Under the pieces are notes generated by a model that made no database searches, was not told the DNA's origin, and was given only the letters and a program-made list of their open reading frames with translations. A DNA stretch of 64,000 nt. Origin: Aromatoleum diolicum (lineage in GTDB: Bacteria; Pseudomonadota; Gammaproteobacteria; Burkholderiales; Rhodocyclaceae). Shown here piece after piece: positions 1 through 64,000 of the stretch (within the stretch, counting starts at the first letter, position 1; each line of letters starts with the position of its first letter). The DNA is taken from contig NZ_WTVQ01000022.1 in NCBI RefSeq assembly GCF_012910955.1, positions 1 through 64,000 of the forward strand, read 5' to 3'. Made by a program: the position numbers and the translations under genes.

Positions 1-2380
1 CGCTGCCACCGGAGCCCAGGTTGCCCGCCGCATTCGTGTAGAGGTTGTCGGCCACACTCACGCTGGCGGTGCCGGAGAAGCCGTCGGTCGCCGTGAAGGT
101 GGCGGTAAAGACGAGCGGATTGGCGGTCGCCTGCAGGTTGGTGACAGTGCCGCCGACGGCGACGATGTCGCCCGCGGTGAAGCCGACCGGCGCTTCGCTG
201 AAGGTGAAGGTCACCTGCGAGCTGCTGTCGCCGTCATTAAGTTGCTCGTCTGCGATGTTGACCGTCAGCGCCGGGTTGGCGGTATCGACCGCCACCGTGT
301 CGCTGCCGCCCGAGCCGAGGTTACCCGCGGCATCGGTGTAGAGGTCGTTGGCCACGCTGACGCTGGCGGTGCCGGAGAAGCCGTCATCAGCGGTGAAGGT
401 GGCAGTAAAGACCAGCGGATCGGCCGTTGCCTGCAGGTTGGTGACGGTGCCGCCGACGGCGACGATGTCGCCCAGCTCGAAGCCGACCGGTGCTTCGCTG
501 AAGGTGAAGGTCACCTGCGAGCTGGTGTCGGTGTCGCTGAGGGCGGGATCGACGATGTTGACCGTCAGCGTCGGATTGCTGCGATCGACCGGCACCGTGT
601 CGCTGCCACCGGAGCCCAGGTTGCCCGCCGCATTCGTGTAGAGGTTGTCGGCCACACTCACGCTGGCGGTGCCGGAGAAGCCGTCGGTCGCCGTGAAGGT
701 GGCGGTGAAGACCAGCGGATCGGCGGTCGCCTGCAGGTTGGTGACGGTGCCGCCGACGGCGACGATGTCGCCCGCGGTGAAGCCGACCGGCGCTTCGCTG
801 AAGGTGAAAGTGACCTGTGAGCCGCTGTCGCCGTCGTTGAGTTGTTCGTCGACGATATTGACCGTCAGCGTCGGGGCGGCGGTATCCACCGGCACGGTGT
901 CGCTGCCGCCCGCGCCCGGATTGCCTGCGGCATCGGTGTAGAGGGCGTCGGCCACGCTGACGCTAGCGGTGCCGGCGAAGCCGTCGGCCGCGGTGAAGGT
1001 TGCCGTGAAGACCAGCGGATCGGCGGTCGCCTGCAGGTTGGTGACCGTGCCACCCACGGCGACGATGTCGTCCGCGGTGAAGCCGACCGGCGGCTCGCTG
1101 AAGGTGAAGGTCACCTGCGAGTTGGTGTCGGCGTCGTTGAGCGCAGCATCGACGATGTTGACCGTCAGCGTCGGGGCGGCGGTGTCGACCGGCACTGTGT
1201 CGCTGCCGCCGGTGCCGATGTTGCCATGGGCATCGGTGTACGTGCCGTCCGCCACGCTGACGCTGGCGGTGCCGGTGAAGCCGTCGGTGGCGGTGAAGGT
1301 CGCGGTATACACGAGCGGATCGGCGGTCGCCTGCAGATTGCTGACGGTGCCGCCGACGGCGGTGATGTCGTCCAGCGTGAAGCCGACCGGCGCTTCGCTG
1401 AAGGTGAAGGTGACCTGCGAGCTGCTGTCGGCGTCGTTGAGCTGCTCGTCGACGATATTGACCGGTAGCGTCGGGTTGGCGCGATCGATCGGCACCGTGT
1501 CGCTGTCGCCCGTGCCCAGATTACCTTGGGCATCGGTGTAGGTACCGTCCGCCACGCTCACGGTGCCCGTGCCGGTGAAGCCGTCGGTCGCCGTGAAGGT
1601 GCCCGTATAGACCCGCGGATCGTCGGTCGGCTGCAGGTTGGTCACTGTGCCACCATCCACCACGACGTCGTCCAGCGTGAAACCGACCGGAGCTTCGCTG
1701 AAGGTGAAGGTGACGGGCGAGCTATTCTCGCCGTCGTTCAGTTCTGCGATGACGATGTCGAGCGTCAGGTTCGGGTTGGCCGTATCGACCGGCACCGTGT
1801 CCACATCCCCCGTACCCGGATTGCCCTGGGCGTCCGTGTAGGTGCCATCCCCCACGCTCACAGTGCCCGTGCCGGTGAAGCCGTCGTTCGCGGTGAACGT
1901 TGCCGTATACACCAGCGGATCGGAGGTCGGCTGCAGGTTCGTCACCGTGCCGCCGGTCGCCACGACGTCGTCCAGCGTGAATCCGACCGGTGGTTCGGTG
2001 AAGGTGAAGGTCACGGGCGACGTGTTTGTGGCGTCATTCAGCTGGCCGATGACGATGTCGAGAGCCAGCGCCGGATTGCTGCGATCGACTGGCACCGTGT
2101 CGCTGCCCCCGGCGCCCACATTGCCTTGCGCATTGGTGTACGCACCGTTGGCTACGCTCACACTGCCCGTGCCCGCAAACCCGTCGGTTGCGGTGAAAGT
2201 CGCGGTATAGATGAGCGGGTTGTCGGTCGCCTGAAGGTTGGTTACCGTCCCGCCGGTTGCAACAATGTCGCTCAGTGCGAAACCGACCGGTGCTTCGCTG
2301 AAGCTGAAGGTAACCTGCGAGCTGCTGTCGCCGTCGTTCAGTTGCGCGTCGACGATATCGATCGCGAGCGTGAGGGCGGG
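1..2380 (-). repeat. Tandem 300-bp coding repeats of the adhesin
   Basis: The sequence repeats with an exact period of 300 nt, so equivalent positions recur at 1, 301, 601, 901, 1201, 1501, 1801 and 2101. Each unit encodes one 100-residue Ig-like domain. Units differ mostly at synonymous or conservative sites. Bases 1-60 and 601-660 are identical, and 1-240 versus 601-840 differ at only about 10 positions, which points to recent unequal recombination or gene conversion between units. Confidence 0.9.
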
Positions 2381-2860
2381 CGCCTCCTCAATGATCGGCG
2401 CCGGTTCCTCGAGCGGCAGCACGCTTGTGCTTTCCTGCCCAAATTGGAACTCGAGCGGTTCCACGCTTTCACTGATCCGCAGCAGGCGCACGAAGCTGCT
2501 GCCTTCGCCGCCACCACCGCCGGCCAGACCGGCTGCGGGCGCTTCGAGGTCATCGAGGTTTTCGCCCTGTTCGAGGGCGCGGATCACCTGATCCACCGTG
2601 CCTTGCGTGACCTGCGCATCGTCGCGCGTCGGGCGCGTCGCCTCGGAGACTTCGGATGTCAGCTTGACCGTCTGGTTTTCCGAAATCGCCAGCGATTCGC
2701 CTTCGGACATCGCCAATTCCACCCGACCTCCTGCCGACGTGACGACAACTTCGCCTTCGTACAGGGTGTCACCCGCGTGCAGCGGGCGGAGCTTGCCTTC
2801 CGCATTGCGTGCAAATGCTTCGCCTCTCACTGCAACAACAACTGCGATCGCTTCAGCCAT
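1..2860 (-). CDS. Giant LapA-type repeat adhesin, N-terminal part (partial at window edge)
   Basis: The gene starts at ATG 2858-2860 behind an AAAGGAG ribosome site and runs off the left edge of the window, so 953 residues are visible. Residues 1-130 resemble the N-terminal retention module of large type-I-secreted adhesins, which plugs the outer-membrane secretion pore. PAAG at residues 108-111, followed by a glycine-rich linker, matches the di-alanine site cut by the periplasmic LapG protease in LapA-like proteins. From about residue 161 there are eight tandem Ig-like repeats of exactly 100 residues (core VTFTFSEAPVGF, TVTNLQ, GTASVSVAD). The C-terminal RTX secretion signal would lie outside the window. 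Cell-surface attachment controlled by c-di-GMP is the family role; no LapG or LapD gene is visible here. Confidence 0.85.
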   Translation of the reverse strand, partial: MAEAIAVVVAVRGEAFARNAEGKLRPLHAGDTLYEGEVVVTSAGGRVELAMSEGESLAISENQTVKLTSEVSEATRPTRDDAQVTQGTVDQVIRALEQGENLDDLEAPAAGLAGGGGGEGSSFVRLLRISESVEPLEFQFGQESTSVLPLEEPAPIIEEAPALTLAIDIVDAQLNDGDSSSQVTFSFSEAPVGFALSDIVATGGTVTNLQATDNPLIYTATFTATDGFAGTGSVSVANGAYTNAQGNVGAGGSDTVPVDRSNPALALDIVIGQLNDATNTSPVTFTFTEPPVGFTLDDVVATGGTVTNLQPTSDPLVYTATFTANDGFTGTGTVSVGDGTYTDAQGNPGTGDVDTVPVDTANPNLTLDIVIAELNDGENSSPVTFTFSEAPVGFTLDDVVVDGGTVTNLQPTDDPRVYTGTFTATDGFTGTGTVSVADGTYTDAQGNLGTGDSDTVPIDRANPTLPVNIVDEQLNDADSSSQVTFTFSEAPVGFTLDDITAVGGTVSNLQATADPLVYTATFTATDGFTGTASVSVADGTYTDAHGNIGTGGSDTVPVDTAAPTLTVNIVDAALNDADTNSQVTFTFSEPPVGFTADDIVAVGGTVTNLQATADPLVFTATFTAADGFAGTASVSVADALYTDAAGNPGAGGSDTVPVDTAAPTLTVNIVDEQLNDGDSGSQVTFTFSEAPVGFTAGDIVAVGGTVTNLQATADPLVFTATFTATDGFSGTASVSVADNLYTNAAGNLGSGGSDTVPVDRSNPTLTVNIVDPALSDTDTSSQVTFTFSEAPVGFELGDIVAVGGTVTNLQATADPLVFTATFTADDGFSGTASVSVANDLYTDAAGNLGSGGSDTVAVDTANPALTVNIADEQLNDGDSSSQVTFTFSEAPVGFTAGDIVAVGGTVTNLQATANPLVFTATFTATDGFSGTASVSVADNLYTNAAGNLGSGGS

Positions 2861-3118
2861 TTTGCCTACTCCTTTAATCGTCGGGCGGGGCTGCTAGGCG
2901 GCCACGCGAAAATCCTGTTTCACTCGGTTACAGAATATGGCCAGGCTTGTGGCAAAGACATTGTCCAAAGGTACAGTCGGGAGGCACGAAGCGTGACCGG
3001 GATCACGAACGCTGCGAAGCCGTCCCGGAGCTGGGGGATAAGCAGACTCGGCGGTGCTGTCGGAAAACGCCTATCATCGCGGGCAGCCCGATCACCCTTC
3101 GTTCGCCCGCGCTCACCG
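2861..3118. other. Divergent intergenic region between the adhesin gene and rlhA
   Basis: These 258 bp separate the adhesin start from the rlhA start. Apart from the adhesin ribosome site next to 2860, I see no convincing promoter, hairpin or RNA gene. A reading frame open on the plus strand across this region is a by-product of the repeat composition. Confidence 0.5.
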
Positions 3119-5026
3119 ATGTCCCACGCTTCCGCCCTCGAACTCCTCGCGCCCGCGCGCAGCCTCGATTTCGGCATCGCCGCGATCGACCACGGCGCCG
3201 ACGCCGTGTATATCGGTGGCCCCACGTTCGGTGCGCGGGCGGCGGCGGGCAATTCCATCGAGGACGTCGCGGCGCTGGCTCGCTATGCGCACCGCTTTTC
3301 GGCACGGGTGCTGCTGGCCCTCAACACCATCCTGCGCGACGATGAACTGGAGGGCGCGCGGCGGCTGGTGTGGCAGGCGTACGAGGCCGGCGTCGATGCG
3401 CTGATCGTGCAGGACATGGGATTGCTCGAACTGGACTTGCCGCCGATCCAGCTGCATGCGAGCACCCAGTGCGACATCCGCACGCCGCAGAAGGCGCGTT
3501 TTCTGCAGGACGTCGGTTTCTCGCAGATCGTGCTGGCGCGCGAGTTGAACGTAGCGCAGATTCGCGCGATTGCCGATGTGACCGACCGCGAGCGTTGTGC
3601 GCTCGAGTTCTTCGTCCATGGTGCGCTGTGCGTCAGCTATTCGGGCCAATGCACGATTAGCCATGCCTTTACCGGGCGCAGTGCCAACCGCGGCGAATGT
3701 GCGCAGCTGTGCCGGCTGCCGTGGTCGCTGAAGGATGCCGACGGCACGCCGGTGGCCGACCGTCGCCATCTCCTGTCACTGAAGGACAATGACCAGACCG
3801 GCAATCTCGCAACACTGATCGATGCGGGCGTCCGCTCGTTCAAGATCGAAGGGCGGCTCAAGGATCTGCCCTACGTGAAGAACGTGACCGCGCACTATCG
3901 CAACGAGCTCGACCGCATCCTCGACGCGCGGCCCGAGCTGCGGCGCGGCGCCGCGGGGCGGTCGAGCTTCAGCTTCACCCCGCGCCCGGACAAGACGTTC
4001 AACCGCGGCAGCACCGACTACTTCGTGAATGAGCGCCAGGGGGACATCGGCGCCTTCGAGTCGCCCAAGTTCGTCGGCACGCCGATTGGCCGGGTTGCGC
4101 GTGTGCAGGGCAGGTCATTCGCGGTCGAGGCCACCGAGGCGCTCGCGAATGGCGACGGCCTCGCATGGTTCGATGCCGCCGGCGTGCTGCAGGGGGCGCG
4201 GGTCAGCCGTGTCGACGGCGCCACCGTGCACCTTGTGGAGGCGCCGACCGGCCTCGTCGCCGGCGCGACGCTGTACCGTAATCTCGATCACGTCTTCGAG
4301 AAACAGCTCGCCGGGAAATCGGCCGAACGCCGCGTGCCCGTGCGCATGCGCCTCTTCGATACGCCGGATGGCCTCGCCCTCGCGGTCACCGACGAGCGCG
4401 GCGTGTCGGCTCGCGCGGAAATCGTCTGCGACAAGGCGGAAGCGCGCGACGCGGTGCGTGCCGCGGCGACGCTGCGCGAGAGCCTGTGCAAGCTCGGCAG
4501 CACGATGTTCGTCGCGGCACCCGACGATGTCGCGCTCGACACCGCTGCACCGTGGTTCGTGCCGCTCGCCCAGATCAACGCCCTGCGCCGCGCGGCCGTC
4601 GATGCCTTGCTGCAGGCGCGTGCCGCCGCGTGGCAACGGCCGGCGCGTGCGGCTGCGGTCGAGCCGCCGGCGCGCTACCCGGACACTTCGCTGAACTATC
4701 TGGGCAACGTCTTCAACGCCCGGGCGCGCGAGTTCTACCGCCGGCACGGCGTCGAACTGATCGCCGACGCCTTCGAGGCGAACCACGAGGACGGGCCGGT
4801 CTCGTTGATGATCACCAAGCACTGCCTGCGTTACAGCTTCAATCTGTGCCCCAGGCAGGTGAAGGGCATCCGGCCGGAGCCGATGACGCTGTGGCAGGAT
4901 CGCGGCGAAGGTCACGACGCGGTGCGCGAGCCGCTGCTGCTGCGCTTTGACTGCAAGAAGTGCGAGATGCACGTCATCGGCCGGCGCGTGAGCGGCAAGG
5001 CGGGGAAAAGGCGGCCCGCCGGCTGA
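3119..5026 (+). CDS. rlhA: 23S rRNA 5-hydroxycytidine synthase RlhA (U32 peptidase family)
   Basis: The product is 635 residues, close to the roughly 650 of E. coli RlhA (YdcP), which makes 5-hydroxycytidine 2501 in 23S rRNA. It opens with the family signature ELLAPARS, has the U32 core (GADAVYIGG, HASTQCDI, FVHGALCVSYSGQC) and the Cys-rich RGECAQLCRLPW segment, and ends with a DUF3656-type region carrying FDCKKCEMHV. These cysteines fit an iron-sulfur protein. The ATG at 3119 was chosen because the homologous N-terminus begins there; the same frame stays open far upstream across DNA antisense to the adhesin, but that stretch is not protein-like. The gene converges on the glycosidase gene with a 14-bp gap. 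Separation from the paralogous U32 proteins TrhP and UbiU rests on length and the C-terminal domain. Confidence 0.85.
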   Translation: MSHASALELLAPARSLDFGIAAIDHGADAVYIGGPTFGARAAAGNSIEDVAALARYAHRFSARVLLALNTILRDDELEGARRLVWQAYEAGVDALIVQDMGLLELDLPPIQLHASTQCDIRTPQKARFLQDVGFSQIVLARELNVAQIRAIADVTDRERCALEFFVHGALCVSYSGQCTISHAFTGRSANRGECAQLCRLPWSLKDADGTPVADRRHLLSLKDNDQTGNLATLIDAGVRSFKIEGRLKDLPYVKNVTAHYRNELDRILDARPELRRGAAGRSSFSFTPRPDKTFNRGSTDYFVNERQGDIGAFESPKFVGTPIGRVARVQGRSFAVEATEALANGDGLAWFDAAGVLQGARVSRVDGATVHLVEAPTGLVAGATLYRNLDHVFEKQLAGKSAERRVPVRMRLFDTPDGLALAVTDERGVSARAEIVCDKAEARDAVRAAATLRESLCKLGSTMFVAAPDDVALDTAAPWFVPLAQINALRRAAVDALLQARAAAWQRPARAAAVEPPARYPDTSLNYLGNVFNARAREFYRRHGVELIADAFEANHEDGPVSLMITKHCLRYSFNLCPRQVKGIRPEPMTLWQDRGEGHDAVREPLLLRFDCKKCEMHVIGRRVSGKAGKRRPAG

Positions 5027-5040
5027 GGGGAGGCGGCCCT

Positions 5041-6267
5041 TCAGCGCACCAGGAAGGGCAGGTTGGCGGTCGCGGCCTTGCCCTTACGGTCGTGGATCGT
5101 GATGAACAGGCGATAGGCGCCCGGCTGCTGCGGGGCGATGAAACGCACGCTGGCCGCGTCGGCGTGCCGGATAGGTACCGCAATCCGCGCGGGAGGCGTT
5201 TCGACGCCGCTGCCTCCACGCAGATCTGTCGCTTCGGCCAGCACTTTCCACTCGGTGCGCAGGGCCGAGCCGTCGAATGCCGCGGCGTCGACGCCGGCCG
5301 AGATCTCCTGGCCCGGCGCGAATTCGTCCGCAGCGATGCCGATGCCGCGGATCAGCGGCGCCGGTTCGGTGACGGGCTTGCCCCACGCCGTGCTGAGCGC
5401 GTCGCTCATCGCCGTGAGGCTGCCATCGGCCAGCAGCAGGCCATGCCAGGTTTCGGTCTGTTCCTGCTTCCAGCCCCACAGGAAGGGAAACGCCCCGACG
5501 ATCTGTGGCTGGCTGCGCAGGAAGGGGAACACGTCGCGGAAGAACGCGGCCTTCTCGCTGCTGGTCGGCTCCACCGGCGCCCCCCAGGGTTTGCGCCCGG
5601 ACTGCCACTGGCCGAGCGGGCCGAGTTCGCCGATGACGACCGGTTTGGTGATGCCGGCACTGCGCAGGCGCTGCGGTAGGGTGAAAGCCGCACCCGCATA
5701 GGCGTTGATGCCCAGCAGATCGATGTTGGCACAGCACTTGGCGAGCAGCGCGAGTCGTTCCACGCCGCCATCGACGACGACCATCAGGGTCGGGTGTGCC
5801 GGGTCGATGGCCTTGATCATGCCCGCGAGCCGGTTCACCTCGCGCCACGCAGGCAAGGGATCGTCTGCGCCCGCTTCGACCTCGTTGCCCACCCCCCATG
5901 CGAGCAGCGCCGGGTGCTTGTGGTGGCGCAGGACGAAACGTCGGATGGCCTCCTCCTGCGTGCCCAGTGCGTCGGCATCGCTCGGCTGGATTCCGTGGCG
6001 CGGATAGCCGACCGACAGGCCCATGACCACTCGCAGGCCAAGGCGTTGCGCCTCGTCGAGTACCCAGACGTCGGACTCGCCATAGACGCGTACGACCCCG
6101 GCGCCGGCCGCTGCGAGTTTCTCCAGTGCCGACCGATCGCCTGCGAACGCGGCGCCCTGCCATTGTGCGTCGGCGGCCGTGGCGCTCACAGGGGCGGCGG
6201 CCAGCAACAACAGCGCTGTCAGGCGCGTCAGCAACCGGGCAAATGTTTCGCGGGCCTTCAAGCGCAT
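5041..6267 (-). CDS. Secreted TIM-barrel glycoside hydrolase-like protein
   Basis: The 408-residue product starts with a signal peptide (hydrophobic LTALLLLAAA, probable cleavage after about residue 32). Residues 35-300 look like a GH2/GH5-type TIM barrel. GNEVE follows a tryptophan (WGVGNEVE) and fits the acid/base Glu at the end of strand 4. IGELGP fits the nucleophile Glu at the end of strand 7. The last 100 residues look like a beta-sandwich module. Activity on a beta-glucan or similar polymer in the periplasm or outside the cell is inferred from the fold; I cannot name a substrate. It stands alone between rlhA (convergent) and kup. Confidence 0.65.
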   Translation of the reverse strand: MRLKARETFARLLTRLTALLLLAAAPVSATAADAQWQGAAFAGDRSALEKLAAAGAGVVRVYGESDVWVLDEAQRLGLRVVMGLSVGYPRHGIQPSDADALGTQEEAIRRFVLRHHKHPALLAWGVGNEVEAGADDPLPAWREVNRLAGMIKAIDPAHPTLMVVVDGGVERLALLAKCCANIDLLGINAYAGAAFTLPQRLRSAGITKPVVIGELGPLGQWQSGRKPWGAPVEPTSSEKAAFFRDVFPFLRSQPQIVGAFPFLWGWKQEQTETWHGLLLADGSLTAMSDALSTAWGKPVTEPAPLIRGIGIAADEFAPGQEISAGVDAAAFDGSALRTEWKVLAEATDLRGGSGVETPPARIAVPIRHADAASVRFIAPQQPGAYRLFITIHDRKGKAATANLPFLVR

Positions 6268-6378
6268 CGCATTTTCCGGATGCGGGCGGTGGTGGTGGGG
6301 GTAATCCGGATGTCCATCAGGTATCTCCCGTCCCGAGGGTGATCGCTTGCCGTCAACGCCCGACCGAGGCGTGTGGTG

Positions 6379-8292
6379 CTACAACTCGACCTGGGTGCCC
6401 AGTTCCACCACCCGGTTGGGCGGGAGATGGAAATAGTCGGCGGCGCTGCCGGCGTTGCGGAACATCACGATGAAAAGTTTTTCGCGCCAGCGCGCCATGC
6501 CCGAACCGATGCGGTGGACGAGCGTCTCGCGCCCGAGGAAGAACGACGTGGTCATCATGTCGAAGGGCATTCCGCGATCGTCGCAAAGCGCGAGCGCGGC
6601 CGGAATGTCCGGATCGTCCATGAAGCCGTAGAGCAGCTTGACGCGGAAGAAACCGTAGTCGAGTTCCTCGATCTGCACGCGGTCTTGCTCCGGTACCCGT
6701 GAAACGTCGGCGGTTTCGACTGTCAGCAGCACCACGCGTTCATGCAGCACCTTGTTGTGCAGGATGTTGTGCAGCAGGGCACGCGGCACGCCGTCGAGCC
6801 AGGTCGTCAGGAACACCGCCGTGCCCTCGACGCGCGGCGGCGGACTGGTGAACATCGACTTGATGAACAGGTCGAGCGGGATGGTGTCGCTGCGAATACG
6901 GGTGTTGAGCAGCGTGCGGCCGCGCTTCCAGGTCATCAGCATCGAGAAGATCAGCGCGCCGATGAGCAGCGGAAACCAGCCGCCGGCGAGGATCTTCACC
7001 GTCGTCGCGGAGAAGAATGCGATATCGACGGTGAGGAATACGCCGAGGAACAGTGCCGCCTGCAACTTGCCCCAACCCCACAGCCCGCGCACCACGACAA
7101 ACGCCAGCACGGTGTCGATCATCATCGTCATTGTCACGGCGAGCCCGTAGGCCGACGCCAGCGCGCTCGACGAGCGGAAACCCACCACCAGCGCGATCAC
7201 CGCGCCGAGCAGCATCCAGTTGATGCCCGGCACGTAGATCTGTCCCATCTCGCGCTCCGACGTGAAGATCGTCAGCATCCGCGGGGCGTAGCCCAGTTGC
7301 ATCGCCTGGCGTGTCAGCGAGAACGCGCCGGAAATCACCGCCTGGCTGGCGATGATGGTCGCCAGCGTCGCCATTCCCACCATCGGGTACACCAGTGCGT
7401 CGGGCACCAGCAGGTAGAACGGGTTGCGCACGTTGTCGGGGTGGTCGAGGATCAGCGCACCCTGGCCGAGGTAATTCAGATACAGCGCCGGGAAGACCAC
7501 CGTGAACCACGCCAGCTTGATCGGCCGCCGGCCGAAGTGCCCCATGTCGGCGTATAGCGCCTCGCCGCCGGTAATCGCCAGCACCACCGCCCCCAGCCCG
7601 AGCCAGCCGAGCAGTGGGTTGTCGGCGAGAAAACTAAGTGCCCAGCGTGGATCGACTGCGCCGAGAATCTCCGGGTGGAGCGCGATGCCCATCCCGCCCA
7701 GCACCGCCAGCACCAGGAACCAGCACACCATCACCGGTCCGAAGATCGCCCCGACGCGATGGGTGCCGCTGCGCTGCATCACGAACAGGCCAACCAGCAC
7801 CGCCAGCGCAATCGGCAGCACAAATGGCCGGAAGGCCGGCGTCGCCACCTCCAGGCCCTCCACGGCCGACAGCACCGAGATCGCCGGCGTGATCATGCCG
7901 TCGCCGTAGAACAGCGCGGCACCGAAGACTCCCAGTGCCGACAGCCACCAGGCCTTGCGGCCCGCCGGTACGACGCGGAGCGCGAGCGAAGTCAGCGCCA
8001 TGATGCCGCCTTCGCCGCGGTTGTCGGCGCGGGTGATGAAGATCACGTACTTCACCGACACCACCAGCATCAATGCCCAGAACACCAGAGACAGTATGCC
8101 GTACACGTTTTCCGGCGTGACCGGTATCGCGTGCGGGCCGTTGAACACTTCCTTCAGCGTATACAGCGGGCTGGTGCCGATGTCGCCGTACACGACACCG
8201 ATCGCCGCGACGGCCATGCCGGCGAGGCTGGCGTGCGGTGCATGGGATGCGCCGGTTTCCGGCGAGGCGTCTACACGGTCAGTGGTTTGCAC
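6379..8292 (-). CDS. kup: Low-affinity potassium transporter Kup
   Basis: The product is 637 residues, the usual size for KUP/HAK/KT proton-coupled potassium importers of the inner membrane. Hallmarks are GVVYGDIGTSPLYTLKEVF near residue 35, GEGGIMAL, YGDGMITPAISVLSA, and about 12 hydrophobic segments followed by a soluble C-terminal domain of about 150 residues. The start is a GTG at 8290-8292 with GGAG just upstream. No partner genes are adjacent. Family assignment is firm. Confidence 0.93.
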   Translation of the reverse strand: MQTTDRVDASPETGASHAPHASLAGMAVAAIGVVYGDIGTSPLYTLKEVFNGPHAIPVTPENVYGILSLVFWALMLVVSVKYVIFITRADNRGEGGIMALTSLALRVVPAGRKAWWLSALGVFGAALFYGDGMITPAISVLSAVEGLEVATPAFRPFVLPIALAVLVGLFVMQRSGTHRVGAIFGPVMVCWFLVLAVLGGMGIALHPEILGAVDPRWALSFLADNPLLGWLGLGAVVLAITGGEALYADMGHFGRRPIKLAWFTVVFPALYLNYLGQGALILDHPDNVRNPFYLLVPDALVYPMVGMATLATIIASQAVISGAFSLTRQAMQLGYAPRMLTIFTSEREMGQIYVPGINWMLLGAVIALVVGFRSSSALASAYGLAVTMTMMIDTVLAFVVVRGLWGWGKLQAALFLGVFLTVDIAFFSATTVKILAGGWFPLLIGALIFSMLMTWKRGRTLLNTRIRSDTIPLDLFIKSMFTSPPPRVEGTAVFLTTWLDGVPRALLHNILHNKVLHERVVLLTVETADVSRVPEQDRVQIEELDYGFFRVKLLYGFMDDPDIPAALALCDDRGMPFDMMTTSFFLGRETLVHRIGSGMARWREKLFIVMFRNAGSAADYFHLPPNRVVELGTQVEL

Positions 8293-8420
8293 GATTGCTC
8301 CGTGACGGCCGGCGCGAAATCGCGCGGGGCGCCTAGCTTACCGCACTGCAGCACGCGTCGATGATGAAAAATTCACGCTTTTAGGGCCTGTCAGGCTGCC
8401 GCCCCGCTATTACTTCCGTA

Positions 8421-9548
8421 TTAGGTCGTGCCTTCGTCGGTCATTTCCGCAGATGGACGATAGTCGATCCCCAGTGCCGCAGCGACGCCCGGGTGGGTGA
8501 TGTGGCCGGCGTAGGTGTTGAGCCCTTGCCGCAGATGCGGATCGTCGCGCATCGCCTGGCGCCACCCCTTGTTCGCGAGCGCCAGCAGATAGGGCAGGGT
8601 GGCCGCATTGAGGGCATAGGTCGACGTCCGGGCGACCGCCCCCGGCATGTTTGCGACGCAGTAATGCACGACATCATCGACGATGTAGGTCGGGTTCGCG
8701 TGCGTCGTCGGATGCGAAGTCTCGAAACAACCACCCTGATCGATCGCGACGTCTACGACCACGGCGCCGGCGAGCATGCGGCGGACCATCTCGCGGCTGA
8801 CCAGCTTCGGCGCGGCCGCGCCGGGGACGAGGACGCCCCCGATCACCAGATCGGCGCCGAGCACCGCGGCCTCGATGGATTCCGCGCTCGAGTGCAGGGT
8901 GTGCAGCGGCGGGCCGAAGCGCTCGCTGAGGCGGCGCAATGCGGCGACCGAGCGATCGAGCACGGTGACCGTCGCGCCCATGCCCAGAGCGATCATTGCC
9001 GCATTGCTGCCGACCACCCCGGCGCCAAGGATCGTGACCCGCGCCGACTCCACGCCGGGCACGCCGCCGAGCAGCACGCCGCGGCCGCCGGCTCCCTTTT
9101 CGAGACAGCGTGCGCCGGCCTGCACGCTCATGCGCCCGGCAACCTCCGACATCGGCGCGAGCAGCGGCAGTCCGCCATCGGTGCCGGTCACCGTCTCGTA
9201 GGCGATCGCGGTGACGCCCGAGGCGAGCAGGTCGCGCGCCTGGTCGGGGTCGGGAGCAAGGTGCAGATAGGTGAACAGGACCTGGTCATCACGCAGACGC
9301 GCGCGTTCGACTGCCTGCGGCTCCTTGACCTTGACGATCAGTTCGGCGGCGGCGAATACCGCGTCCGCATCATCGGCGATCCGCGCGCCGGCCCGACGGT
9401 AGTCGTCGTCGCTGGCGCCGATGCCGAGCCCCGCACCCTGCTCGACGAGGACCTCGTGACCGTTGGCGACGACCTCGCGCACGCTCGCAGGCGTCAGGCC
9501 GACGCGGTATTCGTTGTTCTTGATTTCCCTGGGTACGCCGATACGCAT
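8421..9548 (-). CDS. ald: Alanine dehydrogenase
   Basis: This 375-residue enzyme interconverts L-alanine and pyruvate plus ammonia with NAD. It begins with the family signature GVPREIKNNE, has the pyruvate/substrate region KVKEPQ and TYLHLA, the Rossmann glycine motif GAGVVGSNAA, and the conserved DVAIDQGGC and HYCVANMPGAV segments near the C-terminus. ATG 9546-9548 was chosen over an in-frame start 48 bp upstream because GGGAG precedes it and the family N-terminus starts here. It is divergent from the binding-protein-like gene at 9658, with about 110 bp between them. Confidence 0.93.
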   Translation of the reverse strand: MRIGVPREIKNNEYRVGLTPASVREVVANGHEVLVEQGAGLGIGASDDDYRRAGARIADDADAVFAAAELIVKVKEPQAVERARLRDDQVLFTYLHLAPDPDQARDLLASGVTAIAYETVTGTDGGLPLLAPMSEVAGRMSVQAGARCLEKGAGGRGVLLGGVPGVESARVTILGAGVVGSNAAMIALGMGATVTVLDRSVAALRRLSERFGPPLHTLHSSAESIEAAVLGADLVIGGVLVPGAAAPKLVSREMVRRMLAGAVVVDVAIDQGGCFETSHPTTHANPTYIVDDVVHYCVANMPGAVARTSTYALNAATLPYLLALANKGWRQAMRDDPHLRQGLNTYAGHITHPGVAAALGIDYRPSAEMTDEGTT

Positions 9549-9657
9549 GATGAACTCCCGTGAAGGTTTCCCGATCGTTCCCCCCACCCTCAGCATAGCG
9601 TCGCCGCGGCCGGCCGTGGCCTACAATCGGGATCCTCCCCAAGGTTCCCGACGAGTC

Positions 9658-10509
9658 ATGAAAGTTTCCGAGATCCAGCACGATTCCGCCGCGCCGCTGA
9701 TCGACGCGCTTGGCGTACACCACCGTCCGGCCGACGGGGCAGTGCGCATTGTCTCCCTGGTGCCGTCGCTGACCGAGCTGGTGTGCGATCTGGGCCTGGC
9801 CGAGCAACTGGTGGGGCGCACCGGTTTCTGCATCCATCCGCGTGCGACGCTCAAGTCCATCCCCAAGGTGGGCGGCACCAAGGATGTGAAGCTCGACGTG
9901 GTGCGCGCGCTGGCGCCGACACACCTGATCGTCAATGTCGACGAGAACCGGCGCGAGGCGGTCGAGGAGCTGGCCAGCTTCGTGCCCAACGTGATCGTCA
10001 CGCATCCGTGTCGGCCGGAGGACAACTTCGAACTCTATCGGCTGTTTGGTGGCGTATTCCGCTGCGAGGATGCCGCGGCGCGGCTCGCGGCCGATCTGGC
10101 GGACGCGCTGGCCGGCGCGCATGCGGTGGCGGCGGCCCTGCCGCCGGAGCGGGTGCTGTACCTGATCTGGCGAGCGCCGTGGATGAGCATCGCGCGCGAC
10201 ACCTACATCTCGACGACGCTGCGTGCGGTGGGCTGGGAGACGCTGCCGGAAGATCCGGCACGGCGGTACCCGGAAATCGACTGGCGTGCGTCGTGGATCG
10301 CAGAGGTCGCGCGCGTGTTTCTGTCGAGCGAGCCCTATCGTTTCGGCGAGCAGCATATCGACGAGGTCGCGCAATTGTCCGGCCGCCCGGCAACGCTGAT
10401 CGACGGCGAGATGGCGTCGTGGTACGGCAGCCGTGCCGCGGCGGGCCTGCGTTATCTCACCGCCCTGCGCCGCAGCCTCGCCGAGGATGGCATGGGTTGC
10501 GTCGCGTAG
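9658..10509 (+). CDS. BtuF/FecB-type helical-backbone metal receptor-like protein without signal peptide
   Basis: The 283-residue product matches class III periplasmic binding proteins such as BtuF: IVSLVPSLTELVCDLGL near residue 30, GRTGFC, the VGGTKDVKLD segment, ALAPTHLIV, and a long connecting helix. Family members that bind vitamin B12 or iron chelates are exported, but this N-terminus is charged and lacks a signal peptide or lipobox. No ABC permease, ATPase or TonB receptor is next to it. It may therefore be a cytoplasmic metal- or cofactor-binding protein. The TAG stop at 10507-10509 is the first three bases of a perfect palindromic repeat. Confidence 0.7.
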   Translation: MKVSEIQHDSAAPLIDALGVHHRPADGAVRIVSLVPSLTELVCDLGLAEQLVGRTGFCIHPRATLKSIPKVGGTKDVKLDVVRALAPTHLIVNVDENRREAVEELASFVPNVIVTHPCRPEDNFELYRLFGGVFRCEDAAARLAADLADALAGAHAVAAALPPERVLYLIWRAPWMSIARDTYISTTLRAVGWETLPEDPARRYPEIDWRASWIAEVARVFLSSEPYRFGEQHIDEVAQLSGRPATLIDGEMASWYGSRAAAGLRYLTALRRSLAEDGMGCVA

Positions 10510-10560
10510 GAGCGGCGTCAGCCGCGAATGGGCGCTTGTTCGCGGCTGACGCCGCTCCTA
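10507..10560. repeat. Perfect REP-type inverted repeat supplying two stop codons
   Basis: Two 22-nt arms (10507-10528 and 10539-10560) are perfect reverse complements separated by 10 nt. The arm core GGAGCGGCGTCAGCCGCG belongs to a REP type that I recognise as common in high-GC proteobacteria. The outermost TAG of each arm is the stop codon of the gene running into it, one from each side. The hairpin probably also ends or protects both transcripts. Confidence 0.85.
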
Positions 10561-11076
10561 CCGGACAGGCGCTTGGGCGGGACTGGGCATCGGCAGCATG
10601 GCGACCAAAGCTTCGGGGGTCAGGATTGCGAACAGCGGCCGCACGAGGCGATGACGATTGAGTCGCAGCAGGGCCTTGTCGCGGCTGACGAGATGGGTGG
10701 CGCTGCCGTCGCGCGCGATTTCGAGGAATTTCTGGTCGTCGGGGTCACGACACACGGGTAGCGCCGCCGGGCGCGGTGCCGATAGTGGTGCCGCAATCGA
10801 CACCCCGTTGTCCGCATCGGCCGCGATGACGGTGGTGCGTGCGGCATACTCCGCAAGGAGTGCCGCCTGTCGCTCCGCGGCGATGCCGAATTGCCGGTAC
10901 GCGAGCACTCGGCGCAGCTCTTCGAGCGAGTCGCCGCGTGCGATCAGTGTCGGGGGTGTGTCCTCGATCAGGTGCCGCAAAGGCTGCAATGCCGGATCCT
11001 CGAAGAACCACAAGGCCATCACGGTGTTGGTGTCGAGCACCAGTCGCAGGGCAGGCAAGGCAGGCTGGTCGGTCAT
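10558..11076 (-). CDS. PIN-domain protein of the putative toxin PIN family (COG1569-like)
   Basis: The 172-residue product has the PIN ribonuclease layout: LRLVLDTNTVMAL near the N-terminus provides the first acidic residue, SLEEL the second, and CRDPDDQKFLEIA with HLVSRDKALL the C-terminal acidic cluster. Proteins of this size and motif order are annotated as putative toxins of type II systems. No antitoxin-like small gene lies next to it, so it may act alone or be a housekeeping nuclease. The stop codon is part of the REP palindrome. Confidence 0.72.
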   Translation of the reverse strand: MTDQPALPALRLVLDTNTVMALWFFEDPALQPLRHLIEDTPPTLIARGDSLEELRRVLAYRQFGIAAERQAALLAEYAARTTVIAADADNGVSIAAPLSAPRPAALPVCRDPDDQKFLEIARDGSATHLVSRDKALLRLNRHRLVRPLFAILTPEALVAMLPMPSPAQAPVR

Positions 11077-11115
11077 GGCGGGCGGGCGTCGTAAAGAACG
11101 ATGGGTGAACGAAAA

Positions 11116-11137
11116 CGAGGGGGCCGTGGCCCCCTCG
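11116..11137 (-). terminator. Intrinsic terminator after phaC
   Basis: A perfect 10-bp GC-rich stem (11116-11125 with 11128-11137) is followed on the minus strand by TTTTC. It lies 24 bp beyond the phaC stop, as expected for a rho-independent terminator. Confidence 0.75.
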
Positions 11138-11160
11138 CGATCATTGCGGCGTGTCAGCGG

Positions 11161-12987
11161 TCAGGCGGCGGCGGTGGTGGCGTCGGCGCGGATCTTGACG
11201 AACGAGCCCGGCGCGTCTTCCAGCACCTTGAGCTTGCCCTTGGCGGGATCACGCACGTCGGTCTGCTCGGGTTCGTGCGCGGTGACCCACGACTGCCAGT
11301 CGGTCCACCACGAACCCTGCTGGTGTTGCGCGCCTTCGAACCACTTGTCGGCGGTTTCGGACAGCTTGGCGGCCGGGTTCAGCCAGTAGCCGTACTTGTT
11401 GGCAACCGGCGGGTTGACGATGCCGGCGATGTGGCCGGAGCCGCCCAGCACGAAGCGCACCGGGCCGCCGAAGTTGAGCGCGCCGAGGTAGGTGCTCTTC
11501 CACGGTGCGATGTGGTCTTCCAGCGTCGAGATGAAATAGCACGGCACCTTGATCTTGCGCAGATCGATCGGCACGCCGTCGATTTCGACGCCGCCCGGCT
11601 GCACCAGACGGTTTTCCATGTACATCGCGCGCAGGTAGAAGCTGTGCATCTTCGCCGGCATGCGCGTCGAGTCGGAGTTCCAGTACAGCAGATCGAACGG
11701 GAACGGATCCTTGCCCATCAGGTAGTTGTTCACCACGAAGGACCAGATCAGGTCGTTGGCACGCATCATGTTGAAGGTGCCGGCCATCTCCGAACCTTCG
11801 AGGTAGCCGCGCTCGAACATCTTCTTCTCGAGGCTGGAAACCTGGCCTTCGTCGATGAATACGCCCAGTTCGCCCGGCTCGGAGAAATCGGTCATCGTCG
11901 TGAAGAAGGTTGCCGCGGCGATGCGCTTCTGCTTCTTGGCGGCCAGGTAGGCGAGCGTGGTGGCCAGCAGGGTGCCGCCGAGGCAGTAACCGCAGGCGTT
12001 CACTTCCTTCTCGCCGGTCTGCTTTTCGATGGCGTCGAGCGCCGCGATCACGCCTTCCAGCACGTAGGATTCGAAGGTCTTTTCAGCCTGTTTCTCGTCG
12101 GGGTTCACCCACGAGATCACGAAAACGGTGTGGCCCTGGTCCACGCACCATTTGATGTAGGAGTTCTTCTCGCGCAGGTCGAGGATGTAGAACTTGTTGA
12201 TCCACGGCGGCACGATCAGCAGCGGGCGCTTGTAGGCCTTCTCGGTCGTCGGGTTGTACTGGATCAGCTGCATCATGTCGGTCTGGAACACCACCTTGCC
12301 GGGGGTGGTGCCAACGTTGCGGCCCAGCTCGAAGGCGCTGGTGTCGGTCATCTTGACGCGCAGCTGGCCGCCGCCGTCTTCCATGTCGCGCAGCAGGTTG
12401 TTGAGGCCCTTGATCAGGTTCTGGCCATTGTTCTTGACCGTTTCGCGGAACACTTCCGGGTTGGTCAGCGCGAAGTTCGACGGCGACAGCGCATCGATGT
12501 ACTGGCGCGTGAAGAAGTTGACCTTCTTCTGTGTCAGCTCGTCGAGGCCTTCCACGCCGCACACGGTGTCATGCACGTGACGCGCGGTGATCAGGTAGGA
12601 CTGCTTGATGAAGTCGAACAGGAAGTGCTCTTCCCACTGCTCGTCCTTGAAGCGCTTGTCGGACTTTTCCGGCGACGCGATCGGCGCGCCGTGCATGCCC
12701 ATCACGCGCAGCATCGAGTGCTGCCACAGCGAGAAGTAGTCCCACACCAGGTTCATCTGCGACTGGGCGAGCTTGTACGGGTTCGCCAGCAGCTTGGCCA
12801 TCATGTCCATGAACGCCTGGGCGATGCCCAGTTCGTCGCTGGGGGTGGAGACGCCCCTTTTCAGCTGGCGCTGTACGTGCTCGCTGATCAGGTGCGAGGC
12901 GCGCTGTGCGACTTCGGCGTAAGTCTTGGCGACTTCCTTGGGGTCCGGCAGTTCGGGGAATACGCTCTCGGGTGTTGGTGCAGCCAT
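11161..12987 (-). CDS. phaC: Class I poly(3-hydroxyalkanoate) synthase
   Basis: The 608-residue enzyme polymerises 3-hydroxyacyl-CoA into storage polyester on granules. The lipase-like box GYCLGG (about residues 333-338) contains the catalytic Cys335 in place of the lipase Ser. The C-terminal half carries the STLEDHIAPW segment with the catalytic Asp and GGSGHIAG with the catalytic His. The tail GSWWTDW is typical of class I PhaC. The chosen start is ATG at 12985-12987, with AGGAG upstream; a TTG start at 13023 would add 12 residues. It begins 20 bp after the MBL-hydrolase gene, so the two are probably cotranscribed. No phasin or phaB is visible, although a thiolase lies at 16.1 kb. Confidence 0.95.
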   Translation of the reverse strand: MAAPTPESVFPELPDPKEVAKTYAEVAQRASHLISEHVQRQLKRGVSTPSDELGIAQAFMDMMAKLLANPYKLAQSQMNLVWDYFSLWQHSMLRVMGMHGAPIASPEKSDKRFKDEQWEEHFLFDFIKQSYLITARHVHDTVCGVEGLDELTQKKVNFFTRQYIDALSPSNFALTNPEVFRETVKNNGQNLIKGLNNLLRDMEDGGGQLRVKMTDTSAFELGRNVGTTPGKVVFQTDMMQLIQYNPTTEKAYKRPLLIVPPWINKFYILDLREKNSYIKWCVDQGHTVFVISWVNPDEKQAEKTFESYVLEGVIAALDAIEKQTGEKEVNACGYCLGGTLLATTLAYLAAKKQKRIAAATFFTTMTDFSEPGELGVFIDEGQVSSLEKKMFERGYLEGSEMAGTFNMMRANDLIWSFVVNNYLMGKDPFPFDLLYWNSDSTRMPAKMHSFYLRAMYMENRLVQPGGVEIDGVPIDLRKIKVPCYFISTLEDHIAPWKSTYLGALNFGGPVRFVLGGSGHIAGIVNPPVANKYGYWLNPAAKLSETADKWFEGAQHQQGSWWTDWQSWVTAHEPEQTDVRDPAKGKLKVLEDAPGSFVKIRADATTAAA

Positions 12988-13006
12988 TTCTTTTTTGCTC
13001 CTGTTT

Positions 13007-14035
13007 TCAAACAGTTCGTTCAAATCGGGTGATGCCTTCCTGGTCCGCCACCCTGCGCGCCTCGCCGCGCGCGACGAGGTAGTTCAAGTGGGCGATTGCC
13101 TCGCCCATGGCGAACATGACCTGATGCGTGTCCAGTTCACGGGGGAACAGCGTCAATAGCAGTTCTCCCGCACTGCGGGGGCTGTGGATCACGTCCAATA
13201 GTGCGTCGCAGCGTTCGCGGTGATGCGTTTCGAGTTGCTCGATTCGCGCCCGGATGCCGCGGAATGGATGACCGTGCGATGGTAGCACGAGCGTATCGTC
13301 CGGCAAGTCCTTGATGCGCTGCAATGAATCGAGAAACCAGCCGAGCGGATCGTCGTCTGGCGTTGCAGCATAGACGCTAACATTTGTAGAGATGCGCGGC
13401 AGCAGCATGTCGCCCGAAATGAGGACCCCGAGGCGCTCGCAATACAGGCTGGCATGCTCCGGCGCGTGGCCGAAGCCGACGATCACGCGCCAGTCGTTGC
13501 GGCCGATGCGCAGCACATCCCCATCGAACAGGCGGCGGTAGGCGGACGGTAGTCCCGGCACGCCGCGCCGGTAGCCATTGCCGCGTTCGATCAGGGCGGC
13601 CTGGCGTTCGGCGTCGAGCCCATTGACGCGGAACTGCGCCACCATGTCGGCGACCGAGCTGCCCGGCAGCTGGTTCCAGATCGCGTGGCCGGCGAGGAAT
13701 TCGCCCTGCGTCATGTGAATCGGGGCGCCGTTGCGCTCGGCCAGCCAGCTGGCGAGGCCGAGGTGATCCGGATGGCAGTGGGTGACGACGATGCGCGACA
13801 GCGGCCGTGCATCGCGGTCGAGGATCGCGTTCCAGTGGCCGCGCACTTCGTCGAGGCCGAAGCCGGTATCGACCACCGTGACGGCGTCGCCGTCGTCGAG
13901 CAGCCACAGGTTGATGTGGTTCAGCGCAAAGGGCAGCGGCATGCGCACCCAGCCGACGCCGGGGGCAACTTGCTGCACGGTTCCGCCTGAGGGCGTGTCG
14001 GGGAAGGGGTATTCAAGTTCGCTACGGTGACTCAT
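13007..14035 (-). CDS. Metallo-beta-lactamase-fold hydrolase
   Basis: The 342-residue protein has the zinc-binding signature THCHPDHLG, with later ligands in FGHAPEHASLY, ISGDMLLP and SHGHPF. This is the glyoxalase II-like arrangement with a C-terminal helical extension. Its substrate cannot be told from sequence. Because it is immediately upstream of phaC and next to acyl-CoA catabolic genes, an acyl-thioester or hydroxyacyl substrate is possible but unproven. ATG at 14033-14035 was preferred over a TTG 36 bp upstream. Confidence 0.8.
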   Translation of the reverse strand: MSHRSELEYPFPDTPSGGTVQQVAPGVGWVRMPLPFALNHINLWLLDDGDAVTVVDTGFGLDEVRGHWNAILDRDARPLSRIVVTHCHPDHLGLASWLAERNGAPIHMTQGEFLAGHAIWNQLPGSSVADMVAQFRVNGLDAERQAALIERGNGYRRGVPGLPSAYRRLFDGDVLRIGRNDWRVIVGFGHAPEHASLYCERLGVLISGDMLLPRISTNVSVYAATPDDDPLGWFLDSLQRIKDLPDDTLVLPSHGHPFRGIRARIEQLETHHRERCDALLDVIHSPRSAGELLLTLFPRELDTHQVMFAMGEAIAHLNYLVARGEARRVADQEGITRFERTV

Positions 14036-14170
14036 CGGGCGCCTCTGTGGGATGGGGGAACAATTGCGCATTGCTCAAACCCCTGAATTCTGATTAACTT
14101 TTTCGCCCTGTCGGGGCGATTACCGGCAAAAAACAATCGGCCAGGCCGGTTTTACTGCGAGTATCGGGCA

Positions 14171-14608
14171 ATGGCAAGCGAACAAACCTACACCATCACG
14201 GAACTCGCGCGCGAATTTGATGTGACGCCGCGGGCGATCCGTTTCTACGAGGACCAGGGGCTGCTGAAGCCCTCGCGTGCCGGCCGCTCGCGCGTCTATA
14301 CCAAATCCGACCGGACGCGGCTCAAGCTTACGCTGCGTGGCAAGCGGCTCGGGCTGTCGCTGGCCGAGATCAAGGAGTTGATCGAAATGCACGGCGGTGT
14401 GCGCAATGCGGCGCCGCAACTGCTGCGTTTCCTGATCGTGCTGGCCGACCGCCGCGCGGCGCTGGAGCAGCAGCGCGAGGACATCGAGGCGGTGTTGGGC
14501 GAGATCGACATGCTGGAAAAGCAGTGCTCCGAACTGCTCGGTCACGATGCCGAGAATGCCGCGGACGAGCGGGCCGCAATCGTGCGACGGATGCGCGGCA
14601 GGACTTGA
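14171..14608 (+). CDS. liuR: MerR-family regulator LiuR
   Basis: The 145-residue regulator has an N-terminal MerR winged helix (YTITELAREFDVTPRAIRFY, then GLLKPSR), followed by KLTLRGKRLGLSLAEIKELI and a dimerising coiled coil. There is no metal-binding cysteine cluster, which fits the LiuR branch that controls leucine/isovalerate catabolism. It is divergent from the MBL-phaC pair and lies just upstream of an ideal LiuR-like palindrome and the acyl-CoA genes, so autoregulation and control of that cluster are likely. Confidence 0.85.
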   Translation: MASEQTYTITELAREFDVTPRAIRFYEDQGLLKPSRAGRSRVYTKSDRTRLKLTLRGKRLGLSLAEIKELIEMHGGVRNAAPQLLRFLIVLADRRAALEQQREDIEAVLGEIDMLEKQCSELLGHDAENAADERAAIVRRMRGRT

Positions 14609-14624
14609 TTTTTTTGGTGATTAG

Positions 14625-14640
14625 TTTACGTTGACGTAAA
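14625..14640. promoter_or_regulatory. LiuR-type operator palindrome
   Basis: TTTACGTTGACGTAAA is a palindrome with perfect 7-nt arms around a 2-nt centre. It matches the TTTACGT-N2-ACGTAAA type of motif known for LiuR regulators. It lies 17 bp after the liuR stop and about 40 bp before the next ribosome site. Confidence 0.8.
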
Positions 14641-14679
14641 CGTAACTAAAGTCGAAAGTAGCCGGCAGGAGGAGGTCTC

Positions 14680-14913
14680 ATGGAACGTGAAGACACGATT
14701 TTCCAACCGCGCGATGCGGCCTGTGCCGGTCGCGTGCCGGGGCGTGTCAATATCCGTCGCTGCGGGATGCCTGATGCGCCGGGCGGCAGTGAGTCGCGGA
14801 AGGAGGAACTGCACCGCCGCCTGTGGCAGGATGCCGGATTGGGCGAACCCGCCCCCGGTGCCGGCGGTCGCGCGCCGGGCGGCCGGCTGCGGTCCGCGGC
14901 AACGACGAGATAA
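14680..14913 (+). CDS. Unrecognised small ORF behind a strong ribosome site
   Basis: ATG 14680 follows the purine run AGGAGGAGG directly downstream of the LiuR operator, so translation of the transcript could start here. The predicted 77 residues are polar and rich in Arg, Gly and Ala, with no membrane segment or motif I recognise. It ends 53 bp before the carbonic anhydrase fusion. It may be a short leader protein, the degraded start of a lost first gene, or chance. Confidence 0.3.
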   Translation: MEREDTIFQPRDAACAGRVPGRVNIRRCGMPDAPGGSESRKEELHRRLWQDAGLGEPAPGAGGRAPGGRLRSAATTR

Positions 14914-14966
14914 CCAGCGAGTGCAGGGCGCGGCCCCGGCTCGCGACCTTGTTCCTGGGAGTGACG

Positions 14967-16106
14967 ATGGCAGTGAAGCTTCGCGTTTTGAGTGCTGACG
15001 ATACGGTCGAACTGGATCGGGTACGCCAGTTCTTTCGCAACTATGCGGCCTGGCTGGGCGTGGACCTGTGCTTCCAGGGCTTCGGCGACGAGATGGCTTC
15101 CCTGCCGGGCGCCTATTCCGCGCCGGAGGGACGACTGTTCTTCGCCGAACATGACGGCCAGCCGGCCGGTTGTGTCGGCCTGCGCCGTTTCTCCGAAGGC
15201 GTCTGCGAGATGAAGCGCTTGTACGTCGAGCCGACCTTCCGCGGCCTGGGCATCGGCCGCGAGCTGGTGCTCGCAGCGATCCGTACCGCGAAGGATCTCG
15301 GCTACCGCCGCATCATGCTCGACACGCTGCCGGCGATGCGCATCGCGGTGAAGCTCTACCGCGAGATGGGCTTCACCGAGGCGCCGGCGTATTACCCGAC
15401 GCCGATCGAAGGCACGATCTTCCTGTCGCTCGACCTCGAAAACTGGTCCGAGGAAGAAGTCACGACCGAGAACCTGTTCCACCTGTTCGACTACAACCGC
15501 GCCTGGGCGCAGCAGATGCGCCAGGTCGATCCGGGTTTCTTCGAGAAACTTTCCCGGCTGCAGGCACCCGAATACCTGTGGATCGGCTGTTCCGACTCGC
15601 GCGTGCCGGCGAACCAGATCGTGGGTCTGCTGCCGGGCGAGGTTTTCGTGCACCGCAACGTCGCCAACGTCGTCGTGCATACCGACCTCAACTGTCTGTC
15701 GGTGATCCAGTTCGCCGTCGATGTACTGAAAGTCAAGCACATCATGGTGGTCGGACACTACGGCTGCGGTGGTGTGAAGGCGGCGCTGATGCGCGAGCGG
15801 GTCGGTCTGGTCGATCTATGGTTGCGCCATGTGCAGGATGTGCATGTGAAGCACCGCAAGCAGGTCAATGCGCTGCCGCCGGAACTTGCGCACGACCGCC
15901 TGTGCGAGCTCAACGCGCTCGAGCAGGTGGTCAACGTGTGCCAGACCGTCGTCGTGCAGGACGCGTGGATGCGCGGCCAGCCGCTGACGGTGCATGCGTG
16001 GATCTACGGACTCAAGGACGGGCTGGTGCGCGACCTCGGTCTCAACGTGCGTCGCCCCGAAGACCTGATGCCGCGTTATGTCGCGGCGCTGGAAGCACTG
16101 GCCTGA
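14967..16106 (+). CDS. GNAT acetyltransferase / beta-carbonic anhydrase fusion protein
   Basis: One 379-residue polypeptide carries two domains. Residues 1-155 form a GNAT acetyltransferase, with the acetyl-CoA loop RGLGIG at 92-97 and the YREMGF segment typical of the family end. Residues 165-379 form a beta-carbonic anhydrase: GCSDSR (zinc ligand Cys208 and Asp210), then GHYGCGGV (His264 and Cys267). All expected zinc ligands are present. The start ATG follows GGGAG. In a cluster for acyl-CoA breakdown, the anhydrase may supply bicarbonate to a biotin carboxylase; what the GNAT domain acetylates is unknown. Confidence 0.9.
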   Translation: MAVKLRVLSADDTVELDRVRQFFRNYAAWLGVDLCFQGFGDEMASLPGAYSAPEGRLFFAEHDGQPAGCVGLRRFSEGVCEMKRLYVEPTFRGLGIGRELVLAAIRTAKDLGYRRIMLDTLPAMRIAVKLYREMGFTEAPAYYPTPIEGTIFLSLDLENWSEEEVTTENLFHLFDYNRAWAQQMRQVDPGFFEKLSRLQAPEYLWIGCSDSRVPANQIVGLLPGEVFVHRNVANVVVHTDLNCLSVIQFAVDVLKVKHIMVVGHYGCGGVKAALMRERVGLVDLWLRHVQDVHVKHRKQVNALPPELAHDRLCELNALEQVVNVCQTVVVQDAWMRGQPLTVHAWIYGLKDGLVRDLGLNVRRPEDLMPRYVAALEALA

Positions 16107-16142
16107 GAGCCGGATTGAATAATCGTTTTACAGGAGAGCATC

Positions 16143-17333
16143 ATGAATGACCCCGTCGTTATCGTTTCCGCCGCACGCACCCCGATGGGCGGCTTCCAGG
16201 GCGATCTGTCCGGCCTGAGCGGCCCGCAGCTCGGCGCTGTCGCGATCAAGGCCGCCGTCGAGCGCGCCGGCATCAACCCCGAGCAGGTGCAGGAAGTGCT
16301 GATGGGCTGCGTGCTGCCGGCCGGTGTCGGCCAGGCCCCCGCCCGCCAGGCGGCGCTTGGCGCCGGCCTGCCGCTGTCGGCCGGTTGCACCACGGTCAGC
16401 AAGGTGTGCGGTTCCGGCATGAAGGCGACGATGCTCGCGCACGACCTGCTGATGGCCGGCACCAACGACGTGATGGTCGCGGGCGGCATGGAGTCGATGT
16501 CGAACGCGCCCTACCTGCTGCCGAAGGCCCGTGGCGGTTACCGCCTCGGCCACGGCCAGGTGCTCGATCACATGTTCCTCGACGGTCTCGAGGACAGCTA
16601 CTCGAAGGAAAACAAGGGGCGCCTGATGGGCACCTTCGCCGAGGACTGCGCCGGCCACTTCGATTTCACGCGTGCCGCGCAGGACGAGTTCGCGATCGCC
16701 TCGACGACGCGCGCGCAGAACGCGATCAAGGACGGCTCGTTCGCGTGGGAAGTCGCGCCGGTGACCGTCGCCGGGCGCAAGGGCGATGTCGTCGTCGACA
16801 AGGACGAGCAGCCGCCGAAGGCGCAGATCGACAAGATCGCCGGCCTCAAGCCCGCGTTCAAGAAGGATGGCACGGTGACCGCCGCGAACTCCAGCTCGAT
16901 CTCCGACGGCGCCGCGGCGTTGGTGCTGATGCGCCGTTCGACCGCCGACAAGCTGGGCCTGAAGCCGCTGGCGACGATCGTCGGCCACGCGACGCATGCG
17001 CAGGACCCGGCGTGGTTCACGACCGCTCCGGTGGGTGCGATGCAGAAGGTGCTGGCGAAGGCCGGCTGGAACGTTGGCGACGTCGACCTGTGGGAAATCA
17101 ATGAAGCTTTCGCGGTCGTCACGATGGCGGCGATGAAGGAGCTGAAGCTGCCGCACGATAAGGTGAACGTGCATGGCGGCGCCTGCGCGCTGGGTCACCC
17201 GATCGGTGCGTCGGGCGCGCGCATCATCGTCACGCTGCTCGGTGCGTTGAAGCAGTATGGCAAGAAGCGTGGTGTCGCCAGCCTGTGCATCGGCGGCGGC
17301 GAAGCGACCGCGGTGGCGGTGGAGCTCATCTAA
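16143..17333 (+). CDS. Acetyl-CoA C-acetyltransferase (thiolase)
   Basis: The 396-residue enzyme is a degradative or biosynthetic thiolase. It has the acyl-accepting Cys in SKVCGSGMKA, the active-site NEAF and GHPIGASGAR segments, and the C-terminal general-base Cys in LCIGGGEA. AGGAG precedes the ATG. It sits second in the LiuR cluster and abuts the acyl-CoA dehydrogenase gene with no gap. It can split acetoacetyl-CoA released by HMG-CoA lyase-linked leucine breakdown, and could equally condense acetyl-CoA for PHB because phaC is nearby. Confidence 0.92.
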   Translation: MNDPVVIVSAARTPMGGFQGDLSGLSGPQLGAVAIKAAVERAGINPEQVQEVLMGCVLPAGVGQAPARQAALGAGLPLSAGCTTVSKVCGSGMKATMLAHDLLMAGTNDVMVAGGMESMSNAPYLLPKARGGYRLGHGQVLDHMFLDGLEDSYSKENKGRLMGTFAEDCAGHFDFTRAAQDEFAIASTTRAQNAIKDGSFAWEVAPVTVAGRKGDVVVDKDEQPPKAQIDKIAGLKPAFKKDGTVTAANSSSISDGAAALVLMRRSTADKLGLKPLATIVGHATHAQDPAWFTTAPVGAMQKVLAKAGWNVGDVDLWEINEAFAVVTMAAMKELKLPHDKVNVHGGACALGHPIGASGARIIVTLLGALKQYGKKRGVASLCIGGGEATAVAVELI

Positions 17334-18479
17334 ATGATCCTCACGCAAGAACAGGAAATGATCCGCGACTCCCTGCGTGCGTTTGCGCAGGAGCGTCTGG
17401 CGCCCTTCGCCGCCGAATGGGATCGCAACCACACCTTCCCGCGCGAGGCGCTACAGGAGCTGGCCGGCCTCGGCGCGCTGGGCATGGTGGTGCCGGAGCA
17501 GTGGGGCGGCGCAGGGATGGACTACATCAGTCTGGTGCTGGCGCTCGAAGAGATCGCTGCCGGCGACGGCGCGACCTCGACCATCGTCAGCGTGCAGAAC
17601 TCGCTCGCCTGCGGCATCCCCAACCGCTACGGCAACGACGCGCAGAAGGAACAGTGGCTCAAGCCGCTGGCGCGCGGCGAGAAGCTCGGCTGCTTCTGCC
17701 TGACCGAGCCGCATGTCGGCTCGGACGCGTCGGCGATCCGCACGACCGCCGTCAAGGACGGTGGCGACTGGGTCATCAATGGCGTCAAGCAGTTCATCAC
17801 CACCGGCCGCGAGGCCGATGTCGCGATCGTGTTCGCGGTGACCGACAAGACGGCCGGCAAGAAGGGCATCTCGTGCTTCCTGGTGCCGACGGGTTTTCCC
17901 AACTACGCGCCGGGCTACATCGTCGCCCGAGTCGAGGAGAAGATGGGCCAGAAGGCGTCCGACACTGCCCAGATACTGTTCGAAAACTGCCGCGTGCCGG
18001 CCGACGCCTTGCTCGGCACGGAAGGCGAGGGCTACAAGATCGCGCTGTCGAACCTCGAAGCCGGCCGTATCGGCATCGCCGCGCAGTGCCTCGGCATGGC
18101 GCGCGCGGCGCTCGAAGCAGCAGTCAAATACGCGCACGAGCGCGAGACTTTCGGCAAGCCGATCTTCGAGCACCAGGCGGTGAACTTCCGCCTCGCCGAC
18201 ATGGCGACGCAACTCGAAGCTGCGCGTCAGCTCGTCTGGCATGCCGCGAGCCTGAAGGATGCGGGGCGGCCGTGCCTGAAGGAGGCGTCGATGGCGAAGC
18301 TGTTCGCGTCCGAAATGGCCGAGAAGGTGTGCTCGGATGCGATCCAGATCCATGGTGGTTACGGCTACGTCAGCGACTTCCCGGTCGAGCGCATCTATCG
18401 TGACGTGCGCGTGTGCCAGATCTACGAGGGCGCGAGCGACATCCAGCGCCTGGTGATCGGGCGCGCGCTGGCGGCCTGA
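17334..18479 (+). CDS. Short/branched-chain acyl-CoA dehydrogenase
   Basis: The 381-residue flavoprotein oxidises an acyl-CoA to the 2-enoyl-CoA and passes electrons to ETF. Visible hallmarks are [12 protein letters not shown], the QFITTG flavin region, the [11 protein letters not shown] segment, QIHGGYGY, and a C-terminal [14 protein letters not shown]. The start codon directly follows the thiolase stop, so the two are translationally linked. Context suggests isovaleryl- or 2-methylbutyryl-CoA, but the motifs are closer to general short-chain enzymes than to classical LiuA, so the substrate stays open. Confidence 0.9.
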
Positions 18480-18556
18480 TCCGCCGCGGCGTGGTTTTCC
18501 CAGGTCCTGCGGGAGTCGTCGCGGCGGGGTGTCTCCCTGCAATCCCCTCTCGATGC

Positions 18557-18574
18557 CCTGCGGTGTTCCGCAGG
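18557..18574 (+). other. Intra-cluster hairpin
   Basis: A perfect 7-bp stem (18557-18563 with 18568-18574) lies in the 197-bp gap between the acyl-CoA dehydrogenase and liuC genes, followed five bases later by TTTTATT. It could be a weak terminator or an mRNA processing site that separates expression of the two halves of the cluster. Confidence 0.4.
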
Positions 18575-18676
18575 ACCACTTTTATTCCGGCAAGGGGCCG
18601 CAAGAGCCTCGACGCCACCGATGCGGCCCTGCGGGTCGCGCGGCAACCGAACAAGAACCAGGCTGGAGACAAGAAC

Positions 18677-19465
18677 ATGTATGAAACCCTCGAAATCGCG
18701 CTCGAACAGGGCGTCGCGACGATCTGGATGAACCGCCCGGACGTGCATAACGCCTTCAACGCGCAGCTGATCGCCGACCTCACCGCGGCGTGTCGCCAGC
18801 TGGATGGCGACGACACGGTGCGCGTGGTCGTGCTCGCCGGGCGTGGCAAGAGTTTCTCGGCCGGTGCCGACCTCAACTGGATGAAGGCTGCGGGCGAGGC
18901 CAGCGTCGAGGAAAACCTCGGCGATGCGCGCAAGCTCGCCGGCATGCTGCACACCCTGTCGGCGATGAACAAGCCGACGATCGCACGCGTACAAGGTGCG
19001 GCCCTCGGCGGCGGCATGGGGCTCGCGTCGGCCTGCGATATCTGTGTCGCATCCGACAAGGCGGTGTTCGCGACCTCCGAGGTCAAGTTCGGCATCATCC
19101 CGTCGGCGATCAGCCCCTATGTGATCCGCGCGATCGGCGAGCGCCAGTCCTACCGTTACTTCCAGTCCGCCGAGCGCATTTCCGCCGCGCGCGCGGGCGA
19201 GATCGGCCTCGCGCACGAAGTCGTGACCGCCGACGAACTCGACGTCAAGGTTGCCGAGATTGTCGCCGCGCTGCTGCAGGGCGGTCCGAAGGCGCAGGCC
19301 GCCGCGAAGGACCTGATCCGCGCGGTCGCCAACCGGCCGGTGTCGGACGCGGTCGTCGAGGACACGGCCCGGCGTATCTCCAGTCTGCGCGCGACGCCGG
19401 AAGCCAAGGAAGGACTGGATGCCTTCCTGTCCAAGCGTCCGGCGGCGTGGGTGCCGGCCCAATAA
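18677..19465 (+). CDS. liuC: Methylglutaconyl-CoA hydratase-like enoyl-CoA hydratase
   Basis: The 262-residue crotonase-fold enzyme has the oxyanion-hole segments SAGADLNWM and [24 protein letters not shown] and [10 protein letters not shown] are close to LiuC proteins, which hydrate 3-methylglutaconyl-CoA to HMG-CoA in leucine breakdown. ATG 18677 was chosen for the family N-terminus (MYETLEIA). The next gene, HMG-CoA lyase, would use its product, which supports the assignment. Other crotonases cannot be fully excluded. Confidence 0.85.
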
Positions 19466-19487
19466 CGGCGAAGAGGGGAAGACGCGA

Positions 19488-20417
19488 ATGAACATGCAAT
19501 TGCCGCAAAGCGTCCGCATCGTCGACGTCGGCCCGCGCGACGGGCTGCAGAACGAGAAGCAGGTCGTGCCGACCGACACCAAGGTCGAACTGATCGCGCG
19601 TCTGGCCGACGCCGGCGTGACCACGATCGAGGCGACCTCCTTCGTTTCACCCAAATGGGTGCCGCAGATGGGCGACAACGCCGAAGTGATGGCGCGCATC
19701 GTCCGTCGCCCCGGCGTGGCCTACCCGGTGCTGACCCCCAATCTGAAGGGCTTCGAGGCGGCGCTCGCCGCCGGGGCGCAGGAGGTCGCGGTGTTCGGCG
19801 CCGCGTCGGAGTCGTTCAGCCAGAAGAACATCAACTGCTCGATCGCCGAGTCGCTGGAGCGTTTCCGTCCGGTCACCGAGGCCGCGCAGGCGGCGGGGGT
19901 GAAGGTGCGTGGCTATGTCTCGTGTGTCGCCGGCTGCCCTTACGAGGGCCCGATTGCACCGGAAAAGGTCGCCGAAGTCGCGGAAACCCTGATATCGATG
20001 GGGTGTTATGAAATCTCGCTCGGCGATACCATCGGCAGCGGCAATCCGGCGAACATCACGCGCATGCTGGAAGCGGTGATGAAGCGCGTGCCGGTCGAGC
20101 GCCTCGCGGGACATTACCACGACACTTACGGCATGGCCGCAGCGAACATCTACGCCTCGCTGCAGCTGGGCGTTGCGGTGTTCGACGCCTCGGTCGGCGG
20201 CTTGGGCGGTTGTCCCTATGCCGCGGGCGCGTCGGGCAATGCCGCGACCGAAGACGTCGTGTGGCTGCTGAACGGGTTGGGTATCGAGACCGGTATCGAT
20301 CTCGACCGCCTGGTGGATACCGCGGTGTGGATCAGCGCGGCGCTGGGGCGCGAGCCGGCCTCGCGGGTGGCGCGGGCGGTGCTCGCCAAGCGTGCGAAGG
20401 CGGGCTGCGCGAGCTGA
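19488..20417 (+). CDS. liuE: Hydroxymethylglutaryl-CoA lyase
   Basis: The 309-residue TIM-barrel enzyme cleaves HMG-CoA to acetoacetate and acetyl-CoA. It has the N-terminal [12 protein letters not shown] with the catalytic Arg-Asp, [23 protein letters not shown] with the metal-binding His pair, and GGLGGCPYA with the catalytic Cys loop. AGAGGGGAAG precedes the ATG. It closes the recognisable leucine part of the cluster. No methylcrotonyl-CoA carboxylase genes (liuB/liuD) are in the window. Confidence 0.94.
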
Positions 20418-20481
20418 GCGCAGAACTCGGGCGGATTGCCGCGGACAAACTCATGACAATTCACGTGACTCCGACGACACC

Positions 20482-20694
20482 ATGACCGTAGCCTCGCCCT
20501 GCATCAATATCTGCCGCATGAACGCCGACACCGGCCTGTGCGAGGGCTGTTTCCGCAGCCTGGACGAAATCGCCTCGTGGAGTCGCCACGGCGACGGCGA
20601 AAAGCGCCGCATTCTGGATGCGGTTGCGCAGCGCCGGGCGGCGCTCGGCGTGACATCCGACGCCGCGCCACTTGCACCGACGGAGCAGCCATGA
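20482..20694 (+). CDS. DUF1289 small Cys-rich protein (first copy)
   Basis: The 70-residue protein has the DUF1289 pattern SPCINICRMNADTGLCEGCFRS: four cysteines (C-x3-C, then C-x2-C), with a following helix that starts with DEIASW. The family is widespread and its role unsettled; the cysteines suggest metal or Fe-S binding. Its TGA stop overlaps the ATG of the next gene, another DUF1289 protein. Confidence 0.85.
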   Translation: MTVASPCINICRMNADTGLCEGCFRSLDEIASWSRHGDGEKRRILDAVAQRRAALGVTSDAAPLAPTEQP

Positions 20695-20873
20695 ACGAAC
20701 CCTTGTGCGTCGGGGTGTGCATGATCGATTGGGATTCCGGCGTGTGTCTCGGCTGCGGGCGCACGCCGGAAGAGATCAACGGCGTGCCGGTCGCGCCGGT
20801 GGCGCCGTCGTTCCCTGAAGCACCGCCGCTGCCGGCGAACGTCGCCGAGCACGTCGGCGAAGGAACCCAATGA
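20691..20873 (+). CDS. DUF1289 small Cys-rich protein (second copy)
   Basis: The 60-residue protein repeats the DUF1289 cysteine pattern (LCVGVCMIDWDSGVCLGCGR, then TPEEINGV) but has a short Pro/Val/Ala-rich tail in place of the usual helix. It overlaps the previous gene by 4 bp (ATGA) and the next gene by 4 bp (ATGA), so all three are probably translated as a coupled unit. Confidence 0.8.
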   Translation: MNEPLCVGVCMIDWDSGVCLGCGRTPEEINGVPVAPVAPSFPEAPPLPANVAEHVGEGTQ

Positions 20874-21787
20874 GCGACGCCGTCCTGCCCGACAGCATCC
20901 GCGTGCTCGAACGCGGCTGGCTGTCATCGAACAATGTCCTGCTGTTCGACGGCGCCGAAGCCGCCGTCATCGACAGCGGTTATGTGAGCCACGGCGATCA
21001 GACCGTCGCGCTGGTGCGCGAGCTGCTTGGCGGGCGGCGGCTGACGCGCTTGATCAACACCCATTCGCATTCCGACCATATCGGCGGCAACGCCACGTTG
21101 CAGCGTACCTTCGGCTGCTCGATCACGGTGCCGGCGGGCATGATCCCGACGGTGGCGGCGTGGGACGAGGATGCGCTGCTGTTGAGCACCGCCGCGCAGG
21201 CCGGCGAGCGCTTCCATGCCGACCACGGCCTGCATGCCGGCGGGAGCATCGAGATGGGCGAACTGGTGTGGCAGGCGATGGCCGCACCGGGCCATGATAT
21301 GGATGCGCTGGTGTTCCACAACCCGGACCGCCGCATCCTGATTTCCGGCGATGCCTTGTGGCGCGACGGCTTCGGCATCCTGTTCGCCGAAGTGCTGGGC
21401 ACCGGCGATGGCATCGGCGCGGCACGCCGCACGCTCGAAGCCATCGCCCGGTTGCCGGTCGACGTCGTCATTCCCGGACATGGTGCGCCCTTCGTCGAAG
21501 TCGACGATGCGCTGGCGCGCGCCTTCGGCCGCCTGCGTGCGTTCGAGGAGGATGGCTCGCGCATGGCACGCAATGCGATCCGCGCCTGCGTGACCTTCTC
21601 GCTGCTCGATGTGCGCAGCATCGCGCTCGACGGTCTCGCGGAACATTTGCACAGCGTGCCGCTCTACCGCGAGGCCAACGCACGCTTCCTCGGGCTGTCG
21701 CCGGAGGCGCTGGCCGACTGGCTGGTGGCCGACCTGATACGCGCCGGCGTCGCGCGTCGTTCGGGAAATCGCCTGCTCGCCGTGTGA
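20870..21787 (+). CDS. Metallo-beta-lactamase-fold hydrolase coupled to DUF1289 genes
   Basis: The 305-residue protein has the MBL signature NTHSHSDHIGG, a later His ligand in APGHDMDAL, the bridging Asp in SGDALW and a final His in IPGHGAPF. This is a full two-metal set. The C-terminal third is helical and resembles SoxH/glyoxalase II-like hydrolases. Substrate unknown. It is translationally coupled to the two DUF1289 genes and downstream of HMG-CoA lyase, so it may belong to the same transcript. Confidence 0.8.
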   Translation: MSDAVLPDSIRVLERGWLSSNNVLLFDGAEAAVIDSGYVSHGDQTVALVRELLGGRRLTRLINTHSHSDHIGGNATLQRTFGCSITVPAGMIPTVAAWDEDALLLSTAAQAGERFHADHGLHAGGSIEMGELVWQAMAAPGHDMDALVFHNPDRRILISGDALWRDGFGILFAEVLGTGDGIGAARRTLEAIARLPVDVVIPGHGAPFVEVDDALARAFGRLRAFEEDGSRMARNAIRACVTFSLLDVRSIALDGLAEHLHSVPLYREANARFLGLSPEALADWLVADLIRAGVARRSGNRLLAV

Positions 21788-21869
21788 CCCGCCGCGTCAG
21801 CGCCGGCCGCGGCGCTGGTCGGGGACTAATACTTTGGCGATAATCCCCGCTCACGCGGAGTATCGGGTC

Positions 21870-22748
21870 ATGCAGATCGTTCTGATTAGCGGGTTGTCGG
21901 GGTCGGGCAAGAGCGTCGCGCTCAAGGCGCTCGAAGACGCCGGCTATTACGCTGTCGACAACCTCCCGGCAAACCTGCTGGCGAAGCTGGTCGCCGAACT
22001 GCGCCGTGCGGGTTACGTGCGCATCGCGGTCGCTGTCGACGTGCGCTCCGGCGCGAATATCGCGGCGCTGCCGCAGAAGGTCGACGACCTGCGCAAGACC
22101 GTCGGCGACCTGCGGGTGATTTTTCTCGATGCACGCGACGATACGCTGATCGCACGCTTCTCCGAGACGCGCCGGCGGCATCCGCTGGCGACCGACGACG
22201 TATCGCTCGCCGAAGCCATCCAGAAGGAGCGCGACGCACTCGAATCGATTGCCGAAGTCGGTCATCACATCGACACCAGCGACCTGCAGGCCAACACGCT
22301 GCGCGCATGGATCAAGGACTTCATGGGCATCAGTGCCACCGAGGGCTTGACGCTGATGTTCCAGTCCTTCGGCTTCAAGTACGGCATCCCGCTCGACGCC
22401 GACCTCGTGTTCGATGTGCGCTGCCTGCCCAATCCGCACTACGATGCGCGGCTGCGACCCCATACCGGCAGGGACCAGCCGGTGATCGAATTTCTTGAAA
22501 GCCAGCCGGAGGTCGCGCGCATGTGCGAGGACATCCGCAGCTTCGTCGCCAACTGGCTGCCCAGCTATGCGCGCGACAACCGCAGCTACCTGACGGTGGC
22601 GATCGGTTGCACCGGCGGTCAGCATCGCTCGGTGTATATCGCCGAATGGCTGGGGCGGCAATTCGCCGATTCCGTGCGGGTGCTCGTGCGCCATCGCTCT
22701 GCCGCGCGCCGAGTGTTTGATCACGGCGCCGGCGCGGCCGGCAAGTGA
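21870..22748 (+). CDS. rapZ: RNase adapter protein RapZ
   Basis: The 292-residue protein has the N-terminal P-loop GLSGSGKS (residues 8-15), AVDNLP, a DVR-type Walker B region (AVDVRS), FLDA, RRRHPL, and the C-terminal domain with TVAIGCTGGQHRSVY. In E. coli RapZ guides RNase E to the GlmZ sRNA and so senses glucosamine-6-phosphate. GGAG precedes the ATG. The rpoN-ptsN neighbourhood often seen with rapZ is not present here. The stop overlaps the GTG start of the NusG-II gene. Confidence 0.93.
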   Translation: MQIVLISGLSGSGKSVALKALEDAGYYAVDNLPANLLAKLVAELRRAGYVRIAVAVDVRSGANIAALPQKVDDLRKTVGDLRVIFLDARDDTLIARFSETRRRHPLATDDVSLAEAIQKERDALESIAEVGHHIDTSDLQANTLRAWIKDFMGISATEGLTLMFQSFGFKYGIPLDADLVFDVRCLPNPHYDARLRPHTGRDQPVIEFLESQPEVARMCEDIRSFVANWLPSYARDNRSYLTVAIGCTGGQHRSVYIAEWLGRQFADSVRVLVRHRSAARRVFDHGAGAAGK

Positions 22749-23134
22749 AGGCGCGGCTGGCCGAATGGATCGCCCTGCTGCGGCCGGGCGATTATGTGAT
22801 GCTGCTCGGTGCCGTCGTGGTGTGTGTCCTGTCGGCGCTTGCGCTGTGGCGCGGCGGCGCGCCCGACAAGGCGGTGGTGCGCGCCGGTGGCAAGGTATTT
22901 GCCGAAGTTCCATTGAGCCGGGCGCAAGTTGTCGAAGTCCCCGGCCCGCTCGGCGTGACCCGCATCGAAATCGAGCCCGGCCGCGCGCGCGTCGCGTCCG
23001 ACCCCGGGCCGCGCCAGTATTGCGTGCGCCAGGGCTGGCTGAAGCGTTCCGGCGCGGTGGCCATCTGCGCGCCCAACCAGGTCAGCCTGAGTCTCAATGG
23101 CGGCTCCGCGGATTATGACTCCCTCAACTATTGA
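22745..23134 (+). CDS. NusG domain II-containing membrane-anchored protein
   Basis: The 129-residue protein starts at a GTG overlapping the rapZ stop. It has one N-terminal membrane segment (VMLLGAVVVCVLSALAL) followed by a small beta domain with the NusG-II pattern (VEVPGPLGVTRIEIE, ARVASDPGPRQYCVRQGWL, ICAPNQVSL). Such proteins lie outside the membrane, often beside Gx transporters and FMN-transfer (ApbE) genes. Here the Gx transporter follows but no apbE is visible. Function unknown. Confidence 0.8.
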   Translation: MKARLAEWIALLRPGDYVMLLGAVVVCVLSALALWRGGAPDKAVVRAGGKVFAEVPLSRAQVVEVPGPLGVTRIEIEPGRARVASDPGPRQYCVRQGWLKRSGAVAICAPNQVSLSLNGGSADYDSLNY

Positions 23135-23642
23135 GATCGTGCCGACAGCCGACGACCGGCGCATCGCGCGGCTCGCCACCGCGGCGATCGTGCTGACGGT
23201 GGCAGAGGCCGCGATTCCGCTGCCTCTGCCGGGCGTCAAGCCGGGGCTCGCCAACATCGTCATCCTGATCGTGCTGATGCGCTGGGGCTGGCGCGATGCG
23301 GTGTGGGTGGCGCTGCTGCGCGTGTTTGCCGGCAGCCTGCTGCTCGGGCAACTGTTTGCGCCGGGCTTCTTCCTGAGCCTGTCCGGTTCGCTCGTCAGCC
23401 TCGCCACGCTTGGCCTGGCAATGCACCTGCCGCGGCGCTGGTTCGGGCCGGTGAGCCTGAGCATCCTCGCCGCCTTTGCCCACATCGGTGGCCAACTCAT
23501 GCTGGCACGCCTGTGGCTGGTGCCGCACGATGGCGTCTTCTACCTCGTGCCGGTGTTCGCCGCCGCCGCCACGATTTTCGGGCTGATCAACGGACTCGTC
23601 GCTTCGAAGCTGCTCGCGCGCCTCACTCCCCGAAGCGCTTGA
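23115..23642 (+). CDS. Gx transporter family protein (heptaprenyl diphosphate synthase component I-like)
   Basis: The 175-residue integral membrane protein has about five hydrophobic helices and the family signature PLPLPGVKPGLANIV near the N-terminus, then GSLVSLATLGLAM. PF07456-type proteins resemble ECF S-components and accompany NusG-II proteins, as here (20-bp overlap). An ATG at 23097 would add six residues; neither start has a clear ribosome site. The transported molecule is unknown. Confidence 0.8.
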   Translation: MTPSTIEIVPTADDRRIARLATAAIVLTVAEAAIPLPLPGVKPGLANIVILIVLMRWGWRDAVWVALLRVFAGSLLLGQLFAPGFFLSLSGSLVSLATLGLAMHLPRRWFGPVSLSILAAFAHIGGQLMLARLWLVPHDGVFYLVPVFAAAATIFGLINGLVASKLLARLTPRSA

Positions 23643-23711
23643 TCACCCCATAAGCACTGCGGCGCTTGACTTTATAGTTCATCGGCATTAGATCTTCAGC
23701 TTCTTCATCGC

Positions 23712-24305
23712 ATGGATATCGATATGAGCGACCGTCCCGTCAGCCGTTTTCCTGTCCCCGAACTCAAGGATCTGCCCGTCGATATCCGCGAGAAGATCCT
23801 CGCCGTGCAGGAGAAGGCGGGCTTTGTGCCCAACGTGTTTCTGACCCTGGCTCATCGGCCGGACGAATTCCGTGCCTTCTTCGCGTACCACGACGCGCTG
23901 ATGGAAAAGAACGAGGGCCTCAGCAAGGCCGAGCGCGAGATGATCGTCGTCGCGACTTCCGGCGCCAACCAGTGCCTGTACTGCGTCGTCGCGCATGGCG
24001 CGATCCTGCGCATCCGGGCGAAGAATCCGCGCGTTGCCGACCAGGTCGCGACCAACTACCGCAAGGCCGAGATCAGCCCGCGGCAGCGCGCGATGCTGGA
24101 CTTCGCGATGAAGGTGGCGCTCGACTCTGCCGAGGTCGGCGAAGCCGATTTCGCCGCGCTGCGCGAGCAGGGCTTCAGCGACGATGACATCTGGGACATC
24201 GGCGCGATCGCCGCCTTCTTCGCGCTGAGCAACCGTCTCGCCAACCTGACGAGCATGCGGCCGAACGACGAGTTCTACCTGATGGGGCGGATCCCCAAGG
24301 TCTGA
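23712..24305 (+). CDS. AhpD-like peroxidase-related protein
   Basis: The 197-residue all-helical protein belongs to the carboxymuconolactone decarboxylase/AhpD superfamily. The redox motif CLYCVVAH (C-x2-C-x3-H) is intact, and the surrounding region (SKAEREMIVVATSGANQ, ISPRQRAMLDFAMK) matches the 'uncharacterised peroxidase-related enzyme' group. It may reduce peroxides with a thiol partner. A second ATG at 23724 is a possible start. It converges on ruvC across a shared hairpin. Confidence 0.82.
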   Translation: MDIDMSDRPVSRFPVPELKDLPVDIREKILAVQEKAGFVPNVFLTLAHRPDEFRAFFAYHDALMEKNEGLSKAEREMIVVATSGANQCLYCVVAHGAILRIRAKNPRVADQVATNYRKAEISPRQRAMLDFAMKVALDSAEVGEADFAALREQGFSDDDIWDIGAIAAFFALSNRLANLTSMRPNDEFYLMGRIPKV

Positions 24306-24308
24306 GAG

Positions 24309-24334
24309 GGGCGACGGCCGAGGCGCCATCGCCC
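24309..24334. terminator. Hairpin between convergent AhpD-like gene and ruvC
   Basis: GGGCGACGGC (24309-24318) pairs with GCCATCGCCC (24325-24334) with one mismatch and a 6-nt loop. It fills the 39-bp gap between two convergent stop codons, although no T run follows. Confidence 0.45.
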
Positions 24335-24344
24335 GGGCGTGGCC

Positions 24345-24908
24345 TCAGCGCGGCTCCGGCGCCACCAGGATGCGCCCCGCGCGACGCCGTCCGACCAAAC
24401 CGCCCGGCGTGCCCTGGCCGCCGTGCGCGTGGCAGATCGCGCACGCCAGCGCGTCGGCGGCGTCCGCGCCGGGGCTGCCGTCCAGCGTCAGCAGGCGTTG
24501 CACCATGTGCTGGACCTGCTCCTTGCTGGCCTTGCCGTATCCCACCACCGCCTGCTTGACCTGCAGCGCGGTGTACTCATGTACCGGCAGATCGCACGAC
24601 ACCGCACCGCAAATCACCGCGCCGCGCGCCTGCCCGAGCAGCAAGGTGGACTGCGGATTGACGTTCACGAACACCTTCTCCACCGCCACCTGATCGGGTG
24701 AGTAGGTGGCGACCACCTCGCGCACGCCGTCGAGCAAGGTCTTGAGCCGGCCCGGCAGCTCGCCGTCGCGTGTCTTGATGCAGCCGCTCGCGACATAGCG
24801 CAATTGGCTGCCGAGTTTGTCGATGACCCCGAAGCCGGTGATGCGCAGGCCTGGATCCAGGCCGAGAATGCGGGTGGCGACAATGCGCGAGGCGGTGGCA
24901 TCTTTCAT
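24345..24908 (-). CDS. ruvC: Holliday junction resolvase RuvC
   Basis: The 187-residue endonuclease resolves recombination junctions with RuvAB. It has the first catalytic Asp in [14 protein letters not shown], the second acidic position in [22 protein letters not shown], and the C-terminal [15 protein letters not shown] cluster. It stands apart from ruvB, whose 3' part lies at 63.2-64 kb. Length and motifs are typical. Confidence 0.93.
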
Positions 24909-25080
24909 CCGCGCATTTTACGGGGCATCGGCGACATCCGCGCAGGACACCGTGTGCGTGGCGTCCAGTAGAGACGCTGTCGCCAAACGGCGACATGACA
25001 ATCGGTTTGACCGCAATCAGGGCTGCGACGATACTTCGCCCTTCCATCCATTCGTTCTATTGAAGCGGCAATCAAACACC

Positions 25081-25141
25081 CCGTTCGCCCTGAGCTTGTC
25101 GAAGGGCAATCGCAGGGTTTCGACAGGCTCAGCCCGAACGG
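25081..25141. repeat. REP-type inverted repeat upstream of the esterase autotransporter
   Basis: The region opens with CCGTTCGCCCTGAGCTTGTC and closes with the inverted form (GACAGGCTCAGCCCGAACGG), an imperfect palindrome of 61 bp. This 'CCCTGAGCTTGTCGAAGGG' element recurs between genes in many proteobacterial genomes. It lies 50 bp before the esterase start codon. Confidence 0.75.
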
Positions 25142-25191
25142 TATTTCGTTGCCGGGTTAATAGCCAAGACAGATATCCGAGGAGTTCCCCA

Positions 25192-27027
25192 ATGTTCCGA
25201 CGTACCCTGCTGGGCACGGCCGTCGCGGCGCTTTTCAGCGTCAGCGCGTCGGCCGCGGATTTCAGCAACACCTATTTCTTCGGCGACAGCCTGAGCGACG
25301 CAGGCACTTTTTCCTTCTCCGGCTTCCTGCCGCCGGGCACGGGCCGCTTCACGACCAATCCTGGCCCCGTGTGGGCGGAAAACCTTGCCGCCGCACTGGG
25401 CACCCGCGCCACGCCGGCCGTTGCCGGTGGCACCAACTATGCCCAGGGCGGTGCGCGCCTGGCGCTCCAGCCCGGCGTGCCGGACACCAATCCGTTGACG
25501 GCCAATGCGCTACCGGTGCAGACGCAGATTTCTGCCTACCTTGCGCTGAGCGGCCGGGCCGACCCGGGCGCCCTGTATTCGGTGTGGACCGGGGCCAATG
25601 ATCTTTTCGTCGCGATCGACCCGCTCAGGGCCGAGTCGGCCGATCCGGTCGGCTACATGATTGCGACGGCAGGACAGGCCGTCACCGGCATTGCCGGCCT
25701 GCAGAACGCCGGGGCGCGCTACATCCTCGTGCCGACCGTGCCGGATGTCGGCGCCACGCCGTTCGGCGCGTCGATCGGCCCGGCCAACGCCGCCGGCGTG
25801 ACCGCTCTCGTCGGCGCCTACAACCAGGCCCTGTTCGGCGGACTCGCCGCCGCGGGCGTCGAGATCATCCCGCTCGACACCTTTTCATTGCTGCACGAAG
25901 TGGCTGCCGATCCCACTCTGTACGGCTTCGTGAACGTCACGGTCCCCGCCTGCGGCGCGACCGGATCGCTGCTGTGCACGGCGGCCGACTTCGTCGCACC
26001 CGGCGCGGATCAGACCTTCCTGTTCGCCGACGGCGTGCATCCGACGACGGCCGGACATCGCTTGATCGCGGACTACGCGATGAGCGTGCTGCGCGCGCCG
26101 GGTGCCGTGTCGCTGCTCGCCGAATCGCCGCTATACACGCGCGAAGCCCTGCTCACGACCGTGCAGGACCAGGTCGCGCTGGGTGCGTGGGCGCGTGGGC
26201 AGACCGGACGCAACGTCTGGGCGAGCCTGGGGGGTGGACGCCTGAAATACTCGTCTAGCGAGGCCGTGCCTGGGGCCAGCGGCAATCCCTACGATCTCGC
26301 CGTGGGCGTCGATTCGTGGCTGACGCCGTCGCTGAGCGTCGGTGCAGCGGTCGGTCTGGGCACGCTCGAAGCCGACTTCTCCGCGAACGCAGGGGACTAC
26401 GAGCAGACCGAACAGACTGTCGCGCTGTATGCCGGCTATCGCAGCGGCCCGCTGCACGCGACCGCGGTCGGCGCTTTCGGCAGCATCGATTACGACACCC
26501 GGCGCGACGTCACCCTCGGCGCCGCGCGCCGCACGATGAAGGGCTCGACGTCGGGTACGAACCTGTCGCTGGGCGTGCAGGCGGGCTACGACTTCGGCAC
26601 CGGCGCGCTGCGTCACGGTCCGCTCGTCGGGCTGCATCTGCAGCAGGTCGAAGTCGACGGCTTTACCGAGCGCAACCCCAGTTCGACGACGATGTCCTTC
26701 CGCAGCCAGGATCGCGAGTCCCTGTTGGGCAGCATCGGCTACCAGGCCCGTTACGACCTGGGCCGCTATCTGCCGTACGCGCGCGTGATGCTCAATCACG
26801 ACTTCGAGAAGAACGACCGCGACGTGCGTGCCAGTCTCGCATCCCTGCCTGCCAACAGTTTCGAACTGCCGGCCTTCGCACCCGAGCGTACGTACGGCAC
26901 CGCCGTATTCGGCGTGGGGGCGAAGCTCTCTCCGGCACTGAGCGGAAACCTCGCTCTCACGACGCGCTTCAATCAGGACGACGTGCGTTCGTATGCCTTG
27001 CAGGCCGGCATCAGCCTTGGGTTCTGA
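25192..27027 (+). CDS. GDSL esterase/lipase autotransporter (EstA-like)
   Basis: The 611-residue protein starts with a signal peptide (cleavage after SASA near residue 22). Residues 23-310 are a GDSL hydrolase: FFGDSLSDAG (nucleophile Ser), GGTNYAQGG, WTGANDLF, and the catalytic Asp-His in FADGVHPTT. Residues 340-611 form an autotransporter beta-barrel with alternating hydrophobic strands and a terminal Phe (ISLGF), the outer-membrane sorting signal. It would display an esterase on the cell surface, like Pseudomonas EstA. GAGGAG precedes the ATG. The adjacent secreted protein converges with it. Confidence 0.92.
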   Translation: MFRRTLLGTAVAALFSVSASAADFSNTYFFGDSLSDAGTFSFSGFLPPGTGRFTTNPGPVWAENLAAALGTRATPAVAGGTNYAQGGARLALQPGVPDTNPLTANALPVQTQISAYLALSGRADPGALYSVWTGANDLFVAIDPLRAESADPVGYMIATAGQAVTGIAGLQNAGARYILVPTVPDVGATPFGASIGPANAAGVTALVGAYNQALFGGLAAAGVEIIPLDTFSLLHEVAADPTLYGFVNVTVPACGATGSLLCTAADFVAPGADQTFLFADGVHPTTAGHRLIADYAMSVLRAPGAVSLLAESPLYTREALLTTVQDQVALGAWARGQTGRNVWASLGGGRLKYSSSEAVPGASGNPYDLAVGVDSWLTPSLSVGAAVGLGTLEADFSANAGDYEQTEQTVALYAGYRSGPLHATAVGAFGSIDYDTRRDVTLGAARRTMKGSTSGTNLSLGVQAGYDFGTGALRHGPLVGLHLQQVEVDGFTERNPSSTTMSFRSQDRESLLGSIGYQARYDLGRYLPYARVMLNHDFEKNDRDVRASLASLPANSFELPAFAPERTYGTAVFGVGAKLSPALSGNLALTTRFNQDDVRSYALQAGISLGF

Positions 27028-27047
27028 GGAGAACGTGCATTCCGGTC

Positions 27048-27557
27048 TCAATTGCCCGTAATCGAGAACCACGCGCCGCCCGGATTGGTCACAAACACGA
27101 TCGGCGCGAGGCAGGGGGCCGGAAGTTGCACGGTCGCGACGATGTATGCGTCACCGCTGGTGCTCGCCGGGAAGTTGTCGGTAGAGACATTGACGGTCGA
27201 TGGCGCACCCAGCGAGTCCCTGCTCTGGCAGCTGACGATGGCGCGGAAATTGGGTACCGGGTTGGTCAGCCGGCGGTCGGGCGGGACGAGCGGGTCGTCG
27301 GCGAGTACCAGACCGCGCACGCGGATCTCGAGGCGGCCGTCGGCCCGCAATACCCCTTGCGCACGTTCCAGCACCCAGGGCAATCCGCCGCCCGGCACGT
27401 TGCGAATCGGGTTGGTCGCTCCCGTGTAGGGTGCCGCGACACCCGCCATTGTGTCGAAGTCGAGCACCTTGTCGTCCGGGGTGCCGGCGAATGCCGGCGC
27501 TGCCAGCAGGCCTGCCGAAGCGAGTGCGCAAACGCGCAAGAGTCCGAAGCGGTTCAT
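27048..27557 (-). CDS. Secreted protein of unknown function
   Basis: The 169-residue product has a clear signal peptide (VCALASAGLLAAPAFA, cleavage after about residue 24). The mature part looks like an all-beta domain with two cysteines (SCQS, APCL) that could form a disulfide. I do not recognise a family. The ATG has TCAGGAG upstream on the minus strand. It converges on the esterase autotransporter with a 20-bp gap. Confidence 0.6.
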   Translation of the reverse strand: MNRFGLLRVCALASAGLLAAPAFAGTPDDKVLDFDTMAGVAAPYTGATNPIRNVPGGGLPWVLERAQGVLRADGRLEIRVRGLVLADDPLVPPDRRLTNPVPNFRAIVSCQSRDSLGAPSTVNVSTDNFPASTSGDAYIVATVQLPAPCLAPIVFVTNPGGAWFSITGN

Positions 27558-27868
27558 TTTTTTCTCCTGATATCGCGGCCATCCCGGTCGTCGACGGGAG
27601 GGGCCTGACTGGGGGCGCGCCTTTGCGAGTTGACGCCCGCAGGTGGTGCAGCTTGAGTCACCGACCGTTTCTTGTCAGTGGCGGAGAGCGATCCCGAACG
27701 TGGTGAGCTGCAGGCGGCTCGGAAGCGTTCGCGCTGTGACGACAAAACGTCAACGCGCCGGCCGACCGCTTTATTCCCCGCCGCGGGGAATTGTCCGTGT
27801 CGCACCTGCTAAATTCACGATTTGCTTGTGGGCAACGATCTAGCGATTCACCATGTGGCGGCGCCGCT
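27558..27868. other. Intergenic region without a gene
   Basis: About 310 bp lie between the start of the secreted-protein gene and the stop of the sigma-54 activator gene. It holds one perfect dyad, ATTCCCC-GCCGC-GGGGAAT at 27773-27791. This could be a weak terminator for the activator or an operator. I see no RNA gene or credible coding frame. Confidence 0.45.
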
Positions 27869-29209
27869 TCAGGCGCGGTTGAGTCGTTTCCACAGGGTGG
27901 TGCGCGACATGCCGAGGCGGCGCGCGGCTTCGGCCTTGTTGCCATCGCATTCGTCGAGGATGCGCCGGATCAGTGCGTGCTCCTCGTCCGCGGTCGCGCG
28001 CGCCGTGTAGTACCGCGTCAGCGGCCGCACGCTGCCGGGCGACATCTCCGGCGGCGGCGCCAGTTCCGCGAGCAGGTGGCGCGGCAGGATCGTCGGGCCG
28101 TCGGAATTCACGACCGCATATTCGAGCGCGTTGAAGAGCTGGCGCACGTTGCCTGGCCACGCACAGGATTCCATCGCCGCGAGGGCCTCCGGCGACAGGC
28201 GCAGGTCCGGCCGCCGGTACCGTTCGGCCAGTTCGCCGAGCAATTTGCTCGCGAGCAGCGGGATGTCCTCACGGCGCTCGCGCAAGGCCGGCACATGCAG
28301 GGGCAGCACGCGCAGGCGGTAATAGAGGTCCTCGCGGAACTCGCCGCGGCCGACCATCGCCGCGAGGTCGCGGTGTGTCGCGGCGACGACCCGCACATCC
28401 ACCTTGCGCGGGTGGTTCTCGCCGACGCGCACGATCTCGCGCTCCTGCAGCACGCGCAACAGGCGGGTCTGCGTCGCCGGCGAGATCTCGCCGATCTCGT
28501 CGAGCAGCAGCGTGCCGCCGTTGGCCGCCTCGAAGCGGCCGAGCCGCGCGGCGGTCGCGCCGGAGAATGATCCTTTCGCGTGCCCGAACAATTCGGACTC
28601 CTGCAGATTCTCCGGCAGCGAGGCGCAATGCACCGCGACATAGGGCCCTTTCGCACGCGTCGAATTGTCGTGCAGCGCGCGCGCAACGAGCTCCTTGCCG
28701 ACGCCGCTCTCGCCGGTGATCAATACGTTGGCTTCGCTCGCCGCCACGCGCAGCACCTTCTCGTAGAAATCCTGCATCGCGCGGCTGCGGCCGGTGAGGC
28801 CGCCAAGCTGCCAGCGGTCGCGCACCTCGGCCTCGAGCTCGAGCTCGCGCGAACGGTCGCGCAGGATGATCGCGCAGTACAGGCCGGAATCGTTCGGCGG
28901 CAGCAGCATCGCCCACATGCGCAGCGGAATGTCCCGGCCATCGGCCGCTCGCAGGACGATGTCCTGGATCTTGCCGTCCTCGCCATGATCCGGAGTCAGC
29001 GAGCATTGTCCGCGTGCCTCGCATTCGCGTGCGCACTGCGTGCCGAAAAACAGTGTCGGGCACAGTTGATTGACGACTCGCACATCATCCCTGCCAATCA
29101 TCCGCGCCGCCGCACTGTTGATTTCCAGCACGTGACGGTCGGCATCGAGAAACAGCACGCCTTCTTCGAGACTGTCGAGGAAGACCCGCAAGGTTGCCAG
29201 GCTCGGCAT
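27869..29209 (-). CDS. Sigma-54-dependent activator with Cys-rich PAS sensor
   Basis: The 446-residue enhancer-binding protein has a PAS domain (residues 8-125), an AAA+ domain (about 138-370) and a Fis-type helix-turn-helix (about 410-444). Walker A is GESGVGKE, Walker B LLLDEIGE, and the sigma-54 contact loop reads GSFSGA where GAFTGA is usual. The PAS domain contains Cys50, Cys59, Cys63 and Cys69, a spacing that could hold an iron-sulfur cluster or another redox centre. ATG 29207-29209 follows AAAGGAGAT; an ATG 36 bp upstream would overlap a dyad. It is divergent from the norSY-like operon, which has a sigma-54 promoter, so it is the likely activator. Confidence 0.9.
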
Positions 29210-29223
29210 GAATATCTCCTTTC

Positions 29224-29257
29224 CGTTCAGACTGAACGTTTCCAATGAACGTTCAGT
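29224..29257. promoter_or_regulatory. Dyad cluster, candidate enhancer sites of the sigma-54 activator
   Basis: CGTTCAG-A-CTGAACG (29224-29238) is a perfect 15-bp palindrome. A third half-site, ACGTTCAGT, at 29249-29257 is a perfect inverted partner of ACTGAACGT at 29231-29239. The cluster is centred about 90 bp upstream of the -24 element, the usual distance for an upstream activating sequence. Confidence 0.65.
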
Positions 29258-29328
29258 TGTCGGACGAAACGCATTTCAACAGCTAATTCGAGCGCGGAAA
29301 ATGATGGATATCAATCTGTTACGCAATG

Positions 29329-29344
29329 TGGCACGACGCTGGCT
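29329..29344 (+). promoter_or_regulatory. Sigma-54 (-24/-12) promoter of the norSY-like operon
   Basis: TGGCACGACGCTGGCT matches the consensus TGGCACG-N4-TTGCW with one change. The invariant GG and GC are separated by exactly 10 nt. Transcription would start near 29355, about 50 bp upstream of the GTG start of the first gene. Confidence 0.85.
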
Positions 29345-29403
29345 ATAGCAATGGCGGGGGACGGCTTGTCCCGACAACGATCGCAGGGACAGGAGGCCTC
29401 ATC

Positions 29404-29934
29404 GTGCAAACAATCGCTTGGCAAATATCGCTCGTCCTGATGACGCTCGTGGCGTTCGGATTCGCGTTCGTCGCCATCAACTCCGGGCGGCGCGAGGAAG
29501 ACTACTCGCCGCTGCAAAAAAAGGCGTACCGCCTGCGCACGCGGCTGTTCTGGGGGCTGGTGCTGGTGTTCGGGCCGGCCATGCTCTACACGCTGCTGGA
29601 GTTGCCGTACGACGCCGTGCGAAGCCGCGGCGGCGCGGGTGCGGCGCAGGTCGTTCACGCCACCGGCTACCAGTGGCGCTGGGAACTCAGCCAGGACCAT
29701 GTCGCCGTCAATGAGCCGGTGGAGTTCCACGTCACCAGTGCCGACGTCAACCACGGCTTCGGCATCTACGACGCGGATCTGCATCTGGTGGCGCAGACCC
29801 AGGCCATGCCCGGCTACACGAACACGCTGCGCCATACCTTCACCAAGGCAGGGACGTACAAGGTGCTGTGCATGGAGTACTGCGGCATCGCGCACCACAA
29901 CATGTTGACCGAAATCCGGGTCGGCGCTCAGTAA
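29404..29934 (+). CDS. norS: CuA-containing heme-copper oxidase/NO reductase subunit II (NorS-like)
   Basis: The 176-residue protein has two N-terminal membrane helices (about 8-26 and 48-66) and a periplasmic cupredoxin domain. All CuA ligands are visible: His117, Cys156, Glu158, Cys160, His164 and Met167 (C-x-E-x-C-x3-H-x2-M), plus the electron-entry motif GYQWRW. It would accept electrons from a c-type cytochrome or cupredoxin. The start is GTG 29404 behind AGGAGG; an ATG frame beginning at 29326 overlaps the sigma-54 promoter. It is first in a four-gene operon whose order matches norSY-senC-orfX. Confidence 0.85.
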   Translation: MQTIAWQISLVLMTLVAFGFAFVAINSGRREEDYSPLQKKAYRLRTRLFWGLVLVFGPAMLYTLLELPYDAVRSRGGAGAAQVVHATGYQWRWELSQDHVAVNEPVEFHVTSADVNHGFGIYDADLHLVAQTQAMPGYTNTLRHTFTKAGTYKVLCMEYCGIAHHNMLTEIRVGAQ

Positions 29935-29948
29935 GGCAGGAGACGAAC

Positions 29949-31436
29949 GTGGCGACCTACACCTACGAACATATTCCCGATCAGGGGGCAAAGGCCGGCG
30001 TGCTGGCCTACCTCGTGACCTCGGCGGCAGTCCTGCTGCTGATGATGGTCTTCGGCCTGCTGATGCGGCTCGAGCAGGCACAATGGATTTCGATCGGCGC
30101 GAACCGCTTCTACGAGCTGATGACGCTCCACGGCGCCGGCATGGTCGGCATCGCGGCGATCGCCGGCGCTTCGGTGATGTGGCACTTTCTGCGTCAGTAC
30201 GTCGCGCTGTCGTCGCGCATCTTCGTCGCGAATCTGGTGCTGTTTCTGGCCGGCGTCGTGATGATCCTCGGCAGCGTGCTGCTTGGGCACTTCCACGGCG
30301 CGTGGACCTTCCTCTACCCGCTGCCCGGCAACTCGATGGGGATGTGGAGCCCGGGGGCGGCGGCGCTCTTCATGGGCGGGCTGCTCGTCATCGGCGTCGG
30401 CTTCCTGCTGCTGCATCTGGACGTCGCCCGCGCGATCATCGCCCGCTACGGCAACTTCTCCCGCGCGCTCGGCTGGCCGCAGCTCTTCGGCCACGACGAC
30501 GGCAAGGCTCCGCCGCCGACGGTGGTGGCGAGTGCAATGGTTACCGTGGTCAATGTCATCGGCCTCGTCGTCGGCGCGAGCATCCTGACGATGATGCTGG
30601 TGAACCTCTACGTGCCCGGCTTCGACATCGATCCGCTGCTCGCGAAAGGGATGATCTACTTCTTCGGCCACATCTTCATCAACGCGACGATCTACATGGC
30701 GGTGATCGCGGTGTACGAGATCCTGCCGCGCTACACGCAGCGGCCGTGGAAATCGAACAAGGTGTTCCTCGCGTCCTGGACCGCCTCGACGCTGATGGTG
30801 ATGTTCATCTTCCCGCACCACCTGCTGATGGACTTCGCGTTTCCCAAATGGATGCTGATCATGGGACATGTGATCGGTTACCTGAACACGGTGCCGATCC
30901 TCGTCGTCACCGGCTACGGCGCACTGATGATCGTCTACCGTTCCGGCATCCGCTGGGACATGGCGTCGAAGCTGCTGTTCCTGTCGCTGTTCGGCTGGGC
31001 GGCGGGGGCGATGCCGGCGTTCATCGACGGCACGATCACCGTCAATTACGTGATGCACAACACCCTGTGGGTGCCCGGACACTTCCATACCTACCTGCTG
31101 CTCGGCATGGTAACGATGCTGTTCGGTTTCATGTACTACCTCGGCAAGCCCGACCACGAGGCCGACGACCACTTGATCGACCGCATCGCATTCTGGCTGT
31201 TCACATCGTCGACGCTGGGCTTCACGCTGAGCTTCCTGTATTCGGGCAAGGAAAGCGTCGCACGCCGCTACGCCGCCCACCTGCCGGAATGGGTGCCGTA
31301 CGACCGCATCGCGTCCGTGTTCGCGGTGCTCGTGATCGCCTCGTCGCTGGTGTTCATGCTGCGCTTCTTCGCCCGCATCGGGCTTGCGCGCCACGACTAC
31401 CAGCGCGCGCCGGTCGCCCGCAGCGCGATCGCATGA
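29949..31436 (+). CDS. norY: Heme-copper oxidase superfamily subunit I, sNOR-like (NorY)
   Basis: The 495-residue protein has about 12 membrane helices. Metal ligands are visible as His61 (low-spin heme), His241, His290 and His291 (CuB), and His378/His380 in VPGHFHTY. In oxygen reductases of the A and B types the CuB His is followed four residues later by a Tyr that is cross-linked to it; here that position is Asn245 (GHIFIN). A Glu in the same helix (VYEILP, residue 256) could serve proton delivery or iron binding as in NO reductases. These features and the operon order support NO reductase of the sNOR group over a cytochrome oxidase, but only assay can decide. Start is GTG 29949 behind AGGAGA. 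Confidence 0.75.
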   Translation: MATYTYEHIPDQGAKAGVLAYLVTSAAVLLLMMVFGLLMRLEQAQWISIGANRFYELMTLHGAGMVGIAAIAGASVMWHFLRQYVALSSRIFVANLVLFLAGVVMILGSVLLGHFHGAWTFLYPLPGNSMGMWSPGAAALFMGGLLVIGVGFLLLHLDVARAIIARYGNFSRALGWPQLFGHDDGKAPPPTVVASAMVTVVNVIGLVVGASILTMMLVNLYVPGFDIDPLLAKGMIYFFGHIFINATIYMAVIAVYEILPRYTQRPWKSNKVFLASWTASTLMVMFIFPHHLLMDFAFPKWMLIMGHVIGYLNTVPILVVTGYGALMIVYRSGIRWDMASKLLFLSLFGWAAGAMPAFIDGTITVNYVMHNTLWVPGHFHTYLLLGMVTMLFGFMYYLGKPDHEADDHLIDRIAFWLFTSSTLGFTLSFLYSGKESVARRYAAHLPEWVPYDRIASVFAVLVIASSLVFMLRFFARIGLARHDYQRAPVARSAIA

Positions 31437-31446
31437 GCCCCGACGC

Positions 31447-32061
31447 ATGAACCGCCTCGCGCGCAGCGTCGCCATGACGGCGCTGGTGACCGTGCTGGGC
31501 ACCGGCGTCCTCTGGTGGGGCACCGACGGGTTCAGCGCGTTCACGGCGGAAACCGCGCGTCGCGCCGACATCCTGCGCGCACCGCGTCCGCTGCCCGCAG
31601 CCGTCCTCGAAGATCAGGACGGGCGCGCGTTCAGCCTCGACGACTACCGCGGCCGGCTACTCGCGGTCGAGTTCATCTACACGCGCTGCATGACCGTCTG
31701 TCGCAGCCTCGGGATGGCGTTCAGGCAGATTCGCGATCGTGTGCCAGCCGACGCACTTGGGCGCGACATCGCCTTGCTCAGCATCAGCTTCGATCCCGCG
31801 CGCGACGATCCCGCAAGCCTTCAGGCATACGGGCGCAGCCATGGCGCGGACGGCAGGCACTGGCGGCTCGCGCGGGTCCGCGACACGATGCAATTGAACG
31901 CGCTGCTCGCTGCCTTCGGCATCGTCGTGATTCCCGACGGAGTCGGCGGATTCGAACATAACGCCGCGATCCATCTCGTCGGCCGCGAAGGCAGGCTCGT
32001 CGAGATCAGTGATCTCGATGCGCCGCTGCCGTTTGCCGAAAAGCTCGCACTCATGCGATGA
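31447..32061 (+). CDS. senC: SCO1/SenC copper-assembly protein
   Basis: The 204-residue protein has an N-terminal membrane anchor (residues 8-24) and a thioredoxin-fold SCO domain. The copper motif CMTVC (Cys81, Cys85) and the distal His171 (FEHNAAIH) are all present. SCO proteins deliver copper to CuA, which fits the CuA subunit two genes upstream. It starts 10 bp after norY and its stop overlaps the next ATG. Confidence 0.9.
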   Translation: MNRLARSVAMTALVTVLGTGVLWWGTDGFSAFTAETARRADILRAPRPLPAAVLEDQDGRAFSLDDYRGRLLAVEFIYTRCMTVCRSLGMAFRQIRDRVPADALGRDIALLSISFDPARDDPASLQAYGRSHGADGRHWRLARVRDTMQLNALLAAFGIVVIPDGVGGFEHNAAIHLVGREGRLVEISDLDAPLPFAEKLALMR

Positions 32062-32693
32062 CCGCCGCCATGTGCCCCCGTGCTCGTGCCCGCGTCAGCC
32101 TCGGCGCTGTCGGCACGCTGTATCTGCTGCTCGCGACGCCGCCGGCCCGGGCGTGGCTCGAAGCGACGATGAGCGGCCACATGCTGGCGCAGATTCCGCT
32201 TCTCGGCGTGGTCGGCTTCCTCGCCTGTCGCCTGTTGCCGCGCCGGCGACAGGACGCGCTGCTCATCGCGCTTGGCGGCGCGATTCCATGCGTCGTGCTG
32301 GCGATCTTCGCCTCGAGCTGGTGGATGCTGCCGCGTGCGCTCGACCACGCGCTCGCGAGCCCGCTCGTCGAAGCCGCGAAGTTCGTCAGCTTGCCGGCAC
32401 TTGTCGGCTTGCCGCTAGCGCTCGCCTGGAGGCGGCTCGGCACGATCGGGCGCGGTTTCGTGTGGACCAACTTTATCAGCATGCTCGCGGTGCTGGGGTG
32501 GCTCTACATCGCTGCGCCGGTCCGCGTGTGCAATAGCTACCTCGTGGATCAGCAGGCGAGCGCCGGCTGGCTGATGGTGAAGCTCGCCGTGCTCCTCTTC
32601 GCCGCGTGGCTCGGCAGTCTCTTCGTCGGCGGTCAATCCGGCACCGGCGGATCCGTGCCGGACGGTGTCGCGCCTGAAACGGCGAGGACTTGA
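32058..32693 (+). CDS. orfX: Polytopic membrane protein, OrfX-like member of the norSY-senC-orfX operon
   Basis: The 211-residue protein has about five hydrophobic segments and a His motif, SGHMLAQIP, near residue 40 that recalls CtaG-type assembly proteins. Its ATG overlaps the senC stop. Position and topology match OrfX of the ammonia-oxidiser operon. A role in assembling the copper or heme centre is inference. Confidence 0.65.
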   Translation: MTAAMCPRARARVSLGAVGTLYLLLATPPARAWLEATMSGHMLAQIPLLGVVGFLACRLLPRRRQDALLIALGGAIPCVVLAIFASSWWMLPRALDHALASPLVEAAKFVSLPALVGLPLALAWRRLGTIGRGFVWTNFISMLAVLGWLYIAAPVRVCNSYLVDQQASAGWLMVKLAVLLFAAWLGSLFVGGQSGTGGSVPDGVAPETART

Positions 32694-32881
32694 AAGCCAT
32701 GAGCCATCCATGGTTAATGCGTTAAACTTTCGTCATGGCTCCGACGCGTGTCGACGCGACGCCGGAACGTCGTGAAGGAAATCATCCACGATGTCTCGGG
32801 ACGTCCGGATGGCCGTATGCCGGGGCTTGACCGGGATGGCACGAGTGATTGCCGTTTCCCAATCAAGAAAGGGGGAAAGCC

Positions 32882-33805
32882 ATGTCGAAAAAATCGCAAG
32901 CCGCAATCTGCGCGCTCCTGTTCGCGGGCGCGGGCGTCTTCATGTCCGCGAATACGTTCGCGCAAGCCCAGTCCGGGCGGGTGGCCGCCACGTACGAGGG
33001 GAAGGAACGCGAAAATTTTTCGCGCCTCGTCGATAGCGCCAAGGTACTCAATCAGGCCCTGAAGCGGGTCAGCGAGCAGAAAAAGATCGGCAATGCAAAA
33101 TTGATCGCCGAGATCGAGCAGAAGATCAGGATGGCGGAAGCCGCCGCTGCTGACGGCCGGTCGGGGGAGGCGCGGGTCATGCTCGAGGATGCCTACCTGA
33201 CCAGCAAACTGGCGATCGTGGAGGTGACGAAGGGCAGCCCGGTCGCGGGGCAGTCGACCGCAGGGGCGGAAGTCATGAACGGCAAACAGCACAAGGAATA
33301 CTCGGCACGCATGGAGTCGACGAAGGCCCTGCGTGACGCCCTGTCACGCATCGCTACCGAGAAAGACGACGCCAAGGCGAAGGCCGAAGTGTCGATGATC
33401 GACAAGCTGATGCGTGATGCCGATGCCAACGTTGCGCAAAACAATGCCAGGCAGGGCCGGGCAGTGCTTGATCACGCCTACCTGCGGGCGAAGGTGCAGA
33501 TCGAGCGCCTGCGCGGCGGCGAGACGCTGGTGCGTACGCTGCAGTTCGACAGCAAGGACGACGAATACCACTACGAACTGGATCGCAACGACACCTTCCA
33601 GATGCTGGTGCAGTTGCTGGTGCCGGACGAGAGCGCCAGCGACCCGCGCATGAAGGGGTTCCTCGAGCGCGCCCGCGGCCTGCGTTCCGACGCCGACGGC
33701 AAGGCTGCCAAGCATGAGTTCGACGATGCCATCAAGACTCTTGAAGAGTCGACCGGGGAATACCAGAAGGCGATCCGCAACGCCGGTGTGATGATTCCGG
33801 GCTGA
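32882..33805 (+). CDS. Periplasmic protein of unknown function with internal duplication (YfdX-like)
   Basis: The 307-residue product has a signal peptide ending near SANTFA-QA (residue 25-28). The helical mature part contains two related halves: one with NFSRLVDSAKVLNQAL, DAYLTSKLAIVEV, the other with EYSARMESTKALRDAL, HAYLRAKVQIERL. The alternating acidic and basic helices recall YfdX-family proteins of acid or multidrug stress, but I am not certain. GGGGGAAAG precedes the ATG. It lies alone between orfX and a terminator shared with dctA. Confidence 0.55.
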   Translation: MSKKSQAAICALLFAGAGVFMSANTFAQAQSGRVAATYEGKERENFSRLVDSAKVLNQALKRVSEQKKIGNAKLIAEIEQKIRMAEAAAADGRSGEARVMLEDAYLTSKLAIVEVTKGSPVAGQSTAGAEVMNGKQHKEYSARMESTKALRDALSRIATEKDDAKAKAEVSMIDKLMRDADANVAQNNARQGRAVLDHAYLRAKVQIERLRGGETLVRTLQFDSKDDEYHYELDRNDTFQMLVQLLVPDESASDPRMKGFLERARGLRSDADGKAAKHEFDDAIKTLEESTGEYQKAIRNAGVMIPG

Positions 33806-33860
33806 CGCGGGCTGGCGCGCGCCAGTTGGGGTCGGCGCGCAGGTGTCGCGCGTAAACGGA

Positions 33861-33896
33861 AAATCGGCCCGCGGGCTTGCGCCCGCGGGCCGATTT
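33861..33896. terminator. Bidirectional intrinsic terminator
   Basis: A perfect 16-bp stem (33861-33876 with 33881-33896) and TTGC loop sits between the convergent stops of the YfdX-like gene and dctA. It ends in ATTT on one strand and ATTTTCC on the other. Confidence 0.85.
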
Positions 33897-33935
33897 GCTG
33901 GAGCGTCGGGTGGCTTCAGCGCATGAACTGCACGC

Positions 33936-35282
33936 TCAGGCCGCAGCAGGAGCGACGGCCGGCCGCACGTCCATGTGCGCATCCTGCAGGTCGAGCACCG
34001 CTTCCGGCGCGTCCGCCTCTGCCTCGGTTTCGTTGTTGAGATGGAAATGAAGCGCCTTCTCGTCCAGGTCCTTGCACCACTTCGCCACCACGACCGTTGC
34101 CACACTGTTGCCGATCAGGTTGGTCAGTGCGCGCGCTTCGGACATGAAGCGGTCGATGCCGAGGATCAGTGCAAGCCCGGCGACCGGCACCCCGCCCACC
34201 GCCGACAGCGTCGCGGCCAGCACGATGAAACCGCTGCCGGTGACGCCGGCTGCGCCCTTCGAGGTCAGCAGCAATACCGCCAGCAGCGTCAGTTGCTGGG
34301 TGAGGTCGAGCGGGGTGTTGGTCGCCTGCGCGATGAACACTGCGGCCATCGTCAGGTAGATCGACGTGCCGTCGAGGTTGAACGAATAGCCGGTCGGGAT
34401 GACCAGGCCCACCGTCGACTTCTTGCAGCCGAGGTTTTCCATCTTCGCCATGAGCCTCGGCAACGCCGATTCAGACGACGAGGTGCCGAGCACGATCAGC
34501 AGCTCTTCCTTGATGTAGCGGATCAGCTTGACGACCGAGAAGCCATGGATGCGCGCAATCAGGCCCAGCACGCCGAAGATGAAGACCAGGCAGGTCGCAT
34601 AGAAAGTGCCCATCAGCATGCCTAGCTGCGCCAGCGCGCCGACGCCGTGCTTGCCGATCGTGAAGGCCATCGCGCCGAACGCGCCGATCGGGGCGACCTT
34701 CATGATGTAACCGACGATGCCGAACAGCACGTGCGAGAACTTCTCGATGAAGTCGAACACCAGCGTGCCGCGGCCGCCGAAGCGGTGCAGTGCGAAGCCG
34801 AACAGCACGGAGAACAGCAGCACCTGCAGGATCTCGCCCTTCGCGAAGGCATCGACGACGGTGCTCGGGATCACATGCAGCAGGAAATCCGTGGTCGTCT
34901 GCATCTTGCCCGGATCCGTGTAGGCGGCGATTGCCTTGGTGTCCAGGCTGGCCGGATCGATGTTCATGCCCGCGCCGGGCTTCACGACGTTGACGATGAC
35001 GAGGCCGACGATCAGTGCGATCGTGCTGACGACTTCGAAGTACAGCAGCGCGAGGCCGCCGGTCTTGCCGACCTTCTTCATGTCCTCCATGCCGGCGATG
35101 CCGACGACGACGGTACAGAAGATGATCGGCGCAATGATCATCTTGATCAGCTTGATGAAGCCGTCGCCCAGCGGTTTCATCGCCGCGCCGGTCTGCGGAT
35201 AGAAATGCCCGAGCAGCACACCGATGACGATGGCGACGATGACCTGAAAGTACAGTGACGTGTAAAACGGTTTCTTGCCCAA
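33936..35282 (-). CDS. dctA: C4-dicarboxylate:cation symporter DctA
   Basis: The 448-residue inner-membrane carrier imports succinate, fumarate and malate. Diagnostic segments are [45 protein letters not shown] and the C-terminal [26 protein letters not shown] precedes the ATG. A succinate/fumarate carrier about 1.5 kb from a fumarate reductase operon fits anaerobic or microaerobic use of C4 acids. I found no -24/-12 promoter in front of it. Confidence 0.95.
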
Positions 35283-35492
35283 ATCCCTCTCCTCGGTTTT
35301 TTACTACGTGGGCGCGATTATTTCCGTGAGAGGCGTTTGTGGGCAGTGTGTACTTCCGCATTGTGGATATCACCTAATCGCCGTCCGGTTACTCGGCAGC
35401 GGTGGTGAACGGGACGCGGCGCGCCCGCGAGCGCGCCCGTTCGTCGCGGCGAGAGGCGCTATTTACGGAGTCGCCGCAGCGATCCCGCTGCG

Positions 35493-36377
35493 TCAGACCT
35501 TGCGTGCGAGCCACACCCCGGCGACCGCGACGACCATGCCGGCCAGCGCCAGCCCGGTGAGCGTTTCGCCGAACAGCAGCCAGGCCATCAGCGCGGTCGT
35601 TGGCGGTGTCAGGTAAAAGAGGCTGGCGACGTTGACCGCACTGCCGCCGCGGATCAGCAGGTTCAGCAGGCTGATCGCCCCCAGCGACAGCACCAGCACC
35701 AGCCACAGCAGGGCGAAGACGAACTCGCTGCTCCAGACCACTTGCATGGTTTCGGTCCGACTGGCGACGATGCCCGTGATGATCAGGGACGGAACGAACT
35801 GGATGACCGAGCCCGTGCGCAGGTCGAAGCTTGGACAAAAGCGTTTCTGGTACAGCGTGCCGCAGGTGATGCCGGCGAGGGCCGCCAGCGCCGGGGCGAG
35901 CATCCAGCCGAGGTCCGCCACCGCGCCGCCGCCGGCGCTGACCTTGTTGCTGACGACCAGCGTGACGCCGACAAAACCCAGCGCGAGGCCGGTCCACTGG
36001 CGCGGGCTGACGCGTTCGCCGAGCAACCAGCCTGCGCCAAGCGCAGTCAGCAGCGGCTGCATGCCGACCACCAGCGCGGTGACCCCCGCCGGCAGGCCGC
36101 GATGGATCGCCATGAATACGCCGCCGAGGTAGGTCGCATGCACCAGCAGGCCGGTTACTCCTATATGCGCGACATGGCGCCAGTCCTTCGGCCACGGCGC
36201 GTGCGTCGCGAAGGCGAGTGCGCTCATCAGCGTGATCACCAGCACATAGCGGGAGCTCAGGAAGGTCAGCGGCTCGGCATACGGCAGGCCGAACTTGGCG
36301 CCGATGAAGCCGGTGCTCCACAGAAGCACGAACAGCAGTGGGGCGAAGTTGATCAGGCGCGGGGGCAGGGTGGGCAT
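35493..36377 (-). CDS. DMT-superfamily (EamA) transporter
   Basis: The 294-residue protein has ten predicted membrane helices in two EamA repeats (N-terminal PLLFVLLWSTGFIGAKFG; C-terminal LFYLTPPTTALMAWLLFGE). Such carriers usually export amino acids or other small metabolites; the substrate cannot be read from sequence. ATG 36375-36377 was preferred to a TTG 33 bp upstream. It is divergent from frdA. Confidence 0.85.
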   Translation of the reverse strand: MPTLPPRLINFAPLLFVLLWSTGFIGAKFGLPYAEPLTFLSSRYVLVITLMSALAFATHAPWPKDWRHVAHIGVTGLLVHATYLGGVFMAIHRGLPAGVTALVVGMQPLLTALGAGWLLGERVSPRQWTGLALGFVGVTLVVSNKVSAGGGAVADLGWMLAPALAALAGITCGTLYQKRFCPSFDLRTGSVIQFVPSLIITGIVASRTETMQVVWSSEFVFALLWLVLVLSLGAISLLNLLIRGGSAVNVASLFYLTPPTTALMAWLLFGETLTGLALAGMVVAVAGVWLARKV

Positions 36378-36745
36378 GGATCGATGGTTCCGCGCAGTGC
36401 GCAGGGGCAATAGGAGAAGGTATTCGCCATATTACCGGTACAACTCCCGCCGGATGCCCCCGCCGCAGATCGGCCTGTGCCGGAAGGCCGATGCCTCGCG
36501 GACGATGCTTGTCGGGATGAATCGCGAAGTTGTTCATACTGCATATGCCGAACGAGATTGCTGCGCGCTCGCATGCGCGCTACACTCGAAAACGTCGCAA
36601 TAGCGGCCGGCATGGGCGTTATCGGAAATGCCAGTTGGCAAACTGTCGGAAGAGCTGACCTGCTTCCCCCTCCTCCTGACAGCGCCGGGTTTTCCTGGCG
36701 CCTGACGTTGCTGCAGCCTCCCGCCAGGGAGGACGGGAGAAACGC
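36378..36745. other. Divergent region upstream of frdA
   Basis: These 368 bp separate the EamA gene from frdA. The only elements I can support are a sigma-70-like promoter toward frdA and the frdA ribosome site. I see no FNR-type box and no gene. Confidence 0.45.
36558..36586 (+). promoter_or_regulatory. Candidate sigma-70 promoter of frdABCD
   Basis: TTGCTG (36558-36563) and TACACT (36581-36586) are spaced by 17 bp. Transcription would start about 150 bp before the GTG start of frdA. The hexamers are imperfect, so this is a suggestion. Confidence 0.4.
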
Positions 36746-38551
36746 GTGGAAGCATACAAGGTGGATGTGGCCATTGTCGGTGCCGGCGGAGCGGGGCTGC
36801 GGGCGGCGATTGCAGTTGCCGAAGCCGACCCTTCACTGAAGATCGCGCTGATCTCCAAGGTCTATCCGATGCGCAGCCACACGGTTGCCGCGGAAGGCGG
36901 TTCTGCCGGCGTCGTGCAGGCGCACGACAGTCTCGAACATCACTTTCACGACACCGTATCGGGCGGCGACTGGCTGTGCGAGCAGGATGTGGTGGACGAC
37001 TTCGTCGCCCGATGCACGGGCGAAATGGTGCAGCTCGAGCACTGGGGCTGTCCCTGGAGTCGCAAGGAAGACGGCCACATCAACGTGCGGGCCTTCGGCG
37101 GCATGAAGATCGAGCGCACCTGGTTTGCCGCCGACAAGACCGGCTTCCACATGCTGCACACGTTGTTCCAGACCTCGATCAAGTATCCGTCGATCAGGCG
37201 CTTCGACGAGCATTTCTGCGTCGATCTCGTCGTCGAGGACGGCCGCGCGCAGGGCGTGGTGGCGGTGCAGATCGCGTCGCGCCAATTCACGCTGATCCAG
37301 GCCAATGCGGTCATCATTGCCACGGGGGGCGCCGGGCGCGTGTTCCGCGAGAACACCAACGGCGGCATCGTCACCGGCGACGGCATGGCGATCGCCTACC
37401 GCCACGGTGTGCCGCTGCGCGACATGGAATTTGTCCAGTATCACCCGACCTGCATGCCGGGTACCGGGCTGCTGTTCACCGAAGCCTGTCGGGGCGAGGG
37501 CGGGTTCCTGCTCAACAAGGATGGCTATCGCTACCTGCAGGATTACGGTCTCGGACCGGCCGAACCGTCGCCGCGCAACAAGGCGATGGAGCTGGGCCCG
37601 CGCGATCGTCTCAGCCAGGCCTTCTGGTACGAACAGCAGAAAGGGCGCACGATCGACGGCCCGCATGGCGCGGTCGTGCATCTCGATCTGCGCCATCTCG
37701 GCGAAGCGAAGCTGCGCGAGCGCCTGCCGCAAATCTACGAACTGGCCGAGGAGTTCCTCGGTGTCGATCCGGCGCGAGCGCCAATTCCGGTACGCCCGGC
37801 GGTGCATTACACCATGGGCGGCATTCTCGTCGACGGCCGCTGCGCCGCGCCGCTGCCGGGGCTGTATGCGGCAGGTGAATGCTCCAGCGTCGGCATTCAT
37901 GGCGCCAACCGGCTTGGCTCGAACTCACTGGCCGAACTGTGCGTGTTCGGCAAGGTGGCCGGTGATGCTGCCGCGGGGTTCGCGAAGTCAGTCGCGCCCG
38001 GCAATTCGGCCGCGCTGCTGAAACAGGCCGCAGCGGTCGAGCAGCGGGCGCTGGCGATCCTGACCAACACCTCGGGTACCGAACGCATTGCCACGCTGCG
38101 CAAGGAAATGGCCGAATCCATGGAGAACGGCTGCGGCATCTATCGCCAGGGCGACACCATGCAGGCCACCTGTGACAAGCTCGGCGAACTCAGGCAGCGC
38201 TTCCGTAACGTGAATGTCGAGGACAAGTCGCGTGTGTGGAATACCGACTGGCTGCTGGCGATCGAACTCGGTTATCAGCTCGACGTGGCGGAAGCGATGG
38301 CGCATTCGGCGCTCAACCGGCGTGAGTCCCGTGGTGCGCATCAGCGTCTGGACGGCTTCGGCGAGCGCGACGACATCCAATACCTGAAACACACCCAGGC
38401 GCACTATGCCGGCGACGGCCCCCCGCGCATCGACTATGGCGATGTGAAGATCACCAGGTCAGCGCCCGCGACGCGCGCCTACGGTGCCGCCGGCGAAAAG
38501 GCGGAACAGGAACGTCAGGCCGGACGGGAAGGAAAGGTGCCCCATGGCTGA
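36746..38551 (+). CDS. frdA: Fumarate reductase flavoprotein subunit FrdA
   Basis: The 601-residue subunit reduces fumarate (or oxidises succinate) at covalently bound FAD. The dinucleotide motif VGAGGAGLRA is followed by RSHTVAAEGG, whose His45 is the flavinylation site. QYHPT, TEACRGEGG and HGANRLGSNSL are the usual substrate and FAD segments. The start is GTG 36746 behind GGGAGGACGGGAG. Four genes in the order A-B-C-D, with two small hydrophobic subunits, match the E. coli quinol:fumarate reductase more than a typical betaproteobacterial succinate dehydrogenase (sdhCDAB). Confidence 0.92.
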   Translation: MEAYKVDVAIVGAGGAGLRAAIAVAEADPSLKIALISKVYPMRSHTVAAEGGSAGVVQAHDSLEHHFHDTVSGGDWLCEQDVVDDFVARCTGEMVQLEHWGCPWSRKEDGHINVRAFGGMKIERTWFAADKTGFHMLHTLFQTSIKYPSIRRFDEHFCVDLVVEDGRAQGVVAVQIASRQFTLIQANAVIIATGGAGRVFRENTNGGIVTGDGMAIAYRHGVPLRDMEFVQYHPTCMPGTGLLFTEACRGEGGFLLNKDGYRYLQDYGLGPAEPSPRNKAMELGPRDRLSQAFWYEQQKGRTIDGPHGAVVHLDLRHLGEAKLRERLPQIYELAEEFLGVDPARAPIPVRPAVHYTMGGILVDGRCAAPLPGLYAAGECSSVGIHGANRLGSNSLAELCVFGKVAGDAAAGFAKSVAPGNSAALLKQAAAVEQRALAILTNTSGTERIATLRKEMAESMENGCGIYRQGDTMQATCDKLGELRQRFRNVNVEDKSRVWNTDWLLAIELGYQLDVAEAMAHSALNRRESRGAHQRLDGFGERDDIQYLKHTQAHYAGDGPPRIDYGDVKITRSAPATRAYGAAGEKAEQERQAGREGKVPHG

Positions 38552-39308
38552 TGTCGCCGAGACCCGCAAGTTCATCGAAATCGAGGTCCTGCGTTACCGT
38601 CCGGAGCAGGACAGCGAGCCCTTCCTGCAGATTTTCGAGGTTCCGTTCACCGACGACATGTCGGTGCTGCAGGGCCTGCAGTACATCAAGGACTACCTCG
38701 ACGGTTCGCTCAGCTTCCGCTGGTCGTGCCGCATGGCCATCTGCGGCAGTTGCGGGATGATGATCGACGGCAAGCCCCGCCTGTCGTGCAAGACGTTCCT
38801 GCGCGACTTCCACCCCGGCCGGGTGCGCGTGGAGGCTTTGGCACATTTCCCGATCGAGCGCGATCTGGTGATCGTGATGGACGATTTCATCGACAAGCTC
38901 GAAAGCATCAAGCCGTACATCATCGCGAAAGAGCCGCGCACGCTGGAACAGGGGGAATATCTGCAAACCCCGGCCGAGCGTGACGTGTATGAACAGTTCA
39001 GCTCGTGCATCAACTGCCTGCTGTGCTATGCCGCATGCCCGCAGTACGGCCTCAATCCGGAATTCGTCGGACCCGGCATCATGGCCCTGCTGCACCGCTA
39101 CAACGTCGATTCGCGCGACGGTGGTGCTGCGCAGCGCATGGACGTGGTCAATGCCGAAGAAGGTGTCTTCAATTGCACCGCCGTGGGCTATTGCTCCGAG
39201 GTGTGCCCGAAGCACGTCGATCCGGCCAATGCCGTGAATCAGAACAAGACCCTCAGTGCCAAGGACTACTTCCTGCGCTTCGTCACGCCGAAGGGAGGCG
39301 CGCGATGA
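38544..39308 (+). CDS. frdB: Fumarate reductase iron-sulfur subunit FrdB
   Basis: The 254-residue subunit carries three Fe-S clusters. The [2Fe-2S] ligands are in SCRMAICGSCG and the later LSCKTF, and the [4Fe-4S]/[3Fe-4S] ligands in CINCLLCYAACP and CTAVGYCSEVCPKHVDP. It transfers electrons between the membrane quinol site and FrdA. Its ATG overlaps the frdA end by 8 bp. Confidence 0.94.
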   Translation: MADVAETRKFIEIEVLRYRPEQDSEPFLQIFEVPFTDDMSVLQGLQYIKDYLDGSLSFRWSCRMAICGSCGMMIDGKPRLSCKTFLRDFHPGRVRVEALAHFPIERDLVIVMDDFIDKLESIKPYIIAKEPRTLEQGEYLQTPAERDVYEQFSSCINCLLCYAACPQYGLNPEFVGPGIMALLHRYNVDSRDGGAAQRMDVVNAEEGVFNCTAVGYCSEVCPKHVDPANAVNQNKTLSAKDYFLRFVTPKGGAR

Positions 39309-39712
39309 ATACGCCGAATCCGCGCCGCCCCTACGTGCGCCCGATGGCTGGCTGGTGGCGACGGAATCCGTTCTTTGTCGAATACATGGTGCACGAGGGC
39401 ACGGCGCTCTTCGTCGCAGCCTACGCAATCGTTTTGCTGGTCGGGCTGCTGCGGCTGGCGCAGGGCGAAGCGGCGTGGAACGGCTGGCTCGACGCGCTGA
39501 AAAGTCCGCTGTCGGTCGCCTTCCACCTCATCCTGCTGGCGGCGATCGCATACCACTGCTGGACCTGGTTCCGGATCATGCCGAAAACCATGCCGCCCAT
39601 CGTGGTGCGCGGAAAGCGGCTGCCGCCGGGGGCAATCACGGGTTGCGGGCTGGCGGTCGCCGCGGTCGCGAGTCTGGTGCTGCTGGGCCTGGTGTGGGGG
39701 ATGACGCGATGA
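39305..39712 (+). CDS. frdC: Fumarate reductase membrane anchor subunit FrdC
   Basis: The 135-residue protein has three membrane helices. Its N-terminal RPYVRPM and WWRRNPFFVEYMVHEGTAL segments are typical of FrdC, including the Glu and Arg near the quinone site. The ATG overlaps the frdB stop by 4 bp. It anchors FrdAB with FrdD and forms the quinol site. Confidence 0.92.
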   Translation: MNTPNPRRPYVRPMAGWWRRNPFFVEYMVHEGTALFVAAYAIVLLVGLLRLAQGEAAWNGWLDALKSPLSVAFHLILLAAIAYHCWTWFRIMPKTMPPIVVRGKRLPPGAITGCGLAVAAVASLVLLGLVWGMTR

Positions 39713-40077
39713 AGCCCGCAGGCAAGCGCTCGAACGCCCCGATCTTCTGGTCGCTGTTCGGCGCCGGCGGCATGCTCGCGGCGCTGATCGGCCCGATGCT
39801 GGTGTTCATCACCGGCATCGCCGTGCCGCTGGGGCTGGTCCTTCCCGCGGACGCGATGAGCTATCCGCGCATGCTGGCGTTTGCGCAGCACTGGATCGGC
39901 AAGGGGTTCCTGTTTGCCGTGGTGGCCTTGTTCCTGTGGCACGCGGGGCACCGCATTTATCATAGCCTGCATGATATCGGCATCCATGCAGGGATGGGCG
40001 CCAGACTGGCGTGCTACGGATTGGCCATGCTTGGCACCGTGCTGGCGGCATGGTGGCTACTGGCGATCGGGTTTTGA
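39709..40077 (+). CDS. frdD: Fumarate reductase membrane anchor subunit FrdD
   Basis: The 122-residue protein has three helices. The N-terminal APIFWSLFGAGGMLAAL and the central HAGHRIYHSLHDIGIH segments match FrdD. It overlaps frdC by 4 bp. There are no obvious paired heme-b histidines in FrdC and FrdD, as expected for the heme-free E. coli type. Confidence 0.92.
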   Translation: MKPAGKRSNAPIFWSLFGAGGMLAALIGPMLVFITGIAVPLGLVLPADAMSYPRMLAFAQHWIGKGFLFAVVALFLWHAGHRIYHSLHDIGIHAGMGARLACYGLAMLGTVLAAWWLLAIGF

Positions 40078-40121
40078 GATATTCCGGCGACAGGGGCGCC
40101 AGATCCGCATCCCGTACCGCC

Positions 40122-40135
40122 TTGATCCAGATCGA
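40122..40135 (+). promoter_or_regulatory. FNR/Dnr-like binding site
   Basis: TTGATCCAGATCGA matches the TTGAT-N4-ATCAA consensus at nine of ten positions. Its centre is about 75 bp before the start codon of the heme-protein gene, which would put it near -41 of a transcript beginning about 40170. Control by low oxygen or nitrogen oxides would fit. Confidence 0.55.
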
Positions 40136-40202
40136 TCCGTATGAGCTGTGGATCGGCTGTGTTTGATGTCATCAGGACTGCAATTACGCACAGGAGAGCA
40201 AC

Positions 40203-41504
40203 ATGAAAAAGACCACACTGCTTCTTGGCCTGGCCGTCATCGGCATCGGCGCCGCGCAGGCCGCCGATCCCGCGAAAATCAACTGGTCCAGGATTCCCGC
40301 CGTCACTGTGCCGCTCTTCTATCCCGGGCAGTCGTCCTATGAATGGCTGCGCAGTGACGCGCACAAGGGCGCCTTCAAGGAAGTCATACGCGGTGATTCC
40401 TGTACGTCCTGTCATGACGAAGAAGATGCCGAAAAGGATATGGGTGAAAAGCTGGTCAAGGCGGGCCCGCTGGAACCCCGGCCGGTCAAGGGCAAGAGTG
40501 GCCATGTCGATCTGAAGGTGCAGGCGGCCTACGACAGCAAGAACGCCTATCTGCGTTTCCAGTGGAAAACCGATAACGCCTATCCCGGCACCGAGCACCA
40601 GTACCTGCGCTTCGACGGCAAGGAATGGAAGGTTTTCGGTTTTCCGAAACTCGACAAGGTGGTCCAGGATGGGGAGCAGATGGGCATCTACGAAGACCGC
40701 ATGTCCATCATGATCGACGATGGCAAAGTGGCCGGTTTTGCCAACCAGGGCTGCTGGCTGACCTGTCACGACGGCCAGCGCGATATGCCGAAGCAGTTCA
40801 CCAAGGACGAAGTAGCCGGCAACGCGATGCTGCAGGCGATCAAGAAGAACGATGTGCGCAAGTTCCTGCCCGAAACCCGCACCGACCCGTCGGACTGGAA
40901 AACCGGTAAATCGGTCGAGGATCTTGCCAAGATCAAGGCCGCCGGTGGTTTCGTCGATCTGATCCAGTGGCGCGCGCACCGCAGCAACCCGGTGAAGATG
41001 ACGGACGACGGTTATGTGCTCGAATTCCGCCTGAGTGATGGCGGCAAGGACATGTTCAGCAGCAATGCCGATCGTGCGACGCATCAGCCTAAATTCATGT
41101 GGGACGCAAAGAAGGTCGGTTACAAGTCCATCACGGTCGACCAGTTGCGCAAAGCTGATCATTCCCTGATCCGCGAACAGAACGCCGTCCCGTTCGATCC
41201 CAATGCCGGATGGAAGGAAGGTGACATGATTCCCGACTATGTCGTGAGTCGCGAGGACGCCAAGGGCTCGGCCGCTGACAACAATGCCATCGCGACCTGG
41301 AAGGACGGCATGTGGACGCTCGTCATGATCCGTCCGCTGGGACTGGGCAACAATGATGACAAGATGCTGAAGGCGGGTGGCGTCTACAACATCGGCTTTG
41401 CTGTCCATGACGATAACATCACCACGCGCGGCCACCATGTGTCCTTCGTCAGGACCATCGGCCTGGGCGCCAAGGCCGACATCAAGGCGGTGAAACTGCC
41501 CTGA
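40203..41504 (+). CDS. Ethylbenzene dehydrogenase-related c-type heme protein
   Basis: The 433-residue periplasmic protein has a signal peptide cleaved near residue 20 (GAAQA-ADP). An N-terminal CTSCH (residues 67-71) is a standard heme c site. Residues 100-430 resemble the heme-binding EB_dh domain of the DMSO-reductase family gamma subunits. There the motif GCWLTCHDGQRDMP has C-x3-C-H spacing (Cys184, Cys188, His189). No molybdenum-enzyme gene is nearby, so it probably acts as an electron carrier. It follows frdABCD and precedes a multiheme cytochrome. Confidence 0.8.
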   Translation: MKKTTLLLGLAVIGIGAAQAADPAKINWSRIPAVTVPLFYPGQSSYEWLRSDAHKGAFKEVIRGDSCTSCHDEEDAEKDMGEKLVKAGPLEPRPVKGKSGHVDLKVQAAYDSKNAYLRFQWKTDNAYPGTEHQYLRFDGKEWKVFGFPKLDKVVQDGEQMGIYEDRMSIMIDDGKVAGFANQGCWLTCHDGQRDMPKQFTKDEVAGNAMLQAIKKNDVRKFLPETRTDPSDWKTGKSVEDLAKIKAAGGFVDLIQWRAHRSNPVKMTDDGYVLEFRLSDGGKDMFSSNADRATHQPKFMWDAKKVGYKSITVDQLRKADHSLIREQNAVPFDPNAGWKEGDMIPDYVVSREDAKGSAADNNAIATWKDGMWTLVMIRPLGLGNNDDKMLKAGGVYNIGFAVHDDNITTRGHHVSFVRTIGLGAKADIKAVKLP

Positions 41505-41521
41505 GCCCTGAGGGTGCGGAC

Positions 41522-41549
41522 CGAGCGGAGCGCTGGGAGGCTCCGCTCG
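41522..41549 (+). other. Perfect hairpin between two cytochrome genes
   Basis: A 10-bp perfect stem (41522-41531 with 41540-41549) with an 8-nt loop follows the EB_dh-like gene by 17 bp. There is no T run, so it is more likely an mRNA-stability or attenuation element than a full terminator. Confidence 0.5.
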
Positions 41550-41655
41550 ACCCCGCAGCCAGGGATGGTGCCGATTCGTGCGCCATCCGGTGCATTTCAT
41601 CGCACAGCAGGCGCCGGGCTCGTGTACTGTTAGCAAAAATCACGAAAGCCAGGAT

Positions 41656-43668
41656 ATGAACCTGAACCGATTTTCCGGCTGGACAGCCGCCGCAGCCCTG
41701 ATTGCAGTCCTCCTCTCGGGCCCCGCAGGGCCGGCCCAGGCCGCACCCGCACTCGACAACGCTACCTGTCTCACCTGTCATGACGGCAGTAAGGGTGCGC
41801 TCGAGATCGCCGGTGCGGACGGCGAGCCGCGCGAACTGCACACCGTTGGCGCGGACGCCTTCGGCAAGAGTGTGCATGCGCGCATGGACTGCGTCGCGTG
41901 TCATGGCGACATCAAGGACAATGCCGAGACCGGCAATGCCCACCAGAAAGACCCGGCGCAGAAACCGGCCAGGGCAGACTGCATTTCCTGCCATCAGGAC
42001 CTTTGGGAAAATGCCAAAAAGGAAAACCGGACCAGGGAAAAAGCGCGCCTTGGTGTCGTCGTAGAAAACATCGACGCGTACAAGAAGTCGTTTCATGCGC
42101 GGACGAACCAGGACGACCCGACCCGCCCCAATGCTAGCTGCGAGGACTGCCACAGCAGCCACAGTTTCAACGTCCCCGCCAAGGACAGCCCGCAGTACGC
42201 CGAATGGCGTCTGGGCATTCCGGAGACCTGCGGCAAGAGCTGCCACGAGGAATCGCTCGAAACCTTTGCCGAGTCGGTGCACGGGCGGCTGGTTCTGGAG
42301 AAGCGCGATGTGAAGGGCGCCGTGTGTTCGGACTGCCACACGAGCCACGCCATCGGCAATACCTCCGCCGCGCCGTTCAAGCTGGCCATCACCGCCGAGT
42401 GCGGCAACTGCCACGAGGAGAATTTCAAGTCCTACAAGGCCACCTATCACGGCCAGATCAACACCCTGGGTTACGCCTACACGGCGAAGTGTTACGACTG
42501 TCACGGCAGTCACGGCATCCTGGAAATCAAGGATCCGCTATCCAAGGTGCATCCTGACCAACGGATGAAGACCTGCAAGGAATGCCACAGCGGGAAAAAG
42601 GATCTGCCCGAGGCTCCTCCCGGATACGCGAGCTTCCAGCCGCATGGCCACCCCGGCGACTTCGATCGCTATCCGGAAATCTGGATCGCCAATCAGATGA
42701 TGATCCAGCTTCTGGTGGGCACCTTCGCGTTCTTCTGGCTGCATACCGCGCTATGGTTCTATCGCGAGTACAAGGACCGCCAGCAACGCAAGACGCGGCC
42801 TCACGTGAAAACCGACGCACTGGCGGAACTGCCGGCAAGCCTGCATCGCAAGCACTATCGGCGCTTCAGTCTGACGTGGCGCATCGCCCATATCACCTTT
42901 GCGCTGAGCCTGATGGTCCTGACGCTGACGGGTATCCCGCTGTTCTACCCTGAGGCACCGTGGGCGGCGCCGTTGATGAAGGCGCTCGGTGGTCCGCAGA
43001 TTGCCGGCCTGATCCACCGTGTTAACGCGGTGATCTTTGCCGGCGTGTTCTTCTGGCACCTCGGCTACGTCGCATTGCGCGTCGCCCGCAACTGGAAGAC
43101 CTTCAAGCTGTTCGGCCCGGATTCGCTGATTCCGAACCTGCAGGACGGCAAGGACCTGGTGGCGATGGTCAAGTGGTTCTTCGGCAAGGGGCCGCGCCCG
43201 GTGTTCGACCGCTGGACCTATTGGGAAAAATTCGACTACTGGGCGCCGTTCTGGGGGGTGACGATCATCGGTGTCAGCGGGTTGATGATGTGGCTGCCTG
43301 GTCTGACCGCCTCCTACCTGCCGGGCTGGGTCTTCAACGTGGCGGCGATTTTCCATAGCGAAGAAGCCTTCCTGGCGGTCGTCTTCCTCTTCACCGTGCA
43401 TTTCTTCAACAATCACTTCCGCCCCGACAAGTTCCCGGTTGAGATCGTGATGTTTACCGGCACGATGTCACTGGAGGACTTCGCGCGCGATCATACGGTG
43501 CAGTATCGCCGCCTGGTCGCGTCCGGGGAGCTGGAGAAATACCTGGTGGAAGCGCCCTCGCAACCGATGACGAAAGCGTCCCGGGTGTTCGGTTTCATCC
43601 TGATCGCAGTCGGGCTCAGCCTGCTGGCGCTGGTGGCGATCGGCTTCTTCGGCATCGGCGTGCGGTGA
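41656..43668 (+). CDS. Multiheme cytochrome c fused to a membrane cytochrome b domain
   Basis: The 670-residue protein has a signal peptide (cleavage near residue 30), a periplasmic part (31-345) with eight CxxCH motifs at about residues 38, 79, 109, 162, 224, 249, 279 and 307 plus one CGKSCH (C-x3-C-H) at 192, and a C-terminal domain (about 345-670) with several membrane helices and paired histidines (HRVNAVIFAGVFFWHLG, FTVHFFNNHF) of the di-heme b561/hydrogenase cytochrome b type. It would carry electrons between the quinone pool and periplasmic acceptors in one chain. Partner unknown; the EB_dh-like protein upstream is a candidate. ATG 41656 is preceded by AGGAT. Confidence 0.85.
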   Translation: MNLNRFSGWTAAAALIAVLLSGPAGPAQAAPALDNATCLTCHDGSKGALEIAGADGEPRELHTVGADAFGKSVHARMDCVACHGDIKDNAETGNAHQKDPAQKPARADCISCHQDLWENAKKENRTREKARLGVVVENIDAYKKSFHARTNQDDPTRPNASCEDCHSSHSFNVPAKDSPQYAEWRLGIPETCGKSCHEESLETFAESVHGRLVLEKRDVKGAVCSDCHTSHAIGNTSAAPFKLAITAECGNCHEENFKSYKATYHGQINTLGYAYTAKCYDCHGSHGILEIKDPLSKVHPDQRMKTCKECHSGKKDLPEAPPGYASFQPHGHPGDFDRYPEIWIANQMMIQLLVGTFAFFWLHTALWFYREYKDRQQRKTRPHVKTDALAELPASLHRKHYRRFSLTWRIAHITFALSLMVLTLTGIPLFYPEAPWAAPLMKALGGPQIAGLIHRVNAVIFAGVFFWHLGYVALRVARNWKTFKLFGPDSLIPNLQDGKDLVAMVKWFFGKGPRPVFDRWTYWEKFDYWAPFWGVTIIGVSGLMMWLPGLTASYLPGWVFNVAAIFHSEEAFLAVVFLFTVHFFNNHFRPDKFPVEIVMFTGTMSLEDFARDHTVQYRRLVASGELEKYLVEAPSQPMTKASRVFGFILIAVGLSLLALVAIGFFGIGVR

Positions 43669-43721
43669 GTTAGTGCCGCGTCTCGGGCAAGCGCCTGGAA
43701 CGCGGCATCGTCAAACGCAAA

Positions 43722-43752
43722 AAAACGGGGCCGGAAATTCCGGCCCCGTTTT
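43722..43752 (+). terminator. Intrinsic terminator after the multiheme cytochrome gene
   Basis: AAAACGGGGCCGGAA pairs with TTCCGGCCCCGTTTT across a one-base loop centre. It lies 53 bp after the stop and can work in both directions between convergent genes. Confidence 0.85.
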
Positions 43753-43911
43753 GTCATGACGCGTCTGCGCAACGGTAGCGGTGACGCGCTACGCCGGTCG
43801 GTGCATCAGGCGGAGGTGCTTGCTGTAATGACCAGCACCGGCCGCCCTGTGCAGGGGGCCGGCGCTTTGTGTTTCCACCCGAATCATTGCACGGGTGGCA
43901 TGGCGAGCTGC

Positions 43912-44637
43912 TTACTCGTCCATCACTGCTGACGTGTACACTTCCTGCACGTCGTCGAGCGATTCGAGCGCGTCGAGCAGTTTCTGCATCTTCAGCGCGT
44001 CATCGCCCGAGAGTTCGGTTTCGTTCTGCGGCTTCATCGACACTTCGCCGAATTCGGGCTTGAAGCCGGCCTTTTCGAGCGTTTCCTTGACCGTGGTGTA
44101 CTCGTAGGGCGCGGTGATGACCTCGATCGAGCCGTCGTCGTTGGTGAGCACGTCCTCGGCGCCCGCTTCGAGCGCGGCTTCCATCAGTGCGTCCTCGCTC
44201 GTGCCGGGCGCAAACAGCATCTGGCCACAGTGCTTGAACTGGAAGGCGACGCAGCCGTCGGTGCCCATGTTGCCGCCGTATTTCGAGAACGCGTGACGCA
44301 CGTCGGCAACGGTCCGCGTCTTGTTGTCGGTCAGGCAATCGACCATCACCGCCGCGCCGGCGATGCCGTAGCCTTCGTAGCGCGCTTCCTCGTAGCTCAC
44401 GCCGTCGAGTTCGCCGGTGCCGCGTTTGATCGCGCGGTCGATATTCTCACCGGGCATGTTCTCGGCCTTGGCCTTGTCGACCGCCAGGCGCAGGCGCGGG
44501 TTGAAGTTAGGATCGCCCCCGCCCATGCGCGCGGCGACGGTGATCTCCTTGATCAGTTTGGTGAAAACCTTGCCCCGCTTGGCGTCTTGACGACCCTTGC
44601 GGTGCTGGATGTTGGCCCACTTTGAATGACCCGCCAT
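43912..44637 (-). CDS. yebC: YebC/PmpR family transcriptional or translational regulator
   Basis: The 241-residue protein has the full YebC signature: [18 protein letters not shown] at the N-terminus, [34 protein letters not shown], and an acidic C-terminus. Members regulate transcription or relieve ribosome stalling. The upstream in-frame extension to 44910 is not protein-like; ATG 44635-44637 is the family start. In many genomes yebC precedes ruvC, but here they are about 19 kb apart. Confidence 0.95.
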
Positions 44638-44885
44638 AAAATCCTCGATCCTGCCGGTAAGCGATGGAAAAAACGGCGCCATTATACAGTCGAGCGCTCG
44701 TCCTGATCCGCGCCGCTCGTGCGCGGTGTCTGGTAGATTATTGTCATTATTCGGCAATCCGCGCGTCCGGCGACATGGGCGACGACCATTGCGTGAGCAT
44801 GCGTGACTTCCGCTCCCCGCGCTGATCGCCGGTGATTTGCGACTGCTAAACTGACTCACGAACCTATTCTTTCGAGGCATTCCCC
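44638..44885. other. Divergent region between yebC and the DUF853 gene
   Basis: About 250 bp with no gene, RNA or clear hairpin. Each flanking gene must have its promoter here, but I cannot point to convincing hexamers. Confidence 0.4.
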
Positions 44886-46406
44886 ATGGTCGAGCCGCTG
44901 CTGATAGCAAAGAACGCCAACAAGGACATCCAGCTCCTGCCCCGTCTCGCCAACCGCCACGGGCTGATTACCGGTGCGACCGGCACCGGCAAGACGGTGA
45001 CGCTGCAGAAAATGGCCGAAGCCTTCGCCGGTATCGGTGTGCCGGTGTTCATGGCCGACGTGAAGGGCGATCTGTCCGGCATCGGTGCGGCCGGCGTCGC
45101 ATCGGACAAGCTGATGCAGCGCCTTGCGGCGCTGGGGATCACCGAATACACGCCGTGTGCAAATCCGGTGGTGTTCTGGGACGTGTTCGGCGAGTCCGGC
45201 CATCCGGTGCGCGCGACGATCTCGGACATGGGGCCGCTGTTGCTGTCGCGTCTGCTGAATCTCAACGACACCCAGGCCGGTGTGCTGCAACTGGTATTCA
45301 AGATCGCCGACGACAACGGAATGCTGCTGCTCGATCTCAAGGATCTGCGCGCAATGATCCAGCATGTGGGCGACAACGCGAAGACATTCACCACCGAGTA
45401 CGGCAACGTCTCGGCGGCCTCGATCGGTGCGATCCAGCGCGGCCTGCTGGCGCTGGAACAGGAGGGCGGTGACCAATTTTTCGGCGAGCCGATGCTCGAT
45501 CTCGCCGACCTGATGCAGACCGATGCCGACGGCCGTGGCGTCATCAACGTCCTTGCCGCGGACAAGCTGTATCACTCGCCCAAGCTGTATTCGACTTTCC
45601 TGTTGTGGATGCTGGCAGAACTGTTCGAGCAGTTGCCTGAAGTCGGCGACATGGACAAGCCCAAACTGGTGTTCTTCTTCGATGAGGCACACCTGCTGTT
45701 CAGCGACGCGCCGAAGGCGCTGGTCGAGAAGGTCGAGCAGGTGGTGCGCCTGATCCGCTCCAAGGGGGTCGGCGTGTATTTCGTGACTCAGAATCCGCTC
45801 GACGTGCCCGAAACCGTGCTCGGCCAGCTTGGCAACCGCGTGCAGCATGCGCTGCGCGCGTTCACGCCGCGCGACCAGAAGGCGGTGAAGACGGCGGCCG
45901 ACACAATGCGCGCGAACCCGGCTTTCGATGCCGTGGCGGCGATCACCGAACTTGGCGTTGGCGAAGCGCTGGTGTCCTTCCTCGATGAAAAAGGCCGACC
46001 GGAAGTCGTTGAGCGCGCCTTCGTGATCGCGCCGGGCTCGCGCCTCGGGCCGCTGACGGCCGACGAACGCAACCAGGCGATCCGCAACTCGGTGGTATAC
46101 GGCCATTACGAAAAGCTCCTGGACCGGGAGTCCGCCTACGAGAAGCTGCGTGCCCAGGCCGGCGCGGCAAGCGAGGCTGGGCCGCAGGCCGGCGATGCGC
46201 CCGCAGGGGGAGTGGCGGGCGGCGGCATCATGGGCGGCATGGGCGACATCCTGTTCGGTTCGACCGGACCGCGCGGTGGCCAGCGCGACGGACTGGTCGA
46301 GATCGCGGCGAAAACGGTCGCGCGCACCATCGGCAGTTCGGTGGGCCGGCAGATCGTGCGCGGCCTGCTCGGCTCGCTGCTGGGAGGGAGCAGCCGCCGG
46401 CGCTGA
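44886..46406 (+). CDS. HerA-type ATPase, DUF853 (YjgR) family
   Basis: The 506-residue protein has Walker A GATGTGKT (residues 30-37), ADVKGDLSG, Walker [13 protein letters not shown], and [29 protein letters not shown], as in DUF853 relatives of the HerA/FtsK DNA translocases. The C-terminus is Gly/Arg-rich with [14 protein letters not shown]. Molecular role is not established. It is followed 13 bp later by a DMT transporter gene. Confidence 0.88.
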
Positions 46407-46419
46407 CCAGGCATTCCCC

Positions 46420-47313
46420 ATGGCCCTTGCGGCAAACGGCATCGGCCTGCTTTTCGCCACGCTCGGGGCCATCGGGTTCTCGTTCAAGGCGATTCTCGTC
46501 AAACTCGCCTACCAGTACGGCGTGGACGCCGAGACTTTGCTGGCGCTGCGCATGGGCCTGTCGCTGCCCTTCTTCATCGTGATGGGCGTCGTCGCCGACC
46601 GGCGGGCAAAGCATCGCCTGGGGGCGGGCGACTGGGTGTGGATGATCGGGCTCGGCTTCTCCGGCTACTACCTCGCGAGCTATCTCGACTTTCTCGGGCT
46701 GCGCTACATCACCGCGGCGCTTGAGCGATTGATCCTGTTCCTGTACCCGACGATCGTGATCCTGCTGTCGGCGTTTTTCCTCGCGAAGCCGATCGGTCGG
46801 CGCACGGTGATGGCGCTGGCGCTGTGCTACAGCGGCATCGGCCTCGCGGTCGGGCACGACCTGCGTGTCGCCGGCGAAGCACGCGATGTGCTGCTCGGCT
46901 GTGCGCTGGTGTTCGGCAGTGCGCTGTCGTATGCGCTGTATCTGATGGGCAACGGCGAAGTGGTCGGACGGCTTGGCGCGATGCGTGTGACCGCGTTCGC
47001 GACGACTGTCGCGTGCGTGCTGTGCATCGGCCAGTTTCTCGTCCTGCGGCCCGTTGCGGCGCTCGCTCTGCCGTGGCAGGTGTATGCGCTCGGGTTCGCG
47101 ATGGCGGTTTTTTCGACTGTTGCGCCGGTGTGGCTGGTGTCGGAGGCGATTCGCCGTCTGGGTGCCGGGCCTGTGTCGCTGACGGGCACACTCGGGCCGG
47201 TGGTGACGATATTCCTCGGCTGGCTGCTGCTCGACGAGGCGATCGGCGCGGGGCAGCTCGGTGGCGCGGCACTGGTCATTGCCGGGGTGCTGGTGATGGC
47301 GCGGCGCGCCTGA
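46420..47313 (+). CDS. DMT-superfamily (EamA) transporter
   Basis: The 297-residue protein has ten helices in two EamA halves (IGFSFKAILVKLAYQYG and GPVVTIFLGWLLLDE). Substrate unknown. Its ATG is 13 bp downstream of the DUF853 stop, so the two are probably cotranscribed. It is only distantly similar to the EamA protein at 35.5 kb. Confidence 0.85.
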   Translation: MALAANGIGLLFATLGAIGFSFKAILVKLAYQYGVDAETLLALRMGLSLPFFIVMGVVADRRAKHRLGAGDWVWMIGLGFSGYYLASYLDFLGLRYITAALERLILFLYPTIVILLSAFFLAKPIGRRTVMALALCYSGIGLAVGHDLRVAGEARDVLLGCALVFGSALSYALYLMGNGEVVGRLGAMRVTAFATTVACVLCIGQFLVLRPVAALALPWQVYALGFAMAVFSTVAPVWLVSEAIRRLGAGPVSLTGTLGPVVTIFLGWLLLDEAIGAGQLGGAALVIAGVLVMARRA

Positions 47314-47387
47314 TTGCCCGGCTCGCGGCACTCGCGCCGGTCGACGGCTGTCCAATCTCGCACGATCAGCTGCGCGGGAGCCTTGTC

Positions 47388-47684
47388 ATGACGCCACAGT
47401 CCGTCGAATCCCTGATTGCCGAGATCGAGGCCGAAGACCGGATCGATTTCGGTGACCTCGCCATCGGCGAGGACGAAGCCCGCAGCCTGATGGCGCGGCA
47501 TTTCTGCGATATCGACCGCCAGCTCGCCGAGCACGGCATGAGCACTGAGGCGCGGCTGGAGGTGATGGCTGCGATCGCGGCGCACACGATGGTCGAGAAT
47601 CTTGTCCTGCATCTCGGCCGCCTGCGCAGCGCCGCCGGCAAACAGGACTTTCATGCCTGGATGCGACGTCACGGCATGGTTTAG
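47388..47684 (+). CDS. Small protein of unknown function
   Basis: The 98-residue protein is helical and charged, with SLIAEIEAEDRIDFGDL near the N-terminus and a tail of mixed basic residues. There is no membrane segment or recognised motif. ATG 47388 is preceded by GGGAG. It follows the DMT gene and converges on the DUF2182 gene. Confidence 0.55.
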   Translation: MTPQSVESLIAEIEAEDRIDFGDLAIGEDEARSLMARHFCDIDRQLAEHGMSTEARLEVMAAIAAHTMVENLVLHLGRLRSAAGKQDFHAWMRRHGMV

Positions 47685-47711
47685 GGAGCGGTGGGGCGCG
47701 GCGCGAGCTGC

Positions 47712-48518
47712 TTATTGCCAGGTCCACGCGTGATTGAGTGCAATCGCCGCCGCCCAGACAAGCAGCGCGACCCCCAGCGGGGTGCTCAGCCGGCGTCCCC
47801 AGCTTACGTTCTTCTCGATCGCCATGACGGTCCCCAGCGCGAGCATCCAGCCGACGCTGCCGGTACCGACTGCGAACATCAGCAGCATCAGCGCCCAGCA
47901 GCAACCGATGCAGAACAGGCCGTGGTGCGCCCCGATCGCCAGCGACTGGACGGCCGCATTGCCGCCGCGCCAGTGCTGGATGACGAAACCGACCGGGGCG
48001 CGGCAGCGGTCGAGACAGCGATACTTGAGTTTGGAGAACTGAAAGGCGCCGGCGAGCAACAACGGCCCGGCCCCGAAAATCCAGGGATTTTCCTGCAGCC
48101 AGCGCACGTGCTCGAAGGCTTCGTGCAGCCCGAGATCGAAAAGGTGCGCCGCGATGCCGAATGCGAGCCAGACGCCGAGGTAGCTCGCGATCACCAGCGC
48201 AAGGAGGTGATGACGATCCTCCCGTCGGGCCGTCATGCGGCGGAACGCGTCGAGCAGTGGCAGGGTCGTCGGCAGCATCATCGCGGTGGTCATCAGCAGC
48301 CAGCCGGCGATATAGAGCGCAGCCTGCGTCAACACCGAGACGGATTGCGGGTCGTGCCCGAAGCCGCCCAGTTCGGCATGGTTCAGGTAGCGCCCGTAAG
48401 GCGAACGCTCCCACAGCCACAACGCAATCCACGCAAACACGAGCAGCCCGCCGAACACCACGTTGAACGTGTGACGGCGGGAGATGGGCGGCAGCGGCGC
48501 TTCCGCTGGCATTGGCAT
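47712..48518 (-). CDS. DUF2182 integral membrane protein
   Basis: The 268-residue protein has about seven helices. Conserved DUF2182 segments are WLLMTTAMMLPTTLPLL, CLDRCRAPVGF, HHGLFCIGCCWALMLLM and MAIEKN. The Met- and Cys-rich helices suggest metal, perhaps copper, handling. It lies 90 bp downstream of the DUF1326 gene in the same direction; this pairing recurs across bacteria, so they probably act together. Confidence 0.85.
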   Translation of the reverse strand: MPMPAEAPLPPISRRHTFNVVFGGLLVFAWIALWLWERSPYGRYLNHAELGGFGHDPQSVSVLTQAALYIAGWLLMTTAMMLPTTLPLLDAFRRMTARREDRHHLLALVIASYLGVWLAFGIAAHLFDLGLHEAFEHVRWLQENPWIFGAGPLLLAGAFQFSKLKYRCLDRCRAPVGFVIQHWRGGNAAVQSLAIGAHHGLFCIGCCWALMLLMFAVGTGSVGWMLALGTVMAIEKNVSWGRRLSTPLGVALLVWAAAIALNHAWTWQ

Positions 48519-48608
48519 GTGCTCTGGCCTGCCGGACCCGTACCGCCGACTCGTTCCCGGCGCGGAGGCCGATTCACGCCGGGAGCGAGCGACGGTACGC
48601 CGGCGGAC

Positions 48609-49211
48609 TCAGCCTTCGAAAACGAAACTGCCCTGGACCGAGTTGTATCCCTGCAGATCGACGTTGATGCCCAGCGCATCGGATTTTGCCCAATACCGTG
48701 GCGCGCGTCCGATATAGGCCGGCGAGCCCGGAATCGTGGAAAAGATCGTGTCGCTCATCACTGTCGGACGGCTGCCCGGTCCGCGGGCGCATTCAAGATC
48801 CGCTTCGACCTTGTCGCCGATGCGCAGCCGTCCCGACCCTTCCTGCACGTCGAACTGGATCTTGACCCGCTCGACACCGACGACCTCGCCGACCAACTGC
48901 GCCAGGTCGGCAACCGGCCCGCCGAGTTTGCCGGTGAATACCGACAACAGTGCGTCCTCCTGTGCCGGGCTGGCGCGTTCATCGACGAACGCGAGCGCGC
49001 GCCAGTTTCCTTTCAGGACGTTGCCTGGGATATGCGCGAGCATGCCGAAGGTGAGTCCCGACACATCGGTGCCGCCAACATCTCCCTTGTTGATGTGCCA
49101 CGCCAGCGTGCCGTCGCAGGTGCCGCCATCCGGATCGTCACCGATCCAGCACGGGCAGATGGCCTTGCAAGTGCAGACTTCCAGCAACTGGCCTTCGAGC
49201 CGGTAAGCCAT
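48609..49211 (-). CDS. DUF1326 Cys-rich protein
   Basis: The 200-residue protein opens with the DUF1326 pattern EVCTCKAICPCWIGDDPDGGTCDG, five closely spaced cysteines likely to bind metal. The rest is a beta-rich domain, and no signal peptide is visible. It heads a two-gene unit with DUF2182, behind a strong promoter overlapped by an operator-like dyad. Function is not established for the family. Confidence 0.85.
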   Translation of the reverse strand: MAYRLEGQLLEVCTCKAICPCWIGDDPDGGTCDGTLAWHINKGDVGGTDVSGLTFGMLAHIPGNVLKGNWRALAFVDERASPAQEDALLSVFTGKLGGPVADLAQLVGEVVGVERVKIQFDVQEGSGRLRIGDKVEADLECARGPGSRPTVMSDTIFSTIPGSPAYIGRAPRYWAKSDALGINVDLQGYNSVQGSFVFEG

Positions 49212-49321
49212 GATTGTTCTCCGTGTGTGCGTCCGTAGACCAAGGAGCGGTCGTTTGCGACGGTCGCGTCGATCGCAACGGGGTCGGCGGAAGGGCAGAG
49301 GGCCGCTCACTCTTGAGGGGC

Positions 49322-49342
49322 AAGTGAGAGTGCGTCTCACTT
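49322..49342. promoter_or_regulatory. Operator-like dyad overlapping the DUF1326 transcription start
   Basis: AAGTGAGA-GTGCG-TCTCACTT is a perfect 8-bp dyad with a 5-bp centre. It lies just downstream of the -10 element on the minus strand, where a bound repressor (a TetR-type dimer would fit the length) would block initiation. Confidence 0.65.
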
Positions 49343-49347
49343 CTTCA

Positions 49348-49375
49348 TTTATAGCCGGGGACTCGATGCAGTCAA
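49348..49375 (-). promoter_or_regulatory. Sigma-70 promoter of the DUF1326-DUF2182 unit
   Basis: On the minus strand TTGACT (49375-49370) and TATAAA (49353-49348) are spaced by 16 bp. The predicted start near 49340 falls inside the dyad at 49322-49342. Confidence 0.65.
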
Positions 49376-49589
49376 CGGTCGTCGTGGACCACGATACGAA
49401 GCGGCGCAAGGCCGTGCTCGAAGCCCTGTTCGGCAATCTGCATATGGCGACACGCTGGTCACGGTGCAGGGCACTTTCGGTGAGCTTGCTGACGGAGTGA
49501 ACGGCCTGCAGGAAGCAGCACATCGCTCGACGCAATCCGCAAGCGAAAGCGCGGCCGCGATCGACCTGATTTCGCTCAACCTTGACCGC

Positions 49590-49634
49590 CTCGCTGCGAT
49601 CACGCCCGAACTCGTCCGGCGTGATCGCAGCGAG
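49590..49634 (-). terminator. Long perfect hairpin after metF
   Basis: Two 17-nt arms (49590-49606 and 49618-49634) are perfect complements with an 11-nt loop, 6 bp beyond the metF stop. There is no long T run, so termination may be assisted; the hairpin may also protect the 3' end. Confidence 0.65.
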
Positions 49635-49639
49635 TGCCG

Positions 49640-50473
49640 TCAGACCAGCTTGAGGCGCTCGCAGATCGCGGTGGTGAGCCCCGCCTGGTTCATGCTGTAG
49701 AAATGCAGGCCGGGCGCGCCGGCTGCGAGCAGGCGCTCACATAGCTCAGTGACGACATCGAGGCCGAAGGCGCGGATCGACTCCGCGTCGTCGCCAAAGG
49801 CCTCGAACTTCTTGCGCATCCAGCGCGGGATCTCGGCGCCGCAGGCATCCGAAAAACGCGCCAGTTTCGAAAAGCTCGCAATCGGCATGATGCCCGGCAC
49901 AATCGGAAGATCGACCCCCATCGCGCGGACTTCGTCGACGAAATGCAGGTAGGCGTCGAAGTTGTAGAAATATTGCGTGATCGCCGAGTCGGCACCGGCG
50001 TCGGCCTTGCGCTTGAATGCGAGCAGGTCGTCGCGCGGGGTTTTCGCCTGTGGGTGCCATTCCGGGTAGGCAGCGACCTCGATACGGAAGCGGTCGCCGG
50101 ATTCGCTGCGGATGAACTCCACAAGTTCGTTGGCGTAGCGGAATTCGCCCGCGTCGCCGACGCCCGACGGCAGATCGCCGCGCAGCGCGACGATGCGCTT
50201 GATGCCGGCGGCGGCGTATTCGCCGAGAATTTCGCGGATGCTGGCGCGGGTGGATCCCACACAGGACAGGTGTGGCGCGGCCTCGAAGCCGTCGGCGGCG
50301 ATCTCCTTCACCGTAGCAAAGGTGCGTTCGCGGGTGGAGCCGCCGGCGCCGTAGGTGACCGAGAAGAACGCCGGATTGAGCCGCGCGAGCTTGCCGCGCG
50401 TCGCGCGCAGCTTGTCGTCGCCCTCGGACGTCTGCGGCGGAAAGAATTCGATCGAAAGTTCAGGTTTCTGCAT
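49640..50473 (-). CDS. metF: 5,10-methylenetetrahydrofolate reductase
   Basis: The 277-residue TIM-barrel flavoenzyme reduces methylene-THF to methyl-THF for methionine synthesis. It shows the N-terminal SIEFFPPQT (catalytic Glu), FFSVTYGAGGST, HLSCVG, ALRGDLP, and ITQYFYNFD motifs of MetF. It lies 120 bp downstream of ahcY in the same direction, so it is probably also under the SAH riboswitch. Length is usual for bacterial MetF. Confidence 0.95.
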   Translation of the reverse strand: MQKPELSIEFFPPQTSEGDDKLRATRGKLARLNPAFFSVTYGAGGSTRERTFATVKEIAADGFEAAPHLSCVGSTRASIREILGEYAAAGIKRIVALRGDLPSGVGDAGEFRYANELVEFIRSESGDRFRIEVAAYPEWHPQAKTPRDDLLAFKRKADAGADSAITQYFYNFDAYLHFVDEVRAMGVDLPIVPGIMPIASFSKLARFSDACGAEIPRWMRKKFEAFGDDAESIRAFGLDVVTELCERLLAAGAPGLHFYSMNQAGLTTAICERLKLV

Positions 50474-50593
50474 GATGCATCCGGATGTCTGATTGCGCGT
50501 GAATGCGACGTCGCCTTCACGACGACGCGGGCTGCGCCGCGGCGCGCGCCCGGCCCGAGGGCCGGTGCGCGGCGGATTCAGCCCGGACCCTGA

Positions 50594-52033
<1,440 letters not shown>

Positions 52034-52087
52034 GTGAACTCCTGAACGTGTGGCCGGGAAGGGGTGCTGCGGGTGGGCTCACCTCGT

Positions 52088-52172
52088 CACCCCGTGCCCG
52101 GCACGGGTTAAGGTGAGCGCAGTTCCGGGAAGCCGAGCCTGGGACGAATGTCTCGCAGCGCTCCTCGGCAGT
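52088..52172 (-). ncRNA. SAH riboswitch upstream of ahcY
   Basis: Read on the minus strand, CCGAGGAGCGCTGCGA (from 52168), AGGCTCGG and GCGCTCACC occur in the order and spacing of the SAH aptamer, forming the CCGAG/CTCGG and GAGCGC/GCGCTC helices. They are followed by a 7-bp CCCGTGC/GCACGGG hairpin (52091-52107). It lies about 55 bp before the ahcY start. High SAH would turn expression on. Confidence 0.88.
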
Positions 52173-52177
52173 GCAGG

Positions 52178-52183
52178 ATTATA
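52178..52183 (-). promoter_or_regulatory. -10 element of the ahcY transcript
   Basis: A perfect TATAAT on the minus strand lies just upstream of the riboswitch, so transcription would begin at the first aptamer helix. The -35 region is weak. Confidence 0.55.
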
Positions 52184-52440
52184 GCCGCAGGCGGCGGCCG
52201 ATGCAGCATGCGCCCGCCGCAGGGGCGTCTTGTCGAGAGCTTCGCAAATGTAAGTGTTTAGTTTTTGGTTGCAACATGGGGTCATCCAGTCCACAGTGCG
52301 TGCAGCGAGTTTCAAGTAGCACAGTTGTTGTCTGGTCAGTATCTGTCGTTTCTGCAGTATTCCTCCGCGCACCACCCTGCCGTCTTGACCTTCGCCCTCA
52401 CCTCCAGGGCAAGTCCCTTATTTTTTAGGAAGCTCAAGAC
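52184..52440 (+). other. Divergent region with the long 5' leader of the cold-shock gene
   Basis: About 255 bp before the cold-shock gene contain pyrimidine-rich, AT-richer sequence and AGGAAG close to the ATG. Long structured leaders are usual for cspA-type mRNAs. I cannot define the promoter or the fold. Confidence 0.4.
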
Positions 52441-52647
52441 ATGGCAACAGGTACCGTGAAGTGGTTCAACGATTCCAAGGGCTTCGGATTCATCACGCCG
52501 GAAAGCGGCGGCGATGATCTTTTCGCTCATTTCTCCGCGATCCAGGGGCAGGGCTTCAAGACCCTGACCGAGGGGCAGCGCGTCAGCTTCGATGTGACCG
52601 CCGGCCAGAAAGGCCAGCAGGCATCGAACATCCGCCCGGCTGAGTAA
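52441..52647 (+). CDS. Cold-shock protein (CspA family)
   Basis: The 68-residue single OB-fold protein has both nucleic-acid binding motifs, KGFGFI (RNP1) and DLFAHF (RNP2), and the usual [11 protein letters not shown] start. It binds single-stranded RNA and acts as an RNA chaperone. It is followed by an intrinsic terminator at 52741. Which csp paralogue it is cannot be told from sequence alone. Confidence 0.95.
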
Positions 52648-52740
52648 GCGCCGACTGGCGCGGCATGGCAGCGATGCCATGCCCCCGGTCCCAAGCGGAA
52701 CCGGGACGCTGGATTCCATCCAGATCGCCTCTTTACCGGA

Positions 52741-52770
52741 AAAGCCCGGCCTGCGCCGGGCTTTTTCTCT
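52741..52770 (+). terminator. Intrinsic terminator after the cold-shock gene
   Basis: AAAGCCCGGC-CTGC-GCCGGGCTTT followed by TTCTCT is a classic rho-independent terminator. It ends 28 bp before the likely infA start, so infA depends on readthrough or an internal promoter. Confidence 0.9.
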
Positions 52771-52785
52771 ATGTGCTTTCCCTCC

Positions 52786-52800
52786 GGAGATATCGTCATC
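52786..52800 (+). promoter_or_regulatory. Ribosome site that favours an AUC start for infA
   Basis: GGAG at 52786-52789 is followed, after 8 nt, by ATC at 52798-52800. This is the only good Shine-Dalgarno match in the region and points to a non-canonical start codon exactly where IF-1 homologues begin. Confidence 0.55.
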
Positions 52801-53058
52801 GCCAAGGAAGAAGTTATCGAAATGAGCGGGATGGTGGTCGAAGTGCTACCCGACGCCCGATTCCGCGTGACCCTCGACAATGGTCACAAGCTTGTCGCCT
52901 ATTCCGCCGGCAAGATGCGCAAGCACCACATCCGCATTCTGTGCGGCGACAAAGTTTCGCTGGAGCTTTCGCCCTACGATTTGAGCAAGGGACGCATCAC
53001 GTTCCGTCATATCGAGGGGCGCGGACCGGTCAGCCCCCAGCAACGCCGCCGTCGCTGA
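52798..53058 (+). CDS. infA: Translation initiation factor IF-1, apparent AUC start
   Basis: From codon 52798 the protein reads [11 protein letters not shown], then [43 protein letters not shown], which is clearly IF-1 with a basic C-terminal tail (86 residues). The homologous Met position is ATC, with GGAG 8 nt upstream. The nearest in-frame ATG upstream (52771) lacks a ribosome site, sits next to the terminator T run and would add MCFPSGDIV. The next ATG (52822) would delete conserved residues. If the AUC start is real, initiation would be unusual and possibly regulated, as for AUU in infC. Confidence 0.85.
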
Positions 53059-53082
53059 GCACGGTGCGCTGACTTCCGACAA

Positions 53083-53739
53083 GTGCCCGGTTACGAAGTA
53101 AAACTCCAGCAGGTCGCCGTTGCCGGCGGTGCTGCTCTGGAAATACGCTCTCTGCTCGATCTGCTGCAATATGCAGACCCGCTCGGCGAGGCCGAGGCCG
53201 CGGGAATCTCCCCGGCCTGCTGGCCGCTGTTTGGCCAGGTCTGGCCGTCGGCGCAAAAACTGGCCGACCTGATGCAAGTCTGGGAACTCGGTTCGCGCCG
53301 TGTGCTCGAGATCGGCTGTGGTCTTGGGCTGGCGAGCATCGTGATCCATCGCCGTTGTGGCGATGTGACCGCCAGCGATTGCCATCCCCTGGCCGAGGCG
53401 TTCCTGAAAGCCAATTTCAGGCTCAATCAGCTATCGGATCTGAAATACTTGACCGGTAACTGGGAGCGCGAGAATCCTGCGTTGGGTGAGTTCGACCTGA
53501 TCATCGGCAGTGACGTCCTGTACGAACGCGCCCACCCCGACCAGTTGTCCGCCTTCCTTCACCTGCATGCGACGCCCGTGGCCGAAGTCCTCATCGTCGA
53601 TCCCAATCGCGGCAACCGCAGCGCCTTCAGCCGCTGCATGGCCGACCTGGGTTTCGCGCTGACCGAAACGGTGATCGATACGCCATTGCAGGATGGAAGT
53701 CCCTACCGGGGACGTTTGCTCCACTACCAGCGGCACTGA
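53083..53739 (+). CDS. Class I SAM-dependent methyltransferase (METTL21/Nnt1-like)
   Basis: The 218-residue protein has the SAM motif VLEIGCGLGLAS, the acidic TASDCHPLAEAFL (motif II) and DLIIGSDVLYE (post-motif), typical of the lysine methyltransferase-like Methyltransf_16 group. The substrate, probably a protein, is unknown. The start is GTG 53083, 24 bp after infA, suggesting cotranscription. Confidence 0.78.
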   Translation: MPGYEVKLQQVAVAGGAALEIRSLLDLLQYADPLGEAEAAGISPACWPLFGQVWPSAQKLADLMQVWELGSRRVLEIGCGLGLASIVIHRRCGDVTASDCHPLAEAFLKANFRLNQLSDLKYLTGNWERENPALGEFDLIIGSDVLYERAHPDQLSAFLHLHATPVAEVLIVDPNRGNRSAFSRCMADLGFALTETVIDTPLQDGSPYRGRLLHYQRH

Positions 53740-53936
53740 GCGCCCTTTTCGATCGGCGTGGCGCTGCGCCAATTGTCTGCGTCGTGATCGGACGATTCTT
53801 GTCCGGGAATAATTGACGATCATCCCGTGTTTAGGTTGGAATCGACCAGACGCTCGAAAGGCGGGGTCGTATTCGTGACGCGCAGTCATTTCGAGTGCGC
53901 GTCGATCGGTCTTCATTTCCCAAGACGAGGATTATC

Positions 53937-54443
53937 ATGAATAAACACGCCCTCTTTCTGGCCGGAGCACTCGTCGCCGCCGTTCCCGGCTTCGCGGTAG
54001 AACCCGCGCCGAACGGCATCACGCTGCCGGAAGGCTATCGCCAGTGGAAGGTGCTCTCGGTGCATCACCGATCCGACAACAATACCTTGCGCGCCGTTCT
54101 CGGCAATGATGTCGCGCAAAAGGCGGCGCGCGACGGCAAGACCAATCCTTGGCCGGATGGCGTCGTTCTCGGCAAGCTGGTGTGGAAGGCGGTCAAGCAC
54201 GACCGCTGGGAAACCGCGGTCGAGCCGGGTGCCTTCATTCATGCGGAATTCATGATCAAGGATGCCGCGAAATATGCTTCGACCGGCGGCTGGGGTTACG
54301 CCAGATGGCTCGGCAAGGAGCAGAAGCCGTACGGTGCCGACGCGAATTTCGTGCAGGAGTGTTTGAACTGCCATATCCCGGTGAAAGATCGGGATTACGT
54401 GTTCACGCATCCGGTCCAGCTGCCCGGAGACCCGGAACGATGA
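53937..54443 (+). CDS. Cytochrome P460-like heme protein
   Basis: The 168-residue secreted protein has a signal peptide (cleavage near residue 20) and the P460 beta-rich layout: LPEGYRQWKVLSVHHRSDNN, NPWPDGVVLGKLVWK and the C-terminal heme motif CLNCH (residues 142-146). In Nitrosomonas P460 a Lys is cross-linked to the heme; Lys80 or Lys84 after the WPDG segment is the candidate here. Family members oxidise hydroxylamine and NO or bind cytotoxic NOx. GAGG lies upstream of the ATG. It converges on the lipoprotein gene. Confidence 0.85.
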   Translation: MNKHALFLAGALVAAVPGFAVEPAPNGITLPEGYRQWKVLSVHHRSDNNTLRAVLGNDVAQKAARDGKTNPWPDGVVLGKLVWKAVKHDRWETAVEPGAFIHAEFMIKDAAKYASTGGWGYARWLGKEQKPYGADANFVQECLNCHIPVKDRDYVFTHPVQLPGDPER

Positions 54444-54476
54444 GGGTGTGGCTTTCGAGCGTCCGCCGCGGCGGGA

Positions 54477-54992
54477 TCAACTGCCGTGCAGTGCCTCGAT
54501 GAGACCGAAGAGGCGGCGATAGAAGTCGGGGTCGGAGATCGTCTCCTCGCCGACCTTGATCAGCGCTTCCTTGTCCGACGCCCACGGCAGCGAAATCGAA
54601 CCCACGCCCGCGACGCTGACGCCGGTGCTGCTTGCGGCTGATTTCAGCTCATAGCGCGTCTGCAGTGCGTTCGCGTACACGGCCGTGCCGACATTGCTCG
54701 GCAGGCACACCAGAGTGATGTTGAGCGTCATGCCATAGTCGGGTTTCGGCAGGAAGAACTTCTCGCCGCGGATGTTGTTCGGCCTGCTGCTATCGACCTG
54801 GTAGCCCTGGCTCAGCAAGGCGCGCTTGCCGATCTCGCAGGCCGCCGCCGGTTCGCGCGTGCTCCACGTGACGAAGGGGGATTCGGCGTCGAAATTCTCG
54901 CTGCGATAGGCGGGCGGCGGCGCCGAGGCGCAGCCGGCGAGAAGCAGTCCCGACAGCGCAAGGAATGGGACGCGACGCGCGAGATGGAGCAT
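54477..54992 (-). CDS. DUF2242 outer-membrane lipoprotein
   Basis: The 171-residue product has a lipoprotein signal with lipobox LLAGC near residue 20, followed by an Ala/Pro linker. The body (FDAESPFVTW, RALLSQGYQ, FFLPKPDYGMTLNITLVCLP, FYRRLFGLI) matches DUF2242 proteins. Function unknown. The chosen ATG keeps the signal sequence N-terminal; an in-frame start 84 bp upstream would bury it. Confidence 0.75.
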   Translation of the reverse strand: MLHLARRVPFLALSGLLLAGCASAPPPAYRSENFDAESPFVTWSTREPAAACEIGKRALLSQGYQVDSSRPNNIRGEKFFLPKPDYGMTLNITLVCLPSNVGTAVYANALQTRYELKSAASSTGVSVAGVGSISLPWASDKEALIKVGEETISDPDFYRRLFGLIEALHGS

Positions 54993-55111
54993 GGGAGGGT
55001 GTCCGGAAAGCTGTTGCCGACGCCGCCGATGCTGGAACGTCCCGTGGGTGGCTGGCCGATTCAGGGCGGCGGGCATCAGTATACTGATTGCCGCCCTGAA
55101 CGGCGGGGCTG

Positions 55112-56278
55112 TTACAGTCCGGCGTCGGCGCGCAGCGCAGCGGCCTTGTCGGTCGATTCCCAGGTGAATTCCGGCTCATCACGGCCGAAATGGCCATAGG
55201 CCGCGGTCTTGCCGTAGATCGGGCGCAGCAGGTTGAGTTCCTGGATGATCGCCTTGGGGCGCAGGTCGAAGTGCTTGCCGATCAGTTCGACGATCTTCTC
55301 GTCGCTGACCTTGCCGGTGCCGAACGTGTCGACCATCATCGAGACCGGCCTGGCGACGCCGATCGCATAGGCGACCTGCACTTCGCAGCGCTCGGCCAGC
55401 CCCGCCGCGACGATATTCTTCGCGACCCAGCGGCCAGCGTACGCGGCCGAGCGGTCCACCTTCGACGGATCCTTGCCGGAAAACGCGCCGCCGCCGTGGT
55501 GTGCCGCGCCGCCGTATGTGTCGACGATGATCTTGCGACCGGTCAGGCCGCAATCGCCGTGCGGGCCGCCGATGACGAAGCGACCGGTCGGGTTGATCAG
55601 GTAGCGCACTTCGCCTTGCATCAGCTCCTTCGGCAGCACCGGCTTGACGATTTCCTCGATGACCATTTCGGTGATCTGCGCGTGCGACACGTCCGGGCTG
55701 TGCTGCGTCGACACGACGACGGTGTCGATCGCGACCGGTTTGCCGTCGACGTATTTGACCGTCAGCTGGCTCTTCGCGTCGGGGCGCAGCCAGTTCAGGC
55801 GGCCGTCCTTCCGCAGTTCGGCCTGGCGCTGCATGATGCGGTGCGCGTAGTAGATCGGCAGCGGCATCAGCGACGGCGTTTCGTTGCACGCGTAGCCGAA
55901 CATCAGGCCCTGGTCGCCGGCGCCCTGGTCGAGGTCGATGCCTTCGCCTTCGTTTACACCCTGTGCAATGTCGGGCGACTGGCGGTTGATCGCGGTAAGG
56001 ATCGCACACGACTTGTAGTCGAAGCCGATCGCGGAGTCGTCGTAGCCGATGCGGCGGATGACGTCCTGCGCGATTTCCTTGTAGTTCGGATGTGCGGTGG
56101 TGGTGATTTCACCGGAGATCACGACGAGGCCGGTCGATACCAGCGTTTCGCAGGCGACGCGCGCATGCGGGTCGTCGGCGAGGATCGCGTCGAGCACGCC
56201 ATCGGAGACCTGGTCCGCAACCTTGTCGGGATGGCCTTCGGAGACCGATTCCGAGGTGAAGAGGAATTCCTTGCCCAT
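55112..56278 (-). CDS. metK: S-adenosylmethionine synthetase
   Basis: The 388-residue enzyme makes SAM from methionine and ATP. Signatures include [22 protein letters not shown], the loop [33 protein letters not shown] and [20 protein letters not shown] 56276-56278 follows CAGGAG. A leader of about 160 nt with a terminator hairpin precedes it. It is divergent from the lpxL-like genes, a layout common in betaproteobacteria. Confidence 0.97.
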
Positions 56279-56294
56279 GTACTGCTCCTGAAAA

Positions 56295-56339
56295 CAAAAA
56301 TCCCCAAAGCTTTTCCGGCGTTGCCGGCTCCGGGGATTT
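56295..56339 (-). terminator. Intrinsic terminator in the metK leader (attenuator)
   Basis: On the minus strand AAATCCCC (56339-56332) pairs with GGGGATTT (56305-56298), enclosing an inner CCGGC-AAC-GCCGG hairpin, and is followed by a T run. It ends about 17 nt upstream of the metK ATG and just before its AGGAG site, so read-through must be controlled. Confidence 0.75.
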
Positions 56340-56344
56340 CGTCG

Positions 56345-56441
56345 AGCAGGCGACGCTTTAGCAGTATTTGTTTGCCACGACCGGTTAGGTGCGTTCGCGG
56401 CGCCGCCCTGCAAGTTGTCGTATTAACTCGGCGGCTAAGCG
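56345..56441 (-). ncRNA. Structured metK leader RNA, candidate riboswitch or attenuator
   Basis: Between the promoter and terminator the minus strand can form a closing helix of CGCTTAGC (56441-56434) with GCTAAAGCG (56362-56354), leaving one bulged A. Inside are GCCGCC/GGCGGC and ACGAC/GTCGT pairings. It is followed by a CGTCG/CGACG hairpin. I do not recognise the consensus of SAM-I, SAM-II, SAM-III or SAH aptamers. No leader peptide is evident. Confidence 0.45.
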
Positions 56442-56444
56442 ATA

Positions 56445-56472
56445 ATTATAGTCCTTGTATTCAGTCGGTCAA
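56445..56472 (-). promoter_or_regulatory. Sigma-70 promoter of metK
   Basis: On the minus strand TTGACC (56472-56467) and a perfect TATAAT (56450-56445) are spaced by 16 bp. This predicts a start near 56438 and a leader of about 160 nt. Confidence 0.75.
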
Positions 56473-56511
56473 ATACGCGGGTGTTTTGCCCCTGCCCATA
56501 CCGTTCTTCAT

Positions 56512-57384
56512 GTGACCTTGATCGTCGATTTTCTCTTCCGCGTCCTGTCCCGGCTGCCACTCGCTTGGCTGCACCGGCTGGGCGGCTGGGCCGGCTGGCT
56601 GGCCTGGCGCTTCTCGCCGTCCTATGCGCGCCGGCTGGACGAAAACCTCGCGCGTGCCGTCGGCCGTTCGGACCTGGCCTTGCGCGATGCGGCCATCGCC
56701 GAGGCCGGGCGCCAGGCACTGGAGCTGCCTTTCGTGTGGCTGCGGCCACAGGACGAGGTGCTCTCCCGCATCGTACGCGTGGAAGGGCGCGAGCTGATCG
56801 AGCAGGCACGCGCGGAGGGCGCCAGTGTGCTGTTGTTGACGCCGCACCTGGGGTGTTTCGAAATGTGCGCGCAGTATTGTTCGACCCATGCACCGATCAC
56901 CGTGCTCTACCGGCCGCCGCGCAAAGCGGCGCTGCAGCCGCAGATGGAAGCCGGGCGCGCGCGCGGCGACATCCGTGTGGCGCCGGCCGACGTGTCGGGT
57001 GTGCGGCGGCTGGTGAAGGCGCTGCGTAGCGGCGAGATGGTCGGCATGTTGCCGGACCAGGCACCGGGGCAGGGCGAAGGCGTGTGGGCGCCGTTCTTCG
57101 GCCGGCCGGCGTGGACGATGACGCTGGCGGCGCGCTTGTCGGAAGTGAAGAGCGTCAAGGTCATTATGGTATGGACCGAGCGCCTGCCGCGTGGCGCGGG
57201 TTACGTGCTGCGCCTGTCGGCACCGGTCGAGCCGATTGAAGGCACGCTGGAGGAGCGCTGTGTGGCGATCAACCGCGAGATCGAGCGCCTCATCCTCGCC
57301 TGCCCGGCCCAATACCTGTGGGGCTACAACCGCTACAAGCGCCCCGCTGGCGTGGCCGCGCCGCCGGATGACGCGCAATGCTGA
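56512..57384 (+). CDS. Lysophospholipid acyltransferase of the LpxL/HtrB family (first copy)
   Basis: The 290-residue membrane-bound enzyme has an N-terminal hydrophobic helix, LTPHLGCFEMC (the H-x4-E/D type catalytic motif HLGCFE), LYRPPR and LPDQAPGQGEG. Lipid A late acyltransferases of this family add a secondary acyl chain to the Kdo-lipid A precursor. The likely start is GTG 56512; an ATG two bases earlier is out of frame and runs straight into a stop. The end overlaps the next acyltransferase gene by 7 bp. Confidence 0.85.
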   Translation: MTLIVDFLFRVLSRLPLAWLHRLGGWAGWLAWRFSPSYARRLDENLARAVGRSDLALRDAAIAEAGRQALELPFVWLRPQDEVLSRIVRVEGRELIEQARAEGASVLLLTPHLGCFEMCAQYCSTHAPITVLYRPPRKAALQPQMEAGRARGDIRVAPADVSGVRRLVKALRSGEMVGMLPDQAPGQGEGVWAPFFGRPAWTMTLAARLSEVKSVKVIMVWTERLPRGAGYVLRLSAPVEPIEGTLEERCVAINREIERLILACPAQYLWGYNRYKRPAGVAAPPDDAQC

Positions 57385-58265
57385 GACGCATCCCGAGCCA
57401 GCTTGCCGTCGCGCTGTTCTGGCTGCTGCACTGGCTGCCGTTGCCGCTGCAGGCGGTCATCGGCGAGAGCGTCGGCGAGCTCCTGTACCGGTTCGCGAGC
57501 CGGCGCAGGCATATCGTGATGGTCAACCTGCGCCTGTGCTTGCCCGAGCTGGACGTCACCGAGCGCCAGCGCATCGCGCGCGCGCATTTTCGTGCGCTCG
57601 GGCGCAGCATTCTCGAGCGCGGCCTGTTGTGGTGGGCGAGTGCCGAGCGGCTCAAGCGCATGATCCGGCTGGAGGGCGCCGAGCGTCTGCGTGCGCTGCT
57701 CGACGACGGGCGGCCGGTGATGCTGCTGGCGCCGCATTTCCTCGGCCTCGACATGGGGGGCGCGCGCATCGCGATGGAATTCAACTGTGTCAGCATCTAC
57801 GCGCGACAGAAGAACGCGGTGTTCGACCACTGGCTGTTCCATGGCCGCAGCCGTTTCGGTGATCAGCAACTGCTGTCGCGGCAGGATGGCGTGCGCGGGA
57901 CGGTCAAGGCAATGAAGGCCGGGCGTCCGTTCTACTATTTGCCGGATATGGATTACGGGCGCGAGGACTCGATCTTCGTTCCCTTCTTCGGCGTGCCGGC
58001 GGCCACGATCACCGGTCTGTCGCGGCTATCGCGCCTCACGCGCGCCGCGGTGGTGCCATGCGTCACGCGCATGCTGCCCGGTGGGGGCGGCTACGTCGTC
58101 GAGCTGGGCGAAGCGTGGGCGGACTTCCCGACGGCAGACGTCGAAGCGGACACGACACGCATGAATCGCTGGATCGAGTCGGTGGTGCGCACGATGCCCG
58201 AACAGTATTACTGGGTGCATCGTCGCTTCAAGACCCGTCCGCCGGGCGAGGCCCGGCCGTACTGA
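57378..58265 (+). CDS. Lysophospholipid acyltransferase of the LpxL/HtrB family (second copy)
   Basis: The 295-residue protein has the N-terminal hydrophobic stretch LAVALFWLLHWLPL, LLAPHFLGLDMGG (HFLGLD catalytic motif), YARQKN, and YYLPDMDYG, followed by FVPFFGVPAAT. It is more LpxL-like than the upstream copy. The 7-bp overlap indicates cotranslation; the pair would add two secondary acyl chains to lipid A. Confidence 0.88.
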   Translation: MLRRIPSQLAVALFWLLHWLPLPLQAVIGESVGELLYRFASRRRHIVMVNLRLCLPELDVTERQRIARAHFRALGRSILERGLLWWASAERLKRMIRLEGAERLRALLDDGRPVMLLAPHFLGLDMGGARIAMEFNCVSIYARQKNAVFDHWLFHGRSRFGDQQLLSRQDGVRGTVKAMKAGRPFYYLPDMDYGREDSIFVPFFGVPAATITGLSRLSRLTRAAVVPCVTRMLPGGGGYVVELGEAWADFPTADVEADTTRMNRWIESVVRTMPEQYYWVHRRFKTRPPGEARPY

Positions 58266-58370
58266 GCCGGTCCGGGCGGGTGTCGCTGGACTCCCCCCGG
58301 TGGCTGCGCGAAAATCCCCGGATTCGCCTTGCGCGGATTCACTTGATCACCTGTGAGCAGAAGATTCGCC

Positions 58371-59204
58371 ATGCGCCTGCGCTTTGCCAAAATGCACGGA
58401 CTCGGTAACGATTTTGTCGTCATCGATGCCATCCGTCAGCACGTCGAACTCACGCCCGAGCGTGTGCGCTTCCTCGCCGACCGCCATTTCGGTGTCGGTT
58501 GCGACCAGCTGCTGGTGGTCGAGCCGGCGACGCAGCCGGACGTCGATTTCCGCTACCGCATCTTCAACGCCGACGGTGGCGAGGTCGAGCAGTGCGGCAA
58601 CGGTGCACGCTGCTTCGTGCGCTTCGTGCACGAGCAGAGGCTCACCGCGAAACGCGAGATTCGCGTCGAGACGCGCTCGGGCGTGATCGCGCCGCGGCTT
58701 GAGGAAAATGGCCTCGTGACCGTCGACATGGGGGTTCCGGTGCTGGAGTCGGCGCGCGTGCCCTTTGTGTCGGACTCGGACGCGGTCGTTCAGCTGCTCG
58801 ATGTCGGTGGCACGAGCGTCGCAATCAGCGCAGTGTCGATGGGCAACCCGCACGCGGTGCAGGTGGTGGCCGACGTCAATGGCGCGCCGGTGGCCAGTCA
58901 GGGGCCGCTGATCGAGCACCATGAGCGCTTCCCGGCGCGCGTGAATGCCGGCTTCATGCAGGTGCTCGACGCGCATCGCATTCGCCTGCGTGTGTTCGAG
59001 CGTGGCGCGGGCGAAACCTTGGCCTGCGGCACCGGCGCCTGCGCGGCGGTGGTCGCAGGTATCCGGCGCGAGCTGCTGAGTTCGCCGGTGCGCGTGGAAA
59101 CCCGCGGTGGCGAGCTCGAAATCGTCTGGGCGGGCGTGGGTCAGCCGGTGCTCATGACCGGTCCGGCGGTGACTGTTTTTGAAGGCGAGATCGAACTCGC
59201 ATGA
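58371..59204 (+). CDS. dapF: Diaminopimelate epimerase
   Basis: The 277-residue enzyme converts LL- to meso-diaminopimelate for lysine and peptidoglycan. The two catalytic cysteines are visible in QCGNGARC and LACGTGACA, and the N-terminus has [15 protein letters not shown] 18 bp upstream is a possible alternative start. It is the first gene of the conserved dapF-DUF484-xerC group. Confidence 0.95.
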
Positions 59205-59307
59205 TTGAGCCGGGCGCGGTGTCATCGCCGACATGCACTGGATGCACCTGCCCGATTGCAGCCGAACACGATGGGGCGCGACCGCGCCCGACAGGAGTTG
59301 TAGCGCC

Positions 59308-59958
59308 ATGAATGCTGCTGATGTCGCACGCTATCTCAAGGAACATCCGGATTTTCTCGCCGACCATGGCGATCTGTTCACCCAGCTGACCGTGCCGCAT
59401 CCGCACGGCGGGCAGGCGATCTCGCTGGCGGAGCGGCAATTGCACGCGCTGCGAGACAAAATCCGCCTGCTCGAAAGCAAGCTCGCGGAGCTGATCCGCT
59501 TCGGCGAGGAAAACGACGAGATCGGCGAGAAGGTGCACCGGCTGACTCTCGCGCTGCTCGAAGCCGAGGACTACGAGAGCCTGCGCTATGTGCTGTTCGA
59601 GAACATGCGCGACGACTTTTCCGTGCCGAACGTCGCGCTGCGCGTGTGGAACAGCGTGTTGACCCGCGACGGCGACGATTTTGTGCCAGTGAGCGAGGCA
59701 GTGCGCTTTTTCGCCGGCGACCTGCGTCATCCCTACTGCGGTGCGCCGGTGAATCTCGAGGTGCTCGAATGGTTCGGCGGTGCCGCGCCGCATGTCCGTT
59801 CGGTGGCGCTTGTGCCGCTGCGCCGCGACGCCCAGGTGTTCGGCCTGCTGGCGCTCGGCAGCGAGGAGGCCGAGCGCTTCTATCCCGAGATGGGCACCCT
59901 CTATCTGTCGCGCATCGGCGACCTGGTGGCCTCGGCGTTGCGTCGCCAGCTCGGCTGA
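59308..59958 (+). CDS. DUF484 GAF-like protein
   Basis: The 216-residue protein starts with the conserved DUF484 helix (VARYLKEHPDFLADHGDLF, then LTVPHPHGGQAISLAERQ), followed by a coiled coil and a GAF-like domain ending in RIGDLVASALRR. Its role is unsettled, but its place between dapF and xerC is conserved across proteobacteria. AGGAG precedes the ATG. xerC starts 2 bp after its stop. Confidence 0.88.
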   Translation: MNAADVARYLKEHPDFLADHGDLFTQLTVPHPHGGQAISLAERQLHALRDKIRLLESKLAELIRFGEENDEIGEKVHRLTLALLEAEDYESLRYVLFENMRDDFSVPNVALRVWNSVLTRDGDDFVPVSEAVRFFAGDLRHPYCGAPVNLEVLEWFGGAAPHVRSVALVPLRRDAQVFGLLALGSEEAERFYPEMGTLYLSRIGDLVASALRRQLG

Positions 59959-59960
59959 TC

Positions 59961-60899
59961 ATGACGGACGGCGGCGCTCAGTCCGGCATCCCGGCCGCAG
60001 TGGCGCCCGAGTGGCTCGACGCCTATCTCGATTACCTCGCGACCCAGCGCCGCGCCGCGCCGTTGACGCTGGAAAATTACCGGCGCGATCTCGAACGCCT
60101 GCATCTGCTGTGCGCGGGCCGAGCGCCGCAGGATCTCGCCGGCCATGACATCCGCCATTTCGTCGCACGCCTGCATGGGCAGGGGCTGGGCGGGCGTTCG
60201 ATTGCGCGCGTGCTGTCGGCGTGGCGCGGGCTGTTCCGCTGGTTCATTCGGCAGCGCGGCCTGTTGTCCGTGAATCCCGCCGAAGGTGTGCGGCCGCCGA
60301 AAACTCCACAGCGTCTGCCGAAGGCCTTGTCGCCGGATCAGGCGCAGGCGATGCTCGATGCGGAGCCCGAGGACGCGCTTGAAGTGCGTGATCGGGCGAT
60401 GTTCGAACTCCTGTATTCGTCCGGCCTGCGCCTGGCCGAGTTGGCGTCGCTCGACGTCGGCGGGGGACTGGATCTGACCGAGTGCATGGTCACGGTGTGC
60501 GGCAAGCGCGGCAAGACGAGGACGGTGCCGGTCGGCACGCAGGCGACCGCGGCCTTGCGCGCGTGGCTCGCACAGCGCGAGACGTTCGTTCCCGCGAGTA
60601 ATGTCGCGGGCGAGCCTGCGCTGTTCGTCACCCGCAGTGGCGGACGCATGAGTTCCGGGGCAATCCGCTCGCGCCTGGAACGCTGGGCCAGGACGCGCGG
60701 TCTCGGCGTGCATGTCCATCCGCACATGCTGCGGCACAGCTTCGCCAGCCATCTGCTGCAATCGAGCGGTGACCTGCGCGCGGTGCAGGAGCTGCTCGGT
60801 CACGCCAGCATCCGCAGCACGCAGGTGTATACGCATCTTGACTTTCAGCACCTGGCCAAGGTTTATGACGCCGCCCATCCGCGGGCAAAGAGGCGCTAA
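59961..60899 (+). CDS. xerC: Tyrosine recombinase XerC
   Basis: The 312-residue recombinase resolves chromosome dimers at dif with XerD. The N-terminal SAM-like DNA-binding domain (LDYLATQRRAAPLTLENYRRD) is followed by the catalytic domain with SSGLRLAE (Arg I), HPHMLRHSFASHLL (His-x2-Arg), LLGHASIRSTQVYTHLD (His and the nucleophile Tyr). The dapF-DUF484 neighbours separate XerC from XerD. Confidence 0.94.
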   Translation: MTDGGAQSGIPAAVAPEWLDAYLDYLATQRRAAPLTLENYRRDLERLHLLCAGRAPQDLAGHDIRHFVARLHGQGLGGRSIARVLSAWRGLFRWFIRQRGLLSVNPAEGVRPPKTPQRLPKALSPDQAQAMLDAEPEDALEVRDRAMFELLYSSGLRLAELASLDVGGGLDLTECMVTVCGKRGKTRTVPVGTQATAALRAWLAQRETFVPASNVAGEPALFVTRSGGRMSSGAIRSRLERWARTRGLGVHVHPHMLRHSFASHLLQSSGDLRAVQELLGHASIRSTQVYTHLDFQHLAKVYDAAHPRAKRR

Positions 60900-61040
60900 A
60901 CGAGCACCGTTTCGGTGCGCAGTTGTGACTTTCTGCTCATTCTGGGCAGCCCATTTCCGGAATGCCACGACCGTCTGCGCTATGCTCGCTGCAACAAGTC
61001 GTGAAATCTTTTGAAACATCGGATCAATCGAGTCTGCCTA

Positions 61041-61586
61041 ATGTCCGTCGTTGCGGACAGCGGGAGCAAGGCAGTCATGCCACGCCATAACAAATCCATA
61101 CAGAGCTCGGGTGCCGGCGATGGTGCCAACAACGGGGTTGATGCGTCCGGTGACGGTTGCACCGCCGCGCTGCGTGCCGCCGCCGTGATGCTTGCGCGTT
61201 ATCAGATCTACAGCCTGCGACGTTTGTTCGAGGAATTCGAGCGCGACATTCTCTTGCCCCTCCTGCTTGGCGAGATCGCGCTGCACAACATCGGCGCGCT
61301 CGAGAACAGCGGGGAGTCGGTATTCAGCGGCGATGCCGAGCAGATCGCTTACACCTTGCGCCCCTGCAACGCCTACTCGATCGCCGCGGCGACCGGGCTG
61401 CCGCGCGAAACGGTGCGGCGCAAGATCGTGCGTCTGGTGGAGCTGGGCTGGATCACCCGGCAGGAAAATGGCCACCTCTATCTGACTCCGCGGGCGATCG
61501 AACATTTCGGCAAGCTGCTGGGTTCGCGGGATCTACCCGAACTGCTCGACGCCGCCGAGCGCATCCGCCGCCGCATCGCGCGCTGA
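61041..61586 (+). CDS. Winged-helix DNA-binding protein (MarR/Crp-like HTH)
   Basis: The product is about 181 residues. After a disordered start it has two helices (LARYQIYSLRRLFEEFERDILLPLLL) and a C-terminal winged helix with AYSIAAATGLPRETVRRKIVRLVELGWI as the recognition helices. No ligand domain is visible. A TTG at 61011 and an ATG at 61077 are alternative starts. It lies between xerC and rlmI; targets unknown. Confidence 0.7.
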   Translation: MSVVADSGSKAVMPRHNKSIQSSGAGDGANNGVDASGDGCTAALRAAAVMLARYQIYSLRRLFEEFERDILLPLLLGEIALHNIGALENSGESVFSGDAEQIAYTLRPCNAYSIAAATGLPRETVRRKIVRLVELGWITRQENGHLYLTPRAIEHFGKLLGSRDLPELLDAAERIRRRIAR

Positions 61587-61655
61587 ACCGCGCTGGCGAT
61601 GAGCGGCGCGTGGTGTACACTCTCGCGCCTGACTCCTTGATGCGGTGCGCCCCCG

Positions 61656-62846
61656 ATGTCCAAGCTCGTTCTGAATCCCGGCAAGGAGCGTTCGCTCCTG
61701 CGCCGCCATCCCTGGGTGTTTGCCGGTTCGGTGGCCCGCCTCGATGGACGCGCCAGGCCCGGCGACACCGTCGACGTCGTTGCCGATGACGGCCGCGTGC
61801 TGGGGCGGGCAGCGTGGTCGCCGGAATCCCAGATTCGTGCGCGCATGTGGTCCTTCGCACCGGACACGGTGATCGACCATGCCTTCTTCAAGCGCCGTGT
61901 CGCCGAGTCGGTGGCACGGCGCGCGACGCATCCGCTGCTCGCCAATGAGAGCGGCCTGCGCCTGATCCATGGCGAATCGGACGGTCTGCCGGGCGTGATA
62001 GCCGACCGCTTCGGCGATGTCGTCGTGGTACAGCTGACCGGCGCCGGCGCGGAAAAATGGCGCGACGCGATCGTCGCCGGACTGGTGCAGGCGACCGGCT
62101 GCACGGCGGTGTATGAGCGTTCGGATTCCGATGTGCGCAGCCTCGAAGGTCTGGGGCCGAAGACCGGCTGCGTGTATGGCGAACTGCCCGAGGGCGCGCT
62201 GACCATCGTCGAGAACGGCGTGCGCATGGAGGTCGATGTCGTTGCCGGGCACAAGACCGGCTTCTATCTCGACCAGCGCGACAACCGCCGTCTTACCGGT
62301 CTGCTGTCGGCCGGCCGCAGCGTGCTCAACTGCTTCTGCTACACCGGCGGCTTCTCGCTGCAGGCGCTCGCCGGCGGGGCGACTTCGGTGCTGTCGATCG
62401 ATTCCTCGGGGCCGGCGCTCGACGGCGCGCGGCGCAACATGACGCTCAACCCGCAGCTCGACGCAGGGCGTGCCGAATGGATGCAGGCCGACGTGTTCGA
62501 GGCGCTGCGGGCGCTGAAGAGCGAAGGGCGGCGCTTCGACCTGATCGTGCTGGATCCGCCCAAGTTCGCGCCGTCTGCCGCGCACGCCGACCGTGCTGCG
62601 CGGGCCTACAAGGACATCAACCTGTTCGGTTTCCGCCTGCTCAACCCCGGCGGCATCCTGATGACGTATTCGTGTTCCGGCGGCGTCGGCCTGGAACTGT
62701 TCCAGAAGATCGTCGCCGGCGCGGCGAGCGATGCCGGTGTGGATGCGCGCATCCTGCATCGCCTGTCGGCATCGGCGGACCATCCGATCGGGCTGGCGGT
62801 GCCGGAAGGCGAATACCTGAAGGGGCTCACCGTTCAGGTTGGCTGA
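61656..62846 (+). CDS. rlmI: 23S rRNA (cytosine-C5) methyltransferase RlmI-like
   Basis: The 396-residue protein has an N-terminal PUA domain (LVLNPGKERSLLRRHPWVFAG) and a Rossmann methyltransferase with CFCYTGGFSLQAL (SAM motif I), VLDPPKFAPS (motif IV) and TYSCSGGV with the catalytic Cys (motif VI). RlmI methylates C1962 of 23S rRNA in E. coli. Length equals the E. coli enzyme. Its end overlaps the convergent membrane-protein gene by 13 bp. Confidence 0.9.
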   Translation: MSKLVLNPGKERSLLRRHPWVFAGSVARLDGRARPGDTVDVVADDGRVLGRAAWSPESQIRARMWSFAPDTVIDHAFFKRRVAESVARRATHPLLANESGLRLIHGESDGLPGVIADRFGDVVVVQLTGAGAEKWRDAIVAGLVQATGCTAVYERSDSDVRSLEGLGPKTGCVYGELPEGALTIVENGVRMEVDVVAGHKTGFYLDQRDNRRLTGLLSAGRSVLNCFCYTGGFSLQALAGGATSVLSIDSSGPALDGARRNMTLNPQLDAGRAEWMQADVFEALRALKSEGRRFDLIVLDPPKFAPSAAHADRAARAYKDINLFGFRLLNPGGILMTYSCSGGVGLELFQKIVAGAASDAGVDARILHRLSASADHPIGLAVPEGEYLKGLTVQVG

Positions 62847-63190
62847 TCATCCTTCTGGCCGGGCGTGCGCCAGTCCGGGTTGGGACCGCGCTCGCCGAGC
62901 GTGAAGGCGGCGCTGACGAAGCCCAGCGCGAGCAGGATCAGCAGGAAATAATGGACCTGCCAGCGCTGCGATGCCGTGCCGACCGGGCCGCGCGCAGCCT
63001 GGCGTATCGCCATCACGCCGATACCGGCGATGGTCAGCAGGCCTGCACCGAGTAACTGCGAGGACAAGCCGCCGAGAAACACCCCCTGTGACGGATCGAA
63101 ACGGTCGGGCCAGAAGAACGACGGGCCCTGCAACAGGTAGGCGCCGCCGAACACGCACAGCACGATCGTAAACGCGATTAAGGTGCGCAT
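62834..63190 (-). CDS. Small integral membrane protein of unknown function
   Basis: The 118-residue protein has three hydrophobic segments (about 4-20, 38-62 and 80-96). No family is recognised. It begins 9 bp after the ruvB stop in the same direction, so it may be cotranscribed with ruvB. Confidence 0.65.
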   Translation of the reverse strand: MRTLIAFTIVLCVFGGAYLLQGPSFFWPDRFDPSQGVFLGGLSSQLLGAGLLTIAGIGVMAIRQAARGPVGTASQRWQVHYFLLILLALGFVSAAFTLGERGPNPDWRTPGQKDDQPT

Positions 63191-63199
63191 CGCGGTCGA

Positions 63200-64000
<801 letters not shown>

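Follow-up and report, generated by a model that had tools for sequence, protein, structure and literature searches.

A norSY-senC-orfX operon of the sNOR family in Aromatoleum diolicum and the divergently oriented sigma-54 activator beside it, whose PAS domain bears four cysteines

Within the 64,000-nucleotide stretch of Aromatoleum diolicum DNA analyzed here (the window), we find a four-gene operon, norSY-senC-orfX, which is likely to encode an sNOR-family enzyme that reduces nitric oxide (NO) in a soil denitrifier of the Aromatoleum group, under the control of a sigma-54 activator and as an accessory NO sink. Going by its active-site asparagine and its position in the tree, the enzyme is a further member of an already known family; what appears to be new, as found in the literature searched, is an activator with a four-cysteine PAS domain, resembling a gas or redox sensor, that travels with the operon. 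Gene identity, family membership, the active-site residues and the conservation of the regulator and the sites are established at the level of sequence. The operon would add a second NO-removing enzyme beside the ordinary cNOR, a poorly understood one that is best known from ammonia oxidizers and for which, in the part of PMC6967387 available, it is disputed whether its activity is N2O formation or O2 consumption. Through the control gene, there is a route to testing what sNOR is really for: a cultivable denitrifier, a built-in cNOR comparison and a regulator with an assayable signal together make its role directly testable.

The four genes and their conservation

The gene order claimed in an earlier note on this DNA, running from CuA subunit II through heme-copper subunit I and an SCO/SenC protein to a polytopic membrane protein, is borne out, with each of the four genes lying where it had been placed (Table 1). 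A separate cupredoxin (CuA) subunit II lies directly upstream of norY, and the arrangement is the norSY-senC-orf1 order that PMC4940428, in the part available, tabulates for Nitrosospira multiformis. At the domain level, NorS, NorY and the SCO protein match the Pfam models COX2, COX1 and SCO1-SenC with 30.9, 171.8 and 54.4 bits, respectively, and the window copy of OrfX has no Pfam match. Against the NCBIfam cytochrome-oxidase models, subunits II and I score far under the cut-offs (70.5 bits versus 147.7 and 54.3 versus 670.75), which makes a mix-up with cytochrome c oxidase likely, much as the earlier note had expected of automatic annotation; such mistaken naming skews tallies of potential N2O producers.

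Table 1. Features of the operon and its upstream region (window coordinates)
Feature	Position	Strand	Remarks
Divergent sigma-54 activator	27869..29209	-	Four-Cys PAS domain followed in the list of domains by AAA+ and a Fis-type HTH
Tandem palindrome, TGAACGTTTC + TGAACGTTCA	29233..29255	.	Second copy exact, 29246-29255; proposed regulator binding site
Sigma-54 promoter-like site TGGCACGACGCTGGC	29329..29343	+	Overlaps ATG at 29326
norS, CuA subunit II	29404..29934	+	GTG start; AGGAGG 29391-29396; ligand motif CMEYCGIAHHNM with VNHG upstream
norY, heme-copper subunit I	29949..31436	+	GTG start
senC, SCO1/SenC family with CMTVC	31447..32061	+	Probable CuA maturation factor
orfX (orf1), polytopic membrane protein	32058..32693	+	Overlaps senC by 4 bp; WMLPRxxD and RxCNxYxxxxQ conserved

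Among the best 80 NorY relatives retained from named genomes, NorY is flanked by NorS in 79, by the SCO protein in 76 and by the fourth gene in 78, and this conservation of neighbors indicates that the arrangement is not due to chance. Contig ends explain the absent NorS (L088), both absent OrfX genes (L097, L105) and one absent SCO gene (L105), leaving three loci (L081, L083, L084) where the SCO gene is genuinely missing between NorY and OrfX. The CuA ligand pattern is retained in its strict form in 75 of 79 relatives. One relative has a c-type cytochrome gene immediately upstream of norS.

The only lead on the family of OrfX is a distant likeness to DUF1404, seen in nine of the 35 members, with 1.4e-5 as the best E value and the window copy being among those that lack a match. 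Its structure model, despite a mean pLDDT of 91.8, retrieved no PDB entry at E <= 0.001, and a second comparison returned nothing above Z 7.0. A CtaG-like identity was also considered and rejected, as comparing its profile with that of a single annotated oxidase-assembly protein yielded a probability of 0.6%.

Active site and family placement of NorY

The probable ligands of NorY are H60, H240, H289, H290, H377 and H379 (numbering omits the initiator, with residue 1 at 29952). Asn244 occupies the site of the cross-linked tyrosine of the oxygen reductases, which in B-type enzymes lies four residues past the CuB histidine. The same asparagine is found in 79 of the 80 named-genome relatives, the 80th being unreadable there; the equivalent position is Tyr in 10/10 B-type rows and Gln in 3/3 eNOR rows.

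The phylogeny of subunit I that had been proposed as a check on the sNOR assignment yields no firm grouping with the oxygen reductases. In a tree without gNOR, nNOR or bNOR rows and with bootstraps reported as not settled, the window NorY falls among 27 sNOR rows at 98/100 (100/100 on including two unlabelled basal rows, L048 and L050), apart from the A (3 rows), B (10), eNOR (3), C (2) and cNOR/qNOR (3) sequences. The 27 rows include 25 of the 80 named-genome loci; the alignments omit L037 (internal stop) and L047 (partial), L056 and L108 contain X (unknown bases or stops), and the plasmid reference rows are longest open frames, some with extra residues before the true start. Besides lying on a separate branch from cNOR/qNOR, the window NorY lacks their HLWVEG helix motif, which is present in L004, L144 and L145. 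Thus, the tree, the active-site asparagine, the CuA ligands and the gene order agree on the sNOR identity advanced in the earlier note. Its further point, that this sNOR lies outside the ammonia oxidizers, holds for the host Aromatoleum and is not new, since such enzymes are already in print from Silicibacter, Deinococcus, Geobacillus and other Bacillota (PMC8756737, in the part available, among the sources).

A contrary reading places the enzyme in the B-type branch, as an oxygen reductase of high affinity that works at low O2 with NO present, as proposed for the sNOR of N. europaea. In the available part of PMC6967387, the transcriptome of that organism has the sNOR genes strongly induced by O2 limitation, and a possible high-affinity O2 oxidase is suggested from a heme-copper rather than heme-iron site and a NorY without the glutamates of NorB. 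The closest solved sequences to the window NorY are likewise Thermus ba3-type oxidases, with E about 1e-11 at best. However, all 79 readable relatives have Asn for the active-site Tyr, and of the K-channel residues of ba3, Tyr244, Ser309 and Thr312, the equivalents of the first two are replaced (Tyr by Val or Ile; Ser by Ile, Val or Leu), with that of Thr312 varying with the alignment. Together with the separate branch noted above, the A-type and cbb3 oxidases already in the host, and two pointers to NO, namely the regulatory sites that one congener shares with a NorV-NorW gene (below) and the NsrR-like neighbors in other loci, this renders the oxidase reading improbable; both pointers, as sequence features, favor NO reduction over O2 consumption. 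The neighbors in question are Rrf2 genes, found near sNOR in 19 of the 80 loci and NsrR-like in part: three cysteines are invariant in 13/13 aligned (12 of the 19 plus that of Ruegeria), and all nine scanned (8 plus that of Ruegeria) fall below the NsrR cut-off, with three of the nine fitting another Rrf2-family model better.

A sigma-54 activator that travels with the operon

The four cysteines of the regulator's PAS domain form the motif C-x8-C-x3-C-x5-C, and a comparison of this domain with the PDB gave two weak matches. Within the genus, the regulator is present in 13/13 genomes with sNOR (the host and 12 of 16 congeners) and in 0/4 without it. Strains of A. tolulyticum, A. buckelii and A. 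evansii also carry norSY. Across 369 genomes of the class, it is found at E <= 1e-130 in two, including the host, adjoining sNOR in both; at the same threshold, 12 of the 14 class genomes with a NorY relative are without it. Nine Nitrosospira/Nitrosovibrio loci have no close regulator by sNOR, five of them having 39-42% matches about 6 kb away. As regulator and operon are neighbors, their co-occurrence may reflect a single gain or loss of the cluster.

NorR provides the obvious comparison. Its N-terminal domain is a GAF domain, whereas the window regulator has the four-cysteine PAS with no GAF match, and its proposed palindrome TGAACGTTCA differs from the GT-N7-AC of NorR; against the NorR equivalog model, it scores 332.1 bits, under the cut-off of 476. 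What the two systems share, going by the part of PMC1274295 available for NorR/norVW, is a divergent sigma-54 activator, palindromes and a sigma-54 promoter before an NO-removing enzyme. The literature searched yielded no paper linking a sigma-54 regulator to sNOR, and the novelty of the association is limited to those searches.

Turning to the intergenic region, the sigma-54-like site overlaps the ATG at 29326, which makes that codon an improbable start for norS. The strict sigma-54 pattern has no match in the window; the looser pattern that found TGGCACGACGCTGGC has 5 matches versus 2.49 expected, no better than chance, so that the case for this promoter rests on its conservation. Such a site occurs in 23/23 regulator-adjacent loci versus 3/56 others and 341/4600 random stretches, and the palindrome, at up to one mismatch, in 21 of the 23. 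One of the three other loci, L065, carries the regulator about 4.3 kb past norS, on the far side. The tandem pattern (6-base spacer, up to two mismatches) picks out the sNOR locus in the host and nine congeners, and has no sNOR-locus match in a congener without sNOR; further matches are the NorV site in the congener G010 and four elsewhere (G005, G006 and two in G039), each with two mismatches; the reversed control gave two matches. With a 7-base spacer, matches elsewhere arise in 3/17 genomes, one of them by a lipid-transport-like gene (judged by eye). The host genome contains two exact copies of TGAACGTTCA, the second within a kinase-like frame; as this is not above the reversed control, no regulon can be delimited from the single palindrome.

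G010 has the tandem palindrome, together with a sigma-54-like site, upstream of a NorV-NorW fusion adjoining the regulator as well, a link seen in this one genome; the other four of the five congeners with a NorV-NorW gene have neither element there. We tentatively suggest, with rather more doubt than confidence, that the regulator might be the founder of a sigma-54 activator class that would sense NO via a metal or Fe-S center at C-x8-C-x3-C-x5-C, read TGAACGTTCA and, across Rhodocyclales, Burkholderiales and some gammaproteobacteria, control sNOR, as well as NorV-NorW in one congener.

Probable role in the host and relation to known sNOR systems

By gene content, the host is a denitrifier: its genome has full-length cytochrome-d1 (NirS-type) matches, cNOR and NosZ. 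That content, along with a CuA route that would tap the same cytochrome c pool, might suit sNOR as the main respiratory NO reductase in place of cNOR. We regard this as very unlikely: among 13 own-genus genomes examined, cNOR is present in all and sNOR in 11, and the published EbN1 multi-omics, in the part available, gives NorBC as the NO reductase. As cNOR is also present, the probable role of sNOR is that of an accessory NO sink and not of the main step in denitrification.

For this accessory NO reductase, we advance the following mechanism. The regulator probably binds the TGAACGTTCA sites and turns on the operon from the sigma-54 promoter once NO or a related signal reaches its cysteine-bearing PAS domain, conceivably at a metal site. 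Electrons would most likely enter CuA of NorS from a c-type cytochrome and continue to the heme/CuB site of NorY, which, without the cross-linked tyrosine, would reduce 2 NO to N2O. Copper insertion is the probable task of SenC, and OrfX, which the operon seldom lacks, probably aids assembly.

NorY is 80-81% identical to its counterparts in Nitrosospira multiformis strains Nl12, Nl7 and Nl18 and a MAG, with which the window shares the gene order, the asparagine and the CuA subunit, and from which it differs in that they have no close sigma-54/PAS regulator adjoining; a formate/nitrite-transporter-like gene lies downstream of their orfX. Table A4 of PMC8756737, the part of that source drawn on here, gives N at the active site for CuANor as well as for sNOR, and our tree lacks a bNOR row; yet the Nitrosospira identity and the norSY-senC-orf1 order leave membership of the bNOR (CuANOR) group a most improbable reading of this sNOR. 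The Nitrosomonas sNOR shares family and gene order with that of the window, but its NorY is 53-55% identical and branches separately, alongside Pseudoalteromonas (98/96), implying that the sNORs of ammonia oxidizers are not one group. The sNOR of Ruegeria pomeroyi, formerly Silicibacter, is 52% identical and comes with the same set of four genes, borne on a megaplasmid amid genes for a formate/nitrite transporter, an Rrf2 regulator and a cytochrome c. Silicibacter is among the sNOR carriers listed in the available part of PMC8756737.

The operon and its family

The operon comprises four genes in the order CuA subunit II (norS), heme-copper subunit I (norY), SCO (senC) and a membrane protein (orfX). 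In a 50-row tree of subunit I (LG+C20+F+G4; without gNOR, nNOR and bNOR rows), the window falls among 27 sNOR rows that form one group at 98/100, or at 100/100 with the unlabelled basal loci L048 and L050, in a tree where the program warns of an unsettled bootstrap and several long branches meet (the A-type rows, qNOR, and L048 with L050). All 27 rows retain the CuB and heme ligands; the position of the tyrosine is occupied by Asn in 26 of them (one being unreadable), by Tyr in 10/10 B-type rows and by Gln in 3/3 eNOR rows. Taken together, the grouping and this Asn indicate that the operon was correctly identified as sNOR in the earlier note. Genome G017, from the same family, codes for an eNOR-like subunit I (L024) in which Gln takes the place of Tyr (GHSSQQ); the tree joins it, at 100/100, to the rows of Thermus and Thermomicrobium.

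Among named genomes, 509 stretches encode relatives of subunit I (tblastn E <= 1e-3; not all necessarily sNOR), from which the best 80 were taken. Asn occupies the Tyr position in 79 of these 80 (77 by pattern, L118 and L127 by eye; one unreadable), the strict HH-D stretch pattern is present in 75/80 and the heme stretch in 80/80. The complete CuA pattern is seen in 75/79 NorS proteins from these loci; three of the four failures occur solely at the upstream His pattern, where NHG can still be seen, and the fourth carries Ala instead of Glu within the loop. OrfX is encoded in 78 of the best 80 loci. It is weakly linked to DUF1404 and yields a confident predicted helical model, with which a structure search found no solved relative; as its gene sits beside SCO, our guess would be a role in assembly.

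Among the best 80 of the 509 are loci from Nitrosospira, Nitrosomonas, Sulfuritalea, Noviherbaspirillum, Thiohalobacter, Bacillus and Pseudoalteromonas. The enzyme is therefore common beyond ammonia oxidizers, an occurrence already in print in Table A4 of PMC8756737 and in PMC11388526. The named relatives with 94-95% identity are Aromatoleum species, so the sequence places the host in the Aromatoleum group. Subunit I is present in its own genome and in 12/16 congeners (93-95% identity); the remaining four and 44 more distant relatives have no match above 29 bits, those found being other heme-copper enzymes. Of 369 class genomes, 14 (own included) encode a NorY relative when the threshold is E <= 1e-20; the poorest of these matches shows 31% identity.

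In the tree, the window pairs with Aromatoleum tolulyticum and then with Burkholderiales, Rhodocyclales and Nitrosospira rows (10 rows, 100/99). The Nitrosomonas rows fall apart from this group and from Nitrosospira, such that ammonia oxidizers possess at least two sNOR lineages. The sNORs of Nitrosospira and Nitrosovibrio (L066-L073, L113; three in the tree) are closer to those of Rhodocyclales and Burkholderiales than to those of Nitrosomonas, which suggests separate acquisition.

As to the reaction catalyzed, a part of PMC6967387 argues that the N. europaea sNOR is an O2 oxidase and also mentions indirect evidence for NO reduction in Nitrococcus; norSY is taken as an NO reductase in sections of PMC4940428 and PMC6478695.

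The divergent regulator and its sites

The operon joins a known family, and the value added here lies in a co-travelling regulator and associated sites. Divergent from norS is a sigma-54 activator with PAS, AAA+ and Fis-type HTH domains, whose PAS domain bears four cysteines (C-x8-C-x3-C-x5-C) in 25/25 rows by eye, or 24/25 by a pattern that also requires Ala. A copy (>55% identity, divergent, within 1.4 kb) adjoins norS in 23/79 loci among the best 80 of 509. Across the own genome and 16 congeners it tracks sNOR exactly (13 with, 4 without; Fisher p 0.0004, uncorrected for kinship or linkage). With at most four candidates scored per genome, the regulator was detected at E <= 1e-130 in 2/369 class genomes (own included), both times beside sNOR, and not in 12 class genomes with a NorY relative.

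Coordinates of the features discussed
Feature	Location	Strand	Remark
Regulator	window 27869-29209	-	
First ATG of norS frame	window 29326	+	overlapped by conserved sigma-54-like promoter
GTG of norS	window 29404	+	preceded by good ribosome site AGGAGG
norS-norY-senC-orfX	window 29404-32693	+	
Secreted-looking protein	window 32876-33805	+	directly past orfX
Small c-type cytochrome gene, Ramlibacter MAG	L063:7116-7418		between regulator and norS
NorV-NorW fusion, congener G010	L166:3840-6509		889 aa; above both NCBIfam cut-offs

Between regulator and norS, 23/23 such loci carry a sigma-54-like site with a score of 9 or 10 out of 11, about 110-145 bases from the regulator start. It recurs in 3/56 loci without an adjacent regulator and in 341/4600 random stretches of matched length; since the 23 loci are kin and stretch lengths are unequal between the two locus sets, the p-value of this comparison is inflated, and the fixed position argues better for the site. 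Just ahead of it, TGAACGTTCA (at most one mismatch) is present in 21/23 loci, in many as a tandem 12-13 bases apart, and a stricter two-site pattern occurs in 11/23 regulator-adjacent loci versus 0/56 others. Of eleven own-genus genomes scanned for the tandem, the ten with sNOR all have it at that locus, and it was not found in this position in the eleventh (G004), which is without sNOR; a few matches with two mismatches lie elsewhere. With the promoter-like site atop the ATG and AGGAGG ahead of the GTG, that ATG is probably not the norS start, and the GTG chosen in the earlier note is the better choice.

In some loci, further genes separate the regulator from norS: L058, L075, L076 and L078-L080 encode small secreted-looking proteins there (the two scanned, from L058 and L076, have no Pfam match), and L063 has its cytochrome, a candidate electron donor. 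The secreted-looking protein past orfX has no Pfam or NCBIfam match, and none in the named sNOR loci (best 80 of 509).

Possible neighborhood links to nitric oxide

In congener G010, another perfect tandem lies roughly 0.9 kb ahead of a gene, adjacent to the regulator, for a flavorubredoxin NO reductase fused to its reductase. A sigma-54-like site (score 9) follows this tandem after about 95 bases, and a small ORF separates the tandem from the gene. The fusion scores 802 bits for NorV (cut-off 711) and 427 for NorW (cut-off 392). Such fusions occur in 5/13 own-genus genomes, and the sites are absent before them in all but G010. In other lineages, an Rrf2 gene lies near sNOR in 19 of the best 80 loci (one 7.7 kb distant). 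The NsrR model is the best match for six of nine Rrf2 proteins scanned (eight of the 19 and that of Ruegeria), none reaching its cut-off, and the three cysteines that hold the cluster in NsrR are invariant in 13/13 aligned. Relatives of formate/nitrite transporters, often at just 25-30% identity, are found in the fetched flanks of 36 of the best 80 loci. Taken together, these G010 sites and the NsrR-like and transporter neighbors lead us to favor NO as the likely theme of the regulator and sNOR neighborhood.

The respiratory setting in the host

By PF00115, the host genome encodes five heme-copper subunits I, which motif and tree assign as two A-type (L001, L002), one cbb3 (L003), one cNOR (L004; 58% identical to an annotated nitric oxide reductase of Sinorhizobium) and the sNOR. 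Full-length cytochrome-d1 matches, for which PF02239 alone cannot tell NirS from NirF and NirN, and NosZ complete its denitrification set. Genome G006 likewise has a full-length cytochrome-d1 match within a 601-aa frame, NirS and NirF/NirN again not being distinguished. A portion of PMC7825797 presents A. toluclasticum as apparently devoid of nirS and nirK, and the part concerned of the EbN1 multi-omics study (PMC9765128) lists NorBC with sNOR unmentioned. Finally, as cNOR is present in 13/13 own-genus genomes examined and sNOR is missing from two of these, an accessory role suits the sNOR.
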